The notes beneath the pieces are model-generated. The model saw only the letters and a program-made list of their open reading frames with translations, made no database searches and was not told where the DNA came from. 64,000 bases of DNA from Arthrobacter russicus (GTDB lineage Bacteria; Actinomycetota; Actinomycetes; Actinomycetales; Micrococcaceae). Position numbers and translations under genes: made by a program. Shown here one piece after another: positions 1 to 64,000 of this stretch (the stretch's first letter is position 1; each line of letters opens with the position of its first letter). The DNA is taken from the NCBI RefSeq assembly GCF_031454135.1, contig NZ_JAVDQF010000001.1:3534001-3598000 (forward strand), read 5' to 3'.

Positions 1-1
1 A

Positions 2-349
2 GCCATCTCGGACGCCGACGAAAAGGGCATGCGGACCGTGATGTGCACGTTGAACGGCCAATCCCGGCCGATCAGCGTGCGGGACCGCAGCATCGAGTCG
101 AAGGTCAAAGCGGCTGAGAAGGCCGACCCAAGCAGCCCGGGCCAGATCGCGGCACCGTTCGCCGGCGCGGTGACCTTGCTGGTGGAAGCCGGCAGCGCGG
201 TCCAGGCCGGTCAGACCGTGGCGACCATCGAAGCGATGAAGATGGAGGCCTCGATCACCAGTCCGGTCGCGGGCACCGTGACCCGGGCCGCGATCGGCCC
301 GGTGGAGCAGGTGCAGGGCGGAGATCTGTTGATCGTGGTCGGCAGCTGA
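2..349 (+). CDS. pyc: Pyruvate carboxylase, C-terminal end (partial)
   Basis: This is the 3' end of a biotin-dependent carboxylase that continues upstream of the window. The reading frame is open from base 2. The visible part holds the end of the carboxyltransferase region (LNGQSRPISVRD) and a complete biotin carboxyl carrier domain. The biotin-accepting lysine lies in EAMKME, at codon 239-241. The LNGQ..RP..V segment followed directly by the carrier domain is the arrangement of single-chain pyruvate carboxylase, which makes oxaloacetate from pyruvate to feed the TCA cycle. The fusion to an acyl-CoA carboxylase alpha chain is less likely because of that segment. Confidence 0.85.
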   Translation, partial: AISDADEKGMRTVMCTLNGQSRPISVRDRSIESKVKAAEKADPSSPGQIAAPFAGAVTLLVEAGSAVQAGQTVATIEAMKMEASITSPVAGTVTRAAIGPVEQVQGGDLLIVVGS

Positions 350-429
350 AGCCGCAGCATCCGGCGGAGCTTCAGGAAATTCCCAGGAGGTTTCGACATC
401 TCGGCTGGTTCTAGGAATCTCCTGTGGGT

Positions 430-435
430 TAGGGT
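430..435 (+). promoter_or_regulatory. Putative -10 (TAGGGT) of the MinD-like gene
   Basis: TAGGGT fits the actinobacterial TANNNT -10 consensus. A start point about 7 nt downstream falls inside the ATG at 438, which argues that the gene really starts at 489. The leader would carry a 7-bp hairpin (447-453 with 463-469). No clear -35 is visible. Confidence 0.35.
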
Positions 436-488
436 GAATGCTGATCCATGCTGAACTCCGAACAGCATGCCGAGAGATAGAGAACGCA

Positions 489-1874
489 ATGGCACAGGAC
501 ACAGCTGAGACTGAACCGCGCTCGAACGGGGATCTCAGCCACGACGCTGCAGGGGACCCGTCGAGTACTGGAGTGATGACGGCGGTCGGCCCGGTCATCA
601 CGGTCGCCGGTGCGGAAACCGACAACCCCGGCGAGCCGGCGGAGCCGGGTTCCGGAACCGTTGATGCTTCGGCAGACGCTTCCGAAGCGGCTGCCGAGGA
701 AGCCGCTCGGCTCGCGCCCGGCACTGAAGAAGCCCCGGCTGGCCAAGAGCCGGCCGCTGCGGCGACGCAGGCTGTGCAAACCGCAGTGGTCGCCGAGACT
801 CCGGCGGCCGCGCCGCCGGCTTCGACGGAGCCGGTCTACGACGAGCTCAGCGCCTGGCAGCCTTCCGCGGGCAGCAGCAGCTCGCCGAAAACCGAAGCCG
901 CGGAGTCGGAAACCCGGCCCAGTGCGCGGCGGGAACGCGAGGACGGCCCGGAGCCGGCTGCCGCCTTGACTGCGGACCGGCTGCTCGCCGGCCGGGAGAC
1001 CCCGCCGGTTTCCGGTTGGCGGCGCCTGCTCTACTCGGCGTCGCTGGGCTACATCAACGTCGGCGATTCGGACAAGGTGCGGTTGCGCCGGGCCCAGGAA
1101 CACCGGATCGCGATGCGTCTGGGGCGACGTACCCGCTATGTTCCGGTGCTTTCCCGCAAGGGCGGCGTCGGCAAGACCACGGTGACCACGCTGCTCGGCA
1201 TGGCGCTTGCGGACCTGCGCGAAGACCGGGTGATCGCGATGGATGCCAATCCGGACCGCGGCACACTGTCCGACCGGTCCCCGGGACGCGCCGATTTCAC
1301 CGCGCGGCAACTGGTGAAGAACCGTTTCGACGTGAACACGTTCTCCGAATTGGCTGCCTATGTGGCCCGGGACGGTTCCCGGCTCGATGTGCTCGCCTCG
1401 GACACCGATCCGGCGGTCGCCCAGGCGTTCGACGACGCGGACTACCGCGCGGTGACCGAGATCCTGAGCCGTTATTATTCGATCGTGCTCACCGATTCCG
1501 GTACCGGAATGGTGCACTCGGTCATGAAGGGCACCTTGGAAAAGGCCGATTCGGTGGTCTTGGTCTCCGGCGGCAGCGTCGACGAAGCCAGGCTGGCCTC
1601 GGAAACCTTGTCCTGGCTGGAGGCGCATGGCCGGCAGGATTTGGTGGCCCGGGCGATCGTCGTGGTCAACATGTCGGCCGGCGAAGGCACCCTGGTCAAT
1701 ATCGAGGAAATCGAAGACCACTTCCGTTCCCGGGTGAAATCGGTGTTGCGGCTGCCCTACGACCGGCACTTGGCCGAAGGCAGCCGGGTGAGCTTGGACC
1801 AGCTCAAGCCGGCGACCCGGGCTGCCGTGATCGAACTGGCGGCGCTCGTGGTGGACGAGCTGCAAGGACTCTGA
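489..1874 (+). CDS. MinD/ParA-like P-loop ATPase with long acidic N-terminal tail
   Basis: The C-terminal half is a SIMIBI-class ATPase with a deviant Walker A motif (SRKGGVGKTT, about residue 220) followed by the switch segment MDANPDRGTLSD. The first 170 or so residues are rich in Ala, Pro, Glu and Ser and look disordered. The start at 489 is preferred over 438 because the likely promoter overlaps the earlier ATG. No parB, ESX or flagellar gene is near, so a chromosome-partition role is not supported. Proteins of this form occur as lone genes in actinobacteria and their cargo is unknown. Function as an ATP-dependent dimerising switch is inferred from the motif only. Confidence 0.7.
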   Translation: MAQDTAETEPRSNGDLSHDAAGDPSSTGVMTAVGPVITVAGAETDNPGEPAEPGSGTVDASADASEAAAEEAARLAPGTEEAPAGQEPAAAATQAVQTAVVAETPAAAPPASTEPVYDELSAWQPSAGSSSSPKTEAAESETRPSARREREDGPEPAAALTADRLLAGRETPPVSGWRRLLYSASLGYINVGDSDKVRLRRAQEHRIAMRLGRRTRYVPVLSRKGGVGKTTVTTLLGMALADLREDRVIAMDANPDRGTLSDRSPGRADFTARQLVKNRFDVNTFSELAAYVARDGSRLDVLASDTDPAVAQAFDDADYRAVTEILSRYYSIVLTDSGTGMVHSVMKGTLEKADSVVLVSGGSVDEARLASETLSWLEAHGRQDLVARAIVVVNMSAGEGTLVNIEEIEDHFRSRVKSVLRLPYDRHLAEGSRVSLDQLKPATRAAVIELAALVVDELQGL

Positions 1875-1935
1875 GCGGGGGCGAGAATTCGCGGCTCGGT
1901 CCCACCGAGTCTGCCCGCTGAGTGGGCCACAACCA

Positions 1936-1973
1936 TTTTGTCCCACTCGAAATACCGACCCGGTGGGACAAAA
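1936..1973. repeat. 11-bp inverted repeat, 16-nt spacer
   Basis: The arms TTTTGTCCCAC (1936-1946) and GTGGGACAAAA (1963-1973) are perfect inverted copies, and pairing resumes after short mismatches further out. It lies 61 nt after the MinD-like stop codon, ahead of the strong terminator at 2025. It could be a first termination/processing hairpin or a protein-binding site. Confidence 0.5.
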
Positions 1974-2020
1974 CCGTTGGGACACATCCAGTGCGCCAGC
2001 CAGGCGCATCTAACCGCTCG

Positions 2021-2063
2021 AAAACGAGAAGCCGCCCCGGATCAGATCCGGGGCGGCTTCTCG
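2021..2063 (-). terminator. 18-bp stem terminator between convergent genes
   Basis: Arms 2025-2042 and 2046-2063 pair perfectly around a CAG loop. The bases AAAA at 2021-2024 give a U-tract for minus-strand transcripts, so this is an intrinsic terminator for the acyl-CoA synthetase gene. It probably also stops transcription from the MinD-like gene. Confidence 0.85.
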
Positions 2064-2084
2064 TCGCTCGACGGCTTGCCGGGG

Positions 2085-3899
2085 CTAGGCCGGCTTGGGT
2101 GCCGAATAAATGTCTTCGACCACCGCGGAGAAATCTTTGAGCACTTGGGCCCGCTTGATCTTCAGCGACGGCGTCAGATGCCCGGAGGACTCGGAGAAAT
2201 CGGTCGGCACGATCCGGAAGGCCTTGATCGCTTCGGCGTGCGAAACCGATTCATTGGCCCGGTCCACGGCTTTCTGCACCGCGGCCAGGACCGTCGGATC
2301 GGTGCTGGCCTGCTCCGAGCTGATGTCTTTGGCCAGGCCATTCTGCCCGGCCCATTGCGGCAGGGCTTCTTCGTCCAGGGTGATCAGGGCGGCGATGAAC
2401 GGTTTGCCCTCACCGACCACGACGCATTGCGAAATCAGCGCATTGGCGCGGATCTGGTCTTCCAGCTGCGCCGGCGCGACGTTCTTGCCACCCGCGGTGA
2501 TGATGATTTCCTTTTTGCGCCCGGTGATCCGCAAGTACCCTTCGGCGTCGAGCTCGCCGATGTCGCCGGTGCGCAGCCAGCCGTCTTCGAAGGTTTCGGC
2601 GGTCAGGTCCGGCCGGCCGTAGTAGCCCCGAGCTACGCAGACGCCTTTGACCAGGACTTCGCCGTCGGCCGCGATTTTGACCGCATTGCCCGGCAGCGGT
2701 TTGCCGACGCTGCCGATTTTGAACTGATCGGGCCGGTTCACCGTGACCGGCGCCGTGGTTTCGGTCAGACCGTAGCCTTCGAGGATCATCACGCCGACGC
2801 CGAAGAAGAAGTGCCCCAGCCGTTCGCCCAGCGGGCCGCCGCCGGAGACGGCGTATTGCAGCTGGCCGCCCATCGCGGTGCGCAATTTGCTGTAGACCAA
2901 CTTGTCGAAGACCGTGTGCTGCAGGTTGAGCCAGAACGGCACCTTGCCGTCCTGCCGGGCACGGGAATACGCGATGGCCACTTCGACTGCTTTGCCGAAG
3001 ATCTTCCCTTTGCCCTCTGACTCGGCCTTGAGCACCGCTCCGTTGTAGACCTTTTCGAAAACCCGCGGCACGGCCAGAATGTAGGTCGGTTGGAAGCTCT
3101 GGAAATCGGCGAGCAGGTTCTTGATGTCCGGGGTATGCGCCACCCGGGCTCCGCCGGCGATGTTCATCACCGCGATGTAGCGGCCGAAGACGTGGGCCAG
3201 CGGCAAGAACATGATGGTCTGCGCGCCTTCGGTGACGACTTCGTCGCCGAGCACTCCGAGCGCATTGTCGGCGAGTTCCACGAAGTTGCCATGGGTGAGT
3301 TCGACGCCCTTGGGCCGGCCGGTGGTGCCCGAGGTGTAGATGATGGTGGCCAGATCCCGCAGTCCCATTCCGGAACGACGGCGTTCCACCTCGTCGTCGC
3401 TGATCTGCGCGCCGCCGGTGCGGAGCTCGTCCAGGCCGCCATCAGTCAACTGCCACAGGTGCTGCACCGCATCGAGGCCTTCGGAAGCCACCGCTTGGCG
3501 CAGGCCGGCAAGGTGCTGTTCGGCTTCGCCGAAGGCTGCGATCGCGCCGGAATCAGCCAGATTCCAGGCGATCTGGCTCGGCGAGGAAGTTTCGTAAATC
3601 GGCACCGAAACGCCGCCGGCGTACCAGATCGCGAAGTCCACCAGAGTCCATTCGTACCGGGTCCGGGACATGATTCCGACCCGGTCGCCGGGCTTGATGC
3701 CGGCGGCGATGAGCCCCTTGGCCAGGGCGACCACATCGGCGCGGAATTCGGTGGCTTTGATGTCCTGCCATTGTCCCTGCGCGTCCAGGACCGCGAACAG
3801 GGCGCGGTTCACCGGATCGCTGGCCCGCCGTTCCACGAAATCGGTGCAATTCGCCGTTTCCGGAATCTGGACGACGGGTGGTACGGAAATTTCCTGCAC
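2085..3899 (-). CDS. Long-chain fatty acid-CoA ligase (FadD15-like)
   Basis: This 604-residue adenylate-forming enzyme activates long-chain fatty acids to acyl-CoA with ATP. The AMP-binding signature IIYTSGTTGRPKG, the YGLTET motif and the C-terminal hinge region WLRTGDIGELD and GRKKEIIITAGGKN are all present in the usual order, and the length is typical. The start is GTG at 3899, preceded by GAGGGAG at ribosome-binding distance. It is transcribed away from the glucokinase gene, and a palindromic operator candidate lies in the shared upstream region. The exact chain length of the substrate cannot be read from sequence. Confidence 0.9.
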   Translation of the reverse strand: MQEISVPPVVQIPETANCTDFVERRASDPVNRALFAVLDAQGQWQDIKATEFRADVVALAKGLIAAGIKPGDRVGIMSRTRYEWTLVDFAIWYAGGVSVPIYETSSPSQIAWNLADSGAIAAFGEAEQHLAGLRQAVASEGLDAVQHLWQLTDGGLDELRTGGAQISDDEVERRRSGMGLRDLATIIYTSGTTGRPKGVELTHGNFVELADNALGVLGDEVVTEGAQTIMFLPLAHVFGRYIAVMNIAGGARVAHTPDIKNLLADFQSFQPTYILAVPRVFEKVYNGAVLKAESEGKGKIFGKAVEVAIAYSRARQDGKVPFWLNLQHTVFDKLVYSKLRTAMGGQLQYAVSGGGPLGERLGHFFFGVGVMILEGYGLTETTAPVTVNRPDQFKIGSVGKPLPGNAVKIAADGEVLVKGVCVARGYYGRPDLTAETFEDGWLRTGDIGELDAEGYLRITGRKKEIIITAGGKNVAPAQLEDQIRANALISQCVVVGEGKPFIAALITLDEEALPQWAGQNGLAKDISSEQASTDPTVLAAVQKAVDRANESVSHAEAIKAFRIVPTDFSESSGHLTPSLKIKRAQVLKDFSAVVEDIYSAPKPA

Positions 3900-3948
3900 G
3901 ATAGCTCCCTCGATATCTTCGGCTAAACCGAGTAGCTGTCCGCGGAAA

Positions 3949-3964
3949 GCTACTGGTCAGTAAC
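3949..3964. promoter_or_regulatory. Palindromic operator candidate upstream of fadD
   Basis: GCTACTGGTCAGTAAC is a near-perfect 7+2+7 palindrome (TACTG-GT-CAGTA core). It lies 50 nt upstream of the acyl-CoA synthetase start and about 85 nt before the glucokinase start. The form is like TetR- or GntR-family operators that often control fatty-acid genes; no regulator gene is adjacent. Confidence 0.45.
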
Positions 3965-4035
3965 ATTAGTGTGCCACAGAGTCGTTTCCCAACCAACGCG
4001 TGCAGATCCCGGTAGGTTCCGCGACTGCGTTCTCC

Positions 4036-4041
4036 TAGAAT
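4036..4041 (+). promoter_or_regulatory. -10 element (TAGAAT) of glucokinase gene
   Basis: TAGAAT lies 8 nt before the ATG at 4050 and no ribosome-binding site can be seen, so the mRNA is probably leaderless or nearly so. It is one of a series in this window. Confidence 0.55.
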
Positions 4042-4049
4042 GATGCCTG

Positions 4050-5075
4050 ATGAGCAGCGAAATTTCGCCCCTTTGCGGGGAAACCACAACAGATCGTCCT
4101 GAAATCGTCAATCCGGCGGAGAGCCCGAATCTGGCGATCGGGATCGATATCGGCGGCACCAAGGTCGCGGCCGGGGTGGTTGATGAACAGGGCACCGTGC
4201 TGGCCGAGCTGCGCAGGCAGACTCCGGGCCGGGATCCGCGGGCGGTGGAAGCCACCATCGTGGAGTTGGTGAGCGAACTCGGCCGAGCCTATCGGATCGC
4301 TTCGGTGGGCATCGGTGCCGCGGGCTGGATGGACCTCAGCGGCAGCACCGTGTTGTTCAGTCCGCATCTGGCCTGGCGCAATGAACCGCTGCGGAGCAAC
4401 CTGGAGCGGCTGCTCTGCCGTCCGGTGATGCTCACCAACGACGCCGATGCCGCGGCCTGGGCCGAATGGCGGTTCGGCGCGGGCCGAGGCGAGAGCCGAC
4501 TGGTCTGCATCACGTTGGGTACCGGGATCGGTGGCGCGATGCTGATGGACGGCCGGATCGAGCGCGGCCAGTTCGGCGTCGCGGGGGAGTTCGGCCACCA
4601 GGTGATCATGCCCGGCGGGCACCGTTGCGAATGCGGCAACCGTGGGTGCTGGGAACAATATGCGTCCGGAAACGCCCTGGGCCGCGAGGCCAGGGAACTG
4701 GCCCGGGCCAAGTCTCCGGTGGCCCAGGAAATCCTGCGCGCGGTGGACGGCGACGTCGAGGCGATCACCGGGGCGGTGATCACCGAACTGGCCCGGCAGG
4801 GCGATCCGGCTTCGATCGAGTTGATCGACGACGTCGGCGGCTGGCTCGGCCTGGGCATGGCCAATTTGGCGGCCGCGCTCGATCCGGGCATGTTCGTGGT
4901 CGGCGGCGGGCTCTGCGAAGCCGGGGAACTGCTGTTGGAACCGGCCCGGCGCGCCTTCGGCCGGAACCTCACCGGCCGCGGGTTCCGGCCGGCTGCGCCG
5001 ATTGCGCTTGCCGCTCTGGGACCGCGGGCCGGACTGATCGGTGCGGCGGACCTGTCCCGGAATCCGCCGCGCTGA
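4050..5075 (+). CDS. ROK-family glucokinase
   Basis: The protein has the ROK N-terminal ATP-binding loop (GIDIGGTKVAAGVV, about residue 31), the sugar-binding segment LTNDADAAAWAEW with its catalytic Asp, the LGTGIGG phosphate loop and the zinc-binding cluster GHRCECGNRGCWEQYASG. This combination is typical of ATP glucokinases that phosphorylate glucose to glucose-6-phosphate. The length of 341 includes about 28 extra N-terminal residues before the core. The ATG was kept because a -10 element lies just upstream, although an internal start cannot be excluded. A second ROK kinase, the polyphosphate type, is at 52623-53414. Confidence 0.85.
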   Translation: MSSEISPLCGETTTDRPEIVNPAESPNLAIGIDIGGTKVAAGVVDEQGTVLAELRRQTPGRDPRAVEATIVELVSELGRAYRIASVGIGAAGWMDLSGSTVLFSPHLAWRNEPLRSNLERLLCRPVMLTNDADAAAWAEWRFGAGRGESRLVCITLGTGIGGAMLMDGRIERGQFGVAGEFGHQVIMPGGHRCECGNRGCWEQYASGNALGREARELARAKSPVAQEILRAVDGDVEAITGAVITELARQGDPASIELIDDVGGWLGLGMANLAAALDPGMFVVGGGLCEAGELLLEPARRAFGRNLTGRGFRPAAPIALAALGPRAGLIGAADLSRNPPR

Positions 5076-5096
5076 GCCGGCACCCGCCGGCTCAGC
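5071..5096. terminator. Hairpin between convergent genes
   Basis: Arms 5071-5080 (GCTGAGCCGG) and 5087-5096 pair perfectly over a 6-nt loop. The stem begins at the glucokinase stop codon and the opposing gene ends at 5128, so it can serve both strands. There is no T-tract. Confidence 0.6.
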
Positions 5097-5127
5097 CGAC
5101 GGGCGAGCCGGGTGAGAGGGGCAGGGC

Positions 5128-5655
5128 TCAGACCTGGGCGCCGTCGTCGTCGTGGTCCCGATGGCCGGGCATCCGGTAGATCAGGTAACCGGCCGAACCG
5201 ATGAAGGCCAGCACCAGTCCCACGATCGCGAACCACGGCAGGCCGCGCCAGAACATCGCGGCCAGCAGCAACGCGATCGGAGCGCCGACGGCGCCGACCC
5301 AGCCGAGCGCGATCGCCGGTTCCACCGTGGCCAGCGAGGCGGGTTCCGCCGGCACGAACTCGGCGTCGGAATCGTCTTCCGGCGGGCTGTAGTCCCGGGG
5401 ACCGGCCATCGCTCCGGACACCGGACGTGGTGGTGGGGAGTCGTCGGCTTTGCTGACATTGAGCGGATCAAAGCGGCTGAAGCCGGCGCCGGCCGGGCGC
5501 GATGGTTCGCTGGCCGCGGCGGGCCCGACCGGGCCGTCCGGGGTTTCGGCCTGGCCGAGCAGCGTGCTGTCCGAGTCCTCTTTGAGCCGGGAGACCAAAT
5601 CCGCCCAAACCTCGTCTTCGCTCGGCTCGTTCCGCGGTTCAGGAGTTGTGGACAC
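5128..5655 (-). CDS. Membrane protein of unknown function
   Basis: I do not recognise this protein. About 110 soluble, Pro/Asp/Glu-rich residues are followed by two transmembrane helices near the C-terminus (APIALLLAAMFW and FAIVGLVLAFIGSAGYLIY) and a short charged tail. The N-terminus carries EDEVWADLVSRLKED, probably a short amphipathic helix. The GTG at 5655 is chosen because a GGAG site lies just upstream within the end of the esterase gene; the two genes overlap by 17 nt and are translationally coupled. An upstream in-frame ATG at 5727 would give an unlikely N-terminus. Confidence 0.6.
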   Translation of the reverse strand: MSTTPEPRNEPSEDEVWADLVSRLKEDSDSTLLGQAETPDGPVGPAAASEPSRPAGAGFSRFDPLNVSKADDSPPPRPVSGAMAGPRDYSPPEDDSDAEFVPAEPASLATVEPAIALGWVGAVGAPIALLLAAMFWRGLPWFAIVGLVLAFIGSAGYLIYRMPGHRDHDDDGAQV

Positions 5656-6394
5656 CGGCCAGCTCCTTGAAGAAGGCGGTGGAACGCTCGAAGATTTCAG
5701 GCGCATCGTTGTCCAGGGTAGCCACATGGTAGCTATTCGCCAGTTTGACGATGTGCAGATCCTTGCTGGAAACCCCGGCCCGGATCCGGTCGGCCGAGGA
5801 GCCTGCCACGATGTGGTCCACGGTCGACTGGAAGACCATGATCGGCGCGGTCACCTTGGGCAGATTGCCGGCGGTGTCTTTGATCAATTTCATCAGCTGC
5901 GCCACCGCGGCCACCGGGGTCCGGTCGTAGGCGTATTCCTCGACTCCGGGTTTCAAGATGTCGTTGCCGATCGCCGGCGTCGATTTGAGCACGTGCCGCA
6001 TCACTCCGGCGAGTTTCGCGCGCGGGTCGACGACCGCCAGCGCCGGGTTGACCAGGGCCAGCCCGGCCACCGGATGGTGTTCGGCGATCCGCAGCGCCAG
6101 CGCGCCGCCCATCGAGAGCCCGGCGACGAAGACCCGGTCGCATTGGGCGCTGAGTTCGAAGTAGGCCCTTTCGACTTCGGTGTACCAGTGCTGCCAGGGA
6201 GTGCGCGCCATTTCCTCCCAGGTGGTGCCGTGGCCGGGGAGCAACGGCATGTTCACCGCGAAACCTTGGCCGGCGAAATATTCGGCCCAGGGCCGAACGC
6301 TTTCCGGGGAGCCGGAGAAGCCGTGCGAAACCACGACGCCGATCCGCGCCAGTTCGCCGTGTCCGGCTGCCGTCATTGGTTCGTGCAAGGCCAT
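5639..6394 (-). CDS. Alpha/beta hydrolase, carboxylesterase or monoacylglycerol lipase type
   Basis: The 251-residue protein has an alpha/beta hydrolase fold with the oxyanion segment VVVSHGFSGSPES, the nucleophile elbow GLSMGG, the acid in STVDHIV and the histidine in NSYHVATLD. This matches the small Est30-like esterases and bacterial monoacylglycerol lipases. It has no signal peptide and should be cytosolic. The start at 6394 is favoured by GGAGG seven nt upstream; a longer form from 6460 has an atypical N-terminus. It is divergent from an acyltransferase gene, so a role in acyl-lipid turnover is plausible but only inferred. Confidence 0.8.
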   Translation of the reverse strand: MALHEPMTAAGHGELARIGVVVSHGFSGSPESVRPWAEYFAGQGFAVNMPLLPGHGTTWEEMARTPWQHWYTEVERAYFELSAQCDRVFVAGLSMGGALALRIAEHHPVAGLALVNPALAVVDPRAKLAGVMRHVLKSTPAIGNDILKPGVEEYAYDRTPVAAVAQLMKLIKDTAGNLPKVTAPIMVFQSTVDHIVAGSSADRIRAGVSSKDLHIVKLANSYHVATLDNDAPEIFERSTAFFKELAGVHNS

Positions 6395-6477
6395 CTGCAG
6401 TGCCTCCGTTTGGCTTTCATGCTTCGTCTGCGGACTGTTCTGTTGCGTGCACAGTCCCACTGAGCAGGTTATCTCAC

Positions 6478-6483
6478 TAGAGT
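6478..6483 (+). promoter_or_regulatory. Putative -10 (TAGAGT) of the acyltransferase gene
   Basis: TAGAGT fits TANNNT and lies in the 160-nt divergent gap. A start near 6490 would leave a leader of about 65 nt before the GTG at 6555. Confidence 0.35.
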
Positions 6484-6554
6484 ATGGTGACAGAGAGCTT
6501 TGCCGCGACTGGACAGAGAGCAGTGCTGCCCGCGGCGTTCCGGAGCGAACGAAA

Positions 6555-7387
6555 GTGAGCAGCGTGTTCTATTGGGTGATGAAACGGATCTTCTTGGGTC
6601 CGGTGCTCAAACTGCTGTTCCGCCCCTGGGTCAAGGGGCTGGACAACTTGCCGGAGAACGGGCCCGCGATCTTGGCCAGCAACCACCTTTCGTTCTCCGA
6701 CTCGATTTTCATGCCCTTGATGGTGCCGCGGCCGGTGGTGTTCTTGGCCAAGGCCGAATACTTCACCGGCAAGGGGATCAAGGGCAAGCTCACCGCATTG
6801 TTCTTCCGGCTGACCAATCAGCTGCCGATGGACCGGTCCGGCGGGGCGGCGTCGGCGAACTCGCTCAGCACCGGAGCGGATGTTCTGGCGCAGGGCGGAT
6901 TGCTCGGGATCTACCCGGAAGGCACCCGCAGTCCGGATGGGAAGCTCTACCGCGGCAAGGTGGGCGTGGCCAAGCTGGTCCTGGCTTCCGGGGTCCCGGT
7001 GATCCCGGTCGCGATGATCGGCACCGACAAAGTGCAGCCGATCGGGCGCACGCTGCCCAATATCCGACGGATCGGCTGATCTTCGGCGCGCCGCTCGACT
7101 TCAGCCGTTATCAGGGCTTGGCGGACGACCGGTTCGTGCAGCGCAGCGTCACCGATGAAATCATGTACGAGCTGATGCGGCTCTCCGGTCAGGAATACGT
7201 GGATGTCTACGCGAGCACGGTCAAAGAACGGCAGGCTGCACGCAAGGGCGGAAGCACCGAAGCAGCCCTGGTGGACCTGCCGGTCGCCAACAGCCCGTTG
7301 CGCGAGGACGAGGCTGTGGCGCAGCCCGAAGCCGTTGAACCAGCGGCCGATTCCGAGGCCGCCGACGGTGATCCGCCTGCTGTGTGA
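6555..7387 (+). pseudogene. PlsC-type 1-acylglycerol-3-phosphate acyltransferase, frameshifted
   Basis: The first 174 codons encode a lysophosphatidate acyltransferase-like protein: NHLSFSDS (the HX4D motif), FRLTNQLPMDRSGG, and YPEGTRSPDG with GVPVIPVAMIG. The frame then hits TGA at 7077-7079, directly after the conserved IRRIG. The family continuation (LIFGAPLDFSRYQGL and on to a Pro/Glu-rich tail ending at 7387) is intact in the next frame. Adding one base near 7076 restores a 277-residue protein. The GTG start has GGAG 9 nt upstream. Either the gene is a recent pseudogene or the base is a sequencing error. All catalytic motifs precede the break, so the truncated product may fold poorly rather than lack its active site. 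Confidence 0.8.
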
Positions 7388-7441
7388 CGAAGATCGCCGG
7401 GCAGGTTACGGGTGGGCCGCACACCCGAGCCGCGGAACAAC

Positions 7442-7447
7442 TAGGCT
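7442..7447 (+). promoter_or_regulatory. -10 element (TAGGCT) of aroG, leaderless spacing
   Basis: TAGGCT ends exactly 6 nt before the GTG start at 7454, which predicts transcription starting at or beside the initiation codon. Confidence 0.6.
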
Positions 7448-7453
7448 TAAGCC

Positions 7454-8857
7454 GTGCAAGATCAGACGAATTCACCCTTCATGACCATCGACGACTCTGC
7501 TGTCCGGCTTGGCCAAGCCGGTGCCGCGAACTACCCGGGCCTGGATGCCTGGCGCTCGCTGCCGATTTCCCAGCAGCCGACGTGGCAGGACGAAGCGGTT
7601 TATCAGTCGTCGATCAAAGAACTTTCCTCGCTGCCCCCGTTGGTTTTTGCCGGTGAAGTGGACATCTTGCGGGACCGACTCGCAGCTGCTGCCCAAGGCA
7701 AGGCGTTCCTGTTGCAGGGCGGCGATTGCGCAGAGACCTTCGACGGTGCCACCGCGGACAAGATCAGTGCCCGGGTCAAGACGATCCTGCAGATGGCGGT
7801 AGTGCTGACCTACGGCGCTTCGCTTCCGGTGATCAAGATGGGCCGGATGGCCGGCCAGTTCGCCAAACCGCGTTCGTCCAACGATGAGACCCGGGACGGG
7901 CTCACCCTGCCCGCCTACCGCGGCGATATGGTCAACGGCTACGAGTTCACTCCGGAGTCGCGCGGCCACGATGCGCAACGCTTGGTGCGGGCCTACCACA
8001 CCTCGGCGTCGACCCTGAACTTGATCCGGGCGTTCACCCAGGGCGGGTTCGCCGACCTGCGGTTGGTGCACCACTGGAACAAGGGGTTCACGCAGAACCC
8101 GGCGCATGCCCGCTACGAATCGTTGGCCGGGGAGATCGACCGGGCGATCCGGTTCATGGAAGCCTGCGGTTCGGACTTCGAGGCGCTCAAGCGCACCGAG
8201 TTCTTCGCCAGCCACGAGGCGTTGCTGCTCGACTACGAGCGGGCGCTGACCCGGATCGACTCGCGGACCGGAACTCCGTACGCCACCAGCGGGCACTTCC
8301 TCTGGATCGGCGAGCGGACCCGGCAATTGGATGCCGCCCACGTTGACTTCCTCTCCCGGGTGCGCAATCCGATCGGCGTCAAGCTCGGCCCGAACACGTC
8401 CGGCGACGACGCGCTGCGGCTGATCGACAAGTTGGACCCGAACCGGGAACCCGGCCGGATCACGTTCATCACCCGGATGGGCGCGAACAACATCCGGGAG
8501 AAGCTGCCCGCGTTGGTGCAGAAGGTCACCGATTCCGGAGCCCAGGTGCTCTGGGTTACCGACCCGATGCACGGTAATACCGTGACCTCGCCGAATGGCT
8601 ACAAGACGCGGAATTTCGACGACGTGATGGACGAAGTGCGTGGCTTCTTCGAAGTGCACCAGGCGTTGGGGACGTTCCCCGGAGGCTTGCACGTGGAGAT
8701 GACCGGCGACGATGTGGCCGAGTGCTTGGGCGGTGCTGATCCGATCGACCAGGAGGCGTTCCTGACCCGTTACGAGTCGGTTTGCGATCCGCGCCTGAAC
8801 CACATGCAGTCGCTCGAGATGGCGTTCCTGGTTTCCGGAGCTCTCTCCAAACGCTGA
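7454..8857 (+). CDS. aroG: 3-deoxy-7-phosphoheptulonate synthase, class II
   Basis: This enzyme joins phosphoenolpyruvate and erythrose-4-phosphate in the first step of the shikimate pathway. Class II (plant-like) signatures are clear: LLQGGDCAETF, KMGRMAGQFAKPRS, the GHFLWIGERTRQLDAAHVDF block and GVKLGPNTSGDD. The length of 467 fits the family, related to mycobacterial AroG. The start is GTG without a ribosome-binding site but with a -10 element 6 nt away. The kinase PknL gene lies nearby, as in mycobacteria, though here separated by a lower-GC gene flanked by hairpins. Confidence 0.95.
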   Translation: MQDQTNSPFMTIDDSAVRLGQAGAANYPGLDAWRSLPISQQPTWQDEAVYQSSIKELSSLPPLVFAGEVDILRDRLAAAAQGKAFLLQGGDCAETFDGATADKISARVKTILQMAVVLTYGASLPVIKMGRMAGQFAKPRSSNDETRDGLTLPAYRGDMVNGYEFTPESRGHDAQRLVRAYHTSASTLNLIRAFTQGGFADLRLVHHWNKGFTQNPAHARYESLAGEIDRAIRFMEACGSDFEALKRTEFFASHEALLLDYERALTRIDSRTGTPYATSGHFLWIGERTRQLDAAHVDFLSRVRNPIGVKLGPNTSGDDALRLIDKLDPNREPGRITFITRMGANNIREKLPALVQKVTDSGAQVLWVTDPMHGNTVTSPNGYKTRNFDDVMDEVRGFFEVHQALGTFPGGLHVEMTGDDVAECLGGADPIDQEAFLTRYESVCDPRLNHMQSLEMAFLVSGALSKR

Positions 8858-8866
8858 TTAACCCCC

Positions 8867-8943
8867 GTTTTAGATAGTCGTCTGCTTTTTGGTTAGCCGT
8901 TTGCGCGTCAACCGGCTAACCAAAAAGCAGACGACTATCTGAA
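8867..8943. repeat. Palindromic repeat copy 1 (28-bp perfect stem, 13-nt loop)
   Basis: Arms 8872-8899 and 8913-8940 are perfect inverted copies around the loop TTTGCGCGTCAAC. The element starts 10 nt after the aroG stop. A homologous copy of the same length lies at 9950-10026, so the gene between them is bracketed. The loop bases TTTGCGCGTCAA and the ends (AGATAG/CTATCTGAA) are shared. It may act as a terminator, but the stem is unusually long and no T-tract follows. Confidence 0.85.
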
Positions 8944-9003
8944 GTTATACACAGATCTGGGCCGGGTCTTCCACTGCGCTTAGCGGAGCCCAATAGTGAT
9001 GAC

Positions 9004-9942
9004 ATGGCAGAGTCAATCCGCGACCAGATCCGTACTCCGGCAGAAGACCCACTGGATTCGAAGCTTTCACGGGATCTCCTCCGGCAGTTCCGTTCCGGAA
9101 CTCTGGTGCGCTTGCGGCGGGCCAGCTACATCGCGCAGAGTACCTGGCTGTCGATGGATGAGATCCCGCGACATCTTGCCCGAATGCACGCGATCGATGC
9201 GGCTGCCAATAGCCGACCGGTATTCGCCGCGGAATCGGCGGCCTTATTGTGGGGGCTGCCGGTGCAGTCCATCCCGGAGCGGGTACAGATCAATGTGCCG
9301 CCAGGCAGCGGCCAGCGCAGTCGTGGTCCCGCGGTTCGACGGCAGTTCCCACAGCTAGACGACGGCGAGTGGTTCGTAGACGGACTGAAGGTGACTTCGG
9401 CGGTGCAGACCGCCGTCGAACTTGCCCTGCGTCAGCGCTACGCCTGGTCAATCGCATCGCTGGACAATTATTTGCATGGTCCGACCTCGAGCGCTGCGTG
9501 GAAGCCTTCGGCGCAGGGGCTTCGCGAAGCGGCGTGCCGCCTGCCGAGCCGGGCAAAGACCCGACGGGTTTTGGCGCTCACGGAGTTGGCCGATGCCGGC
9601 TCCATGTCAGTTGGCGAATCGATCAGCCGAGCGAATATGCATTTGGCCGGTTTGCCGAAGCCAACGCTCCAAGCCTGCTTCCATGACGACGACGGATTGA
9701 TCGGCTATACGGATTTTTGCTGGCGGGAATTCGGCGTTGTCGGCGAATTCGACGGAAAGGTGAAATACCGGAAGCCGGAGTACCTGCAGGGGAGGGATCC
9801 GGCGGAAGTGGTCATCGAGGAGAAAATAAGGGAAGACCGACTCCGTGCGCTAGGGCTGAAAGTTGTCCGCTGGACCTGGGCAACGGCCAATTCGCCGAAT
9901 CAGTTGCGGAGCAGGCTCGTGGCTGCGGGGCTTCCTCGCTAA
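9004..9942 (+). CDS. Winged-helix/DUF559 protein, AbiEi-like N-terminus and Vsr-type nuclease fold
   Basis: The C-terminal 100 residues match the DUF559 family of restriction-endonuclease-like (Vsr/PD-(D/E)XK-related) domains: GYTDFCWREFGVVGEFDGKVKY, then EEKIREDRLRALGLKVVRWTW. The first 60 residues (LLRQFRSGTLVRLRRASYIA) resemble the winged helix of AbiEi-type antitoxins. Such fusions are widespread in actinobacteria and mostly uncharacterised; nuclease activity has to be inferred. Local GC content is lower than that of neighbours (about 55% over 9701-9780). No toxin partner is adjacent, so a type IV toxin-antitoxin role is unproven. AATAGT ends 6 nt before the ATG, a possible leaderless start. 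Confidence 0.75.
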   Translation: MAESIRDQIRTPAEDPLDSKLSRDLLRQFRSGTLVRLRRASYIAQSTWLSMDEIPRHLARMHAIDAAANSRPVFAAESAALLWGLPVQSIPERVQINVPPGSGQRSRGPAVRRQFPQLDDGEWFVDGLKVTSAVQTAVELALRQRYAWSIASLDNYLHGPTSSAAWKPSAQGLREAACRLPSRAKTRRVLALTELADAGSMSVGESISRANMHLAGLPKPTLQACFHDDDGLIGYTDFCWREFGVVGEFDGKVKYRKPEYLQGRDPAEVVIEEKIREDRLRALGLKVVRWTWATANSPNQLRSRLVAAGLPR

Positions 9943-9949
9943 ACCCGCT

Positions 9950-10026
9950 GTTTCAGATAGCCAGTTGCCTTTTAGTTTCCGATTTGCGCGTCAAGAGGCT
10001 ATCGGAAAGGCAGGAGGCTATCTGAA
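9950..10026. repeat. Palindromic repeat copy 2 (imperfect)
   Basis: It aligns without gaps to the element at 8867-8943. The outer stem 9950-9962 pairs with 10016-10028, then TGCCTTT with AAAGGCA further in, and a CCGAT/ATCGG inner part. The left arm holds a 6-nt bulge. The loop region TTTGCGCGTCAA is identical to copy 1. It begins 7 nt after the DUF559 gene stop and ends 6 nt before the PknL stop on the other strand. Confidence 0.8.
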
Positions 10027-10033
10027 ACGGGGA

Positions 10034-12163
10034 TCAGACCACGGTGAGGTTGATGACCGTGCCCTCGGGGACCGAAGTGTTGACCGGATCCTGGGCCCGT
10101 ACCGTGCCGAAGAACCCGCCCAGGACCTCAGTGATCTTGTAGGGCAGGTCGAGCTTCTTCAACTCGTCGATCGCCTGCTGCACCTGTTTGCCCACGAAGC
10201 TCGGCACGGTGACCATTTTCGGACCCTTGGAAATCACCAGGGTCACCTGGCCACCCTTGGTCAACGTGCCGCTCGCCGGAGTCTGCGAAACTACCGCGCC
10301 GGCCGGGACTTTCGCGTCATTGACCTGCTCCGGAGCCACCGCCGGCACCAAGCCGGCATCGGTGATGGCCTTGACCGCGGCGTCCTGGGTCTGCCCGACG
10401 ACGACGGGCACCGGAATCGGTTGCGGACCTTGGGACACGACGAGATTGATCTGGGTTGCGGCTCGTTTCTGGGTTTCGGGTGCCGGGTCCTGGCTCAGCA
10501 CCTGCCCCGCTGGCGCCTGCTCATCGTATTTCTGCGTCACCGTGCCCAGCGCCAGATGATTGGCGTTGAGCGCGGTTTTGGCGGCGTCCAAGGTGCCGCC
10601 GACCATGGCCGGCACCGGATAGAGCGTGGGTCCCTGGGAAACCAGCAAAACCACCGACAGGAACTTGCGCTGCTGGGTCTGCGCCGGCGGTTGGCTGCTG
10701 ACCACGTTGCCTTGGGCGATGAGCTCGTCATTCACGTTCTGCGTGGTCGAGGCGAAACCCAGGCTGCTCAATTCGGCTTGCGCCTGCGAGACGGTCTTGT
10801 CTTTGAGGTCGGGGACCGTGGCCAGGGCACCGGGCCCCATGCCGAAGAACCAGCCCGCAGTGGCCCCGAGCAGGGCCAACAGCAAAATCAGCACCAACCA
10901 GATCAGGCCCTTGCGCCGGGTGTTCCCCTTGCGCAGCGTGGCCACCGGGGTGGCGGCGTTGCGAGCCGCATCGCGGGCCGCGAGCTTGTCCGCCTTCTTC
11001 TTCGCGGAGCGTGCCGCCCGGGGCGCGATCCGGGGCGCCTCCCCAGTGTCCACGGTCAGCGGGGGAGTCCGTTCCAGCATCGCGGTCGGCTGCACCTGCC
11101 GGTCGAACACCTCGGTGTACTGCCCCGCGGCGTCGTTGCGGTCGGCGACCAGTTCCGTCGGCCGCGACTGCGGGTCCAGAGCTTCGGTCAGATCGGTCGG
11201 GTCCACCGGTCGGGCCGAAGCCACCGGCCGGGTCAGCGCCGACGTCGGCGGGAAGGCCGGTGGGGCGGGCAGGCCTCGGCGGGTACCGGGGCCGAAGTCG
11301 AGTTGGGCATCACTGAGCGAGGTCCGGATGTGCCGGATTTCACCCAACAGCGCGCTCGCGTCGTGCGGCCGGCCTTCGGGATCGGATTCGGTGCACCAAC
11401 GCACCAACTCGTCGAGGTCCGGAGCCAGGCCCGGCCGGACGCTGGACGGCGCCGGCACGGCGGAGTTCACGTGCTGGTAGGCAACCTGGATGGGCACCTC
11501 GCCGCGGAAAGGCTGTTCGCCGGTGAGCAGTTCGAAGAGCATGATTCCGACGGCGTAGATGTCGCTGCGCGTGTCTGAAGGCTTGCCCATCACCAGCTCG
11601 GGCGAAAGATAGGCCACGGTACCGATCAGAGTGCCGGTGCTGGTCGAAGTGGTGACCGCGCGGGCCAGGCCGAAATCCGCTACCTTGATCCGGCCGTCGT
11701 CGGCGATCAGGACATTTTCCGGTTTGATGTCGCGGTGCACCAGGCCGGCGCGGTGCGCCGCGGCCAACCCGTCCACGACCGCGTCGAGGTAGGCCAAGGC
11801 CAACCGCGGAGTCAGCGCGCCCTGGTCGTTGAGCACATCGCGGAGGGTGTGCCCGGGCACGTACTCCATGACCAGGTAGGCGAGCTGCGCGCCGTCGCGC
11901 AGCTCTTCGCCCTGATCCAGGACCCCGACGACGTGCGGGTGGGAGAGCCTGGCTGCGGCTTTGGCTTCGGTGCCCAGCCGGTCCAGGAAAGAGTCGTCCA
12001 TGCTCAGATGCGGGTGCAGCACTTTGAGCGCCACTTCGCGGTCCAGGCGCAAGTCAGTGGCAAGGTACACGGTGGCCATGCCACCGCGCGCTACCTTGCT
12101 CAGCACCTGGTACCGCTGGTCTACCAGTGAGCCCACCAACGGTTCTTGAACCTTATCCTGCAC
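10034..12163 (-). CDS. pknL: Serine/threonine protein kinase with four PASTA repeats, PknL type
   Basis: The N-terminal kinase domain has the glycine loop VARGGMATV (residues 25-33), catalytic Lys47 (VALK), HRD with Asp145, and DFG at 163-165. A basic juxtamembrane stretch precedes one transmembrane helix (LVLILLLALLGATAGWFF), after which four extracellular PASTA repeats, which bind peptidoglycan fragments in related kinases, run to the end. Next to aroG and a Rv2175c homologue this is the PknL position in mycobacteria; Mycobacterium tuberculosis PknL itself lacks PASTA repeats. The GTG start sits 6 nt from a -10 element, so the mRNA is probably leaderless. Confidence 0.9.
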   Translation of the reverse strand: MQDKVQEPLVGSLVDQRYQVLSKVARGGMATVYLATDLRLDREVALKVLHPHLSMDDSFLDRLGTEAKAAARLSHPHVVGVLDQGEELRDGAQLAYLVMEYVPGHTLRDVLNDQGALTPRLALAYLDAVVDGLAAAHRAGLVHRDIKPENVLIADDGRIKVADFGLARAVTTSTSTGTLIGTVAYLSPELVMGKPSDTRSDIYAVGIMLFELLTGEQPFRGEVPIQVAYQHVNSAVPAPSSVRPGLAPDLDELVRWCTESDPEGRPHDASALLGEIRHIRTSLSDAQLDFGPGTRRGLPAPPAFPPTSALTRPVASARPVDPTDLTEALDPQSRPTELVADRNDAAGQYTEVFDRQVQPTAMLERTPPLTVDTGEAPRIAPRAARSAKKKADKLAARDAARNAATPVATLRKGNTRRKGLIWLVLILLLALLGATAGWFFGMGPGALATVPDLKDKTVSQAQAELSSLGFASTTQNVNDELIAQGNVVSSQPPAQTQQRKFLSVVLLVSQGPTLYPVPAMVGGTLDAAKTALNANHLALGTVTQKYDEQAPAGQVLSQDPAPETQKRAATQINLVVSQGPQPIPVPVVVGQTQDAAVKAITDAGLVPAVAPEQVNDAKVPAGAVVSQTPASGTLTKGGQVTLVISKGPKMVTVPSFVGKQVQQAIDELKKLDLPYKITEVLGGFFGTVRAQDPVNTSVPEGTVINLTVV

Positions 12164-12169
12164 CCTTCG

Positions 12170-12175
12170 ATCCTA
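12170..12175 (-). promoter_or_regulatory. -10 element (TAGGAT) of pknL, leaderless spacing
   Basis: On the minus strand TAGGAT is followed by 6 nt and then the GTG start at 12163. Confidence 0.6.
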
Positions 12176-12185
12176 GGCGCAGATG

Positions 12186-12226
12186 CGAAAAGCGCCCGAA
12201 TCCAACACGGAATCGGGCGCTTTTCG
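12186..12226 (-). terminator. 14-bp hairpin after the LysM transglycosylase gene
   Basis: Arms 12186-12199 (CGAAAAGCGCCCGA) and 12213-12226 pair perfectly over a 13-nt loop. It lies between the stop of the LysM gene and the pknL promoter, both minus strand, and probably insulates pknL. Confidence 0.7.
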
Positions 12227-12262
12227 TTATCTTGTCGACCAGGTCGGGCCGGGCTGGGCCAG

Positions 12263-13660
12263 CTAGCTGAACATCTTCTGCTTGGCCAGAACTTCCGCCA
12301 CGTAGACCTTGGTGTCCGGGTACATCCCGTAGAGCTTCACCGCAGTCTGTCCCTGGTAGTAGCCGGCAATCGCGGTTTCCAGCGAGGGCGACGTGCGGAC
12401 CAGGGCGCGGATGATCGCGATCCCGGCGACGATGTTGTCCTGCGGGTTCAACAGGTTCAAGTGCCGGCCCACCAGCTCGGAAGCCCACTGCCCGGACTGC
12501 GGAATGACCTGCATGGTGCCGATGGCGTTGGCCGGCGAGACCACATGGGCCTGGAAGCTCGACTCCTGGAGCGCGAAGGCCAGAGCCAATGACGGATCCA
12601 CGCCCATCTGCGCCGCTGTGCTCGCGACCAGTTGTTTCACCTCGGCGATGCTGGGCAGCGGTGCTGCAGCCAGTGCCGCGCGGTTCAGATTCGCCTGCGA
12701 AACCACGGCCTCGGGGTAGGTGTAGTTGCCGAATGTGCTCGGCCCGGTCGCCGGGGCCACCGGGGTGATGTTGCTGGCCGCCACGGCGGCGCCGGGGATG
12801 GTCAGTTTCTTGCCCGCATAGATGACGCTGTTCATGCCCAGGTTGTTGGCCCGGAGCAGCTCGCCGAGGCTGACGCTGTTCCGGGCGGCGATCGAGGTCA
12901 GGGTGTCGCCGGGCTTGATCGTATAGCTGCCACCGGCCGGAGCCGGAGCCGGAGCGGGGGCGGTGGTCGCCGGCGCGGGTGCTGCCGGGGCCGGTGCGGC
13001 GGGAGCCCCCGCGCTGAGGCTGAGCACCTGGCCGGGACGGATGATGCTCATCACACCGAGTCCGTTGAGCTTGAGCACATCGTTGACGTTGAGCCCGTTC
13101 CGCGCGGCGATCGCGCTGACCGTATCGCCGGCCCGGACCGTGTAGCTCGCGCCCCCGGTGCTGGGGGCGGCCGGAGCCGGTGCCGCGGCCGTGCCGCTGA
13201 GCTTGATTTGCTGGCCCGGGAAGATCAAGGAGTTCGCGCTCAGCCCGTTGAGTTTGAGCACATCGTTGACGTTGAGCCCGTTCCGCGCGGCGATCGCGCT
13301 GACCGTATCGCCGGCCCGGACCGTGTAGCTGCTGGCCGCAGGGGCGGCAGGCTTCACCGAGCCGGTGAAGGTCGGGACCAGTCCGGCCACTTGCCCGGCA
13401 GGTACCACCGAAGCTTGGCCGCGGTTCGCGATGGCTTTGGCGACGGCGTTTTTGACCGCGGCGCTCAACGAGGCCGGAGCAGAGTTCGCGGGGTTGGATC
13501 CGGTCCGTGGATTCTGCGGCTGATTGCCGGCAACTGCATTGGCGGGCTGCGCCAATGCGAGTGAGGAGAGCATGATGACGGGCAGAGCTGCCGTACTCAC
13601 GGCGGCAAGCTGCTTTGCTTGCCTGCTCGCCCCGGGTTTGGGCTGGCGGGGGGATGTCAT
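12263..13660 (-). CDS. Secreted LysM-repeat lytic transglycosylase
   Basis: A signal peptide (AALPVIMLSSLALAQPANA) is followed by three LysM peptidoglycan-binding modules (SYTVRAGDTVSAIAARNGLN twice, then SYTIKPGDTLTSIAARNSVS) joined by Ala/Pro linkers. The last 130 residues form an SLT-like lysozyme fold with the catalytic Glu in ALQESSFQAHVVSPANAIGTMQVIP. It should cleave the glycan strands outside the membrane. The ATG has GAGGA upstream. The first two LysM modules are identical over 77 nt, so they arose by recent duplication or gene conversion. Confidence 0.9.
   Translation of the reverse strand: MTSPRQPKPGASRQAKQLAAVSTAALPVIMLSSLALAQPANAVAGNQPQNPRTGSNPANSAPASLSAAVKNAVAKAIANRGQASVVPAGQVAGLVPTFTGSVKPAAPAASSYTVRAGDTVSAIAARNGLNVNDVLKLNGLSANSLIFPGQQIKLSGTAAAPAPAAPSTGGASYTVRAGDTVSAIAARNGLNVNDVLKLNGLGVMSIIRPGQVLSLSAGAPAAPAPAAPAPATTAPAPAPAPAGGSYTIKPGDTLTSIAARNSVSLGELLRANNLGMNSVIYAGKKLTIPGAAVAASNITPVAPATGPSTFGNYTYPEAVVSQANLNRAALAAAPLPSIAEVKQLVASTAAQMGVDPSLALAFALQESSFQAHVVSPANAIGTMQVIPQSGQWASELVGRHLNLLNPQDNIVAGIAIIRALVRTSPSLETAIAGYYQGQTAVKLYGMYPDTKVYVAEVLAKQKMFS
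13071..13147 (-). repeat. Identical 77-nt intragenic repeat, copy A (LysM 2)
   Basis: This stretch is identical base for base to 13254-13330, 183 nt (61 codons) away. It encodes the core of the second LysM module. Confidence 0.9.
13254..13330 (-). repeat. Identical 77-nt intragenic repeat, copy B (LysM 1)
   Basis: Second copy of the 77-nt identity, in the first LysM module. Synonymous positions are also unchanged, which points to recent copying. Confidence 0.9.
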
Positions 13661-13763
13661 GGGCGATCCTCATCGTCAGTGGCTAAAGTTGCCAGAGTTG
13701 TCTATGTTTCCTATGTGACTAATGTGAATTTACACGATTTTTCGATTATCACAAGTGGCCCTG

Positions 13764-13776
13764 AATACTAGGTATT
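13764..13776. promoter_or_regulatory. Small palindrome in AT-rich divergent promoter region
   Basis: AATAC-TAG-GTATT is a 5+3+5 palindrome in the 217-nt gap between the LysM gene and the Rv2175c-like gene, whose base composition is much more AT-rich than the surroundings. It may be an operator; nothing else in the gap is recognisable apart from a -10 for the plus-strand gene. Confidence 0.3.
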
Positions 13777-13865
13777 TGGATTTTCCGCGTGTCGCAAAAT
13801 GTGGTATCCGGTGATTCAGCCGGAACGGATCGTCGGCAATGGCCGGCAAGAGGCCGAAAATATGG

Positions 13866-13871
13866 CAGTCT
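13866..13871 (+). promoter_or_regulatory. -10-like element (CAGTCT) of the Rv2175c-like gene
   Basis: CAGTCT differs from TANNNT at one base and ends 6 nt before the GTG at 13878. The match to the spacing of other genes here supports the GTG as start. Confidence 0.4.
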
Positions 13872-13877
13872 TGTCTG

Positions 13878-14276
13878 GTGAGTACTGCAGAAAACCCTGA
13901 ATCGAACCCGGCGGAAACCCAGCATTCCCGGGTGGAAACGCTTGTAGGGCAATGGTTGCCGTTGCCCGACGTAGCGGAGCTTTTGGACGTTTCGATCACC
14001 CGGGTGCACAGTCTGATCGATGAGCGCGCGGTGTTGGCCTTGCGCATCGGGGAACGGAAAATCCGATCGATACCGGCGGAGTTCTTCGCCGAGAACCGGC
14101 CGCTGGACAGTTTGAAAGGAACTTTCGCGGTTCTTTTGGACGCCGGTTATTCCGATGACGAGGCGATCGCCTGGTTGTTCACCCCGGACGATTCGCTGCC
14201 CGGGCGTCCGGTCGATGCGCTGCATGCCGGACGGAAGACCGAGATCCGACGTCGGGCCCAAGCACTGGCCTGGTGA
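13878..14276 (+). CDS. Rv2175c-type winged-helix DNA-binding protein
   Basis: The 132-residue protein has an N-terminal helix-turn-helix (WLPLPDVAELLDVSITRVHSLI) followed by DERAVLALRIGERKIRSIPAEF and a C-terminal helical part ending in RRRAQALAW. It matches the mycobacterial Rv2175c family, a DNA-binding protein that is phosphorylated by PknL. The pknL gene lies 1.7 kb away, beyond the LysM gene. The GTG start is favoured over an ATG at 13839 because of the -10 spacing and because the extra 13 residues are unlike the family. DNA targets are unknown. Confidence 0.8.
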   Translation: MSTAENPESNPAETQHSRVETLVGQWLPLPDVAELLDVSITRVHSLIDERAVLALRIGERKIRSIPAEFFAENRPLDSLKGTFAVLLDAGYSDDEAIAWLFTPDDSLPGRPVDALHAGRKTEIRRRAQALAW

Positions 14277-14280
14277 CCCG

Positions 14281-14310
14281 GCCTGAGCTGCCCCACGGGG
14301 CAGCTCAGGC
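14281..14310. terminator. Bidirectional hairpin between convergent genes
   Basis: Arms 14281-14294 and 14297-14310 pair perfectly with only two loop bases (AC). The right arm includes the stop codon of the minus-strand polyprenyl synthase gene. Confidence 0.75.
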
Positions 14311-15384
14311 GCTGCGCTGGACCGCGGCCTGAGCCATGGATTGCAGCGCTTGGCCGCTGAGCGGATCCAAAGGCAGGGCAGACAAGGCTGAGAACGCCGC
14401 ATTGCTGTAATCGTCGATGAGCGATTCGGTGGCATCCACCGCGCCGCAGCTTTGCATGATCTGCCGGACGCGCGCGATATCGGCTTCGCCCAAATCCGGA
14501 ATGCCCAGACGCTGGTCGACGAATTGGGCGTCGTCCGGCCCGGCCAGCCGCAGCGTGTAACCGATCAAAACCGTGCGTTTGCCTTCCCGGAGGTCGTCGC
14601 CGGCCGGTTTGCCAGTGGTCGCCGGATCGCCGAAGACCCCCAGCATGTCGTCCCGCAGTTGGAACGCTTCGCCCAGCGGCAACGCGAAATCGGAATAGCC
14701 ACGCAACAGGCTTTCCGGCGCCCCGGCCAAGGCCCCGCCGAGAACCAGGGGGTGCTCGGTAGAGTATTTGGCCGATTTGTACCGGATGATCGATTGCGCC
14801 CGCTCCACCGCGTTTTCGGGTCCGCGCGAGGGGCCGGCTACTTCTTCCAGGATGTCCAGGTATTGGCCGGCCATCACTTCGGCCCGCATCGTGTTGAACA
14901 CCGACCTGGCGCGCTTCGGCTCGGGCACCTGGAAACTGGCGAACACTTCTTCGCTGAAGGAGAGGCAGAGATCGCCGGCCAGGATTGCCGCCGCATGGCC
15001 GAACCGCTCCGGGTCCAAGGCCCAGCGTTGCCGCTGGTGCAGCTGGCTGAATTGCCGGTGCACGCTGGGTGCGCCGCGCCGGATGTCCGAGCGGTCGATG
15101 ATGTCGTCGTGGATCAAGGCCGCGGCCTGGAACAATTCGAGGGCGGCGCCTGCGGTGGTGATCGGGGTGGTCGGTGCCGGGTCGCCGCCGGCTCCGCGCC
15201 AGCCCCAGTAGCACAACAGTGCGCGCATCCGCTTGCCGCCGGTGACCAGGCCCGAAATCGTCTCGATCAAGGCTTGGGCGTCGCTGGAGATCACCGCCAG
15301 CTCGGAGCTCTTGACCGCCAGGAAGTCCTGCAGCTCCTGATCCAGTGCGCCGGTGTAGTCGGCCTGGTCCTGTTGAATGCTCAC
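14305..15384 (-). CDS. Polyprenyl (geranylgeranyl-type) diphosphate synthase
   Basis: The first Asp-rich motif IHDDIIDRSDIRRG and the second FQLRDDMLGVFGD are both intact, as are the basic region GGKRMRALL and the KT-type site SIIRYKSAKYSTEHP. The enzyme condenses isopentenyl diphosphate onto allylic diphosphates. Its place beside pknL and the Rv2175c homologue matches mycobacterial idsA2. Product length cannot be assigned from the motifs. Its ATG overlaps the stop of the upstream lipoprotein gene by 4 nt, so the two form an operon read from the leaderless promoter at 15970. Confidence 0.9.
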   Translation of the reverse strand: MSIQQDQADYTGALDQELQDFLAVKSSELAVISSDAQALIETISGLVTGGKRMRALLCYWGWRGAGGDPAPTTPITTAGAALELFQAAALIHDDIIDRSDIRRGAPSVHRQFSQLHQRQRWALDPERFGHAAAILAGDLCLSFSEEVFASFQVPEPKRARSVFNTMRAEVMAGQYLDILEEVAGPSRGPENAVERAQSIIRYKSAKYSTEHPLVLGGALAGAPESLLRGYSDFALPLGEAFQLRDDMLGVFGDPATTGKPAGDDLREGKRTVLIGYTLRLAGPDDAQFVDQRLGIPDLGEADIARVRQIMQSCGAVDATESLIDDYSNAAFSALSALPLDPLSGQALQSMAQAAVQRSA

Positions 15385-15962
15385 TTGAGGGCGGCTTGGG
15401 CGACGTTGGCGCCCAAGGTGAAGGTGTTCAGACCGTTTTCCGAGGTGATCGACAGGCTGATCGTCTCTTTTCCGTCACTGCGGACGAAATCCTTGCTGAG
15501 CAGACCGCCCGAGGCGTCGCCGGCCAGCAAGCTGAAGCCCTGATCCGTGAAAGCCTTGGTGTAGAAGGCCACGATGTCGTCGTTGCTGGCGGTGGTGGTG
15601 GCGACGAGCGATGCCGCGGCAGGGTCTTTGCTCTTGTCGAAGGCGCTCTGCTTGACTTGGGCTCCGGTGAACAAAGGCAAGAGCGTGCTGGGGAACCCGC
15701 CGACCAGATTGCCGACGGTCGAGGTGGCTTGGGCGGAGGCGGTGCCCGGGGTGGACTCCGACGGCGTCGCCGGGCTGCTCGGCGAATCGGCAGACGTCGT
15801 GCTGGTGCTGGGCTGCGGCTGCGGTTCCGCGGTGCTGCAAGCGCCCAACGCCGCGATGCAGAGCAAAGCCCCGGCCGCAATCGAAAGGGTCTTCGTGGTC
15901 GATGTCTGCGGGGTCCTGGTCTTCGCGGGCGCTGCCGGCGAAGCCGCTGGGCGTTCAGTCAT
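15381..15962 (-). CDS. Putative lipoprotein
   Basis: The N-terminus has a hydrophobic stretch ending in the lipobox ALGAC, then a Ser/Thr/Pro-rich linker and a soluble domain of about 110 residues (DDIVAFYTKAFTDQGFSLL, KETISLSITSENGLNTFTLG). The family is not recognised. It should be anchored to the outer face of the membrane. It precedes the polyprenyl synthase gene with a 4-nt overlap. Confidence 0.75.
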   Translation of the reverse strand: MTERPAASPAAPAKTRTPQTSTTKTLSIAAGALLCIAALGACSTAEPQPQPSTSTTSADSPSSPATPSESTPGTASAQATSTVGNLVGGFPSTLLPLFTGAQVKQSAFDKSKDPAAASLVATTTASNDDIVAFYTKAFTDQGFSLLAGDASGGLLSKDFVRSDGKETISLSITSENGLNTFTLGANVAQAALK

Positions 15963-15969
15963 GGTTTCC

Positions 15970-15975
15970 AGTCTA
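15970..15975 (-). promoter_or_regulatory. -10 element (TAGACT) of the lipoprotein operon
   Basis: On the minus strand TAGACT is followed by 7 nt and the ATG at 15962. It lies 18 bp from the opposing dinB -10, so the two divergent promoters share their -35 regions. Confidence 0.6.
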
Positions 15976-15993
15976 ACTGTCGGTGCCTGGAAC

Positions 15994-15999
15994 TATCAT
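15994..15999 (+). promoter_or_regulatory. -10 element (TATCAT) of dinB
   Basis: TATCAT ends 9 nt before the ATG at 16009; the mRNA would have a leader of only a few bases. No LexA-type box was seen. Confidence 0.45.
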
Positions 16000-16008
16000 G
16001 GAGTTGCT

Positions 16009-17295
16009 ATGGCCCCCGGTGCAATTGACCCCCAGGAGCCCGGTGGCGGACTACCGGCCGGGCGCGATTTCCAGGCTGCTCCGGGCCGGGGGGAAACTCC
16101 TCAGCAGCATGCCGATTGCGGCATCCTGCACGTTGACATGGATGCCTTTTTCGTGGCGGTCGAACAGCTGGAACGGCCGGATCTGGTCGGCAAACCGATG
16201 ATCGTCGGATTCCCGCACGGGCGCTCGGTGGTGCTTTCGGCCTCCTACGAGGCGCGGGCTTTCGGTGTCCGTTCGGCGATGCCGATGGCCGCGGCGATCA
16301 GATTGTGCCCGCAGGCGGTGATTTGCGAGCCTCGGCACCAGCGGTACTACGAAGTGTCCAAGCAGCTGATGGCGATCTTCGAATCGATGACCGACAAAGT
16401 GGAGCCGCTCAGCGTGGACGAGGCTTTTTTGGACGTTTCCGGAGCCCGGTTGCGGCTCGGTTCCCCGCTTGAGATTGCGCGGTTGATCCGGCGCCGGGTC
16501 CGGGCCGAACTCGGGATCACGGCGTCGGTCGGCGTGGCCGCGAGCAAATTCGTTGCGAAAATCGCGTCGACCCGTTGCAAACCGGACGGGCTGCTGCTGA
16601 TCCCGGCCGAGGAGACCGTGGCCTATTTGCACACCTTGCCGGCCCAGGCGCTGTGGGGCGTCGGCGCCAAGACCACGAAAGTGCTGGAAAGCCGGGGCAT
16701 CCACACTGTGGAGCAGATCGCCAAAACCCCAGTAGCGCTGCTGCGCCGGATGCTCGGCGCCACGGGCGAGCACGTGCACCGGCTCTCCTGGGGGATCGAT
16801 CCGCGTCCGGTGACTGCGCTGCGGGTGGACAAAAGCATCGGGGCGGAGGAGACCTTCGGCGAAGACACCACCGACGATGTGCTGCTGCACCGGGAATTGC
16901 TCCGGCTCGCGCACCGGACCGGGAGCCGGTTGCGGGCTGCCGGCTATTCCGCCCGAACGGTTGCGATCAAACTCCGCTATGAGGACTTTTCCACGATCAC
17001 CCGCTCGCGCACGGTTCCGGTTCCGGTGGACAGCGCGCAATTGATGTACCAGGAAGCGGTGAAGCTGTTGCGAAATCTGGGTGATCGTCCGATGGCGGTG
17101 CGGCTGATCGGCTTGCGTGCGGAAAATTTGGAATCCAGCGCGCAGGCCGCAGTGCAGCTGAGCTTCGAGCGCAGTGAAGACAATTGGCGCAGCGCCGAAG
17201 CGGTGATGGACGCCGTCGGCCACCGCTTCGGCGCCGAGCAGGTGGTTCCGGCCCGGCTGCTGCGCAAGGCCCCGCCAAAGCTTACCGATGGGTAA
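16009..17295 (+). CDS. dinB: DNA polymerase IV (Y-family)
   Basis: This is a translesion polymerase. The palm motif ILHVDMDAFFVAVEQLERPDL, the finger residues YEARAFGVRSAMPM and the catalytic SVDEAFLDVSG are all present, followed by the helix-hairpin-helix thumb (LWGVGAKTTKVLESRGIHTV) and the little-finger domain. About 35 extra residues precede the core. The ATG at 16009 lies just downstream of a good -10; the frame is open further upstream but runs through the divergent lipoprotein gene. It has no C-terminal clamp-binding motif that I can recognise with certainty. Confidence 0.9.
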   Translation: MAPGAIDPQEPGGGLPAGRDFQAAPGRGETPQQHADCGILHVDMDAFFVAVEQLERPDLVGKPMIVGFPHGRSVVLSASYEARAFGVRSAMPMAAAIRLCPQAVICEPRHQRYYEVSKQLMAIFESMTDKVEPLSVDEAFLDVSGARLRLGSPLEIARLIRRRVRAELGITASVGVAASKFVAKIASTRCKPDGLLLIPAEETVAYLHTLPAQALWGVGAKTTKVLESRGIHTVEQIAKTPVALLRRMLGATGEHVHRLSWGIDPRPVTALRVDKSIGAEETFGEDTTDDVLLHRELLRLAHRTGSRLRAAGYSARTVAIKLRYEDFSTITRSRTVPVPVDSAQLMYQEAVKLLRNLGDRPMAVRLIGLRAENLESSAQAAVQLSFERSEDNWRSAEAVMDAVGHRFGAEQVVPARLLRKAPPKLTDG

Positions 17296-17506
17296 CGACT
17301 GCGGGTAGGAAGGCTTCCCGGCTTTCGGTTCTCAGCCAAGAAGCCTATTCTTAAAGGTACGACGACGATGAATCGCTTCCGCCGGCAGTGCGAGTGTGAA
17401 GTCCGAGTCAACACTGGGAACCAGAAGCATGCCGCGGTTCGTTGGGTTGGTTGAGGCCGAGCCAATGGCAAGGCGTGATGACGGCATTGACCTGAAGGAG
17501 GTCGTG

Positions 17507-17875
17507 ATGCCCCTGTCGGAGCACGAACAGAGGCTGCTCGATCAGTTGGAGCAGCAGTTGCATGAGACCGATCCGAAGTTTGCCAGCGCGCTCGGAAACG
17601 ATCGCGCCCGGACGCTGTCCACCAGGCATATCGTCTTCGGCGTCCTGATCAGCATCGTCGGCATCCTGGTGTTGCTCCTGGGCGTCGGCATCCAGCAGAT
17701 CGTGGTCGGCGTGCTCGGATTCCTGGTGATGGGCGTCGGCGTTTATGTGGCGACCGTCCGCAAGGGAACGGTCAAAACCCCGGCTTCTGACGACGGCGCG
17801 AAAGTCGGCAAGGCGAAGAGCGGGTTCATGAGCAACCTCGAAGAGCGTTGGGACGAACGGCGTCGTGGCGAGTAG
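17507..17875 (+). CDS. DUF3040 membrane protein
   Basis: The N-terminus MPLSEHEQRLLDQLEQQLHETDPKFA is the diagnostic segment of the DUF3040 family, small actinobacterial proteins of unknown function. Two transmembrane helices (IVFGVLISIVGILVLLLGVG and IVVGVLGFLVMGVGVYVA) follow, then a basic tail. A strong AAGGAGGT site precedes the ATG at 17507. It lies directly upstream of the division cluster, a common placement for this family. Confidence 0.85.
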   Translation: MPLSEHEQRLLDQLEQQLHETDPKFASALGNDRARTLSTRHIVFGVLISIVGILVLLLGVGIQQIVVGVLGFLVMGVGVYVATVRKGTVKTPASDDGAKVGKAKSGFMSNLEERWDERRRGE

Positions 17876-17890
17876 CCGCGATTGTGCTGA

Positions 17891-17992
17891 TTGACGATCG
17901 AAGCCCTGCAGTAGTCTGCGGGGCGGGCGGACCGGCTCGGTAGGAGAGATTCGGTCCGCAGGATAGGCCCCGGTAGCTGCCGGGGCTTTTTT
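17891..17992 (+). ncRNA. Candidate small RNA or processed 3' UTR ending in a terminator
   Basis: A possible promoter (TTGACG at 17891-17896, TAGTCT at 17912-17917, 15-nt spacer) is followed by a hairpin (GCGGACCG with CGGTCCGC) and then a canonical intrinsic terminator. No open frame of interest lies inside. It may instead be the structured 3' end of the DUF3040 mRNA. Confidence 0.3.
17967..17992 (+). terminator. Canonical intrinsic terminator before the mraZ leader
   Basis: Stem GCCCCGG (17967-17973) with CCGGGGC (17980-17986), 6-nt loop and six T residues. It ends transcription from the DUF3040 side, so mraZ must have its own promoter downstream. Confidence 0.9.
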
Positions 17993-18122
17993 GTGCCCGG
18001 AAACCGGGGCGAACCGGAGCGCCCCGCGTTGCGCGTGGCAACTCCCGGGTGAATGCCTGAGCTAGCCAGCCGGAATCGGCATCGACCCGGGCGACGGCTT
18101 CCGGACTTGAGCCGCAGTATTG

Positions 18123-18139
18123 CCTCCACTTTCCTCCAC
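18123..18139 (-). promoter_or_regulatory. Upstream MraZ-type box pair (reverse orientation)
   Basis: On the minus strand this reads GTGGAGGAAAGTGGAGG: two GTGGA units spaced exactly 10 nt. It lies 281 nt before mraZ, in a 428-nt gap without genes. Confidence 0.45.
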
Positions 18140-18144
18140 GCTGG

Positions 18145-18179
18145 CTGGACTGTGCCGCAAAACAACTGGACTGTGCCGC
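18145..18179 (+). repeat. Tandem 14-nt direct repeat, period 21
   Basis: CTGGACTGTGCCGC occurs at 18145-18158 and 18166-18179, each followed by AAAA within two bases. A 21-bp period puts both copies on the same face of the helix. Confidence 0.7.
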
Positions 18180-18253
18180 CAAAAACTAAGCGCATGGCGG
18201 AACGCGCGGGATCCGAGCTCCGTGGCGATGCGTTACAGCGGGTGTTGGTCAAA

Positions 18254-18275
18254 TTTCCCTCCACTTTCCTCCCTG
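18254..18275 (-). promoter_or_regulatory. Second reverse MraZ-type box (degenerate)
   Basis: The minus strand reads AGGGAGGAAAGTGGAGGG, with one full GTGGA unit and a degenerate unit 10 nt away. It shares the GGAAAGTGGAGG core with the site at 18123. Confidence 0.35.
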
Positions 18276-18351
18276 TGCAAAAAGTCCCTAGAAATAAAGG
18301 GAAAAGAAGTGAAAATTTCGGCGACACACAGGAATGAAAGCCAGACGCGCG

Positions 18352-18387
18352 TTGACGGTGGTGGATTGTGGAGTAAAGTGGAGCGTG
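18352..18387 (+). promoter_or_regulatory. mraZ promoter with three 10-bp-period GTGG(A/T) boxes
   Basis: Units GTGGT, GTGGA and GTGGA start at 18358, 18368 and 18378. A -35-like TTGACG (18352) and TAAAGT (18374) overlap them, so a bound protein would block or adjust the promoter. E. coli MraZ binds TGGGN units and Mycoplasma MraZ AAAGTG units, both with a 10-bp period. Autoregulation by MraZ is the best explanation. Confidence 0.6.
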
Positions 18388-18420
18388 TAAGAGGGCGGTG
18401 GTGAATCGGGAGGTGGCGAG

Positions 18421-18852
18421 GTGTTCCTTGGGACTCACTCACCGCGCCTCGATGAAAAAGGGAGGTTGATCCTCCCCGCCAAATTCCGGGATGAGCTCGG
18501 CAACGGTTTGGTCCTCACCCGAGGGCAGGAACGTTGCATCTACGTCTTCAGCCAGCGGGAATTCGAACGAGTGCACGAGCAGATGCGGGAGGCCCCGATT
18601 TCCTCCCGGCAGGCACGCGATTACATTCGGGTTTTCCTTTCTGGAGCGTCGGACGAAATGCCGGACAAGCAAGGGCGGGTCACGATTCCGCCGGCGCTTC
18701 GGGCGTATGCCGGCTTGGACCGGGAGTTGGCCGTGATCGGCGCCGGCACCCGGGCTGAAATCTGGGATGCGGCAGCCTGGAACGACTACCTCCTGGAGAA
18801 GGAAACCGCCTTCTCCGACACCGACGACAACGACATACCCGGAATCTTCTGA
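18421..18852 (+). CDS. mraZ: Transcriptional regulator MraZ
   Basis: The 143-residue protein contains two AbrB-like SpoVT/MraZ domains: [25 protein letters not shown] and the second half [21 protein letters not shown]. It forms ring-shaped oligomers that bind direct repeats in its own promoter and tunes the dcw operon. The GTG start has GGGAGG about 8 nt upstream. Repeats of the expected form lie in the promoter. A gap of 160 nt separates it from rsmH, in which I see no other gene or hairpin. Confidence 0.95.
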
Positions 18853-19012
18853 CGGATCTTGGATGAGATCTCCAGCCGCCCGGCCCCTCCTGACGCACCT
18901 TCCCCGGTGTCAGGCGGAGCGCATGGTGCGGAGGGGGATCTGGTCCAAGAACCACAGACGGGCCGGAGAGCTTCGCATCAGACCGCAGGGAACCAGGCAG
19001 GGGAGAGCAGCA

Positions 19013-20017
19013 GTGGCAAACACACCACCGCCCGAGGCGTCTTCCCGGCATGTACCGGTGCTGCGGGACCGTTGCGTCAACTTGCTCGCGCCGGGCATTG
19101 AATCCGCGAATGCGCAGGGCCGCCGCGCAGTGGTCATCGATGCCACGCTGGGCATGGGCGGGCACAGCGAGGCCCTGCTGCAGCGCTTCGAAGAACTCCA
19201 CCTGATCGGCATCGACCGGGACCTCCAAGCCTTGGATCTCGCCGGTAGCCGATTGCAGGAATTCGAGGACCGGACCGATTTGGTGCACGCGGTCTACGAC
19301 GAGATTGCCGAAGTGCTCGAGGATCTCGGCATCGATCCGATCGGCGGCGTGGACGGGGTCCTGATGGATTTGGGCGTGTCCTCGTTGCAGCTCGACGAAG
19401 TGGACCGGGGTTTCGCCTACTCCTATGACGCTCCGCTGGACATGCGGATGGACACCAGCCGGGGCCAGAGCGCTGCCGAGGTGGTGAACAACTATTCGGA
19501 AGCGGAGCTGGCCGCTTTGATCCGCCGCTGGGGCGAAGAAAAATTCTCCGGCCGGATCGCCAACCGGATTGTTGCGGCCCGGGCGGATCGTCCGTTCCGC
19601 ACGACCGCGGAATTGGTCGAAGTCATCCGGCAGGCGGTGCCGGCTGCGGCCGCACGCACCGGCGGGCACCCCGCGAAACGCACCTTCCAGGCGCTCCGCA
19701 TCGAAGTCAACGAAGAACTCGTGGTGTTGGAGCGGGCAGTTCCCGCCGCCGTCGACGCCCTCGGCATCGGTGGCCGGGCGGTGGTGATGTCCTACCACTC
19801 TTTGGAAGACAAGATCGTGAAGAAGGTCTTCAGTGCCGGAGCGACTTCGGCGGCGCCTCCGGGGTTTCCGGTGGAGCTGGATTCGCAGAAGCCGGACCTG
19901 AAGATCCTGACCAAGGGCACCGAAGTGCCCACTGAGGCCGAAATAGCAGAAAACCCCAGAGCCGCGTCGGCGCGGCTGCGGGCAGTCGAACGAATCCGGC
20001 AGAGGAGAACCCCATGA
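19013..20017 (+). CDS. rsmH: 16S rRNA (cytosine-1402-N4) methyltransferase
   Basis: RsmH (MraW) methylates C1402 of 16S rRNA near the P site. Visible signatures are RHVPVL at the start of the domain, the SAM-binding [36 protein letters not shown], and the C-terminal [17 protein letters not shown]. The GTG at 19013 follows GGGGAG at ribosome-binding distance; the frame extends upstream to 18767 but across mraZ. The gene overlaps ftsL by 4 nt. Confidence 0.95.
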
Positions 20018-20715
20018 GCGCCGCCGCACAGAACGCAGGCAATGCCCGGAAGGCGTCATTGAGCGCTGTCGTGGGCAACACCGCGCGCAAATTGTCCGGG
20101 GACAATCTGCCCGGCCGCCCGGGTGCGGGCGCCAAACGGGAACGCACTCCGTTGTCGGTCGTGGCCGGGGCTCCGGCCCGGCGGACCGTGCCGTTCGCGG
20201 TTTTCTGCCTTTTGGCCCTGGTTGCCGCCTTGGCCACGGTACTGGTGCTGAACATCTCGGTTTCTTCCAGCCAGTACGAACTGGTGAAGCTGAAAAATGA
20301 CCAAAGCAGCTTGAACAAGACCAACCAGGATCTGACACAGCAGCTGCAAAATGCCCAGGCTCCGCAGAATCTGACCAACAAGGCGCGAGAATTGGGAATG
20401 GTCAGCGCGGCGTCGACGGGACAGATCAATGTGGACACGGGAACAGTTGCCGGGAATCCCAGCCCGGCAGCAGCGGCGGACAAGCCGCTGCCGATCATTG
20501 CCGCGCCGGCGCTTCCCGGAACCGCGGGCAACCCCGCAAATCCGGGCAGTGCCGGGAATCCGGGAGCTGCTGCCAACTCGGGCGCTCCCGCGGGCCAACC
20601 GGCCGGAACTCCCAGCGGCCAACCGGCCGGCACGACACCGCCGGCCGCTGCAGCAGCACCGCCGGTGGAACTGTACGGCGGAAGCATTCCGTCGCCGCTG
20701 CAGAAGGCTCCTTGA
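20014..20715 (+). CDS. ftsL: Cell division protein FtsL-like
   Basis: The protein has about 60 cytoplasmic residues, one transmembrane helix ([21 protein letters not shown]), and a periplasm-side coiled coil ([23 protein letters not shown]) ending at the conserved [11 protein letters not shown]. This is the bitopic FtsL/DivIC topology. A long Gly/Pro/Ala-rich tail of about 100 residues follows, unlike E. coli FtsL. The position between rsmH and ftsI is that of ftsL. Its ATG overlaps the rsmH stop. Confidence 0.8.
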
Positions 20716-20769
20716 TTCCGAGACCAACCCAAGCCATGAACCCGATGTGAAATGTAATGAGGACTTTCC

Positions 20770-22605
20770 GTGCCAGGACAGCTGAACGGCGCCCCGCAAG
20801 CGAGTAAGCCGAAGAAAATCCCGCCGGCGAAGCTCTCCGCCAAGGCGAGACGGAGGCTCCGCTTCGGCTTGGGCTTCATGCTCGCCCTGCTGCTGCTGAT
20901 CTCCGGCAAGCTGGTGTTGGTGCAGGGCCTGGACCTGGGCGGCTATGCCCAGGCCGCGACCAATCAACTCACCGAGACGCAGACGCTTGCCGCGAACCGC
21001 GGCCAAATCGTCGATGCCAACGGCAAGGTGCTTGCGCAATCCGTGGTGCGTTACGACATCGTGATCGATCAGGTCAACAACGTGGCCGGCGATCCGTTCA
21101 AGCGGGTCAACCAGAGCAAACAGGTCACCGAAGAGATCAGCCGGGACCAGGGGTTGAGCGAACTCGCCGATGCGCTCGGCATGAAGCCCGAAGACGTCCG
21201 GACCCTGGCGACCGGTACCGCGAAATACCAAGTGTTGGCCAAAGCCGTCACCCCGGAGGTGGAAGCCAAGGTCGCCGCGCTGCGGGTGCCCGGCGTCGCC
21301 TCGGTGCCGATCGAGCAACGGGTCTACCCCTTGGGCCAAGTGGCCGGGAACATCGTGGGTTACACCGGGGAAAACAGCGACAAACCGGGTGTCGTGGCCG
21401 GCAACGCCGGAATCGAACAGACCTTCAACGAGCAACTGACCGGCCAAGACGGCTCCCGGACCTATCAGCGAGGCCGGGACGGCATCATCATTCCGAGCGC
21501 CCCGGCCCAGGTCAAGCCGGCGGTCGACGGCCAGACCGTCAAGCTGACGATCAACAGCGACATTCAGTATCTGGCCCAACAGGCGATCCGCAACCAGGTG
21601 CAGACCCTGAATGCGCAATGGGGCAATATCGTGGTGGTCCAAGTGAAGACCGGCAACATCATCGCGATCGCCGAGGACACCACGGTCGACCCCAACAACC
21701 CCGGAGCCACGGCTCCGGAGTCCAGGGCCTCCCGAGCAGTCACCAACGCGATCGAGCCTGGATCGACTGAAAAGTCGGTCACCGCATCGGCAGCGATCGA
21801 GGAAGGCAAGGTCACCCCGGGAACGCAGTTGACGATTCCGCCGACGTTCACGATCGACGGGCAGACCTTCACCGATGCGGAGCCGCATGGCACGATCAAC
21901 CGGACTTTCGCCGGGGTGATCGGGGAATCCCTGAATACCGGAACCGTGATGGTGGGATCGCAATTGACCCCGCAGCAGCGCTACGACTATCTGAACAAGT
22001 TCGGCGTGGGCCAAACGACCGGAATCCCGCTGCCCGGTGAAGCCCAAGGCATTTTGGCCACTCCGGACAAATGGGACGGGCGTCAGCAGTACACGGTGCT
22101 CTTCGGCCAGGGTGTGGCGCAGACTCCGCTGCAGACCGCGATGATCTACCAAACCATCGCCAACAATGGCGTGCGCTTGCAGCCGAGGCTGGTCGATTCG
22201 GTGACCGATGCCAACGGCAAGGAGACCAAAATGCCGGGGGCCGCGGCCACCGACGTGATTTCACCGAGCACCGCCCAGCAGATGCGGGACATCTTGGAAG
22301 GCGTTGCGACGCAGTATTCCTACAACAAGCTCGGGATCCCGGGTTACCGGGTCGGCGGCAAGACCGGCACGGCGGAGTCTCCAGGGGCGAATGGCGCCTT
22401 CGACGGCTATACTGCTTCTTTTGTCGGTATGGCTCCGATGGAAGATCCGGAATACGTGGTCCTGGTGACCGTGCAGCGGCCGCAGGGGAACATTTTCGGG
22501 ATCACCCAGGGGCCGGTGTTCGACCAAGTGATGGGACAGGTGTTGCAGGACTATTCGGTGCCGCCCTCGACCACGCCGCCGGTGAAATTGCCGCAGACAT
22601 GGTGA
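20770..22605 (+). CDS. ftsI: Septal peptidoglycan transpeptidase FtsI (class B PBP)
   Basis: After a basic cytoplasmic head and one membrane anchor (FMLALLLLISGKLVL) come the class B dimerisation region (ANRGQIVDANGKVLA) and the penicillin-binding domain. The active-site tetrad is IEPGSTEK, followed by GESLNTG as SxN and GGKTGTAES as KTG. It cross-links peptidoglycan at the septum with FtsW. The start is GTG 54 nt after ftsL. The STEK replaces the more common STFK but keeps Ser and Lys. Confidence 0.9.
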   Translation: MPGQLNGAPQASKPKKIPPAKLSAKARRRLRFGLGFMLALLLLISGKLVLVQGLDLGGYAQAATNQLTETQTLAANRGQIVDANGKVLAQSVVRYDIVIDQVNNVAGDPFKRVNQSKQVTEEISRDQGLSELADALGMKPEDVRTLATGTAKYQVLAKAVTPEVEAKVAALRVPGVASVPIEQRVYPLGQVAGNIVGYTGENSDKPGVVAGNAGIEQTFNEQLTGQDGSRTYQRGRDGIIIPSAPAQVKPAVDGQTVKLTINSDIQYLAQQAIRNQVQTLNAQWGNIVVVQVKTGNIIAIAEDTTVDPNNPGATAPESRASRAVTNAIEPGSTEKSVTASAAIEEGKVTPGTQLTIPPTFTIDGQTFTDAEPHGTINRTFAGVIGESLNTGTVMVGSQLTPQQRYDYLNKFGVGQTTGIPLPGEAQGILATPDKWDGRQQYTVLFGQGVAQTPLQTAMIYQTIANNGVRLQPRLVDSVTDANGKETKMPGAAATDVISPSTAQQMRDILEGVATQYSYNKLGIPGYRVGGKTGTAESPGANGAFDGYTASFVGMAPMEDPEYVVLVTVQRPQGNIFGITQGPVFDQVMGQVLQDYSVPPSTTPPVKLPQTW

Positions 22606-22611
22606 TCTGCA

Positions 22612-22637
22612 TGCCCGGGATCCAAGGATTCCGGGCA
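22612..22637 (+). other. Intercistronic hairpin between ftsI and murE
   Basis: TGCCCGG (22612-22618) pairs with CCGGGCA (22631-22637) over a 12-nt loop in the 70-nt gap. It could be a partial terminator or an RNA-stability element; there is no T-tract. Confidence 0.4.
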
Positions 22638-22675
22638 ACGGGCCACCAGAACGAATTCCAAAGAAAGTAACCGCA

Positions 22676-24301
22676 GTGACCGAAAGCCAGCCGCCCTCCG
22701 GCGGCACTCCGTCATCCCCGCAGCGCAGTGCCCAGCGGCCGAGCGCCGTGCTACCGGTCGAGGTGGCCGAACTGGCGGTGTCCATCGGCCTGGTTCCGGA
22801 TGCCGGAGCCGGCCGGGTCGAAGTCACCGGCATCAGCTTGGATTCGCGCACCGTGCAGCCGGGCGATCTTTACCTGGCCCTGCCCGGGGAACGGGTGCAT
22901 GGCGCCAGTTTCGCCGCCGCTGCCATTGCGGCAGGAGCAGCGGCTGTGGTCACGGACGAGGAGGGTGCGCAGCTGCTGGCCGCAGTGCCGCCGGTTCCGG
23001 TACTCGTGGTCGAGAACCCGCGTTCGGTCGCCGGCGGTTTGGCGCAACGGATCTACCGGCATTCCCCGGTGGAGCTGTTCGGGCTGACCGGGACCAACGG
23101 CAAGACCACCACCAGCTATCTGATCCGGTCTCTGCTGGCTGCCCTGGGCCGGGGCAGCGGGCTGATCGGCACGATCGAGACCCTGGCCGGGGATACCGCG
23201 GTGCCCGCGACCCTGACCACCCCGGAAGCCACCGATGTGCATGCCTTGATTGCCCTGATGGCCGAAAAATCGCTCGATGCGGTGGTCATGGAAGTGTCCT
23301 CGCACGCCTTGGCGTTCGGCCGGGTCGATGGGCTGGTGTTCGACGTCGCCGGATTCACCAACCTCACCCAGGACCATCTGGACCTGCACGGCACGATGGA
23401 AGCGTATGCCGCGACCAAAAGCCGTTTGTTCAGCAAGGCGCACAGCAGGACGGCGGTCGTCACCGTCGACGACGCGTGGGGCCGGTGGATCGCCGATGCG
23501 GCCGAGGTCCCGGTGCTGACCCTGCAGACCGAACCCGCGGAAGCGGGCCCGGCCGACTGGCGGGTGGAAAGCGCGGTGCCACAAGGGCTGGGTTGGCAGA
23601 TCGAACTGCGCGCCGACGCCGCGCAGGGTGAGGACCGGAGCTTCCGTTTCCGGACGTCGTTGCCGGGCCGGTTCAACATCGCGAACGCGGCTCTTGCCGT
23701 GTTGATGGTCTTCGCCTCCGGGGTTCCCGCCGAGCAGTTGCAACGGGCCCTCGACGAGCAGGATCCGCTGAGCATCGACGTGCCCGGTCGGATGCAATTG
23801 ATCGGCCGCGAGCCGGTGGCGGTAGTGGACTTCGCGCACAACCCGGATGCGCTGCAACGGGCCATGGACGCGGTACGGCCCAACCGTCCGGGCCGGCTGA
23901 TCACGGTCTTCGGGGCCACCGGCCAACGGGACCAGGGCAAACGTCCGATCATGGGCGCCCTCGCGGCGCGCGGCTCGGATGTGGTGATCGTCACCGACGA
24001 CGATCCGCACGATGAGGACGCTTCGCAGATCCGGGAGCAAGTGCTGGCCGGTGCTCTGGAGGCTGTCGCGACCGATGCCCCCGACACACTTCTGGAAACG
24101 GTCGCGCCGCGGGCGGCCGCGATCGAGCGCGCCGTGGCCATGGCCGGCCGGGCAGACACGATTCTGATCGCCGGGCGGGGGCACGAGCACTGGCAAGAGG
24201 TGCGCGGGGTGAACCTGGCCCTGGACGACCGCCAGGAGCTCAGAGAGGCTTTGCTGCGGCACGGATTCACCCCCGAACCGGTTCCCGGGATAGAGTCCTG
24301 A
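22676..24301 (+). CDS. murE: UDP-MurNAc-tripeptide synthetase, probably L-lysine-adding
   Basis: Mur ligase architecture is complete, with the ATP loop [14 protein letters not shown] (residues 137-150), the central EVSSHALAFGRVDGLVFDVAGFTNLTQDHLD block, and a C-terminal domain. The segment that reads DNPR in meso-diaminopimelate-adding enzymes is here VTDDDPHDED (about residues 440-447). That change argues against diaminopimelate and fits L-lysine, the usual diamino acid in Micrococcaceae. Substrate choice is inference. The start is GTG, with a purine-rich AAAGAAAG upstream. Confidence 0.9.
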   Translation: MTESQPPSGGTPSSPQRSAQRPSAVLPVEVAELAVSIGLVPDAGAGRVEVTGISLDSRTVQPGDLYLALPGERVHGASFAAAAIAAGAAAVVTDEEGAQLLAAVPPVPVLVVENPRSVAGGLAQRIYRHSPVELFGLTGTNGKTTTSYLIRSLLAALGRGSGLIGTIETLAGDTAVPATLTTPEATDVHALIALMAEKSLDAVVMEVSSHALAFGRVDGLVFDVAGFTNLTQDHLDLHGTMEAYAATKSRLFSKAHSRTAVVTVDDAWGRWIADAAEVPVLTLQTEPAEAGPADWRVESAVPQGLGWQIELRADAAQGEDRSFRFRTSLPGRFNIANAALAVLMVFASGVPAEQLQRALDEQDPLSIDVPGRMQLIGREPVAVVDFAHNPDALQRAMDAVRPNRPGRLITVFGATGQRDQGKRPIMGALAARGSDVVIVTDDDPHDEDASQIREQVLAGALEAVATDAPDTLLETVAPRAAAIERAVAMAGRADTILIAGRGHEHWQEVRGVNLALDDRQELREALLRHGFTPEPVPGIES

Positions 24302-24307
24302 ATCGAG

Positions 24308-25843
24308 ATGATTGAACTTTCCGCGGCTCGAATCGCCGCTTTGACTGAAGGCCGGCTCACCCGCACGGTGGCCGGCGACCTGACCATCGACGTCGCGAAG
24401 ATCGGCACCGATTCACGCGAAACCGGTGCCGGATCGGTGTATGTCGCAAAGGTCGGCGAGCATGCCGACGGGCACGATTACATCCCTGCGGCGATCGCTT
24501 CCGGTGCGGTTCTGGTGTTGGCCGAACGCGAACTGAACGCGGCGGACGGCGCGCCTTACCCGGCCGTGATCGTGCCTGATGCGGTGGCCGCGATGGGCTT
24601 GCTCGCCGCCGAAGTCGTCCGGGTCATCCGGGCCGCAGGCGAGCTGACCGTCGTGGGCATCACCGGTTCGGCCGGGAAGACCACCACGAAGGATCTGCTG
24701 GCCGGGGTTTTCGCCCGGGTGGCGGAAACCGTGGCACCGCAAGAGTCCTTCAACGGCGAGATCGGGGTTCCGCTCACGGTCTTCCGGGCGGATCTGAGCA
24801 CCCGTTTCCTGGTGGTCGAGATGGGCGCGACCAAAATCGGGCACATCCAGTATTTGGCCCAGATGGTCAAACCGGACATCGGGGTGGTGCTCGGCGTGGG
24901 CAGCGCGCACTCCGGCGAATTCGGCGGAGTTGCCAACATCGCGCAAGCCAAGGGCGAGATGGTCGAAGCCTTGGGGCGTAGTGGCACCGCGGTGCTCAAC
25001 CTGGGGGACAGCCGGGTTTCGGCGATGGCCGCCCGGACCGTGGCCCCGGTGCTCTGGTTCGGCGAGGCCGGATTGCCGGTGCCGGACGGCCAGCCTGCGC
25101 TGCTCGCCGAAAACGTCCGGAGCAGCGCCCGGGCCACCCCGGAATTCGACCTGCGTTTCCCGGACGGTTCGGCGTGGCCGATTCGGTCCGAGCTGATCGG
25201 CGGCCATCATCTGAACAATCTGCTGGCCGCCGGCGCAGCGGCCTGGGCAGCCGGTCTGCCGGCCGAACAGATCGCGGCCGGACTGAGCGGGCAGGGCGCG
25301 AAGAGCCGTTGGCGGATGGAGCGCACCGAACGGGCCGACGGCGTCACCGTGATCAATGACGCGTACAACGCGAATCCGGAATCCATGCGGGCCGCTTTGC
25401 GGGCCTTGGCCGAATTGGGCCGCGGCGACGGCGACCCGGCCAACCGGCGTCGCACCTGGGCGGTTCTGGGCGCCATGCTGAACCTGGGCGAGGAATCGAT
25501 CCAGGCGCACAGCTCGCTGGGCCAGACCGTGGTCCGCTTGAACATTTCGCGGCTCCTGGTGATCGGCGCGCAAGCCCGGCCGTTGCACATCGGCGCGATC
25601 AATGAAGGGTCCTGGGGGGAGGAGTCCGTGCACGTGCCGGATCTCGACTCGGCTTTCGACTTTTTGCAGGAGGAACTCCGCCCCGGAGACATCGTGCTGT
25701 TCAAATCGTCACGCGACTCGGGGCTGCGTTACCTAGGCGATCGGATAGCATTGGCCCAAGCACAAGACGCCGAGCAGCATCCGGTGACTTCCCCGGAAGA
25801 CAGCATTTCGACTGTCTCAGACGAGACCAGCGGAGAGGACTGA
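24308..25843 (+). CDS. murF: UDP-MurNAc-tripeptide:D-Ala-D-Ala ligase
   Basis: MurF adds D-Ala-D-Ala to complete the cytosolic stem pentapeptide. It has the MurF N-terminal domain, ATP loop [15 protein letters not shown], the [21 protein letters not shown] stretch and [15 protein letters not shown], all diagnostic. It starts 6 nt after murE. The usual length and the C-terminal Rossmann-like domain ([12 protein letters not shown]) are preserved. The last 35 residues are an extra polar tail. Confidence 0.95.
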
Positions 25844-25850
25844 GCCGACG

Positions 25851-26966
25851 ATGATTGCAATATTGTTGGGCGCCGGAATCAGCCTTGCCCTGGCCATGAT
25901 CGGGACGCCGCTGTTCATCCGGCTCCTGGTCAAGAAGGGCTACGGCCAGTTCATCCGCGACGACGGGCCGACCTCGCACCACACCAAGCGCGGCACCCCG
26001 ACCATGGGCGGTGCCGTGGTGGTCGGCTCGGTGATCCTGGCCTATCTGCTGACCCACTTGATCATCTGGATGATCAACCCCAGATCGCAGGGCCCGACGG
26101 CGTCCGGCTGGCTGCTGATCTTCCTGATGGCAGGCATGGGCCTGGTCGGGTTCCTGGACGATTTCATCAAGATCTCCAAGCAGCGTTCCCTGGGCCTGAA
26201 CGCCCGGGCGAAACTCATCCTGCAGGCCGCGATCGGAATCATCTTCGCGGTTTTGGCGCTGAATTTCCCCGATCACGGCGGCCGGACGCCGGCGTCCACG
26301 AAGATTTCGTTCACCCGGGATATCTCCGGGCTGGACCTCGCTTTCGCCGGAGCCGGGCTGGGTGTCGTGCTGTTCGTGATCTGGTCGAACCTGATCATCA
26401 CGGCGGCAACCAATGGAGTCAATCTCACCGATGGTCTGGACGGGCTTGCTGCGGGAGCATCGGTGATGCTCTTCGGCGCTTATACGCTAATGGGGATCTG
26501 GCAATCCAACCAGAGCTGCGGATCTGCCCGGGCGGTCTCCTCGACGGTCTGCTACGAGGTGCGCGATCCGCTGGATCTGGCCTTGCTGGCCGCGATCCTG
26601 TTCGGCGCATTGATCGGCTTCCTGTGGTGGAACACTTCGCCGGCGAAGATTTTCATGGGCGACACCGGTTCGCTCGCGATCGGCGGCGCGATTGCCGGCT
26701 TCGCGATCCTGTCCCGGACCGAGCTGCTGCTCGCCATCATCGGCGGCCTGTTCGTGCTGATCACGCTTTCGGTGATTTTGCAGGTGGGCTTCTTCAAACT
26801 CTCCGGGGGCAAGCGGATCTTCAAGATGGCTCCGTTGCAGCACCATTTCGAACTCAAGGGCTGGGCCGAGGTGACCGTGGTGGTCCGGTTCTGGATCCTC
26901 TGCGGCTTGTTCGTGGCCGTCGGGCTGGGTGCTTTCTACGCCGAATGGGTGGTCTTCCAGCTGTGA
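25851..26966 (+). CDS. mraY: Phospho-MurNAc-pentapeptide translocase
   Basis: MraY transfers phospho-MurNAc-pentapeptide from UDP to undecaprenyl phosphate to form lipid I. Ten or so membrane segments are apparent, with the family signatures [25 protein letters not shown] and [12 protein letters not shown], plus the HHFELKGW motif near the C-terminus. It begins 7 nt after murF. Its stop overlaps the GTG of murD. Confidence 0.95.
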
Positions 26967-28528
26967 GTCCTACAGATGATTCCCGGCTGGCCGGACTGAC
27001 CAGCTGGGATTCTGATTGGTCCGGATTGCGGGTCGTGGTGACCGGAATCGGCAAAACCGGTTTTTCGATCGCGGATACCTTGGCGGAACTCGGGGCCCGG
27101 GTGGTGGTGGTCGCCGCTTCCGACGATGCCGCCGCCGAGCAGGCTGCGGAAACGCTGAAGATCGTGGGCGTGGACGAGGTGCTTCTGGGTGCCGAAAGTT
27201 CCCTGGATTTGCCGCTGGTCGGCGGCGAACCGGCCGAACTGGTGGTGACCTCGCCCGGCCTGCCGCCCGCGCACCCGCTGCTTGTGGCCGCGCAGCAGTC
27301 CGGGATCCCGATTTGGGGCGACGTCGAGCTGGCCTGGCGGGTACGCCAGCGTGCCGGGCGCAAAACCGCCGACTGGATCACGATCACCGGGACCAATGGG
27401 AAAACGACGACCACCACGATGGTTGCCGCGATCCTGCAGCAGTCGGGACTGCAGGCCATTGCCGCCGGCAATATCGGTACGCCGATCCTGGACGCGATCC
27501 GGGATCCGAACGGCTATGACGCACTGGCTGTGGAACTGTCCAGTTTCCAATTGCACTGGACCGAGTCGGTGTCCCCGGTGGCGAGTGTCTGCTTGAACCT
27601 CGCCGAGGACCACGTGGATTGGCACGGCTCTTTCGAGGCTTATGCGGCAGACAAGGCCAAGATTTACCAGCACACCCAGAAAGCCTGCGTCTACAACGCG
27701 GAACAGATCGAAACCGAGCGGATGGTCGAGGCGGCGGACGTCGTCGAAGGCTGCCGGGCCGTGGGTTTCAGCACCGGAACGCCCGCGGTCAGCATGGTCG
27801 GAGTAGTCGAGGGATTGCTCGTGGACCGGGCATTCATCGCGGAACGCAGAGACTCCGCGGTGGAACTGGCGAAGATTTCGGACATCGGCGATCTGGTGCC
27901 GCGGCACTTGGTGGCCAATGCGGCCGCCGCAGCGGCATTGACCCGGGCCTACGGGGTTGCCGTCCCGGCGGTCAAAGCGGGCCTGCTGGCTTACGACAAC
28001 GGCGCGCACCGGATCCAAGCCGTGGCGCAGCAGGACGGGGTGCTCTGGGTCAACGATTCCAAAGCCACCAACCCGCACGCGGCCTCGGCCTCGCTCGCGG
28101 CCTTCAAACCAGTGGTCTGGATCGCCGGCGGAGATGCCAAAGGCGTGGGTTACGACGAGTTGGTCCAAGCCCATGCCGGCCGGTTGAAAACCGTGGTGCT
28201 GATCGGTGCCGACAGCTCCGCGCTGCGTGCGGCGTTGCAACGACACGCGCCGAATGTCCCGGTGATCGCCCCGGATCCGGGCGAGACTGGAGGGGTGCAG
28301 CAGACCGAGGCCGTCCCGAACGGGACCCAGGCTGAACCGCGATCCCTGCCAGGGGACGCGGTAATGGCATGGGCCGTGAAGTCGGCCGCCGGCGTCGCCA
28401 CCGAAGGCGATACGGTGCTTCTGGCTCCGGCTGCTGCCTCCATCGATCAGTTTTCTTCCTACGCCCATCGGGGCGATGCGTTCATCGACGCCGTCCGTGG
28501 GCTCCTGGAAGGCGCAGGCAACAAGTAG
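26963..28528 (+). CDS. murD: UDP-MurNAc-L-alanine:D-glutamate ligase
   Basis: The Rossmann-like start [20 protein letters not shown] loop [16 protein letters not shown] and the [19 protein letters not shown] motif identify MurD, which adds D-glutamate. The GTG at 26963 overlaps the mraY stop (GTGA), giving 521 residues, a little longer than typical because of a 25-residue insertion near the C-terminus ([19 protein letters not shown]). The long frame upstream to 26624 lies over mraY and is not used. Confidence 0.93.
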
Positions 28529-28544
28529 CGAAGGGCAGGTAGTC

Positions 28545-29813
28545 GTGGTCAACTCGCCCGTTCGCAGCAAGCCGTCCGTCCGCCAACCGAGCAGCGGCGC
28601 GCAAAAGCGCACGGTCCGCAGCCTCGGCAAAAACTTCTGGTCCAAGTTGGAGGGCCGCAGCAGCTCCGCGGGCTCCAGCTATTACCTGATCCTGGGCGCG
28701 ACCTTGGCCCTGGTGGTGATCGGCTTGATGATGGTCTTCTCCGCCTCTGCGGTGGAACAGACCTCGAGCAACAGCAATCCGTTGGTGCTGGGCACCAAGC
28801 AGTCGGTTTTCGCGGTACTCGGCATCATTGCGATGCTGGTGCTGTCCCGGATGAGCCCGAGACTGCTCAAAGGCGCTGCCTGGCCGCTCATGGCGCTTTC
28901 CTTGGTCACGCTGCTCCTGGTGGTCTTCGTCGGCTCGAACCGGGGCGGAAACCAGAACTGGATCGGCATCGGCGACTTCAGTTTCCAACCTTCGGAACTG
29001 GCCAAGTTCTCCTTGGCCCTGTGGATGGCCACGGTGCTCGCGGCGAAAGAGAAACTGCTCGACCAATGGCAGCACATGTTCCTGCCCGTGGTCCCGGTGG
29101 CGGCCCTGGTCGTGGGCTTCATCCTGCTCGGACGCGACCTCGGCACCGCGATGATCGTGATGGCGATTGCGGCTTCCGGATTGTTCTTCGCCGGGGTGTC
29201 CCGGAAGATCTTCATCGGGGCGGCGCTGATCGGTTTCCTCGCCGCGGTGGCTTTGGCGTTGACCAACAGCAACCGGCAGGACCGGCTCGGCGCCTGGTTG
29301 GGGCGCTGCGATCCAGGACAGGATCCGCAGGGCCTCTGCGACCAGGCGCGCAGTGGCATGTACGCCTTGGCCTCCGGCGGTTGGTGGGGCGTGGGCCTGG
29401 GCCAGAGCCGGCAGAAATGGAATTGGATCCCGGAGGCGCACAACGACTTCATTTTCGCGATCATCGGCGAGGAGTTCGGGCTGTTGGGCACGCTGGTGAT
29501 CATCGCGCTGTACGCCGTGATCGCGATTGCGATGTTCCGGGTGATCGTCCGGTTCAACGACATGTTCGTCCGAGTGGTTTGCGGCTGCATCATGACCTGG
29601 GTGATCGGACAGGCCTTCGTGAACATCGCGATGGTCACCGGGATCCTCCCGGTGATCGGAGTGCCACTGCCCTTGGTCTCCTACGGCGGAACGGCGTTGA
29701 CCGTGGGGCTCGCCGCGATGGGCGTCGTGCTTTCTTTCGCCCGGAACCAGCCCGAAGCCGACGCTGCCGGCGGCCGCAGCCGAACCCTGAAGAGAAAAAC
29801 CAAGGTTTCATGA
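28545..29813 (+). CDS. ftsW: Septal peptidoglycan polymerase FtsW
   Basis: This SEDS-family glycosyltransferase polymerises lipid II with FtsI. Ten transmembrane helices are seen, with signatures [33 protein letters not shown] (with the catalytic Asp region), [19 protein letters not shown] and the C-terminal [12 protein letters not shown]. The GTG at 28545 is favoured by the purine-rich AAGGGCAGG upstream; this gives 422 residues with a basic head of about 45. It overlaps murG by 4 nt. Confidence 0.93.
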
Positions 29814-30919
29814 CCAACCCTTCGCCGAACCGCCCGCTGTCAGTCGTCCTGGCGGGCGGTGGTTCTGCCGGACACGTTTCCCCGCTGCTCGCCGTCGCGG
29901 CCAAGCTCCGGGCCCTCGTGCCGGACGCCAAGCTGCTCGCGGTGGGCAGCGCGTCCGGCCTGGAAACCCGATTGGTGCCTGCGGCCGGGCTGGAACTGGC
30001 CTTGATCGACCGGGTCCCGATGCCGCGCCGGCCCAATGCCGATGCGTTGAAATTCCCGATGCGGATGCGTCGGGCGATTGCCGATTCACGGCGGATCCTC
30101 CGGGAGGCCCGGGCCGATGTGGTGTTCGGCGTCGGCGGCTTCATTTGCACTCCGATGTATTTGGCCGCGCATCGGGCCGGAATCCCGATCGTGATCCATG
30201 AAGCCAACCTCCGGCCGGGTTTGGCCAACCGGCTCGGCGCCAGGTACACCGGCACCATCGGCACCGCCTTCGAGCAGACCGCGCTGCGCGGCTCGGTCTG
30301 GGTGGGCATGCCGATGCGCGCGGAGGTCGCCGATTTGGACCGGGCGGCCGCCCGTCCGGCGGCACGGCAGGCACTCGGCCTCGACCCGGGGAAGACCACC
30401 CTCGTGGTCACCGGCGGTTCACTCGGCGCGGTCCGGATCAACGAGGCGTTGAGCCGTTCGCTGCCGGCGCTGGCCGAGTCCGGGATCCAGGTGCTGCACA
30501 TCACCGGCGCGGGGAAGTCGCTCAAGGACCAGGCGGGCAACCTGCTCCGCGCCCCGGGATACCACCAGGTCGAATACGTGGACGGAATGGAACTGGCCTA
30601 CGCCGCGGCTGATCTGATGGTCTGCCGGGCCGGTGCCGGAACTGTGAGCGAGGTGGCAGCCACCGGCACCCCGGCCGTTTTCGTGCCGCTGCCGGTCGGC
30701 AACGGCGAACAGGCGTTGAACGCCGGGACCCTGGTGCGCCACGGTGCCGCGTTGGCGGTAGCGGACAAAGACTTCTCGGCAGACTGGATCGCAGCGAACC
30801 TGTTGCCGTTGCTGCGCGACGAGCCCCGGCTGATCGCGATGGGGGATGCCGCGGGCCGGCACGGCATTCGCGATGCCGCGCTGAAAATGGCCGAACTCGT
30901 GGTCGGAGCCGCCCGATGA
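29810..30919 (+). CDS. murG: Lipid II synthase (GlcNAc transferase) MurG
   Basis: MurG adds GlcNAc to lipid I at the inner membrane face. The GT28 N-terminal motif is [17 protein letters not shown], with the second glycine-rich loop [28 protein letters not shown] and the donor-binding [13 protein letters not shown] and [27 protein letters not shown] overlaps the ftsW stop (ATGA). Its length of 369 is standard. Confidence 0.95.
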
Positions 30920-32331
30920 ACGGAGAATTGAGCACGGTGACTCGAACAGCTGATCTGGGCCGGGTGCATTTCATCGGGATCGGCGGAGCCGGGATGTCCG
31001 GAATCGCCCGGATCCTCCTGGCCAGGGGGGCGGCGGTCTCCGGCAGCGATGCCAAGGATTCGGCAAGCGTGGCGCAGCTGCGCGAGGCCGGTGCCCAGGT
31101 GTGGATCGGGCATCACGCCGAAAACGTCGACGATGTGGACACCGTGGTGGTCTCCAGTGCGATCCGGCCGAACAATCCCGAGCTGCAATGCGCCCGGGAA
31201 CGCGGCCTCCGGGTGCTGCACCGGTCCGAAGCGCTGGCCTCGGCGATGGCCCAGGACACCGTGGTGGCGGTCGCTGGAACCCATGGCAAGACCACCACCA
31301 CGGCGATGATCGCGGTAGTGCTGCGCGGTGCCGGGCTGGATCCCTCATTCGCGGTCGGCGGAAACGTGCCGGCTTTGGGGGTCAACGCTGCGGCCGGAAG
31401 CAGCGGGATCTTCGTCGCGGAAGCGGATGAGTCCGACGGTTCGTTCTTGAACTACCGGCCCCGGATCGAGGTGCTGACGAACGCCGAGCCGGATCATTTG
31501 GACCACTACGGAACTGCCGAGGCCGTGATGGCTGCCTTCACCGCGTTCATCGGGTTGCTGCCTCCCGAAGGGCTGCTGGTGGCGTGCGCCGACGACGAAG
31601 GCGCCTTGGCCCTGGCCGAACAAGCCGAAGCCGCCGGGAAACGCGTGGTCGGCTATGGCCGCGCGGCCTCGGCCCGGGTCCGCTTGATCGGGACGGATCT
31701 GGAGTTCGACGGTCCCACCGGGCGACGGAGCCTGCCGCTGGAACTCCAAGTCCCCGGGGAACACAATGCGCTCAATGCCGCCGCGGCCTTCGCCGTCGCC
31801 ACGGAATTAGGCGTCGCTCCGGAAACCGCCTTGGCGGGGCTGGCCGGCTTCACCGGAGCAGACCGGCGCTTCCAGCTTAAGGGCGAGGCTTCCGGGGTCC
31901 GGGTGTTCGACGACTATGCGCACCATCCCACGGAACTCCGGGCGGCACTGGCCGCGGCCCGGACCGTCGCTTCCGGGCACCGGGTCCTGGTGCTGTTCCA
32001 ACCGCATTTGTTCAGCCGCACCCGGGAGTTCGCAACGGAATTCGGCCAGGCTCTCGGCTTGGCCGACGCCGCCGTGGTGCTGGATGTCTTCCCGGCCCGG
32101 GAGGATCCGATTCCCGGCGTCGACGGCGGCCTGATCACGGCGACGGACCCGGCTTTGGTTTTCCAGCCGGACCGGGAAGCGGCAATCGCCCTCTTGGCGG
32201 CGCAGGCCCGGCCAGGAGACATCGTCCTGACCATCGGTGCCGGAGACGTGACCGAAGCGGGCCAAGCGCTCCTGCTGGCCTTGCGCGCGGCCGGCACCCC
32301 GGCGGCGGGAGGCGGATCCCATGGCGGGTAA
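30916..32331 (+). CDS. murC: UDP-MurNAc:L-alanine ligase
   Basis: MurC opens the Mur ligase series by adding L-alanine. Features are [18 protein letters not shown] at the N-terminus, ATP loop [30 protein letters not shown], and [14 protein letters not shown]. It overlaps murG by 4 nt and ftsQ by 11 nt, so translation is coupled. No murB or ddl gene follows in this cluster. Confidence 0.95.
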
Positions 32332-33334
32332 GCGGAAGCCCCCGGTGATCGCAACCGGCGGCGGCCAGGCGCAGACCCGGCGTCCGGGGAACCCGGCCGA
32401 AGCCGGGCCGGCAAGCCCGCGCACCGAGCCACCGGCGGCGCAATCCACTCCGCTCCCGGAACCGAACCGGACGCCGGAACCGAAGCGGGCCGAAGCGCCG
32501 TGCAAAGTCTCGGTTGCGCCGATTCCGGGCGGCGAAGCGAAGCGGCCCGAAGCCAAGCCGGCGCAGGCCAAGGTTTTGGCATTCCCCGATTCGAAGCAGC
32601 GCCAACGCAAGCAGCAGGCCGCCGGGGGAGGCCGCCGCTGGCGGCTCTGGGCAGTACTGGGCGGGTTTGCGGTAGTGCTGGCCCTGCTGATGCTCGCCGT
32701 GATGTTCTCACCGCTGCTGGCGCTCAAGACGATCACCGTGGACGGGACGAAATTGGCCTCTTCGGACCAGGTCCAAGCGGCCTTGGCGCCGCTGAAGGGC
32801 AAGCCGCTGACCCAAATCGACCAGGGCCAGGTCCAGCAGCTGCTGACCGGCTTGGTCCAAGTCCAGTCGGTGAGTGTCGAAGCGCGGCCGCCGAGCACCT
32901 TGTTGGTACACGTCGTGGAGCGGATTCCGGTAGCGGTGCTCAAGAACGGCGAACAGTTCATCCTGGTGGATCCGCAGGGCACCCAGTTGGGTACCGTCGC
33001 GGACCCCGCAGCGGCGAAACTGCCGCTCATCGACGGCGGCACGGCGGCGATCGGCCAAGCGACGTTCAGCTCGATCACCGCGGTCCTCGCCGCGTTGCCG
33101 GAAGAAGTCCGAGCCCAAATGCAATCGGCTGCGGCGAGTTCGCCCAACGCCGTGGAACTGACCTTGCTGGACGGCAAAAAGGTCGTCTGGGGCGACGCCT
33201 CGCAAATGGCGCTCAAAGCCAAAGTGCTGCAAACCCTGCTGAACAACCCGCCGGTTGCCCAGCCGGGGAAGCCTGCGCCGGCGCCGATCAACACCTACGA
33301 CGTGAGTACGCCGAAGTACCCGGTGACCCGATGA
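32321..33334 (+). CDS. ftsQ: Cell division protein FtsQ/DivIB
   Basis: A long Pro/Ala/Lys-rich cytoplasmic region of about 105 residues leads to one transmembrane helix (LWAVLGGFAVVLALLMLAVMF). Then come a POTRA domain (LKTITVDGTKLASSDQVQAAL) and the beta domain (VEARPPSTLLVHVVERIPVAVL, FILVDPQGTQLG). This is the bitopic FtsQ layout, and the position before ftsZ agrees. FtsQ links early and late divisome proteins. An unusually long cytoplasmic head is common in actinobacteria. Confidence 0.9.
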   Translation: MAGKRKPPVIATGGGQAQTRRPGNPAEAGPASPRTEPPAAQSTPLPEPNRTPEPKRAEAPCKVSVAPIPGGEAKRPEAKPAQAKVLAFPDSKQRQRKQQAAGGGRRWRLWAVLGGFAVVLALLMLAVMFSPLLALKTITVDGTKLASSDQVQAALAPLKGKPLTQIDQGQVQQLLTGLVQVQSVSVEARPPSTLLVHVVERIPVAVLKNGEQFILVDPQGTQLGTVADPAAAKLPLIDGGTAAIGQATFSSITAVLAALPEEVRAQMQSAAASSPNAVELTLLDGKKVVWGDASQMALKAKVLQTLLNNPPVAQPGKPAPAPINTYDVSTPKYPVTR

Positions 33335-33530
33335 CGGGCGAGCTGGAAACAGGCGATTTCATGGGTATTCGTACGACACGCGGGCAGGGTTATTGCATGA
33401 GCGGGCTTAGCCCCATAGCGTCGCAATCAAGAGTTACTTGACATAACTATAACCCTCAAGTAGAGGGTTAAGGTTTGCAAGCTTCAAGCACCGTTGAACT
33501 TCAGGCACTATCGAACAAGGGACAGCAACC
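33335..33530. other. Non-coding gap ftsQ-ftsZ
   Basis: The 196 nt hold no credible gene. The first 100 nt show nothing recognisable; the rest contains the ftsZ promoter region and its inverted repeat. Confidence 0.6.
33438..33469 (+). promoter_or_regulatory. ftsZ promoter with perfect inverted repeat
   Basis: TTGACA at 33438-33443 is a consensus -35. At a 17-bp spacer the -10 position (33461-33466, TAGAGG) falls in the right half of AACCCTC-AAGTA-GAGGGTT (33451-33469), a perfect 7+5+7 inverted repeat. The repeat is placed to act as an operator; as RNA it would be at the very 5' end or absent. Confidence 0.55.
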
Positions 33531-34712
33531 GTGGCAGCACCGCAGAATTACTTGGCCGTCATCAAAGTCGTCGGCATCGGCGGCGGCGGCGTCAACGCAG
33601 TCAACCGCATGATCGAGGTGGGTCTGCGCGGCGTCGAGTTCATTGCGATCAACACGGACGCGCAGGCGCTGCTGATGTCCGATGCGGATGTGAAGCTCGA
33701 CGTCGGACGGGAGCTGACCCGCGGGCTCGGTGCGGGAGCTGATCCCGAGGTAGGCCGCAAGGCTGCCGAAGACCATGCCGAGGAGATCGAAGAAGTGCTG
33801 CGCGGCGCCGACATGGTGTTCGTCACGGCGGGCGAAGGCGGCGGTACCGGTACTGGCGGTGCGCCGGTGGTCGCCCGGATCGCCCGCTCGCTCGGTGCGC
33901 TCACCATCGGCGTGGTCACCCGGCCGTTCACCTTCGAGGGCCGGCGCCGGTCCAACCAGGCCGAGTCTGGAATCGAGGGCCTGCGCGACGAAGTCGACAC
34001 CCTGATCGTGATCCCGAACGATCGGCTGCTCTCGATCAGCGACCGCAACGTCTCGATGCTCGATGCCTTCCGTTCGGCGGACCAGGTGCTGCTCTCCGGT
34101 GTGCAGGGCATCACCGACCTGATCACCACGCCCGGTTTGATCAACCTCGACTTCGCGGACGTCAAGTCCGTGATGCAAGGCGCCGGTTCGGCTTTGATGG
34201 GCATCGGCTCGGCACGCGGTGAGGACCGCGCGGTCAAAGCCGCGGAACTCGCGATCGCCTCGCCGCTGTTGGAAGCTTCGATCGATGGCGCGCACGGCGT
34301 GCTGCTCTCCATCCAAGGCGGTTCCGATCTGGGTCTGTTCGAAATCAACGAAGCGGCGCGCTTGGTCCAAGAGGTCGCGCACCCCGAAGCGAACATCATC
34401 TTCGGTGCCGTGATCGACGACGCACTCGGCGATGAAGCCCGGGTGACCGTCATCGCTGCCGGCTTCGACAATGTGGACGCGACCAGTGCACCGGCCGGCG
34501 ACCCGGTGGCCAAAGCGGCCGCGAAGAGCGCCGAGGACGAAGCGCCACGGCAAGCGGCGCCGGCCGCGAATTTGTCCAACTGGAGCCAAGGCGGCCAGGG
34601 GGCTTCGATTCCGGTCGACAACGGCTTCGACCTGGACCTGCCAGCCGTGGTGGAACCGGACTTGAGCAGTGCCCGGCAGGACGACCTGGACGTTCCCGAC
34701 TTCCTCAAATAA
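33531..34712 (+). CDS. ftsZ: Cell division GTPase FtsZ
   Basis: FtsZ is the tubulin-like protein that forms the Z-ring. The GTP-binding [13 protein letters not shown], signature [16 protein letters not shown], synergy-loop region and LDVPDFLK C-terminal peptide (binding site for SepF and other partners) are intact in 393 residues. The GTG start follows AAGGGA. It is separated from ftsQ by 196 nt carrying its own promoter, so ftsZ can be expressed apart from the mur genes. No ftsA is present, as usual in actinobacteria. Confidence 0.97.
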
Positions 34713-34717
34713 GCCCG

Positions 34718-35452
34718 ATGTTCTTCTGGCGCCGTGAAGTCCGGCCCGGCTGGAGCGTCGCGTTCACCGATGTGGCTGCGGGTTCGATGAGCACGTCGGT
34801 GCCGGCAGATTCCACCGCTGCGGCGCACCGGGCCGCAGTCGGCGGTGCCCTCCGATTGGCCTCCGGGTTCCAGTTCATGAACCAGGTGCACGGCTCAACA
34901 GTCGCCGTGCTGGAAAAGGCCGGGGCGCAGCCCGAAGCCGATGCCTTGGTGTCGGAAACCCTGCCGTTGGCCGTGTTGGTCGCCGATTGCGTTCCGGTGC
35001 TTCTGCTCTCCGAAACGGACGACGGTGCCGGAATGGCGGCCGCTGTGCATGCGGGCCGTAAGGGGTTGGCGGCGAACATCGTGGCCGAAGCAGTTGCGGA
35101 GCTGCGCAGCCAGGCGGATTCGGATCGGCCCGGCGGCAACCGGATTGCCGCCTGGGTCGGCCCTGCGATCTGCGGGAAGTGCTATGAAGTTCCGGAGGCG
35201 ATGCGTGCCGAAATTGCCGCCGGCAATCCGGCCAGCTATGCGGAAACGTCCTGGGGCACGCCCTCGATCGACCTGCGGGCCGGTGTGGGCAGCCAATTGG
35301 CAGCGCTCGGCGTCGAGGTGAACCACATCGAGGTCTGCACGCGTGAAGAACCACGGCTCTTTTCGCACCGCCGTGCCGTCGCGCGACCCGGGATCGAACC
35401 AATCGGCCGGTTCGCCGGACTGGTGTACCGCACCGGTGCCGGGGAGCCATGA
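34718..35452 (+). CDS. pgeF: Purine nucleoside phosphorylase/laccase-domain protein (PgeF, YfiH family)
   Basis: The family signatures NQVHGSTVAVLE, VLVADCVPVLL, AAVHAGRKGLAANIV and WVGPAICGKCYEVP, with paired His and Cys residues for zinc, identify a YfiH/DUF152 protein. Members have been linked to purine nucleoside cleavage and, in E. coli, to removing mis-incorporated L-Ser from UDP-MurNAc peptides. It starts 5 nt after ftsZ and has no visible ribosome-binding site, so translation is probably coupled. Its position with murein genes supports an editing role, but that is inference. Confidence 0.88.
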   Translation: MFFWRREVRPGWSVAFTDVAAGSMSTSVPADSTAAAHRAAVGGALRLASGFQFMNQVHGSTVAVLEKAGAQPEADALVSETLPLAVLVADCVPVLLLSETDDGAGMAAAVHAGRKGLAANIVAEAVAELRSQADSDRPGGNRIAAWVGPAICGKCYEVPEAMRAEIAAGNPASYAETSWGTPSIDLRAGVGSQLAALGVEVNHIEVCTREEPRLFSHRRAVARPGIEPIGRFAGLVYRTGAGEP

Positions 35453-36192
35453 GCACGCCGGATGCGGCGCGGCAGACCGTTCTGCGCCAGCGACTCGACG
35501 CGGTCAAAGCCCGGATAGCGGCCGGAACCGCTGCGGCTGGCCGTAGCGTCGAGCCGGAGTTGATCGTGGTCACCAAGTTCCACCCAGCCGCCGACGTCGT
35601 GCTGCTGGCCGGCCTGGGCGTGTCCGACGTCGGCGAGAACCGGGACCAGGAGGCTGCGGCCAAAGCCGCCGAATTGAATGCGGACGGCGTCCGGTTGCGT
35701 TGGCACTTCATTGGGCAATTGCAGAGCAACAAGGCCAAGTCGGTGGCCAATTACGCCTCTGCGGTGCATTCGGTAGACCGGCTTTCCTTAGTGCCGGCCT
35801 TGGCCAGGGCCGCAGCGGCAGCACTCGCCGAAGGGCGCCGGGCGGAACCGCTGGGCTGCTTCATCCAAGTGGACCTCGATGCCGAACCGGTCGGCACGCA
35901 ACGCCTCCGCGGCGGAGCCCGACCCGGCGAAGTACCCGGAATCGCCGACGCCATCGCCGCGGAAACGAGTTTGGAACTGCGCGGCGTGATGGCGGTTGCG
36001 CCGCTGGGCGCGGATCCGGTCGCCGCCTTCGCCCGGTTGTCCCGGGTCAGTGCCGAGCTGCGCCGCAGCCACCCCGGTGCCACGGAGATTTCTGCCGGTA
36101 TGAGCGCAGACCTGGAGGCGGCGATCGCGCACGGGGCGACACACCTGCGTGTCGGTTCAGATGTTCTCGGTCCGCGGCCTGTGGTGCGGTAG
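35449..36192 (+). CDS. Pyridoxal phosphate homeostasis protein (YggS/PLPBP)
   Basis: This alanine-racemase-fold protein binds PLP without known catalytic activity. The PLP lysine is in ELIVVTKFHPAADV, and LRWHFIGQLQSNKAKSV is the family signature, with SAGMSADLEAAIAHGATHLRVGS closing the barrel. ATG overlaps the pgeF stop by 4 nt. The ftsZ-pgeF-yggS-sepF-yggT order is widespread in Gram-positive bacteria. Confidence 0.93.
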   Translation: MSTPDAARQTVLRQRLDAVKARIAAGTAAAGRSVEPELIVVTKFHPAADVVLLAGLGVSDVGENRDQEAAAKAAELNADGVRLRWHFIGQLQSNKAKSVANYASAVHSVDRLSLVPALARAAAAALAEGRRAEPLGCFIQVDLDAEPVGTQRLRGGARPGEVPGIADAIAAETSLELRGVMAVAPLGADPVAAFARLSRVSAELRRSHPGATEISAGMSADLEAAIAHGATHLRVGSDVLGPRPVVR

Positions 36193-36239
36193 CGTCAAAG
36201 TACCGCAGCAACGTGGATTTCTAGACACCGGGAGCAAAA

Positions 36240-36758
36240 ATGGCTGGCGCTCTGCGCAAGACAATGATTTACCTTGGGCTCGCTGACGGCGACGAGCAGT
36301 ACGAGCCCCAGTACGAGGGCAAGCAGACTCGAACCGCTCAGAAGAATGAGGAATACGTGGATCAGGACACTCGTCACGCAGAGCCAGTCGAGGCTCGTCA
36401 GCCGGCCGAAGAGGAGTACCGCGCGCCGGTCACTCCGATCAAGCGGGCCGCTTCGAGCCGGGACGATTCGGCCAGCCTGCGCCAGATCACCACGGTCCAC
36501 CCGCGTTCGTACAATGACGCCAAGCTGATCGGCGAGAGCTTCCGCGACGGCATCCCGGTGATCATGAACGTGACCGACATGGGTGAAGCCGACGCCAAGC
36601 GTCTGGTCGATTTCTCCGCCGGGTTGGTGTTCGGCCTGCACGGTTCGATCGAGCGCGTGACGAACAAAGTGTTCCTGCTTTCGCCGGCCTTTGTGGAGGT
36701 CATCGGCGATGACAAGAAGGCCAGCGAGAACCAAGCCAGCTTCTTCAACCAGAGTTAA
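36240..36758 (+). CDS. sepF: Cell division protein SepF
   Basis: SepF polymerises on the membrane and anchors FtsZ. The N-terminal amphipathic membrane helix ([21 protein letters not shown]), an acidic linker and the folded domain ([53 protein letters not shown]) are in order. GGGAG precedes the ATG. It replaces FtsA as membrane anchor in actinobacteria. A short inverted repeat (GCGGTA/TACCGC) lies in the 47-nt gap after yggS. Confidence 0.95.
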
Positions 36759-36762
36759 GTCT

Positions 36763-36768
36763 TAGACT
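36763..36768 (+). promoter_or_regulatory. -10 element (TAGACT) of yggT, leaderless spacing
   Basis: TAGACT lies just after the sepF stop and ends 6 nt before the GTG start at 36775; yggT can thus be expressed apart from sepF. Confidence 0.6.
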
Positions 36769-36774
36769 GATCTC

Positions 36775-37065
36775 GTGGGACTGATTTTTACGCTGCTGTA
36801 TCTGCTGCTTTTGCTGTTCTTCCTGGCTATGATGGTGCGCTTGGTTTTCGACTGGGTGCAACAGCTGGCCAGGGAGTGGCGGCCCAGCGGAATCGCCCTG
36901 GTTGCTGCGACCGGGGTGTACTCGGTGACTGATCCGCCAGTCAAGTTGGTGCGGCGATTGCTTCCGCCGCTGAACTTGGGCGCGGTCTCCCTCGACGTCG
37001 GGTTTTTGCTCCTGCTTTTCGTGACCGGAATCGCGATGTCGATCACTTTCAACTTCGCTGCATGA
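36775..37065 (+). CDS. YggT-family membrane protein
   Basis: The 96-residue protein has two hydrophobic segments (FTLLYLLLLLFFLAMMVRLVF and FLLLLFVTGIAMSITFNF) around the family signature VYSVTDPPVKLVRRLLPPLNLGAVSLDVGF. Family members are small membrane proteins in division clusters, with unclear function. The GTG start lacks a ribosome-binding site but has a -10 at the spacing seen for other leaderless genes here. Confidence 0.9.
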   Translation: MGLIFTLLYLLLLLFFLAMMVRLVFDWVQQLAREWRPSGIALVAATGVYSVTDPPVKLVRRLLPPLNLGAVSLDVGFLLLLFVTGIAMSITFNFAA

Positions 37066-37139
37066 ATCCAGTTCGTTTTCGAGGGTGAATAGTTATACTC
37101 TGATTCACGAACGAAGTACCCGTAATGCCCAAGATTCAC

Positions 37140-37166
37140 TTGATAGAGAATCCTATTAGGTATCGT
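37140..37166 (+). promoter_or_regulatory. Putative divIVA promoter
   Basis: TTGATA (37140-37145) and TATCGT (37161-37166) have a 15-bp spacer, in an AT-rich stretch about 50 nt before the divIVA start. A second AT-rich TTATACT lies upstream at about 37093. Exact assignment is uncertain. Confidence 0.35.
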
Positions 37167-37219
37167 AGTTGAGATGGCCGCAGGCGGTCTGAACTCACTA
37201 AACCCAACGAGGTGACTAG

Positions 37220-37960
37220 ATGGCTCTGACGCCAGAAGATGTTGTCAATAAGCGGTTTCAGCCGACGAAATTCCGGGAGGGTTACGACCAAGACGAGGTC
37301 GATGACTTCCTGGACGAGATCGTCGTCGAACTGCGCCGATTGACCCAAGAGAACGACGACCTCCGCAAGAAGGTCGCCGCGCTGGAATCCGGCGCGCCGG
37401 TTGCTGCCGCTCCGAATTCCGCTGCGCCCAAGGCCGCGGTGAAGGACGAAAAGGCCGACGACGCTGCCAAGGGCAACAAGTCAGAGCCGGCTGCCTCGGT
37501 CGCTGAAGAGAAGGCAGCCCCGGCCGCCGCTTCGGCACCTGCCGCCCCGGCGGCAACCGCTGCGCCGCTGGCCGCAACGACCGCCCCTGCGGTGACCTCG
37601 AGCGTTCCGGCAGCTGCGGTTTCGCCCAGTGCCGAGTCCGCCGCCGGTGTCCTCGCCATGGCGCAGAAACTGCACGACGAGTACGTCAACGCCGGTGTCG
37701 AACAGCGTGACAAGATCATCGCCGAAGCCCAGATCGAAGCCTCCAGCCTGGTCAACGATGCACAGGAGAAGAGCCGCAAGACGCTCGGCGCCCTGGAGCA
37801 GCAGCGGTCGGTGCTCGAGCGCAAGGTCGAGCAGCTGCGCGGCTTCGAGCGTGACTACCGGGCCCGCCTCAAGACCTACATCGAAGGTCAGCTGCGCGAT
37901 CTTGACTCGCGCGGTTCGGTTGCCGCCCCCGACGTTTCGGACGGCAACACCGAGTCCTGA
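37220..37960 (+). CDS. divIVA: Polar growth and division protein DivIVA/Wag31
   Basis: The N-terminal membrane-binding segment MALTPEDVVNKRFQPTKFREGYDQDEVDDFLDEI is nearly diagnostic. A short first coiled coil is followed by an Ala/Pro-rich, low-complexity insert (residues 60-135) and a second coiled coil with EQQRSVLERKVEQLRGFERDYRARLKTYIEGQL. In actinobacteria DivIVA marks poles and directs wall growth, and it is a target of Ser/Thr kinases in mycobacteria. A good GAGGTGA site precedes the ATG. Confidence 0.95.
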   Translation: MALTPEDVVNKRFQPTKFREGYDQDEVDDFLDEIVVELRRLTQENDDLRKKVAALESGAPVAAAPNSAAPKAAVKDEKADDAAKGNKSEPAASVAEEKAAPAAASAPAAPAATAAPLAATTAPAVTSSVPAAAVSPSAESAAGVLAMAQKLHDEYVNAGVEQRDKIIAEAQIEASSLVNDAQEKSRKTLGALEQQRSVLERKVEQLRGFERDYRARLKTYIEGQLRDLDSRGSVAAPDVSDGNTES

Positions 37961-38001
37961 TTTCGGTAGCTTCCTCAGTATCCGATTTCGCAGCATGCGA
38001 A

Positions 38002-38035
38002 AAGCCGGTGGTCGGGTAATGCCGACCACCGGCTT
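38002..38035 (+). terminator. Hairpin after divIVA
   Basis: Arms 38002-38015 (AAGCCGGTGGTCGG) and 38022-38035 pair perfectly with a 6-nt loop. No T-tract follows, but the AAAA before it and stem strength suggest termination. Confidence 0.75.
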
Positions 38036-38091
38036 CCGCGTTAAGTCCATCCCCTGGCCGCAGCCAGGAATACCGTGCAGTGTGAAAGACC

Positions 38092-38697
38092 ATGACTGAA
38101 TCACCTTCCGCCTCAGCCCTGCCGCAGCCCGCCAAAAAGCACGCCCGGGGGGTGCTGCTGTCCTGGTTCATCGGCTTCGCCCTGCTGGCCTATGCCCTGG
38201 ACCAATTGGTGAAGCTCTGGGTTACCTCGAACATGGTGTTGGGCCAGAGCATCGAGGTCATCCCGTCGGTGCTGCGTTGGTACTACATCACGAATTCGGG
38301 TGCGGCATTCTCCATCGGCGAGAACTTCACCTGGGTTTTCAGCCTGATCTCGACTGCGGTGGCGGTCGCCATCATCACGCAGTTCCGGAAGATCGGCTCG
38401 GCCTGGTGGGCGGTTGCGGTGGGCATGGTGCTCGGCGGCGCTTTGGGCAACTTGACCGACCGTCTGTTCCGGCCGCCGTCGTTCGGTATCGGCCATGTGG
38501 TCGACTATATTTCGATTGGCAATTTCGCGATCTTCAACCTGGCGGACTGCGCGGTGGTCGGCGGAGTGATCCTGATCTGCATCCTGACCCTGCTCGGCGT
38601 GCCGTTCCGCGGCGGGCCCCGGCACGGGGCTGCGGCCGCGGACAGCGCCGCCGCTGAATCCGGGACCGGGCCAGGGGCCGCGGGCGGCAATGGCTGA
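38092..38697 (+). CDS. lspA: Lipoprotein signal peptidase (signal peptidase II)
   Basis: LspA removes signal peptides of lipid-modified prolipoproteins. Four transmembrane helices are visible, and the catalytic Asp pair lies in VVDYISIG and [11 protein letters not shown]. The [11 protein letters not shown] motif is intact. The C-terminal tail is Ala/Gly-rich and overlaps the rluD start by 8 nt. At least two lipoproteins in this window (15381-15962 and 50848-51861) are expected substrates. Confidence 0.93.
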
Positions 38698-39625
38698 CCG
38701 GGCTGTGGAAACCCGGCAACTGGAAGTCACCGAAGAGTTCGACGGGGCGCGCGCGGATGCGGCTCTGGCCAAATTGCTCGGGGTCTCCAGATCGGTGGCG
38801 GCGGGATTGCTCGAGGCCGGGCAGATCAGCAATGCGGGGAAAGTGCTCGGCAAATCCAGTCGGCTCGACGCCGGGATGCTGATCCGGGCGGAGATACCGG
38901 CGCAGCGCGACCCTTTGGCAGTGATCCCGGAACCGGTGGAGAATCTGCACATCCTGCTCGACGACGAGGCCTTCGTGGTGATCGACAAACCGGTCGGCGT
39001 GGCAGCCCACCCGTCCCCGGGCTGGGTGGGGCCAACCGTGGTCGGCGCCTTGGCCGCAGCGGGCTACCGGATCGCCACATCCGGGGCGGCGGAGCGCGCC
39101 GGCATCGTGCACCGCTTGGATGTGGGCACTTCCGGAGTGATGGTGGTGGCCAAAACCGAGCAGGCGTACACCGCGCTGAAACGCGCATTCAAAGAGCGCA
39201 CCGTGGAAAAGATCTACCACGCGGTGGTCCAAGGCATGCCGGATCCGTTGCAAGGCACGATCGATGCGCCGATCGGCCGGCACCCCGGGCACGATTGGCG
39301 GTTTGCCGTGATCGAAGACGGCCGTCCGTCGATCACGCACTATGAAACCCTGGAAGCTTTCGGTCGGGCATCATTGCTGGAAGTCCATTTGCAGACCGGC
39401 CGCACGCATCAGATCCGGGTGCACTTTTCCGCGCTGAACCATCCTTGCGTGGGTGATTTGACCTATGGTGCAGATCCGCGGTTAGCCGCAGAACTCGGCC
39501 TGACCCGGCAATGGCTGCACGCCAAGCAGCTGGGGTTCGAGCACCCGGTGAGCGGGGCCTGGGTGGAGGTCTCCAGCGAGTATCCGGAAGACCTCGATTA
39601 TGCCTTGCACGCTTTGCGTGGTTGA
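38690..39625 (+). CDS. Ribosomal large subunit pseudouridine synthase, RluD family
   Basis: An N-terminal S4 RNA-binding domain ([26 protein letters not shown]) leads to the pseudouridine synthase core with catalytic Asp in [19 protein letters not shown] and the GRTHQIRVH signature. Enzymes of this family isomerise uridines in 23S rRNA helix 69. lspA-rluD pairing is common. Which uridines are modified cannot be told. Confidence 0.9.
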
Positions 39626-39691
39626 TTCTGCTAACTTTGGCTCCATCATTCAATTGAGACGCGTTGTCGCGTTAGCTGAATGGGGATTGAA

Positions 39692-40759
39692 ATGGACGTT
39701 CGCGGAGCCACCGCAACGGAGTACCGGCAATCGGCGGGCGCCCTGGTCGCGGCCGCAGTCGGCGGACTGGTCATCGCCGGGCTGGTGACCCTTGCCGGAC
39801 TTGCATTCCTGCCCGGCTGGAGCATTCCGTTGCGGACGAATCGGCCGTTGGTGGCTTCGATTTCGTTCAGCGCCGGCGGACTGGTGCTGCTGCTGAGCTG
39901 GCTGTCGGTGTTCTGGTGGAACCGGTTCTCGGTCCTGGTCGACAGCAGCCGGGTCACCGTGTCCAAGGCGTTCCGGACCGTGGCGGAGTTCGATGCCCGA
40001 GCGGTCAAGGTGCGGAGCCATGTGCTCAAACGCACGACCAACGGCGTGCCCAGTTCGACCACGCGGACGCTGATCGTCGAAGCGGGCGGTTTGGAACAGC
40101 GCTTCACCTGCCCGCGGTTCAGCCGGGAGACCTTCAGCGCGATGATTTCCCAGTTGCAGGCACTGGCCGCGCCGCAGCCGGTTCCGGTGGGCAACGGGTT
40201 GCCCGCCGGAACGCAGCGCTCCGGGCAGAACCAGGCTCCGGTGCAAAGCCAGGGTTTCCAACTCAACCGGGAGGCGCTGTCGCTACGGAGCCGCAGACTG
40301 CTGATCGTGATCGGAATCCTGATTGCCGCGGTGCTCGGGTACGTGGCGTTCCTGCAATTCAGCAGCGGTCCGGAGGACGTCTTCATCGGACTGGTGCTGG
40401 CCGGCTCCTTGGCCGGGATGGTCCTGTTCTTCTGTTTCATCGCACTGGCTGCGGTCGCCCGGGTCAAAAGCCGGACTCCGGACCGGGTCGGCGTCGACCA
40501 CGGCGGAATCTACCTGGACCAGGAGTATTTCCCGTTCGCCGGGCTGCGCCGGATTCAGGCGACCCCGCCGGACTACGGGATCAGCCAACACAACCGGCTC
40601 GAGCTGCTCGCCGCCGACGGGCGCAAGCGCAGCGTGCTCCTGGGCTTGAACAGCGATCGGGGGAAGCGGCCGGTCTTCTCGGAATATCCGCAATTCATCG
40701 CGCTCCTGCAGCGTGCGGCAGCGCCATGGCCGGGACTGCTGGTCATGGACCTGCAATAG
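39692..40759 (+). CDS. Membrane protein of unknown function
   Basis: I do not recognise the family. There are two pairs of membrane helices: residues about 18-75 (LVAAAVGGLVIAGLVTLAGLAF, FSAGGLVLLLSWLSVFWW) and about 195-255 (LLIVIGILIAAVLGYVAFL, FIGLVLAGSLAGMVLFFCFIAL). Each pair is followed by a soluble beta-rich region that could be a PH-like domain (FSVLVDSSRVTVSKAF, RVGVDHGGIYLDQEYFPFAGL). The ATG at 39692 follows GGGGA; an ATG four codons earlier lacks a site. It is a duplicated two-helix-plus-soluble module by eye. Confidence 0.6.
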   Translation: MDVRGATATEYRQSAGALVAAAVGGLVIAGLVTLAGLAFLPGWSIPLRTNRPLVASISFSAGGLVLLLSWLSVFWWNRFSVLVDSSRVTVSKAFRTVAEFDARAVKVRSHVLKRTTNGVPSSTTRTLIVEAGGLEQRFTCPRFSRETFSAMISQLQALAAPQPVPVGNGLPAGTQRSGQNQAPVQSQGFQLNREALSLRSRRLLIVIGILIAAVLGYVAFLQFSSGPEDVFIGLVLAGSLAGMVLFFCFIALAAVARVKSRTPDRVGVDHGGIYLDQEYFPFAGLRRIQATPPDYGISQHNRLELLAADGRKRSVLLGLNSDRGKRPVFSEYPQFIALLQRAAAPWPGLLVMDLQ

Positions 40760-40762
40760 CGA

Positions 40763-40792
40763 CCCGCGAGTGCACACGTGCGCGTTCGCGGG
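40763..40792 (+). terminator. Hairpin before dnaE
   Basis: CCCGCGA (40763-40769) pairs with TCGCGGG (40786-40792) over a 16-nt loop that can itself fold. It ends the transcript of the upstream membrane protein gene. Confidence 0.5.
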
Positions 40793-40842
40793 GATCTGAG
40801 GGGTCGAGCGCGCGTCGGTCGCCCGGGCGGCCGAGGCGGTCC

Positions 40843-40848
40843 TAGAAT
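40843..40848 (+). promoter_or_regulatory. -10 element (TAGAAT) of dnaE, leaderless spacing
   Basis: TAGAAT ends 6 nt before the GTG start at 40855. The sequence CCTAGAATG is shared with the glucokinase promoter. Confidence 0.65.
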
Positions 40849-40854
40849 GGACGG

Positions 40855-43800
40855 GTGGCCGGCACCGATTCTTCCTTCGTACATCTGCACAATCACACCG
40901 AGTACTCGATGCTGGACGGCGCGGCCAGGCTGACCGATCTTTTCGAGTACACCGCCGAACTCGGGATGAATTCCCTGGCGACCACCGACCACGGCTTCGT
41001 TTTCGGGGCTTTCGATTTCTGGTCCAAAGCCAAAAACGCCGGGATCAAGCCGATCATCGGCGTCGAGGCATATCTGACCCCGGGCACCGCCCGTCAGGAC
41101 CGCAGCCGGGTCAAGTGGGGCGACGGCTCCGGAAAAGACGTGGCCGGCGCCGGCGCCTACACGCACATGACGCTCTGGTCCGAGAGCACCGAAGGCATGC
41201 ACAACCTCTTCCGGATGTCCTCGCTGGCTTCGCTGGAAGGGTACCTCTACAAGCCCCGAATGGACCGGGAACTCCTGCAGACCTACGGCAAGGGCCTGAT
41301 CGCCACCACCGGTTGCCCCTCCGGAGAGGTGCAGACCAAGCTGGGCCTGGGCCTGTACAAAGAAGCGGTCCAGGCGGCCAGTGACTTCCAGGACATCTTC
41401 GGCCGGGGCAATTTCTACTGCGAGCTGATGGACCACGGGCTGGACATCGAACGCAATGTGAAGGCCGATCTGCTCAAATTGGCCAAAGAACTCGACCTGC
41501 CGCTGGTCGCCACCAACGACCTGCATTACACGCACGCCGAAGACGCGCCTTCGCACGCTGCCTTGCTCTGCGTGCAGTCCGGCTCCACGATGGCCGATCC
41601 GAAGCGGTTCAAATTCGACGCGGACGAGTTCTACCTCAAATCCCCGTACGAAATGCGCGAACTCTTCCGCGATTTCCCGGACGCCTGCGACAACACCCTG
41701 GCGATCGCAGAGCGCTGCGAAGTCGAGTTCAACACCAAAGCCAACTACATGCCCCGGTTCCCGGTGCCCGAAGGCGAAGACGAGCAGTCCTGGTTCGTCA
41801 AGGAAGTGGAGCTGGGCCTGCGTTACCGGTTCCCGCAGGGGATTCCGGAAGCGGTTCGCAAGCAGGCCGAATTCGAAGTCGGAGTGATCACCCAGATGGG
41901 TTTCCCCGGCTACTTCCTGGTGGTCGCCGACTTCATCAACTGGGCCAAAGACAACGGGATCCGGGTGGGGCCGGGCCGTGGTTCCGGCGCCGGTTCCATG
42001 GTGGCTTACGCGATGCGGATCACCGACCTGGATCCGCTCAAGCACGGTCTGATCTTCGAACGCTTCCTGAACCCGGAGCGCGTCTCGATGCCCGACTTCG
42101 ACGTGGACTTCGATGATCGGCGGCGCAGCGAAGTAATCCGGTACGTGACCGAGAAGTACGGCGACGAGCGGGTCGCCATGATCGTCACCTACGGCACGAT
42201 CAAAGCCAAGCAAGCGCTCAAGGACTCCTCCCGGGTCCTGGGCTATCCGTTCTCGACCGGCGAGCGGCTCACCAAGGCGATGCCGCCGGACGTGATGGGC
42301 AAGGGCATGCCTTTGGCGGATGTGCACAACAAGGACGCGAAACGCTATTCGGAAGCCGAAGAACTCCGCGAATTGGTCAAAACCGATCCGGATTCGCAGA
42401 AGGTCTTCGACATGGCGATCGGCCTGGAAGGGCTGAAGCGGCAATGGGGTGTGCACGCGGCCGGGGTGATCATGTCCTCGGATCCGTTGATCGACATCAT
42501 CCCGATCATGCGCCGCGAACAAGACGGCCAGATCATCACGCAATTCGATTACCCGACCTGCGAAGGCCTCGGCCTGATCAAGATGGACTTCTTGGGTCTG
42601 CGGAACCTCACGATCATTTCCGACGCGATCGAGAACATCAAGCTCAACCGGGACTTCGAACTGGACCTGGAAAGCCTTGAGCTGGACGACGTCGCCTCGT
42701 ACGAATTGCTGGCCCGCGGCGACACGCTGGGCGTGTTCCAACTCGACGGCGGGCCGATGCGTTCGCTGTTGAAGCTGATGAAACCGGACAACTTCGAAGA
42801 CATTTCCGCAGTGCTCGCGCTGTACCGTCCGGGCCCGATGGGCGTCAATTCGCACACCAACTATGCGCTGCGCAAGAACAAGCAGCAGGAGATCACCCCG
42901 ATCCATCCGGAGTTGGAGGCGCCCCTGGAGGAGATCCTGGGCGGCACCTACGGCCTGATCGTGTACCAAGAGCAGGTGATGGCTGCCGCGCAGAAGCTGG
43001 CCGGCTTCTCGCTGGGCCAAGCAGACATCCTGCGCCGTGCCATGGGCAAGAAGAAGAAATCCGAGCTGGACAAGCAGCAGGCCGACTTCTTCGCCGGCAT
43101 GGCCGGGAACGGCTATTCGCAGGCCGCGATGGACGCGCTCTGGAAAGTGCTGGAATCCTTCGCCGACTACGCCTTCAACAAAGCGCATACGGCGGCCTAC
43201 GGATTGATCTCCTACTGGACGGCTTATCTGAAAGCCCACTATCCGGCCGAATACCTTGCTGCGCTGCTCACCTCGGTGGGCGATGACAAGGACAAATCGG
43301 CGATCTACCTCAACGAGTGCCGCAGGATGGGCATCACGGTTTTGCCGCCGGACGTGAACGAATCTTCGTTGAACTTCACTCCGGTCGGCACCGATATCCG
43401 GTTCGGCATGGGCGCGATCCGCAACGTGGGAGCGAACGTGGTGCACGCCATGGTCGCCGCGCGCGAAGAGAAAGGCGCCTTCGAGAGTTTCACGGACTAT
43501 CTGCTCAAGGTGCCGGCGATCGTCTGCAACAAGCGGACCATCGAATCGCTGATCAAAGCCGGTGCCTTCGACTCCTTAGGGCACCCGCGGCGCGCTTTGG
43601 CCGCGGTGCACGAGGAGGCGATCGATTCGGTCGTGGTGCTCAAACGCAATGAAGCGGTCGGCCAGTTCGACCTCTTCGCCGGATTCGACGAAGCAGAGGC
43701 GGAGCCCGGCTTCAGCACCGATGTGCCGGATCTGCCCGAATGGGAGAAGAAGGACAAACTCGCGTTCGAACGGGACATGCTCGGCCTCTATGTCTCCGAC

Positions 43801-44385
43801 CATCCGCTGCGCGGCCTCGAGGGCGTGCTCAGCCAGCATGCCGAGCACTCGGTCAGCTATCTGCTCGGCGAGGACAGCCCGGCCGACGGCTCGATCGTGA
43901 CGATTGCCGGAATGATCACCTCTTTGTCCCGGCGGATCGCCAAGGCCAGCGGCAACGCCTATGCCCGTGCGGAGATCGAGGACCTCGGCGCCTCGATCGA
44001 AGTGATGTTCTTCGGGCAGGTCTACGGGCCGATTTCCACGATCCTGGCCGAAGACCTAATCGTCACGGTGAAAGGCCGGCTGCAGAAGCGCGACGATGGC
44101 TCGATCACGCTCAACGCGATGGAGCTGACCGTGCCGGACGTCACCGACAGCACCGGCGGGCCGGTGGAAATCTATATTCCGCACCACCGGTTGCCGGAGG
44201 GGCGGGTCAATGAGCTGGGCGATATCCTGCGCAACCACCGGGGAAATTCGGAAGTGCGTTTGCATATCCAAGAGGATCGGAAAACCGTGGTGTGGGGCCT
44301 GCCGCTGCACTTGCGGGTCAACCCGAACCCGGCACTGTTCGGCGATCTGAAGGTGCTCCTGGGCCCGGCTTGTCTGGAGGCCTGA
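40855..44385 (+). CDS. dnaE: DNA polymerase III alpha subunit (DnaE1)
   Basis: This is the replicative polymerase. The PHP domain opens with VHLHNHTEYSMLDGAARL and retains its histidines, which fits an active proofreading PHP nuclease as in mycobacterial DnaE1. The catalytic Asp pair is in PDFDVDFDDRRR near residue 415, and FGVFQLDGG-type segment LGVFQLDGGPM and RRAMGKKKK are in the palm and finger regions. Helix-hairpin-helix and OB-fold domains follow at the C-terminus. The 1176 residues match the family. The start codon overlaps no other gene and lacks a ribosome-binding site, so the mRNA is probably leaderless. Confidence 0.95.
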   Translation: MAGTDSSFVHLHNHTEYSMLDGAARLTDLFEYTAELGMNSLATTDHGFVFGAFDFWSKAKNAGIKPIIGVEAYLTPGTARQDRSRVKWGDGSGKDVAGAGAYTHMTLWSESTEGMHNLFRMSSLASLEGYLYKPRMDRELLQTYGKGLIATTGCPSGEVQTKLGLGLYKEAVQAASDFQDIFGRGNFYCELMDHGLDIERNVKADLLKLAKELDLPLVATNDLHYTHAEDAPSHAALLCVQSGSTMADPKRFKFDADEFYLKSPYEMRELFRDFPDACDNTLAIAERCEVEFNTKANYMPRFPVPEGEDEQSWFVKEVELGLRYRFPQGIPEAVRKQAEFEVGVITQMGFPGYFLVVADFINWAKDNGIRVGPGRGSGAGSMVAYAMRITDLDPLKHGLIFERFLNPERVSMPDFDVDFDDRRRSEVIRYVTEKYGDERVAMIVTYGTIKAKQALKDSSRVLGYPFSTGERLTKAMPPDVMGKGMPLADVHNKDAKRYSEAEELRELVKTDPDSQKVFDMAIGLEGLKRQWGVHAAGVIMSSDPLIDIIPIMRREQDGQIITQFDYPTCEGLGLIKMDFLGLRNLTIISDAIENIKLNRDFELDLESLELDDVASYELLARGDTLGVFQLDGGPMRSLLKLMKPDNFEDISAVLALYRPGPMGVNSHTNYALRKNKQQEITPIHPELEAPLEEILGGTYGLIVYQEQVMAAAQKLAGFSLGQADILRRAMGKKKKSELDKQQADFFAGMAGNGYSQAAMDALWKVLESFADYAFNKAHTAAYGLISYWTAYLKAHYPAEYLAALLTSVGDDKDKSAIYLNECRRMGITVLPPDVNESSLNFTPVGTDIRFGMGAIRNVGANVVHAMVAAREEKGAFESFTDYLLKVPAIVCNKRTIESLIKAGAFDSLGHPRRALAAVHEEAIDSVVVLKRNEAVGQFDLFAGFDEAEAEPGFSTDVPDLPEWEKKDKLAFERDMLGLYVSDHPLRGLEGVLSQHAEHSVSYLLGEDSPADGSIVTIAGMITSLSRRIAKASGNAYARAEIEDLGASIEVMFFGQVYGPISTILAEDLIVTVKGRLQKRDDGSITLNAMELTVPDVTDSTGGPVEIYIPHHRLPEGRVNELGDILRNHRGNSEVRLHIQEDRKTVVWGLPLHLRVNPNPALFGDLKVLLGPACLEA

Positions 44386-44945
44386 TGCCGGATCCCAGGT
44401 TCCCGCAGCCCGGCCCGGACGCGCCTTACGGTTCCGCCGAGCAGGTCTATTCCGGCCCGGTGGCAGCGGACGCCAGGACCGCGCCGTCGGCCTCGTTGCT
44501 GCGCTGGTTCTCGACCCCGGCGCTCGCCGGGATCCTGGTCGGGTTGCTCTGGTGGTGGCTGGCACCCGGTGGCGCGTTTTACGGCCAGGGTACGGATGCC
44601 GCCAGTTGGTTGCCCAGGGACTTGGTGCTGGCCGGGCTGTGCTTGCTGGCCGGGCTGGTCACCGCTGTGGTCCTGATTCCGCAGCGGAGCAACCCCGCAG
44701 CCTGGCTCAAGCTCTGCGCAGCGCTGTTGGGCGGTGTGCTCGGGGCGGTGGTGGCTTGGCAGATCGGCACCTTGGCCGGAGCGGTGTGGGGTCCGGAAGT
44801 CACCGGCAGCGTGAATGAGTCGGCAGCATTCTCGCTCCGGAGTTATTCGGCGCTGCTGCTCTGGCCGCTCGGCTGCGCCCTGTTGTTCTTCGTGGTCTCC
44901 CTGGGCAGCATGCTGCGTTCCCCGGATCGGCCGGGGACATCCTGA
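44385..44945 (+). CDS. Membrane protein of unknown function
   Basis: The 186-residue protein has a 40-residue Pro-rich head and four hydrophobic helices (LAGILVGLLWWWLAPGG, LVLAGLCLLAGLVTAVVLI, LLGGVLGAVVAWQIGTL and LLLWPLGCALLFFVVSL). The layout recalls actinobacterial DUF2567-type small membrane proteins, but I cannot assign a family. Its ATG overlaps the dnaE stop by one base (TGATG) with GGAGG upstream, so it is co-transcribed with dnaE. Confidence 0.65.
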   Translation: MPDPRFPQPGPDAPYGSAEQVYSGPVAADARTAPSASLLRWFSTPALAGILVGLLWWWLAPGGAFYGQGTDAASWLPRDLVLAGLCLLAGLVTAVVLIPQRSNPAAWLKLCAALLGGVLGAVVAWQIGTLAGAVWGPEVTGSVNESAAFSLRSYSALLLWPLGCALLFFVVSLGSMLRSPDRPGTS

Positions 44946-44959
44946 AAGCCGGAAGCGGC

Positions 44960-44965
44960 TAGACT
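44960..44965 (+). promoter_or_regulatory. -10 element (TAGACT) of hisD, leaderless spacing
   Basis: TAGACT ends 6 nt before the GTG start at 44972. Confidence 0.6.
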
Positions 44966-44971
44966 TTTTCG

Positions 44972-46333
44972 GTGAGCATCCCTGGCGAATCCCCGATCCT
45001 GCGCACCATCGACTGGCGCGGCAGGGCGTTGTCCCTTGCCGAACTCCGGCGCGAGCTGCCGCGCGTGGCGAGCGCCAGCACCCACGACGCCGAGTCGAGC
45101 GTGCGCAGCATCCTGGACCAGGTCCGCAGCGCGGGGCTGCCGGCGCTGCGTTCGTTCGCCGAAAGGTTCGACGGCGTGGCGCAGGAACAGCCGAAGGTGC
45201 CGCAGGCGGCCCTGGACCGGGCCTTGGCCGAGTTGGATCCGGAAATCCGCCGGGCATTGGAAGAGTCCATCGCCCGGGCCCGGACCGTTGCCTTGGCGCA
45301 GCGTCCTGAGGATGTCCCGGTGCAGCTGGCCCCCGGCGCCAACGTCACACTGCGCTGGGAACCGGTACGGCGGGTCGGCCTGTATGTGCCCGGGGGATTG
45401 GCGGTGTACCCGTCATCGGTGATCATGAACGTGGTTCCGGCGCTTGCCGCCGGAGTCGGTTCGATCGCCTTGGCCTCGCCGCCGCAGAAGGAATTCGGCG
45501 GCTTGCCGCATCCGAGCATTCTGGCTGCCGCGCAGTTGCTCGGCGTCAGCGAGGTCTACGCGATCGGCGGTGCCCAGGCGATCGGCGCGTTCGCCTACGG
45601 GATTCCGGCCAGTGCGGGCTTCGCGGGTTTGGAGCCGGTCGATTTGGTGACCGGACCGGGAAACATCTATGTGGCCACCGCGAAACGATTGGTCAAAGGC
45701 GTCGTGGGCATCGACGCCGAGGCCGGTCCGACCGAGATCGCGATCCTGGCCGATGCCAGCGCCCCGGCGGATTACGTCGCGGCAGACCTGATCAGCCAGG
45801 CGGAGCACGACCCGTTCGCCGCATCGGTCCTGGTGACCGATTCGGCCGAACTCGCGGATGCCGTACAGGCCGAGCTCGCCGCGCAAATGGGCTGGACCAA
45901 ACACCGCGAGCGGGTGGCCCGGGCGTTGGCCGGGGAACAGTCCGCCGTGGTCCTGGTCGATACCGTGCAGCAGGGCATCGACGTGGTCGACGCCTATGCT
46001 GCCGAGCACCTCGAAGTGATGACCGAAAATGCGGCCGCGGTCGCGGCCCGGGTGCGCAGCGCCGGTGCGATCTTCGTGGGGCCGACCGCACCGGTCAGCC
46101 TGGGCGACTACTGTGCCGGGTCCAACCACGTGCTGCCGACCAGCGGCACCGCCGCCTTCGCGTCCGGGCTGGGCGTGCATACCTTCCTGCGCGCGATCCA
46201 AGTGATCGACTACGACCGGGCCGCCCTGGCCGCGGTCGCGGAACACATCGTGGTGCTCGCCGGGGCCGAAGACCTGCCGGCCCACGGGGATGCTGTTTCG
46301 GTGCGTTTCGCAGACCGCGGTGCAACACCCTGA
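44972..46333 (+). CDS. hisD: Histidinol dehydrogenase
   Basis: HisD carries out the last two oxidations to L-histidine. Signatures include [21 protein letters not shown]-binding [32 protein letters not shown], the [10 protein letters not shown] loop, and zinc-site AEHLEVMTE and [12 protein letters not shown]. Length 453 is usual. No other his gene follows in this window; the next gene, nrdR, has its own leader. Confidence 0.95.
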
Positions 46334-46346
46334 TCGGCGCGCCGAA

Positions 46347-46394
46347 ATACTACATCTAGTAATTACGTTCTTGTAATTCACCCATATCTAGTTG
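46347..46394 (+). promoter_or_regulatory. Tandem NrdR boxes upstream of nrdR
   Basis: Windows 46347-46362 and 46379-46394 each contain an NrdR-box-like core (CTACATCTAG and CCATATCTAG, consensus CWATATATWG), 32 bp apart. Pairs spaced by about three helical turns are typical for NrdR operators, so nrdR is probably autoregulated. The second box matches the outer positions poorly. Confidence 0.6.
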
Positions 46395-46443
46395 TAAAGT
46401 TGCTCTTAGCAGCATCGATCCAGTGCAGAAGGAGGCCCGTCGG

Positions 46444-46941
46444 ATGTATTGCCCCTTCTGCCGGCATCCGGATTCCCGCGTCGTCGATTCCAGGGTGGCC
46501 GACGACGGTTCCTCGATCCGGCGGCGGCGGCAGTGCCCGCAATGCGAACGCCGGTTCACCACGGTGGAGACCACCAGCCTGACGGTGATCAAGCGTTCCG
46601 GCATCGGAGAGCCGTTCAGCCGCGGAAAAGTGATCAACGGCGTGCGCAAGGCCTGCCAGGGCCGACCGGTCACCGAAGACGATCTGGCCCTGTTGGCCCA
46701 AGAAGTCGAAGAGAACATCCGAGCTGCCGGCGCGGCGGAAATCGAAGCGCACGAAGTGGGCTTGGCGATTCTCGGCCCGTTGCAGAAGCTGGACAAGATC
46801 GCCTACTTGAGATTCGCCAGCGTCTACCAGGCGTTCGAATCCCTCGATGATTTCGAACACGCCATCGAGATCCTCCGGCACGAAGCGGAGCTCGATCCGG
46901 CCGGGCAAACGCAGACCGGGGAAAACCCGGTCCGCCCCTGA
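46444..46941 (+). CDS. nrdR: Transcriptional repressor NrdR
   Basis: NrdR represses ribonucleotide reductase genes when dATP is bound. The zinc ribbon [17 protein letters not shown] ... [15 protein letters not shown] (four Cys) is followed by the ATP-cone domain with [24 protein letters not shown]. The ATG at 46444 begins exactly at the conserved MYCPFC and follows a strong GGAGG; the frame is open a few codons further up. No nrd structural gene is in the window. Confidence 0.95.
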
Positions 46942-46944
46942 ACT

Positions 46945-46984
46945 CCGGTGGTGGCCAGGGAGGGGAAGCCCGGGCCACCACCGG
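46945..46984. terminator. Bidirectional hairpin between nrdR and hydrolase gene
   Basis: CCGGTGGTGGCC (46945-46956) pairs perfectly with 46973-46984 over a 16-nt loop. The two genes converge here. Confidence 0.75.
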
Positions 46985-46993
46985 CACCATCGA

Positions 46994-48787
46994 CTAGCTG
47001 TTGAGCTTCAATTCAAAGCTCGGCGCAATCTGCGGCACGTTCGCCCGGGCATTTTGCAAGTACTCGTCCAGGTAGCCGGAACGGTCGCCCTGGGTGGCCA
47101 GGTCGGAGGCGGGATCCTGCAGCAGCAGGTCGATGCTCCCGCCGGTGACTTTGATCGATCCCTGGTTTGCCGGACCAGACCAATTGCGTGCATCATCGGA
47201 GGATATCCGCACCGCCAGGCTGTGCCCCTTTTCCAAGGTCCAATCCGTCGATTTGAGTGCGAAGTCAGTCCGGCCGTTGCCGGCCAGCACCGAGATGTTG
47301 AGATCGATCTGCACCGCGGAGCCGTCGGCCGCCACATCGTACAGGGCGGCCACGGCGTTGCCCTTGGTCGAGGAACTCTGCAGATGCACCATCGGGGTCC
47401 CCGTGATCCGGGTGCGTTGGGCGACCGGCTGGGAGCGGGTCCAGACGCCGGAGCTGCCGGCCGCTGCCGGGCTGCTGAGTGGAGTTCGGCGCATGGTTTC
47501 CATATCGGTTTGCGGGGCCGGTTGCTCCGACTGCGCGGAGAAGGCGTTCTTGGTCGTGGCCGAGTAGCTTCCGGAGCCGATTTTCGCCGAAGCCGCGGTG
47601 CTCTGGCCGGGCCAGGAACCCTGTTGCCGCCAGATTCCATCGCTGCCCTCGATGGCGAAGGCCGGATCCGTTACCGACGGGGTGATGCCTTTGAGGTTCC
47701 GGTCGTAGAAGCGCATCACTTCGTCGAACCAGCCGGCCCGGCCCATGGCGAGGTTGCCCTCGGCATCAGTGTCGTTGCCGCGCACGTGGTCCCATTGGCC
47801 GAACCAGCCGCGGACCGGCCCTTTGAGCACGCTCAAGAGTTCGTCGACGCCCTCCGGTTTGGTATTCGGTTCGATCATGCCCTGGGTCAGGAACAAGGGC
47901 ACCGTGGAGCCGGCCGCTTTGGTGATGAGATTCCGGTCCTGCCAGAAGGCCGCCGAATGATCCGGGTTCTGGGTCAAGGTGTCATTGTTCCGGACGCACT
48001 CCGGGTGCGATTTCTCGTATCCGGCGTTCTTCGCATAGTGCGCATCGTCGCCATTGGCGCCGCCCACCGGCGCGATCTGCGCGATGCCGTCGTAGGCAGC
48101 CGGGGTGCCCGAATGGTTGGGCCGGGCCACCCCGTTGCTGTACAGGTACCGGTAAGCGTCGTAGACCGGTTCTTGGGCGACCACGGCTTTGAGACCGGAA
48201 GCACCCGAGCCGAGTCCCATGAGCCCGGTGCTGGCATCGTAAGATTTGCCGTACAGACCGACTTTCCCGGTGGACCAGGGCTGGCTCGCTGCCCAGTTCA
48301 CCGAGGCCGCCACATCGGCTTGCTCGCCGAGGCCCTGCCAATCCAGGCAGCCGGTGCTGCCGCCGAAGCCGCGCAGATCGACCAGCACCACGGTGTACCC
48401 GCGGTCCATGAGTTTGGCTCCGTCGATCAGATCGGTGAACCGGGAGGACGGTCCGGTTTGGCTCCGGCCCTCGGATCCGGTCTGCCCGGCATGGCTGAAA
48501 TACGGGCCGACCGAGAGGATCACCGGGGTCTTGGCGTCCGCGGCCAGATTCTTCGGCCGCAACACGTCGGCGTGCAGTTCCACGCCGCCGGTCGAGCCGA
48601 AATAGGACTGCGTCCACAGCGCGCCGGCGGGCACGTAGGGGTTGCTCGAGTTGTCCACGCCCGGCGCCGCCGGATGCTGGCCGGACGCCGGTTGCGCAGT
48701 GGCGGCACCGGCGCCCAGGGAGAGCAAAAGCAGAGCAGTGCTGGCGGTGGTGGCCAGCGCAGAAAGAGCGAACTTGCGGTTTTCCAT
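46994..48787 (-). CDS. Secreted CocE/NonD-type hydrolase (X-Pro dipeptidyl-peptidase S15 family)
   Basis: A signal peptide (ALATTASTALLLLSLGAGAATAQPA) precedes an alpha/beta hydrolase of the S15 type. The nucleophile lies in VGLYGKSYDASTGLMGLG, with the preceding VVLVDLRGFGGSTGCLDWQG and the acid/His part in WFGQWDHVRGND. The C-terminal 200 residues form a jelly-roll domain (TPMVHLQSSSTKGNAVAALYDV). Members are cocaine-esterase-like esterases or Xaa-Pro dipeptidases; the substrate cannot be told. GAGGGA lies before the ATG. It is exported to the wall or outside. Confidence 0.85.
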   Translation of the reverse strand: MENRKFALSALATTASTALLLLSLGAGAATAQPASGQHPAAPGVDNSSNPYVPAGALWTQSYFGSTGGVELHADVLRPKNLAADAKTPVILSVGPYFSHAGQTGSEGRSQTGPSSRFTDLIDGAKLMDRGYTVVLVDLRGFGGSTGCLDWQGLGEQADVAASVNWAASQPWSTGKVGLYGKSYDASTGLMGLGSGASGLKAVVAQEPVYDAYRYLYSNGVARPNHSGTPAAYDGIAQIAPVGGANGDDAHYAKNAGYEKSHPECVRNNDTLTQNPDHSAAFWQDRNLITKAAGSTVPLFLTQGMIEPNTKPEGVDELLSVLKGPVRGWFGQWDHVRGNDTDAEGNLAMGRAGWFDEVMRFYDRNLKGITPSVTDPAFAIEGSDGIWRQQGSWPGQSTAASAKIGSGSYSATTKNAFSAQSEQPAPQTDMETMRRTPLSSPAAAGSSGVWTRSQPVAQRTRITGTPMVHLQSSSTKGNAVAALYDVAADGSAVQIDLNISVLAGNGRTDFALKSTDWTLEKGHSLAVRISSDDARNWSGPANQGSIKVTGGSIDLLLQDPASDLATQGDRSGYLDEYLQNARANVPQIAPSFELKLNS

Positions 48788-48916
48788 CGGATTCCCTCGT
48801 CGTCGAAAAGACGCCGGATCCGATCAACGGCCCGGCCCTGTGCCAAAACCTTAAGGATCAGGACTGGAGACAAGCTGGGCGTGGCATGGCATTTCTCCGC
48901 AAGCCGACCGGGAGGT
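48788..48916. other. Gap between two minus-strand exported hydrolases
   Basis: The 129 nt contain the ribosome-binding site of the S15 gene and presumably its promoter, but I see no clear -10, hairpin or terminator. Confidence 0.4.
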
Positions 48917-50623
48917 TCAGGCCTCGTACACGAAGCCGCCGTCGATCATGGTCTTGACCACCTCGGCTTGCGGCAGGCGGGCCGGATCGCTGCGGAGGAG
49001 GTTCCGATCCAAAACGCACAAATCCGCCACCTTGCCCACCGATACCGTGCCTTTCCACTGCTCTGCGCGGTTCTGCCAGGCCGGCCGGGAAGTGTAGCAG
49101 CCCAGCGCCTCGACGAGCCGGATCTTCTGTTCCGGTGCGGTTTGGTTGCCGTCGAGATTCCGTCTGGTGGCGAGCAGCGCCACATGTTCGCGCCAATCGG
49201 GAGCCGCGACCGGGGCGTCCGAACTCGCCATCGCGACCACCCCGGCGTCGAGCGCGGAACGGTAAGGCAGCAGCGCTCGGCCGGGAACCGTGGGCGGCAC
49301 GCCGCGGACGAAGAAGCTCGGCTGCATATTGAGCCCGATCCCGCCCTGGGCGGCAGCGCGCAACGAATCCTTGCCGATCCAATAGCCGTGGATCAAATAG
49401 TGCCTCGGATCCGGCCGGGTGTTCTGGGCCTGCGCGGCGAGCAGCGCCTCGACCGTGATCCCGGTGTCGTCCGGGCCGATCACATGCACCCCCAATTGGA
49501 ATCCGCGCTCGTGCACCGTCCGGGCGATGTCGAAGAGTTCCTGGCGCCGTTCTTCCGGGGAGTCCCCGCCGGTATTGAGCGGATCGTCGAGTCCGTCGGC
49601 GAAGGCTTTCACGGACTCGATCCGCAGCCACCGTCCGTCGATGCCCGACGGCGCTTTCCAAGCGTCGAGGAAGTCCCGGAATTGTGCGGCCCGGCCGCCG
49701 GACTGGCCCACCGGGGCCAACTGGATGTCCACCCGCATGGGCAGCTTCCCGGCCCGGGCCAACTCCAGATAAACCGCCAAAGTGTCCATGCCGAGCCCGG
49801 TGCCGTCGCCCATGCCCGGGCCGATCACCGGCTCGGTGTAGCTGGTCAGGCCGAGCCGGTGCAATTGTCCGAAGGACTGGGCCAGCGCGGTGCGGTGCTC
49901 CTCCGCGGTGTACGGCGGGACGACGCCGTTGACCAGATTCTGCGCCGCTTCGTAGAGCACCCCGGTCGGCTGGCCCTGCGCGTCCAGGCCGACCCCCGGA
50001 TCTTCGCCGCCGCGGATCCCGGCCAGCTCCAGCGCCCGGCTGTTCACGATCGTGATGTGCGAGCTGGACTCACGGATCGCGACCGGATGGGCCTCGGCGA
50101 CCGCATCGATGTCGCGCCGGTTCAGACTCGCCCGCTCGGCGGCGGAAAACAGCTCGAGGTCCAGGCCGAAGCACTTGATCCAGGATTCCGGATCGGGCTG
50201 CCGTTGCACGGCCGCACGGATCGCGCTCTGCATTTGCGCAATCGTCACGGCTGCGCCCAAATCGACGGTCAACGGCGGCCTGGTCAGGGCGTACTGGGCG
50301 AAGTGGAAATGCGAATCGTTGATTCCGGGCAGCAGGGTTCCGCCGCGCAAGTCGATGCTGCGCGCACCTTTGGCGCTGCGCCGCAGCTCGTTCCCGCCCA
50401 CTGCGGCGATCCGGTTCCCGCGGACCAGGACCGCGCTGGCCTCGGGGCAGGCCGGATCCATGGTCAGCACGGAACCGCTGTGGAACAGCACCGCGTCTTG
50501 CGGGCTTTGGCTCCGCGGCGCGGTGGACGCTGCTGCCGGCGCCGCCGCCGAGGCGGCAAGGCCGGTCAAGGCGAACCCGGTTCCGGCTACTTTGACCAAT
50601 GACCGTCGGCTGATGGCTTGCAT
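48917..50623 (-). CDS. Tat-exported amidohydrolase, YtcJ-like
   Basis: The N-terminus has the twin-arginine motif SRRSLVKVAGTGFALTGLAAS, so the protein is folded and metal-loaded before export. The body is an amidohydrolase family 3 (YtcJ-like) TIM barrel with metal-binding NDSHFHFAQ, GIRGGEDPGVGLDAQGQPTG, IHGYWIGKDSL and the late MASSDAPV. It also has C-terminal DLCVLDRNLL. The length of 568 is typical. Substrate is unknown. The start at 50623 follows GGAAGCGAG; a longer frame upstream is not credible. Confidence 0.83.
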   Translation of the reverse strand: MQAISRRSLVKVAGTGFALTGLAASAAAPAAASTAPRSQSPQDAVLFHSGSVLTMDPACPEASAVLVRGNRIAAVGGNELRRSAKGARSIDLRGGTLLPGINDSHFHFAQYALTRPPLTVDLGAAVTIAQMQSAIRAAVQRQPDPESWIKCFGLDLELFSAAERASLNRRDIDAVAEAHPVAIRESSSHITIVNSRALELAGIRGGEDPGVGLDAQGQPTGVLYEAAQNLVNGVVPPYTAEEHRTALAQSFGQLHRLGLTSYTEPVIGPGMGDGTGLGMDTLAVYLELARAGKLPMRVDIQLAPVGQSGGRAAQFRDFLDAWKAPSGIDGRWLRIESVKAFADGLDDPLNTGGDSPEERRQELFDIARTVHERGFQLGVHVIGPDDTGITVEALLAAQAQNTRPDPRHYLIHGYWIGKDSLRAAAQGGIGLNMQPSFFVRGVPPTVPGRALLPYRSALDAGVVAMASSDAPVAAPDWREHVALLATRRNLDGNQTAPEQKIRLVEALGCYTSRPAWQNRAEQWKGTVSVGKVADLCVLDRNLLRSDPARLPQAEVVKTMIDGGFVYEA

Positions 50624-50847
50624 GAAGTACTCGCTTCCTGGCTGAGGGGCGGCCGTTGGAGAAGCTCGCGACCGGTGCTTACATGCTGCTGATCGCAGAA
50701 CCGAAGAGTCCAACAGATTCTCCTCTGAGGAATTCGACCGGGGCATTCCGGTTCCGAGGCCATGCGACGTTTTGTTACGGTGGAGGAAGCCTGCCGAGGT
50801 TTCCGACCCGGCCGGTACGGAGATGACGGACGATACGAGAGTGTGGC
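50624..50847. other. Divergent promoter region, no gene
   Basis: The 224-nt gap between the amidohydrolase and the lipoprotein has a TACGGT near 50776 that could serve as -10 for the plus strand. No operator-like palindrome was seen. Confidence 0.4.
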
Positions 50848-51861
50848 GTGCTGCCAACGATGACAAGAAGTACTGGAAAGGCCCGACGGAACCCGATATT
50901 CGCGGCAACGGCGACATTGCTGGCGCTCCTGCTGCTCGGCTCGGGCTGCAGCATCGGGCCACAGCAATCCGACGCCGGGCAATCCGGGGCGAATCCGCCG
51001 TCGGGCACTGGCCAGGAGGCTTCTGGTGGATCGCCGTCATCGGCCGCGCCGCTGCCGCCGAAGCCGCCGGAGCTGATCGGCGGCGGGCGGGCGGTTTTCC
51101 CGGATCGCCGATTCGTCGCACTCTACGGCCATCCCGACACTCCGAGTCTGGGAGCCCTGGGCGAGCAGGACTTGGCCGGCTCGATTGCCCGGGTCAAGGA
51201 TTTGGCCGCGCAATACCAACCCTATTCGTCGGTGCCGGTGGTTCCGGCCTTCGAGATCATCGCCACCGTGGCGGCCGGAGCGGCCGGGCAGGACGGGAAC
51301 TACTCCAACGAGACCCCGGTCGAGAAGCTCCGGCCCTGGGTGGCCGAGGCAGCCCGGGCCGGGGTCTACGTGGTGCTGGACCTGCAGCCGGGGCGAACCG
51401 ATTTCAGCACCCAGGCCCAGCAGTACCAGGAACTCTTGGCCCAGCCGAATGTCGGTCTGGCACTCGACCCGGAATGGCGGCTCGGCCCGGAGCAGCTGCC
51501 GCTCGGACAGATCGGCTCGGTGTCCGCGGAAGAGGTCAATGCCACCGGGGCTTGGCTGGCCGGGATCACCAAAGCCGGCAATCTGCCACAGAAGATTTTC
51601 ATGCTGCACCAGTTCCGGATGAGCATGGTGCAGCACCGCGAGCAGTTGCAGAACCTGCCGGAGCTGGCCACCGTGGTCCATGCGGACGGCCAGGGCGCCC
51701 GCGGCGACAAGTTCGCCACCTGGACGGCATTGCAGGCCGGTCTGCCGGAGTGGGTCCGGTTGGGTTGGAAGAATTTCCTGGACGAGGACCCGGAATTGCT
51801 CAGTCCAGCGGAAACCATGCAGGCAGTCCAGCCGGTGCCGTGGTTCATTTCCTACCAGTAG
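50848..51861 (+). CDS. Putative lipoprotein of unknown function
   Basis: A signal sequence ending in the lipobox LLLGSGC is followed by a Ser/Gly/Pro linker and a 265-residue domain that starts at VFPDRRFVALYGHPDTPSLGALGEQD. Within it, FEIIATVAAGAAGQDGNYSNE, GVYVVLDLQPGRTDF and VGLALDPEWRL suggest alternating beta strands and helices, perhaps a TIM-barrel. I do not recognise the family; a glycoside hydrolase-like fold is possible but not shown. Start GTG 50848 was chosen for the GAGAG upstream; ATG 50860 is an alternative. Confidence 0.65.
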   Translation: MLPTMTRSTGKARRNPIFAATATLLALLLLGSGCSIGPQQSDAGQSGANPPSGTGQEASGGSPSSAAPLPPKPPELIGGGRAVFPDRRFVALYGHPDTPSLGALGEQDLAGSIARVKDLAAQYQPYSSVPVVPAFEIIATVAAGAAGQDGNYSNETPVEKLRPWVAEAARAGVYVVLDLQPGRTDFSTQAQQYQELLAQPNVGLALDPEWRLGPEQLPLGQIGSVSAEEVNATGAWLAGITKAGNLPQKIFMLHQFRMSMVQHREQLQNLPELATVVHADGQGARGDKFATWTALQAGLPEWVRLGWKNFLDEDPELLSPAETMQAVQPVPWFISYQ

Positions 51862-51866
51862 GCGGC

Positions 51867-51885
51867 GTCAGCGGCCGCCGCTGAC
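51867..51885. terminator. Hairpin at the convergent lipoprotein/SDR ends
   Basis: GTCAGCGG (51867-51874) pairs with CCGCTGAC (51878-51885) over a 3-nt loop. It lies in the last codons of the SDR gene, directly after the lipoprotein gene stop; only 6 nt separate the two genes. Confidence 0.55.
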
Positions 51886-52626
51886 CGGCAGCACTGCTCC
51901 GGTGATGTAGGACGCTTCGGGGGAGAGCAGCCAAAGCACGGCCTCGGCGACCTCGGCCGGTTCGGCGGCGCGGCCCATCGGGATTGTGCCCGACAACCGG
52001 CTGACCCGGTCGGGCATCCCCGCGGCCTGGTGCAATCCGGTCTCGGTCAACCCCGGGGCCACCGCGTTGACCCGGATGCCGAGCCCGGCAGTTTCCGCAG
52101 CCAGGCCGCGGGTGAGCACGTCGATCGCCCCTTTGCTCGCCGCATAGTGCACCCATTCGCCCGGCGATCCGGCCTTCGTCGCGGTGGAGGAGATGTTCAC
52201 GATCGCCCGCGGCGGACCCGGATGCGGTTGCCAGTGCCGCAGCACGGCTTGGCTCAGCAAGAGGGTGCCGAGCAGATTGACGTCCAGGGTGCGGCGCAGC
52301 ACCGATTCCGGCACATCCACCAGGTTCCCGGGCGAATTCCCCGTGATCGCGGCGTTGTTCACCAACGCGGTCAGCTCGCCGAGTTCGGCGGCCGCAGCCA
52401 CCAGCGCATCGCAGTCCGCGGCATCCGCGACGTCGCCCTGGACCGCCCGGGCAGTGCCGCCAGCCGCGGAAATCCGCTGCAAAACCGATGCGGCGCCCTG
52501 CCGGTCAGCCGAATAGTTGACGATCACCGAATAGCCGGCCCGCGCAGCGCGCAACGCAACGGCGGCGCCGATTCCGCGGCTGGCGCCGCTGATCAGCACG
52601 ACCCCCGGCGGCTGGGCGGCGGTCAT
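51868..52626 (-). CDS. Short-chain dehydrogenase/reductase
   Basis: The cofactor-binding GASRGIGAAVALRAA, structural NNAAITG, and catalytic Ser plus YAASKGA identify a classical SDR. The Arg in GASRGIG and the absence of an acidic residue at the end of the second strand suggest NADP(H). Substrate unknown. Its ATG overlaps the ppgK stop by 4 nt, making an operon, though no functional link to glucose phosphorylation is evident. Confidence 0.88.
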   Translation of the reverse strand: MTAAQPPGVVLISGASRGIGAAVALRAARAGYSVIVNYSADRQGAASVLQRISAAGGTARAVQGDVADAADCDALVAAAAELGELTALVNNAAITGNSPGNLVDVPESVLRRTLDVNLLGTLLLSQAVLRHWQPHPGPPRAIVNISSTATKAGSPGEWVHYAASKGAIDVLTRGLAAETAGLGIRVNAVAPGLTETGLHQAAGMPDRVSRLSGTIPMGRAAEPAEVAEAVLWLLSPEASYITGAVLPVSGGR

Positions 52627-53414
52627 TTCTTCTTGAAATGCCTGGATGCCTGCAGTGCCGCGCCGACGATGCCGGCATTGTTCTTAAGTTCCGCGGTGAC
52701 GATCTTGGTCTGCAGGTTCAGCTTCGGCAGGAAATCTTCGCTTCGCTTGGAAATCCCGCCGCCGACGATGAAGAGTTCCGGGGAGAACAGGAACTCGACG
52801 TGCGCGAAGTAGCGCTGCAGGCGTTCGCTGTAGGTGTCCCAATCCAAGTTCTCACGTTCCCGGGCCGAGGCGGAGGCCCGGGACTCGGCGTCGTAGCCGT
52901 CGAGTTCCAGGTGCCCGAGCTCGGCGTTCGGCACCAGCTTGCCGTTGAAAATGAACGCCGATCCGATTCCGGTGCCCAGAGTGATCACCAGCACGGTGCC
53001 GTCCTGGCCTTTGCCCACGCCGTAGGCGACCTCCGCGACGCCGGCAGCGTCGGCGTCGTTCATCACGTGCACCGGACGGTCGAGTTCTCCGGTCAGCAGA
53101 GCGTCGACGTCGGTGCCGATCCAGCTTTTGTCCACGTTCGCGGCGGACCGGGCCACGCCGTGCGCGATGATCGCGGGGAAGTCCACGCCGACCGGGTTTT
53201 CCGCCGAAGGTGCTTCGTCCCGGCTCATCAACTCATCGACGATTTGCTTGACCACCTTGGCCACGGCCTGGGGCGTGGAAGGCTGCGGGGTGTCGATCCG
53301 GAACCGGTCGCCGACCAGTTCGCCCTTTTTGAGATTGACGATGCCGCCCTTGATCCCGGTGCCGCCGATGTCGATACCGATGACGTAATGGGGTTTCTGC
53401 GCGTTCTTCGACAT
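52623..53414 (-). CDS. ppgK: Polyphosphate/ATP glucokinase
   Basis: This ROK protein matches actinobacterial polyphosphate-dependent glucokinase: YVIGIDIGGTGIKGGIVNLKKGEL, VGVDFPAIIAHGVARSAANVDKSWIG, NDADAAGVAEVAYG and LGTGIGSAFIFNGKLVPNAELGHLEL. It lacks the Cys cluster of the other ROK glucokinase in the window. The enzyme phosphorylates glucose with polyphosphate or ATP. The start at ATG 53414 is set by a GGAG 5 nt upstream; an in-frame GTG lies two codons earlier. It sits between map and an SDR gene on the same strand. Confidence 0.93.
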   Translation of the reverse strand: MSKNAQKPHYVIGIDIGGTGIKGGIVNLKKGELVGDRFRIDTPQPSTPQAVAKVVKQIVDELMSRDEAPSAENPVGVDFPAIIAHGVARSAANVDKSWIGTDVDALLTGELDRPVHVMNDADAAGVAEVAYGVGKGQDGTVLVITLGTGIGSAFIFNGKLVPNAELGHLELDGYDAESRASASARERENLDWDTYSERLQRYFAHVEFLFSPELFIVGGGISKRSEDFLPKLNLQTKIVTAELKNNAGIVGAALQASRHFKKK

Positions 53415-53472
53415 GGTCACTCCGGATAGCTGGAAGGGAAGGGAAAGGCGGAACTGGAATGGTTCTGGAGGC

Positions 53473-54339
53473 TCAGGGCAAGGTCAGGATTTCGGCCCCG
53501 GAGTCGGTGACCAGGAGCGTGTGTTCGAACTGGGCGGTCCGCTTGCGGTCTCGGGTGACCACGGTCCAGTCGTCGTCCCACATGTCCCATTCGACAGTGC
53601 CCAAGGTGAGCATCGGTTCGATGGTAAAGGTCATCCCGGTCTCGATCACCGTGCTGTAGGCCGGAGCGGCGTCATAATGCGGGATGATCAAGCCGGTGTG
53701 GAAGGCTTCGCCGACGCCGTGCCCGGTGAAGTCCCGGACCACACCGTACCCGAAGCGCTTCGCATAGGACTCGATGGCCCGGCCGATCACATTGATCTCA
53801 CGGCCCGGCGCCACCGCCTTGATCGCGCGGCGCAGCGATTCTTCGGTGCGTTCGACCAGCAGGCGGGACTCCTCGTCGACTTCGCCGACCAGGAAGGTGT
53901 AGTTGGTGTCGCCGTGCACCCCGTCTTTGTAAGCGGTAATGTCGATGTTGACGATGTCGCCGTTGTTGAGCACGGTGGAGTCCGGGATGCCATGGCAGAT
54001 GACTTCGTTCACCGAAGAGCACAGCGATTTGGGGAATCCCCGGTAGCCGAGGGTCGACGGGTAAGCCCCGCTGGCGATGACGAATTCGTGGCCGATCCGG
54101 TCCAACTCATCGGTGCTGACGCCGGGTGCAATGTGCTTTCCGACTTCCACGATGGCTTGCGCCGCGATTTTCGAGGCCGCCCGGATTCTGGCGATCGTGT
54201 CCGCGGACTTCACCTCGGAGCCGGTGAACACGGCAGGGCCCGCCTTGCCGACGTATTCGGGGCGGGCGATGGCGGCAGGCACGGCGCGTTCCGGGCTCAG
54301 GGTTCCGGGCAGCAGGGTTCCGAGGGGCGCATGAAGCAT
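53473..54339 (-). CDS. map: Methionine aminopeptidase, type I
   Basis: The enzyme removes initiator methionine. The metal ligands appear in [16 protein letters not shown] (two Asp), [13 protein letters not shown] (His), [10 protein letters not shown] (Glu) and [10 protein letters not shown] (Glu). A 35-residue N-terminal extension with PXXP-like prolines is of the type Ic form seen in actinobacteria. It has 288 residues. The ATG lies 6 nt from a -10 element, so the mRNA is probably leaderless. Confidence 0.95.
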
Positions 54340-54345
54340 GAATCC

Positions 54346-54351
54346 ATCCTA
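54346..54351 (-). promoter_or_regulatory. -10 element (TAGGAT) of map, leaderless spacing
   Basis: On the minus strand TAGGAT, then GGATTC, then the ATG at 54339. Confidence 0.65.
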
Positions 54352-54382
54352 CGCATTCGTCCCCTTCATTGCCCGTCCCGGT

Positions 54383-54388
54383 TAGGCT
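54383..54388 (+). promoter_or_regulatory. Putative -10 (TAGGCT) of the SPOR-like gene
   Basis: TAGGCT lies 32 bp from the map -10 on the other strand. A start near 54395 would give a leader of about 60 nt before the ATG at 54456. Confidence 0.4.
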
Positions 54389-54455
54389 GGAACTGCCGGG
54401 CCGAAATGTCCGGCATGCAAAAGAGAAGCCAGCCGTGACAATGAACGGAGCCGGA

Positions 54456-54620
54456 ATGCCGCAGTTTTGGTACAACGTGAAGACCCATGAAGTAGAAGAA
54501 GACGCCCAGTCTGACTGGACGCAGCTGATCGGCCCGTATGAAACCCGGGCCGAGGCCGAACAGGCCCTGGCCAAGGTGCGGGAGCGCAATGAAGCCTGGG
54601 ACGGCCAAGACGACGACTGA
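54456..54620 (+). CDS. SPOR-like mini-protein
   Basis: The 54-residue product MPQFWYNVKTHEVEEDAQSD... continues to a helix ETRAEAEQALAKVRERNEAWD. It resembles a half SPOR-type domain and is a conserved small actinobacterial protein of unknown function. GGAG precedes the ATG at 54456; in-frame ATG 54441 and GTG 54435 are alternatives. It overlaps the next gene by 32 nt. Confidence 0.65.
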   Translation: MPQFWYNVKTHEVEEDAQSDWTQLIGPYETRAEAEQALAKVRERNEAWDGQDDD

Positions 54621-55164
54621 GCCGTCGCCCCCGGAGCGCCGGGTGGTCCTGGTCAACGGGATCAGCGGTGCCGGGAAGACCACGCTGGCGAAGCAATTGG
54701 CATCCCGGCTCGGCATGCCGCTGTTCAGCAAGGACGACTTCAAAGAAGCCTTCTACGATTTCGGCCCGCCCAGCATCCCTCCGGCCGAGTTGGGCATGTT
54801 GTCGATGGAGGCACTCTGGACTGCGGCGGCGGCGGCGCCGTTGTGCCTCGTGGAATCGCATTTCCACCGGCAACGTGACCGGGCTTTCGCCGCGGCCGGA
54901 TTGGCCCGCGCCGGCCTAGTGCCGGTGTTGGAGATCTACTGTCGGCTCGACCCGGAAATCGCGCGTGCCCGCGCGATTGGCCGGGCCGCGGCAGGGAACC
55001 GGCACCGGGTGCACGCAGAGGATTCCTTCAGCTCGGAACAGTGGGCTTTGCTGGCCCAAGGGGCAGAACCGCTCGGCTTCGGTGCGGTGCTCGAACTGGA
55101 TGCGGCAAACCCCATCGATGTTGCCGGCGTGGTCGACCGGGTGAGCTGGAAGCTGCGCTGCTGA
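54589..55164 (+). CDS. P-loop kinase-like ATPase
   Basis: The Walker A is VNGISGAGKTTLAKQL near residue 22, followed by LFSKDDFKEAFYDF with a likely phosphate-acceptor-site Asp, and ESHFHRQRD and a lid region RAIGRAAAGNRHRVH. The layout is that of small adenylylate or shikimate-like kinases and Zeta-toxin/chloramphenicol phosphotransferase-like proteins. The substrate is unknown. The ATG at 54589 follows GGGAG and lies inside the SPOR-like gene, so the two are coupled. Confidence 0.7.
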   Translation: MKPGTAKTTTEPSPPERRVVLVNGISGAGKTTLAKQLASRLGMPLFSKDDFKEAFYDFGPPSIPPAELGMLSMEALWTAAAAAPLCLVESHFHRQRDRAFAAAGLARAGLVPVLEIYCRLDPEIARARAIGRAAAGNRHRVHAEDSFSSEQWALLAQGAEPLGFGAVLELDAANPIDVAGVVDRVSWKLRC

Positions 55165-55197
55165 GGCATAGATTTCTCAGCCTGCGGCACAGGGAAC

Positions 55198-55226
55198 TTG
55201 GCAAAGACTCAGCCCGGGTTTAGCTG
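55198..55226 (+). promoter_or_regulatory. Putative promoter of the anchored beta-domain gene
   Basis: TTGGCA (55198-55203) and TAGCTG (55221-55226) are separated by 17 bp, leaving a leader of about 60 nt. Confidence 0.3.
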
Positions 55227-55293
55227 CGTTGCGGCCGCGGCACAAGTCGCGTTGGGAAACTGGTTGCCCAAGGCATTTTACTAAGGAGCCACA

Positions 55294-55842
55294 GTGATCT
55301 ATTCACCCCCCTCGGAATCGCCCGAACGGCCGCAACGAAAAACTGGCCGGCGCTGGATCCGGAACGCCGCGATCGGTACCGCCGCAGTCGCCGTCGTGAT
55401 CGGAGCCGGTGCCACCGCGGTCTACGCCGCGGACGCCTCCGACAGCGGAACGCTGGCTGCCGCGAGCAGCCAAACCGCAGGTCAGCACAAAACGCATGCG
55501 GGCAAGGTCCTGCACAGCGAATCGGTCGTGGACCGGAACGGCAACACGGTGACCCTGGACCGGCAGTCCGGAACCGTCGAATCCGTTTCGGCGACCTCGA
55601 TCACGGTCAAGAGCAGCGACGGCTTCAGCCAGACCTATGTGCTGGACAGCTCGACGAAGCTCCTGCAGGCGCCGGCCAAGCCGGCAGCCGGTGAAGCGAA
55701 GCCGGCCCAACCGAAAGCCGAGCGGCCGAAGCCGACGTCGATCACCAGCCAAGACCTCAAGGCCGGCGACTCGGTGCGGGTCAGCGCGCTCAAAGCAGGA
55801 TCGACCTTGACCGCGGAACAGGTGGTGCTGGCCGCCAAGTAG
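55294..55842 (+). CDS. Membrane-anchored or secreted DUF5666-like protein
   Basis: A basic head is followed by a hydrophobic helix (AAVAVVIGAGATAVYAADA) that may be an anchor or a signal peptide. The extracytoplasmic part has two short beta modules (GTVESVSATSITVKSSDGFSQTYVLDSSTKL and DLKAGDSVRVSALKAGSTLTAEQVVL) separated by an Ala/Lys/Pro stretch. This resembles DUF5666-type OB-like repeats. Function unknown. GTG start follows AAGGAG. Confidence 0.65.
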   Translation: MIYSPPSESPERPQRKTGRRWIRNAAIGTAAVAVVIGAGATAVYAADASDSGTLAAASSQTAGQHKTHAGKVLHSESVVDRNGNTVTLDRQSGTVESVSATSITVKSSDGFSQTYVLDSSTKLLQAPAKPAAGEAKPAQPKAERPKPTSITSQDLKAGDSVRVSALKAGSTLTAEQVVLAAK

Positions 55843-55866
55843 TCCGGGCAACCGGGTCGAGGAGCT

Positions 55867-55927
55867 CACTTGGGCGCAGTTCAGCAGGGTTCGCAATGCT
55901 CAGACCCTGCTGAACTGCGCCCAAGTG
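55867..55927. repeat. 24-bp perfect-stem hairpin, 13-nt loop, between convergent genes
   Basis: Arms 55867-55890 and 55904-55927 are perfect inverted copies around TCGCAATGCTCAG. It lies between the anchored protein gene and panB, which converge. The stem is unrelated in sequence to the 8867/9950 pair, but the form (long stem, 13-nt loop) is the same. It probably acts as bidirectional terminator. Confidence 0.85.
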
Positions 55928-55953
55928 CCGAAACGGGCTAGCGGGTTCTTGGC

Positions 55954-56832
55954 TCAGAACGAGTGTTCCGGGCCGGGGAAGACCCCGTCCCGGACTTCGG
56001 CGCCGAACTGCTGGGCCGCGTCGCTGAGCGCCGAGCGCAGGTCGGCGTACTGCTTGACGAATTTCGCCACTTGGCCGCCGCGCAGTCCGGCCATGTCCTG
56101 CCAAACCAGCACTTGGCCGGTGGTCGCGGAGCCCGCGCCGATGCCTACCGTGGGCACGCTGACTGCGGCGTCCACCGCTGCGGCGACGTCGGCAGGGACC
56201 ATTTCCATCAAAACGCAGAAGGCGCCTGCTTCGGCCAGGGCGACCGCGTCGTCCACAACGTCTTGCCCGGCGTCGCCGCGGCCCTGCACCCGGTACCCGC
56301 CCAGGGCGTGTTCGCTCTGCGGAGTGAATCCGATGTGCGCCACCACAGGGATCCCGGCGTCGGTCAGGGCCCGGATATGCGGCGCCAACCGGGCGGAGCC
56401 TTCGACTTTGACCGCGGCGACCAGGCCTTCTTTCAGGAACCGCACCCCGGTGGCCACGGCTTGCTCGGGTGAAACCTGGTAACTGCCGAAGGGCAGATCC
56501 GCGATCACCAGCGCACGTCGCGCGGATCGGGCGACGGCCCGGCACAAGGGCAGCAGCTCATCCACGGTGACCGGAATCGTGGTGTCGTAGCCGTACACGT
56601 TGTTCGCCGCGGAATCGCCGACCAGCAGGGTTTCGATGCCGGCTTCGTCGAAGATCTGGGCGGCATATTGGTCGTAGGCGGTGAGCATGGCGAATTTCCG
56701 GCCTTCGTCCTTTGCCTGCTGCAAGTGGTGCAGCCGGATTTTGCGCGGTGAAAGCGGGGCCGGCGAGGCCGAGGCAGATGCGGGTTTTTCGATGCCCGAG
56801 CCGTAGGGGGCGGGCAGTTCTGCGGAACTCAT
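55954..56832 (-). CDS. panB: 3-methyl-2-oxobutanoate hydroxymethyltransferase
   Basis: PanB makes ketopantoate in pantothenate synthesis. The barrel signatures are FAMLTAYDQYAAQIFDEAGIETLLVGDSAANNVYGYDTTIPVTVDEL, LVIADLPFGSYQ, VKVEGSARLAPHIRALTDAGIPVVAHIGFTPQ and ATTGQVLVWQDMAGL. It diverges from glnA across 106 nt; the panB-glnA2-glnE neighbourhood also occurs in mycobacteria. The mRNA is probably leaderless. Confidence 0.95.
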   Translation of the reverse strand: MSSAELPAPYGSGIEKPASASASPAPLSPRKIRLHHLQQAKDEGRKFAMLTAYDQYAAQIFDEAGIETLLVGDSAANNVYGYDTTIPVTVDELLPLCRAVARSARRALVIADLPFGSYQVSPEQAVATGVRFLKEGLVAAVKVEGSARLAPHIRALTDAGIPVVAHIGFTPQSEHALGGYRVQGRGDAGQDVVDDAVALAEAGAFCVLMEMVPADVAAAVDAAVSVPTVGIGAGSATTGQVLVWQDMAGLRGGQVAKFVKQYADLRSALSDAAQQFGAEVRDGVFPGPEHSF

Positions 56833-56838
56833 GGCTTG

Positions 56839-56844
56839 AGCCTA
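56839..56844 (-). promoter_or_regulatory. -10 element (TAGGCT) of panB, leaderless spacing
   Basis: On the minus strand TAGGCT is followed by CAAGCC and the ATG at 56832. Confidence 0.65.
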
Positions 56845-56887
56845 CTTGACCCCGGTCACATCGCTGCCGACATGACGGATTGCTCGG

Positions 56888-56893
56888 TAGAGT
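56888..56893 (+). promoter_or_regulatory. Putative -10 (TAGAGT) of glnA
   Basis: TAGAGT would give a leader of about 40 nt before the ATG at 56939. No GlnR-like box was recognised with confidence. Confidence 0.4.
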
Positions 56894-56938
56894 TGGGGGA
56901 GCTCGCCAGGAGCAGAACTCGATCATTGAGGAGCCCCG

Positions 56939-58279
56939 ATGGACCGTCAGCAAGAATTCGTCCTCCGCACCATTGAAGAACGCGATGTGCGTTTTGTGCG
57001 GCTCTGGTTCACCGACGTCGTCGGATCGCTCAAATCGGTGGCCCTGGCGCCGGCCGAAGTCGAGGGAGCCTTCGAAGAAGGGCTGGGTTTCGACGGCTCT
57101 TCGATCGAAGGGCTGGCCCGGGTGTTCGAATCGGACATGTTGCTGCAGCCGGACCCTTCGACCTTCCAGATCCTGCCCTGGCGCGGCGAAACCGAGCAGA
57201 CGTCGCGGATGTTCTGCGACATCCTCACCCCGGACGGCCAGCCTTCGACGGCGGACCCGCGGAACGTGCTCAAACGGACCTTGGCCAAGGCCGCGGACAT
57301 GGGGTTCACCTGCTACACGCACCCGGAGATCGAGTTCTACCTGCTCAAGTCGGAAGAACTCGGTGCGGATGGGCAGCCGGTGCCGGTGGACCGCGCCGGA
57401 TATTTCGACCATGTCCCCGGAGGGGTCGCCCAAGACTTCCGCCGGACTGCGGTGGCGATGCTGGAGAGCGTCGGAATCTCGGTCGAGTTCAGCCATCACG
57501 AGGCCGGCCCCGGGCAGAACGAAATCGACCTGCGTTACGCCGATGCGCTGCAGACCGCGGACAACATCATGACCTTCCGCACCGTGATCAAAGAGGTCGC
57601 CTTGCAACAAGGCACTTACGCGACCTTCATGCCGAAGCCGTTCTCCGACCATCCGGGTTCCGGGATGCACACGCATTTCTCGCTGTTCGAGGGCGACTCG
57701 AACGCCTTCTACGAAGCCGGCGCGGAATTCCAGCTTTCGGCCACAGCCCGGCAGTTCATCGCCGGAATCCTCAGACATGCACCGGAATTCACCACGGTGA
57801 CCAACCAGTTCGTCAACTCCTACAAACGGCTCTGGGGCGGCGGCGAAGCGCCCAGCTACCTTTCCTGGGGGCACAACAACCGCTCCGCCCTGGTCCGGGT
57901 CCCGTTGTACAAGCCGGGCAAAGGCCAATCGGCACGGATCGAATACCGGGGCATCGATTCGGCCACCAATCCCTATCTCGCCTATGCGGTGCTGCTGGGC
58001 GCAGGGCTCAAGGGCATCGAGGAAGGCTATGAATTGCCGCCGGCCGCCGAAGACGACGTTTGGTCGTTGACCTCGGCCGAACGCCGGGCCCTGGGCCACG
58101 ATCCGTTGCCTTCGAGCCTGCATGACGCGATCCGGCTGACCGAAGAGTCGGAGCTGATGGCGGAAATCCTCGGCGAGCAGGTCTTCGAACACTTCCTGCG
58201 GAACAAGCGGGCCGATTGGCTGGACTACCGGCTGGAAGTCACCCCGTTCGAGTTGCGGCGCAACCTCGGCATCCTCTGA
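56939..58279 (+). CDS. glnA2: Glutamine synthetase, GlnA2 type (GSI-alpha)
   Basis: The enzyme amidates glutamate with ammonia and ATP. Present are the first half-site region GLGFDGSSIEG, Glu/His metal sites in EIEFYLL, AGPGQNEIDLRYADAL, and GSGMHTHFSLF, and latch NRSALVRVPLYKP. The length of 446 lacks the 25-residue insertion of the GSI-beta class and matches mycobacterial GlnA2. The adenylylation region reads GYELPPAAEDD, with a Tyr but not the classical NLY-LPPEE motif. It is followed by glnE after 24 nt, and GAGGAG precedes the ATG. Confidence 0.93.
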   Translation: MDRQQEFVLRTIEERDVRFVRLWFTDVVGSLKSVALAPAEVEGAFEEGLGFDGSSIEGLARVFESDMLLQPDPSTFQILPWRGETEQTSRMFCDILTPDGQPSTADPRNVLKRTLAKAADMGFTCYTHPEIEFYLLKSEELGADGQPVPVDRAGYFDHVPGGVAQDFRRTAVAMLESVGISVEFSHHEAGPGQNEIDLRYADALQTADNIMTFRTVIKEVALQQGTYATFMPKPFSDHPGSGMHTHFSLFEGDSNAFYEAGAEFQLSATARQFIAGILRHAPEFTTVTNQFVNSYKRLWGGGEAPSYLSWGHNNRSALVRVPLYKPGKGQSARIEYRGIDSATNPYLAYAVLLGAGLKGIEEGYELPPAAEDDVWSLTSAERRALGHDPLPSSLHDAIRLTEESELMAEILGEQVFEHFLRNKRADWLDYRLEVTPFELRRNLGIL

Positions 58280-58303
58280 GCCGATGCCGCAGATGGTCCG
58301 AAT

Positions 58304-61300
58304 ATGGTGAAAAGTCCGCAACGCGCCCTGATCGCACAAGGCTTCGCCGACCTCGAGAAGAGCGCGCGGTTCCTGGCCGCACCGGAATTGGCGGATCTGC
58401 CGCAGGCGCAGATTTTCGCCGGGCTGGCCTTTTCGGCGGATCCGGATCTCGCGCTGCAATCCCTGGTCCGGATGCTGGCTGGACCGCCCGCGCTCGCGGA
58501 ACAAGTCAAGTCCCTGCTCGGTGCCGGGCCCGACCGGATGGAACCGATGTTCCGGCTGCTGGGCGCTTCAGAGGCTTTGGCCGACTTCCTGATCCGCAAT
58601 CCGGAGCACGCCGGGGCCTTGGCCGCCGAAGCCGGCGCCGAACCGGTGGGCACTCCGGCAGCAGGTTTGCGGGCTTCTCTGCTCCAGGCCGTCGGCGCTG
58701 ATCCGGAGGCCCGGGCACCGATCAGCACGTTGGGCATTGCGGAAGCGTCTACGGCGCTGCGGCGGCAGTACCGCCGGCATCTGACCGAACTGGCGATCCG
58801 GGACCTCTGTGCCGCATCGCCGACGGATGTGCTGCCGATCGTCGCGGCGGAATTGGCCGATTTGGCCGGTGCGGCAATCGACGCCGGACTGGCGGTTGCC
58901 CGGGCCGAGCTGGTCGGCGCGCACCCGGTCGAGGAGGTCGCCGCAGTGCAACTCGCGGTGATCGGCATGGGCAAATGCGGAGCCCGGGAGCTGAACTACA
59001 TTTCCGACGTCGATGTGGTCTATGTGGTCGCGGCCCCGGACCTCCCGGAGCGCACCGCGCTCCAGATCGGCGAACAACTGGCCAGCCGGCTGGCCCGGGT
59101 GGTGAATGCCCCGGACCGGGAACCCGGGCTCTGGGAAATCGACGCCAATCTGCGCCCCGAGGGCAAGGACGGGCCGTTGGTCCGGACCTTGGACTCGCAC
59201 CTGGAATACTATCGGCGCTGGGCCGCCAGCTGGGAGTTCCAGGCCCTGCTCAAAGCCCGGACCATCGCCGGGGACCAAGCGCTGGGCGAAGCCTACGAAG
59301 CCGCACTGGCGCCGATGATTTGGAGCTCCGCGGAACGCGACGGATTCGTCGAATCAGTGCAGTCGATGCGGCGCCGGGTCGGAGCGAATATTCCGCAGGA
59401 AGAGCAGAAACGACAGCTCAAGCTCGGCCCGGGCGGCTTGCGCGACGTCGAATTCACCGTGCAATTGCTGCAGCTGGTACACGGCAAAGCCGATGCCGGC
59501 CTGCGCACCAGGGACACCACCGGGGCCATCGAAGCGCTGTCCAACGCCGGTTACGTCGGCCGGACGGATGCCGCCGAATTCGATGCGGCTTACCGGTACC
59601 TGCGGGTCCTGGAACACCGGATCCAGCTCGTGCACCTGCGCCGGACCCACCTGATGCCGGTGGCCGAACCCGCTTTGCGGGCGCTCGCAAAGGCAAGCCA
59701 GGGTTCGCTGCAGGCCGGCCGGCCTTCGGCGCAGAGCCTGCTCGAGCAATGGCAAACGGTGAAGCGCCGGGTCCGAACGTTGCACGAACGAATTTTCTAC
59801 CGGCCACTGCTCAATACCGCAGCGCACCTGAGCGCCGAAGAGGCCGCTTTGAGCCCGGAAGCCGCCCGGGCCAGACTCGCCGCGCTGGGTTACCAGGACA
59901 GTGCCGGAGCGATGCGGCACATCGAAGCCCTGACCGCCGGGGTATCCCGCCGGGCGGCATTGCAGCGGCAGCTGCTTCCGGTCCTGCTGGATTGGCTGGC
60001 CGACGGCGTGGACCCGGACGGTGGTTTGCTCGCCTTCCGCCGGCTCAGCGAGTCCTTGGGCACCACGCACTGGTACCTCGGCATGCTGCGTGACTCGCGG
60101 GCGGCAGCCGAGCGGCTGTGCCATGTGCTGTCCAGCTCGAGGTTGATCGCGGACTTGTTGGAAGTCTCCCCGGAAGAGACCAAATGGCTCGGCTCGGACA
60201 AAGACCTGATGCCGATCGGATTCCAGGCCCAGTGGCAGGAAATCCAGTCGAAGATGTCCCGGCACCCGGATCCGGCCGAGGCGATGCGGTTGATCCGGCT
60301 GATCCGCCGCCGTGAAGTGCTGCGCATCGCGCTCGCGGACAGCGCCGGGTTGCTGGACCAAGACGCGATCGGCGCAGCGCTCTCCGATGTGGACCGGGCC
60401 GCAGTGCTGGGTGCATTGCACGTTGCAGAGGCGCAGGCGGGCGAGCCGAAGACCGACGTCCTGGTCGTCGCGATGGGCCGGCAGGGCGGCCGGGAAATCG
60501 GCTACGGCTCAGATGCCGATGTGCTTTTCGTGCACAAAGCCCGGCCGGGCGCGGATCCGGCTGAAGCGCAAGCCCAGGCGGTGCAGATCGTGAGCCAGCT
60601 TTCCGCGCTGCTCACCCAGCCGTTGAAACCCGCGATCCGGGCCGAGCGGGTGCTCTCGATCGATGCCGATCTTCGGCCGGAAGGCAAAAGCGGCGCCTTG
60701 GTCCGCTCCTTGGACTCGTACCGGGAATACTACGGTCGTTGGTCTGCGGTCTGGGAGGCGCAGGCCTTGCTGCGCGCCCGGCCGATGGCCGGCAGCGACG
60801 AATTGGCCGCCGAGTTCATGGCGCTGGTGGATTCCGTGCGTTATCCGGAGCACCTCGAGGAAACGGACGTCCGGGAAGTGCGCCGGATCAAAGCCCGGGT
60901 GGAGTCGGAGCGATTACCGCGCGGCGCCGACCCGGCACGGCAGATCAAGCTCGGACGCGGCGGGCTCAGTGATGTGGAATGGCTGGTCCAATTGCTGCAA
61001 CTCGAGCACGCCCGGGAGCACCGGCAATTGCGCACCACGTCGACCCTCGAGGCTTTGCAGGGCGTGGCCGGGCTCGGCCTGATCCCGGAAGAGGACGCCG
61101 AGGTCCTGGCCCGGGCGTGGCGGATGGCCAGCCGGATCCGTTCCGCCAATGTGCTCTGGAGCGGCAAAGGGTCGGACTCTTTGCCGTCTTCGCGCCGCGA
61201 TCTGGAAGCGGTGGCCCGTTGGTGCGGATATCCGGCCGGACACGGCAGCGCGTTCGAAGAGGATTACTTGCGGATCACCCGGCAGGCCCGGGCGGTTTTC

Positions 61301-61324
61301 GAGCGGCTTTTCTACGGGGAGTGA
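58304..61324 (+). CDS. glnE: Glutamine synthetase adenylyltransferase/adenylyl-removing enzyme
   Basis: GlnE has two nucleotidyltransferase halves. The first (deadenylylation) shows [22 protein letters not shown] and [18 protein letters not shown] near residues 215-295. The second (adenylylation) shows [23 protein letters not shown] and [19 protein letters not shown]. In each the GSDxD-type acidic pair is intact, apart from SDVD in the first. The 1006 residues are full length for actinobacteria. It lies 24 nt after glnA2, the same order as in mycobacteria, although the main target there is GlnA1. Confidence 0.95.
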
Positions 61325-61329
61325 GCCCT

Positions 61330-61367
61330 GAGCCGGCCGCCCGGGACAGCTCCCGGGTAGCCGGCTC
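61330..61367 (+). terminator. Terminator hairpin after glnE
   Basis: Outer stem 61330-61337 with 61360-61367 (GAGCCGGC/GCCGGCTC) and inner stem 61340-61346 with 61351-61357 pair around CAGC. It separates glnE from the transporter operon. Confidence 0.75.
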
Positions 61368-61402
61368 GAACCGGGCATTACGTGATATGACGCACTTTTC
61401 GG

Positions 61403-61408
61403 TACTCT
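61403..61408 (+). promoter_or_regulatory. -10 element (TACTCT) of the ABC transporter operon, leaderless spacing
   Basis: TACTCT ends 6 nt before the GTG start at 61415. Confidence 0.5.
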
Positions 61409-61414
61409 CTATGG

Positions 61415-62932
61415 GTGCAATCACTCTTTCGCAAGCCTCCCGGGTCCAGACTGTTCCGAGCCAAAAACCCTCTGATCGCGGTGTTCGCGACCGTGCTGAC
61501 CGCGGTCGTGGTGATCTTCGGGACCGGGTTCTTCGGCCTCGGTGCGGCCAATGCGCAGCCGGCGCCGGGAGCCGTGCAATCGGCCTCGGTGCAAGGCAAA
61601 ACCTTCACGATCGGCACGGACACCACCTTCGCGCCGTTCGAGTTCCGGGACGGCAACGGCAATTTGGCCGGCATCGACATGGACCTGATCCGGACCATCG
61701 CCAAGGACCAGGGCTTCAACGTCGAGATCAAATCGCTGGGCTTCAACGCGGCGCTTCAGGCGCTCAGCTCCGGGCAGGTCGACGGTGTGATCGCGGGCAT
61801 GTCGATCACCGACACCCGCAAGCAGGTGTACGACTTCTCCGAGCCGTACTTCGATTCCGGCGTGCAGATGGCGGTGGCGAAGAACGACGAGACGACCAAG
61901 GGGTACGGGGATCTGCGCGGCAAGACCGTGGCAGCGAAGACCGGCAGCGAAGGCGAGAGCTACGCCAAGTCGATCGCCGACCAGTACGGCTTCACGGTCA
62001 AATCGCTGGACCAGTCGGCCACGATGTACGAGCTGGTGAAATCCGGAAACGCCGTCGCGGTGTTCGACGACTACCCGGTATTGGCCTACGGCATCGCGCA
62101 GAACAACGGACTGAAAACCGTCACCGACAAAGTTCCGGGGGCTTCCTACGGCTTCGCGGTGAACAAAGGGCAGAATCCGGATCTGCTCGCGGCGTTCAAC
62201 GACGGTCTGGCCAAACTCAAAGCCAATGGGGAGTACCAGAAGCTGCTGGACACCTACCTCAAGGCGCCGCCGGCGGCCGCGACCTCGTTCTGGGAGCTGC
62301 TTGCGCAGAGCATGCCGGCGCTGCTGAGCGGTTTGGGCAACACCTTGCTGGTCACCGTGATCTCGTTCGCGTTCGCGATGCTCCTGGGCTTGTTGTTCGG
62401 CTTCCTCAAGGTGTCGCACAATGTACTGCTGCGCGGCATCGCGACCACCTTCGTGAACGTCTTCCGCGGCACGCCCTTGCTGGTCCAAGCATTTTTCTTC
62501 TACTTCGGCATCCCGCAATTGACCGGGCAGCCGATCAACATCTGGGTGGCCGGGGTGCTGACCCTGGCGCTGAATTCCGGGGCCTATGTCACCGAAATCG
62601 TCCGCGGCGGCATCCAATCGGTCGATCCGGGACAGCTCGAAGCCAGCCGGAGTCTCGGCCTGGGTTATCTGACCTCGATGCGCAAGGTCGTGGTGCCCCA
62701 GGCGTTCAAGATCATGACGCCGTCATTGATCAACCAGTTGGTGATCCTGCTCAAGGATTCCTCCTTGCTGCTGGCCATCGGCTTCGCCGAACTGCTCTAT
62801 CAGGGCCAGCAGATCTACGCCGGCAACTTCCGGGTGGCGGAGACCCTGCTGATCGTCGGCGTGATGTACTTCATCGTGATCATGGCGCTGACCAAACTCG
62901 CCAACGTCGTGGACAAGAAGGTCAACAAATGA
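61415..62932 (+). CDS. Polar amino-acid ABC transporter, fused substrate-binding protein and permease
   Basis: The first half is a family 3 solute-binding protein behind a signal-anchor ([25 protein letters not shown]): [52 protein letters not shown]. The second half (from about residue 290) is a HisM/GlnP-type permease with [14 protein letters not shown] and the EAA loop region [24 protein letters not shown]. Binding and permease parts are fused as in lactococcal GlnPQ, so the receptor is tethered. Substrate is probably glutamine or another polar amino acid, in keeping with the adjacent glnA2-glnE, but that is inference. Confidence 0.9.
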
Positions 62933-63681
62933 GCGTGCCCACAGCCCAGAACCCAGCCAAGATCGCGGTACACGGTTTGCATAAGACCTTCGGCGCCAAT
63001 CAGGTGCTCAAGGGCATCGATGCGCAGATCGCGGAAGGCGAGGTGGTCTGCGTGATCGGCCCGTCCGGTTCCGGGAAATCGACGTTCTTGCGCTGCCTGA
63101 ACAAGCTCGAGGAGATCACCGGCGGCACTGTGGTGGTCGACGGATTCGATCTGACCGACGCGACGATCGATCTGAACCAGGTCCGCCAGCGCATCGGCAT
63201 GGTGTTCCAGCACTTCAACCTGTTCCCGCACATGACGGTGCTGGAGAACATCATGCTGGCTCCGGTGGAATTGAAGAAACTGTCGAAGCCGCAGGCCCGC
63301 GCCAAAGCCGTGGAGTTGTTGGAGCGGGTCGGCCTGGCCGAGAAGGCGGATGCCCGGCCAGCCTCCTTGTCCGGCGGGCAGAAGCAGCGCGTGGCGATCG
63401 CCAGGGCGTTGGCAATGGCCCCCGGGATCATGCTCTTCGACGAAGCGACCAGTGCGCTCGATCCGGAAATGGTCGGCGAGGTGCTGCAGGTGATCAAGGA
63501 TCTGGCTGCCGAGGGAATGACCATGGTGGTGGTGACCCATGAAATGGGTTTCGCCCGGGAGGTTTCCGACCGGGTGATCTTCATGGCGGACGGCGTGATT
63601 TGCGAAGAGGGCACTCCCGAGCAGATTTTCGGCGCTCCGCAACAACCCCGATTGCAGGATTTCCTCGCCAAGGTGCTCTGA
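62929..63681 (+). CDS. Amino-acid ABC transporter ATP-binding protein
   Basis: Walker [22 protein letters not shown]-loop [14 protein letters not shown], signature [15 protein letters not shown], Walker [15 protein letters not shown] and H-loop [13 protein letters not shown] are all typical of GlnQ/HisP-type ATPases. ATG overlaps the stop of the permease gene (ATGA). It energises the transporter encoded just upstream. Confidence 0.95.
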
Positions 63682-64000
63682 GTGCTGGAACTGCTTCTGC
63701 TCGAGGACGTTCCGGATGCCGAGCGGGCCGCGTTGGAGGCCGGGATCGCCGGACTGGCGATGCTGCCGGGCCAGGAGGCTTTCGTGTCCGGTCCGGAACG
63801 GTTGCTCCGTGCCGCGGCAGCGGATCCGGATCGGAAGCTCTTTGCGATCCAGTACCAGGACGAAGTGGTCGGCACCGGAACCTTGCACCGCGGCGGCGGC
63901 GCGGCCGCGCTCGGCTGGCCCGGCGACTGGGTGTTGCTGCGCGGTCTGCTGATCGCCGCGCCAGGGCAGGGCCGGGGTTATGGCAGTGCGGCGGCGGCTG
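63682..64000 (+). CDS. GNAT-family N-acetyltransferase (partial, 3' end outside window)
   Basis: The frame opens with GTG directly after the ABC ATPase stop and runs to the window end: 106 codons. The acetyl-CoA pyrophosphate loop starts at LLIAAPGQGRGYGSA, with a preceding beta region (KLFAIQYQDEVVGTGTL) typical of GNAT. Substrate unknown. It is probably in the transporter operon. Confidence 0.7.
   Translation, partial: MLELLLLEDVPDAERAALEAGIAGLAMLPGQEAFVSGPERLLRAAAADPDRKLFAIQYQDEVVGTGTLHRGGGAAALGWPGDWVLLRGLLIAAPGQGRGYGSAAAA

What the first reader, a model, noticed from the sequence alone, without database searches (positions are those of the whole stretch)
8867..10028. A gene bracketed by two homologous 77-nt palindromic repeats
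The element at 8867-8943 (28-bp perfect stem) and that at 9950-10026 align end to end without a gap and share the loop TTTGCGCGTCAA and the tips AGATAG/CTATCTGAA. They are in the same orientation and enclose exactly one lower-GC gene with its own possible leaderless promoter. The perfect stem of copy 1, against a diverged copy 2 with the same loop, suggests that the arms co-evolve or that copies move. This could be a MITE-like or REP-like cassette carrying a nuclease-like gene, or a genus-specific terminator family. A nuclease-like protein next to hairpins recalls REP-associated transposases, so the protein might act on the hairpins.
Basis: partly seen in the sequence, partly recalled or inferred. 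Interest (0 to 1): 0.72.

Follow-up and report, generated by a model that had tools for sequence, protein, structure and literature searches.

The report
Nuclease genes with private hairpin repeats
A little-noticed family of actinobacterial genes for a DNA-cutting-type protein often sits between two copies of a long DNA hairpin, each gene with its own hairpin sequence that can also be scattered around the chromosome, which looks like an unrecognised kind of hairpin-based genetic element.

Summary
The two 79-nt hairpins belong to a dispersed family (29 model matches in this Renibacterium genome, 29 and 40 in two relatives). Each element has four GATAGC-type boxes, two per arm 19 bp apart, and strongly compensated arms. 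In tandem contexts G-T mismatches do not exceed A-C ones, so pairing looks DNA-level rather than RNA-level. The enclosed gene (AbiEi-like N-terminus, Vsr-type nuclease C-terminus) belongs to an actinobacteria-wide family whose members are often bracketed by hairpins: both sides in 11 of 26 further homologs and 15 of 29 in an independent phylum-wide set, against 0 of 122 control genes. In 29 of 29 loci with both hairpins the two are each other's best match, so each gene has a private dialect. At one locus of one species, hairpin, gene and hairpin were replaced by another dialect between 96-99% identical flanks. Y1/RAYT transposases, integrons and simple terminators do not explain this. Best reading: a REPtron-like pair of hairpin-specific nuclease and cognate hairpin, spreading or exchanging by break-induced copying. 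The association is well supported; binding, cutting and mobility are inferred, and some homologs and some hairpin families lack a visible partner.

The parts
8867..8945 (+). Upstream cognate hairpin (copy 1), 79 nt, four GATAGC-type boxes (8873, 8892 and their inverted partners), 5-nt apical loop
9004..9942 (+). Gene of 312 aa: AbiEi-like N-terminal half, Vsr/MTES_1575-type nuclease C-terminal half
   Evidence: weak model matches for this member itself
9950..10028 (+). Downstream cognate hairpin (copy 2), 79 nt, starts 7 nt after the stop codon and ends 5 nt before the stop of the convergent pknL
7454..8857 (+). aroG-type gene, left flank, conserved next to the cassette in G113, G002 and G004
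10034..12163 (-). pknL-type kinase gene, right flank, convergent, conserved next to the cassette in G113, G002 and G004

Best explanation
Gene and hairpins form one cognate unit. The more variable N-terminal (AbiEi-like) half of the protein recognises boxes of its own hairpin, two per arm 19 bp apart. The Vsr-type nuclease domain nicks or cuts the hairpin when it is extruded or single-stranded. Repair of the break copies hairpin sequence, or the whole hairpin-gene-hairpin cassette, from another copy. This would keep the hairpins of one genome in one dialect, seed lone hairpins, and let cassettes replace one another at fixed places. Shown here: the gene-hairpin association, the private matched dialect of each bracketed gene, dispersal of several dialects, DNA-level arm compensation, conserved nuclease-type residues, one within-species cassette replacement. 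Inferred: binding, cutting, copying by repair. I hold the association itself at about 0.95; the number below is for the mechanism.
For: Bracketing on both sides: 14 of 30 homolog loci (11 of 26 without the discovery locus) and 15 of 29 in an independent set, controls 0 of 122; hairpins near the gene 44 in 29 kb against 4 in the other 82 kb. Own partner hairpin is the best match in 29 of 29 loci, 0.64 against 0.13. Direct repeat at 19 bp. Lone hairpins of gene-bracketing dialects elsewhere. Within-species replacement of a cassette with its dialect. Non-syntenic bracketed homolog in G115. D237 28/28, E248, D250, K254 27/28. No G-U excess. Hairpin replaced, inverted or arm-swapped between two genomes of one species at 4 of 27 matched sites, and two homology breakpoints at hairpin edges.
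Against: No binding, cutting or movement was observed. Sites are stationary over species, and no clean empty site with target duplication was found. Within the species, 52 of 57 changed stem pairs changed on one side only, so no sign of joint arm correction at that time scale. The N-terminal half is the less conserved one also among locus-A alleles that share GATAGC boxes (46-50% against 68-75%), so dialect is not proven to follow it. Some homologs have no hairpins: 3 of 30, 4 of 29, the Nakamurella, Propionibacteriaceae and Gordonia loci, two Tsukamurella loci. GATAGC elements of G005, G255 and G389 have no cognate gene among the homologs seen there. Protein-hairpin similarity correlates only weakly overall (0.16). 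Foldseek matches to Vsr are not significant.
Confidence: 0.55

Rival explanations
1. Host-serving DNA system: the protein is a domesticated hairpin/cruciform binder or processor and the hairpins are fixed chromosomal sites (organisation, replication or recombination control), without mobility.
For: Orthologous positions kept between species: 14 G000-G002 site pairs (13 distinct G002 sites), 6 G000-G004, 8 G002-G004 with both flanking genes matched; strong arm compensation; preference for convergent gene ends.
Against: Different dialects in one genome, each with its own gene; family patchy, 128 of 396 genomes; cassette replacement within a species; some copies look broken.
Confidence: 0.22
2. 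Autoregulated conflict gene: the AbiEi-like half binds the bracketing hairpins as operators of its own gene; lone hairpins are relics of lost cassettes.
For: AbiEi_4 matches in 8 of 28 homologs; upstream hairpin often 50-300 bp before the start; broken copies exist.
Against: Lone GATAGC hairpins lie mostly at gene ends, 9 of 112 in divergent gaps; 29-40 relics per genome without gene remnants is a lot; no AbiEii partner at the locus.
Confidence: 0.15
3. Lineage-specific transcription terminators or 3'-end RNA hairpins that happen to flank the gene.
For: 58 tandem and 42 convergent of 112 sites, median 31.5 nt after the stop in tandem cases; in 70 of 74 gene ends with room for it no strict canonical terminator lies before the element.
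Against: GT 148 against AC 137 mismatches in transcript orientation, p 0.55 (no positive control was run); 5 of 142 ends with a T-run after the element; no fixed orientation to transcription; two sites have an ordinary-looking terminator before the element by eye; does not explain private dialects around one gene family.
Confidence: 0.06
4. A known mobile system: REP/RAYT, a MITE of a known transposon, or an integron cassette with attC-like sites.
For: Dispersed palindromes; a gene between two palindromes.
Against: Y1_Tnp found in 2 of 39 genomes, among the hairpin-bearing ones searched only in G002; no transposase or integrase between the hairpins; sites are dispersed, not arrays; boxes are direct within an arm, unlike attC core boxes as I recall them.
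Confidence: 0.02

Closest known systems
REPtron: RAYT (Y1 tyrosine transposase) flanked by REP palindromes (PMC3733652, passages read)
   Same: One gene flanked by copies of a palindrome that is also dispersed as lone copies; several types per genome; intergenic.
   Different: Enzyme is AbiEi-like plus Vsr-type nuclease, not Y1/HUH; elements are 57-85 nt with two direct boxes per arm rather than short GTAG-tagged hairpins; dialect differs from allele to allele at one locus; not found together with Y1 here.
MTES_1575 / Vsr-type restriction-like nuclease domain (PF18741; PMC3710099, passages read)
   Same: C-terminal domain of 4 of 28 homologs matches; Vsr endonuclease is Foldseek rank 1 and 2, not significant.
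   Different: In the passages read the domain is described in large multidomain conflict proteins; here it is fused to an AbiEi-like half and bracketed by hairpins.
AbiE type IV toxin-antitoxin, AbiEi antitoxin
   Same: N-terminal half matches AbiEi models weakly; one named homolog is annotated as AbiEi-family.
   Different: Solitary gene without an AbiEii-type partner at this locus, and a nuclease domain attached.
Homing endonuclease genes with a Vsr-like catalytic domain (I-Bth0305I)
   Same: Appears at Foldseek rank 12, E 1.9; possible homing logic.
   Different: Gene is framed by palindromes, not inside an intron or intein; similarity not significant.

Membership tests
REPtron / RAYT | gene encodes a Y1 (IS200/IS605-type) transposase | tested here: not met
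   Window protein has AbiEi-type, no Y1 match; Y1_Tnp not found in G000
REPtron / RAYT | gene flanked by copies of a dispersed palindrome | tested here: met
REPtron / RAYT | palindromes tagged by GTAG (or CGTC) at one end | tested here: not met
   consensus GTTTCAGATAGCC...; boxes on both arms; tag definition
Vsr/MTES_1575 nuclease | profile match | tested here: inconclusive
   4 of 28 homologs at E <= 0.01, not the window member
Vsr/MTES_1575 nuclease | conserved acidic/Lys residues of a PD-(D/E)XK-type core | tested here: met
   D237 28/28, E248, D250, K254 27/28; catalytic role inferred
AbiE toxin-antitoxin | AbiEii-type toxin gene in operon | tested here: not met
   single gene between aroG and convergent pknL
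Integron gene cassette | attC sites in arrays next to an IntI integrase | tested here: inconclusive
   sites dispersed over the genome; no integrase in the interval; IntI was not searched genome-wide
Intrinsic terminator | GC-rich RNA hairpin followed by a U-run | tested here: not met
   5 of 142 ends with a T-run; GT 148 vs AC 137
Known RNA family | Rfam match at gathering score | tested here: not met
   only two sub-threshold miRNA-precursor hits
Homing endonuclease gene | cuts alleles lacking the element, which is then copied in | not testable with these tools
   allele replacement seen, no cutting assay

The most novel reading that the evidence does not exclude
A previously undescribed, actinobacteria-wide class of genetic element: a Vsr-type nuclease fused to a fast-evolving AbiEi-like recognition half, each gene framed by its own private long-hairpin dialect that can also seed the genome, with cassettes of different dialect exchanging as alleles at fixed loci.
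Probability: 0.8. Interest if true: 0.9.

Novelty: categorically new. Interest (0 to 1): 0.86.

Why it matters
Genes of this kind are annotated as 'hypothetical protein' or 'AbiEi family antitoxin domain-containing protein' in the named records I saw and were found in 128 of 396 sampled genomes of the phylum, a lower bound. If each is a hairpin-specific nuclease with its own sites, this is an independent counterpart of REP/RAYT built on an unrelated enzyme. It would supply many natural protein-hairpin pairs for learning how recognition switches, would account for families of long intergenic palindromes in actinobacteria, and offers a testable case of cassette exchange and concerted evolution at fixed loci.

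Tried and rejected
Rejected or weakened: (1) movement of this very cassette: aroG-hairpin-gene-hairpin-pknL is conserved in G113, G002 and G004. (2) Y1/RAYT. (3) RNA hairpin or terminator as the main selected feature; no positive control for the G-U test was run, so its power is unproven. (4) Lack of locus memory as proof of gene conversion: orthologous elements are 0.60 identical against 0.58 for non-orthologous (G000-G002), but 4-fold sites are saturated (0.41-0.50), so it is not decisive. (5) Plasmid or phage cargo: 4 plasmid records, 0 phage records; the single-protein scan of viral contigs found no relative. (6) PDB relative by sequence: none. Led nowhere: the G113 counterpart of G000 1421137 was not in L216/L217; L188 turned out not to be a G113-only site; L182/L213 differ without a clean empty site; the AlphaFold N-terminal half is unusable.

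Limits: the whole-genome model searches scored 150 first-look candidates per genome out of 265-546 and one search scored at most 5 per genome, so counts are lower bounds. Two of the 29 G000 matches (370090, 1421137) are weak, and 1421137 is on inspection a hairpin of the GATGCATC dialect. Lengths are those of the model's alignment. Gene calls come from a home-made codon-usage finder, which missed the window gene; I added that gene by hand. Dialect assignments of lone hairpins were made by eye. Literature: ten searches of an open-access library listed no paper that visibly describes this; three papers were read in passages, the rest seen as listings.

Full report
THE OBSERVATION. The two palindromes are real. 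Each is 79 nt (8867-8945, 9950-10028); they align without gaps and share TTTGCGCGTCAA. Both fold far better than shuffles as single-stranded DNA (z -15 and -7). One 312-aa gene lies between them, between an aroG-type gene and a convergent pknL-type kinase gene (gene names by similarity and recall). The window lies in a single-contig genome (G000). The closest record carrying the gene is a Renibacterium MAG, RGIG571 (98% protein identity); G113, listed as same species, has a contig of the same length (796,075).

A DISPERSED, FIXED-LENGTH FAMILY. A covariance model from 6 copies found 27 sites in G000. A second model from 32 copies found 29 in G000, 29 in G002 and 4 in G005, 40 in G004 and 11 in G009, which is of another genus; G001 and G003 of the same genus have none. 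Two of the G000 matches are weak, and one of them (1421137) proved to be another dialect. Of 112 sites placed in fetched loci, G000 has 29 of 29 at 79 nt, G002 29 of 29 at 80 nt, G004 39 of 40 at 80 nt and G009 8 of 10 at 74 nt, by the model's alignment. Each element has two GATAGC-type boxes per arm, 19 bp apart. On 32 aligned copies 28 of 37 pairs show changes on both sides; the covariation score is 0.382 against 0.179 +/- 0.011 shuffled and at most 0.134 slid. A pure architecture pattern (box, 13 nt, box, 2-30 nt, inverted box, 13 nt, inverted box) hit 3 of 396 genomes of the order: G000 3 times, G389 of another family 15 times, G488 once; the reversed control was 0 in the genomes listed.

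NOT SIMPLE TERMINATORS. Sites prefer gene ends: 58 tandem, 42 convergent, 9 divergent, 2 inside a predicted gene, 1 undefined, against 265 tandem, 47 convergent and 113 divergent gaps without a site. In the 58 tandem cases, oriented by transcription, GT mismatches (148) do not exceed AC mismatches (137; p 0.55), whereas RNA pairing would favour GT (no positive control). Of 142 gene ends reading into an element, 5 have a T-run after it; of 74 ends with room, 4 have a strict canonical terminator before the element. A terminator side-role is therefore not excluded.

STATIONARY YET CHANGEABLE. 14 G000-G002 site pairs (13 distinct G002 sites), 6 G000-G004 and 8 G002-G004 have both flanking genes matched, yet length and box surroundings are species-specific. 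Synonymous sites are saturated, so this fits co-evolution with a changing binding protein as well as gene conversion. Between G000 and G113, 27 of 29 sites were matched; 23 differ by 0-5 bases. One element reads as inverted in its centre, one has swapped arms, and two are replaced by different hairpins. Of 57 changed stem pairs, 52 changed on one side only, so at this time scale the arms do not visibly correct each other. Of three sites that differ in presence and could be inspected, two have a homology breakpoint within about 10 bp of a hairpin edge (L184/L212, L055/L215) and one (L182/L213) is not clean; none shows a clean empty site.

THE GENE GOES WITH HAIRPINS. Homologs occur in 15 of 16 genomes searched, up to five matches each; 30 loci were returned. 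Palindrome detection without a sequence model found hairpins on both sides of 14 of these 30, on one side of 13 and on neither side of 3. Of 122 control genes from the window and seven regions fetched by position, 0 had both and 18 had one. Without the four alleles of the discovery locus it is 11 of 26 (Fisher 6e-10). As an independent test, 396 genomes of the phylum were searched with the profile: 128 have a match. Of the 29 returned loci outside G000, 15 have hairpins on both sides, 10 on one and 4 on none; hairpins within 500 bp of the gene number 44 in 29 kb, elsewhere in the same loci 4 in 82 kb. In G115 the bracketed homolog is at a different chromosomal place, next to neither aroG nor pknL. 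A named case: Collinsella aerofaciens WP_148332043.1 has several hairpins on both sides, and the motif recurs about 6 kb away. Misses: the Nakamurella, Propionibacteriaceae MAG and Gordonia loci and two Tsukamurella loci show none. GATAGC elements in G005, G255 and G389 have no cognate gene among the homologs seen there.

PRIVATE DIALECTS. In 29 of 29 loci with both hairpins (14 and 15 from the two sets) the two are each other's best match: mean similarity 0.64 within a locus, 0.13 between loci. The direct repeat within an arm is 19 bp apart in the first set (best or tied best in 31 cases, every other distance at most 4) and modal but weaker in the second (13 of 44). Lone hairpins of other gene-bracketing dialects occur elsewhere in the DNA held, by eye: GATGCATC, GACGCC and GATATTGG types. 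Protein and hairpin similarity correlate weakly overall (0.16; 1 of 2000 permutations as high); the 11 protein pairs with score ratio above 0.5 have mean hairpin similarity 0.29, the other bins 0.14-0.16.

ALLELE REPLACEMENT. At one locus G000 (L235) and G113 (L245), same species, share flanks of 99.0% (1262 nt) and 96.0% (1393 nt) identity. The interior differs: another dialect on both sides (the right-hand hairpin of L245 is below the detection threshold and was read from the alignment), N-terminal protein half 40% and C-terminal part 70% identical. On the left the flank identity ends 15 nt before the hairpin; on the right it resumes inside the hairpin. Loci with homologous flanks and yet other dialects are present in G001 (L226), G002 (L246) and G004 (L237). 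A caution: the N-terminal half is also the less conserved one among locus-A alleles that share GATAGC boxes (46-50% against 68-75%), so the link between that half and the dialect is an inference.

THE PROTEIN. AbiEi_4 matches 8 of 28 homologs, the MTES_1575 restriction-like nuclease 4 of 28 and AbiEi_1 2 of 28; the window protein itself only reaches weak AbiEi matches. MTES_1575 is described as a Vsr-family fold (PMC3710099, passages). D237 is conserved in 28 of 28, E248, D250 and K254 in 27 of 28. The AlphaFold model from 3 sequences is poor (mean pLDDT 43) and better only over residues 204-312; Foldseek's first two matches are Vsr endonuclease, not significant.

MECHANISM AND NOVELTY. I commit to a hairpin-specific nuclease with its own hairpins, spreading and exchanging by break-induced copying, as most likely (0.55); the association itself I hold at about 0.95. 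Rivals are a domesticated DNA-maintenance system and an autoregulated conflict gene with relic hairpins. By layout the nearest known thing is the REPtron (PMC3733652, passages). By enzyme, hairpin architecture and private, replaceable dialects it is a different system, hence 'categorically new'; a reader who classifies by layout alone would say 'new variant of a known kind'. Ten literature searches in an open-access library listed no paper that visibly describes it.

Noticed in passing
G000 C1:564863, 1300530, 1962841, 2490533; G004 C2:21447, 849666, 852548, 945431, 1473559: Another dispersed hairpin dialect (CGAGTG...AGATCTGCA type, 57-69 nt) in two Renibacterium genomes; its cognate gene was not identified.
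   Followed up: no
window 55867-55928: A 61-nt palindrome (CACTTGGGCGCAG...) that resembles one in G002 at C1:910485, by eye possibly a further dialect.
   Followed up: no
window 1912-1997: Another long imperfect palindrome (score 16) of no assigned dialect.
   Followed up: no
G389 (loci L202, L205, L207, L209, L210): 15 exact matches to the GATAGC four-box architecture in a genome of another family, while the two homologous genes found there carry other dialects.
   Followed up: partly
G000 C1:1061793 and 2284664 against G113 (L179, L171): Palindrome centre inverted in one case and arms swapped in the other between two genomes of one species.
   Followed up: partly
G000 C1:1959609-1960152 (L066): Two nearly identical hairpins (97%) on either side of a HIT-type gene, looking like a local duplication.
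   Followed up: no
L219 (G113), L223 (G115): Cassette genes that look broken: altered reading near the C-terminus in the G113 MAG (could be an assembly error) and an internal TAG in G115.
   Followed up: no
L141 (G004), L105 (G005), L050 (G000): Hairpins stay at the ends of two conserved genes while the genes between differ between species.
   Followed up: partly
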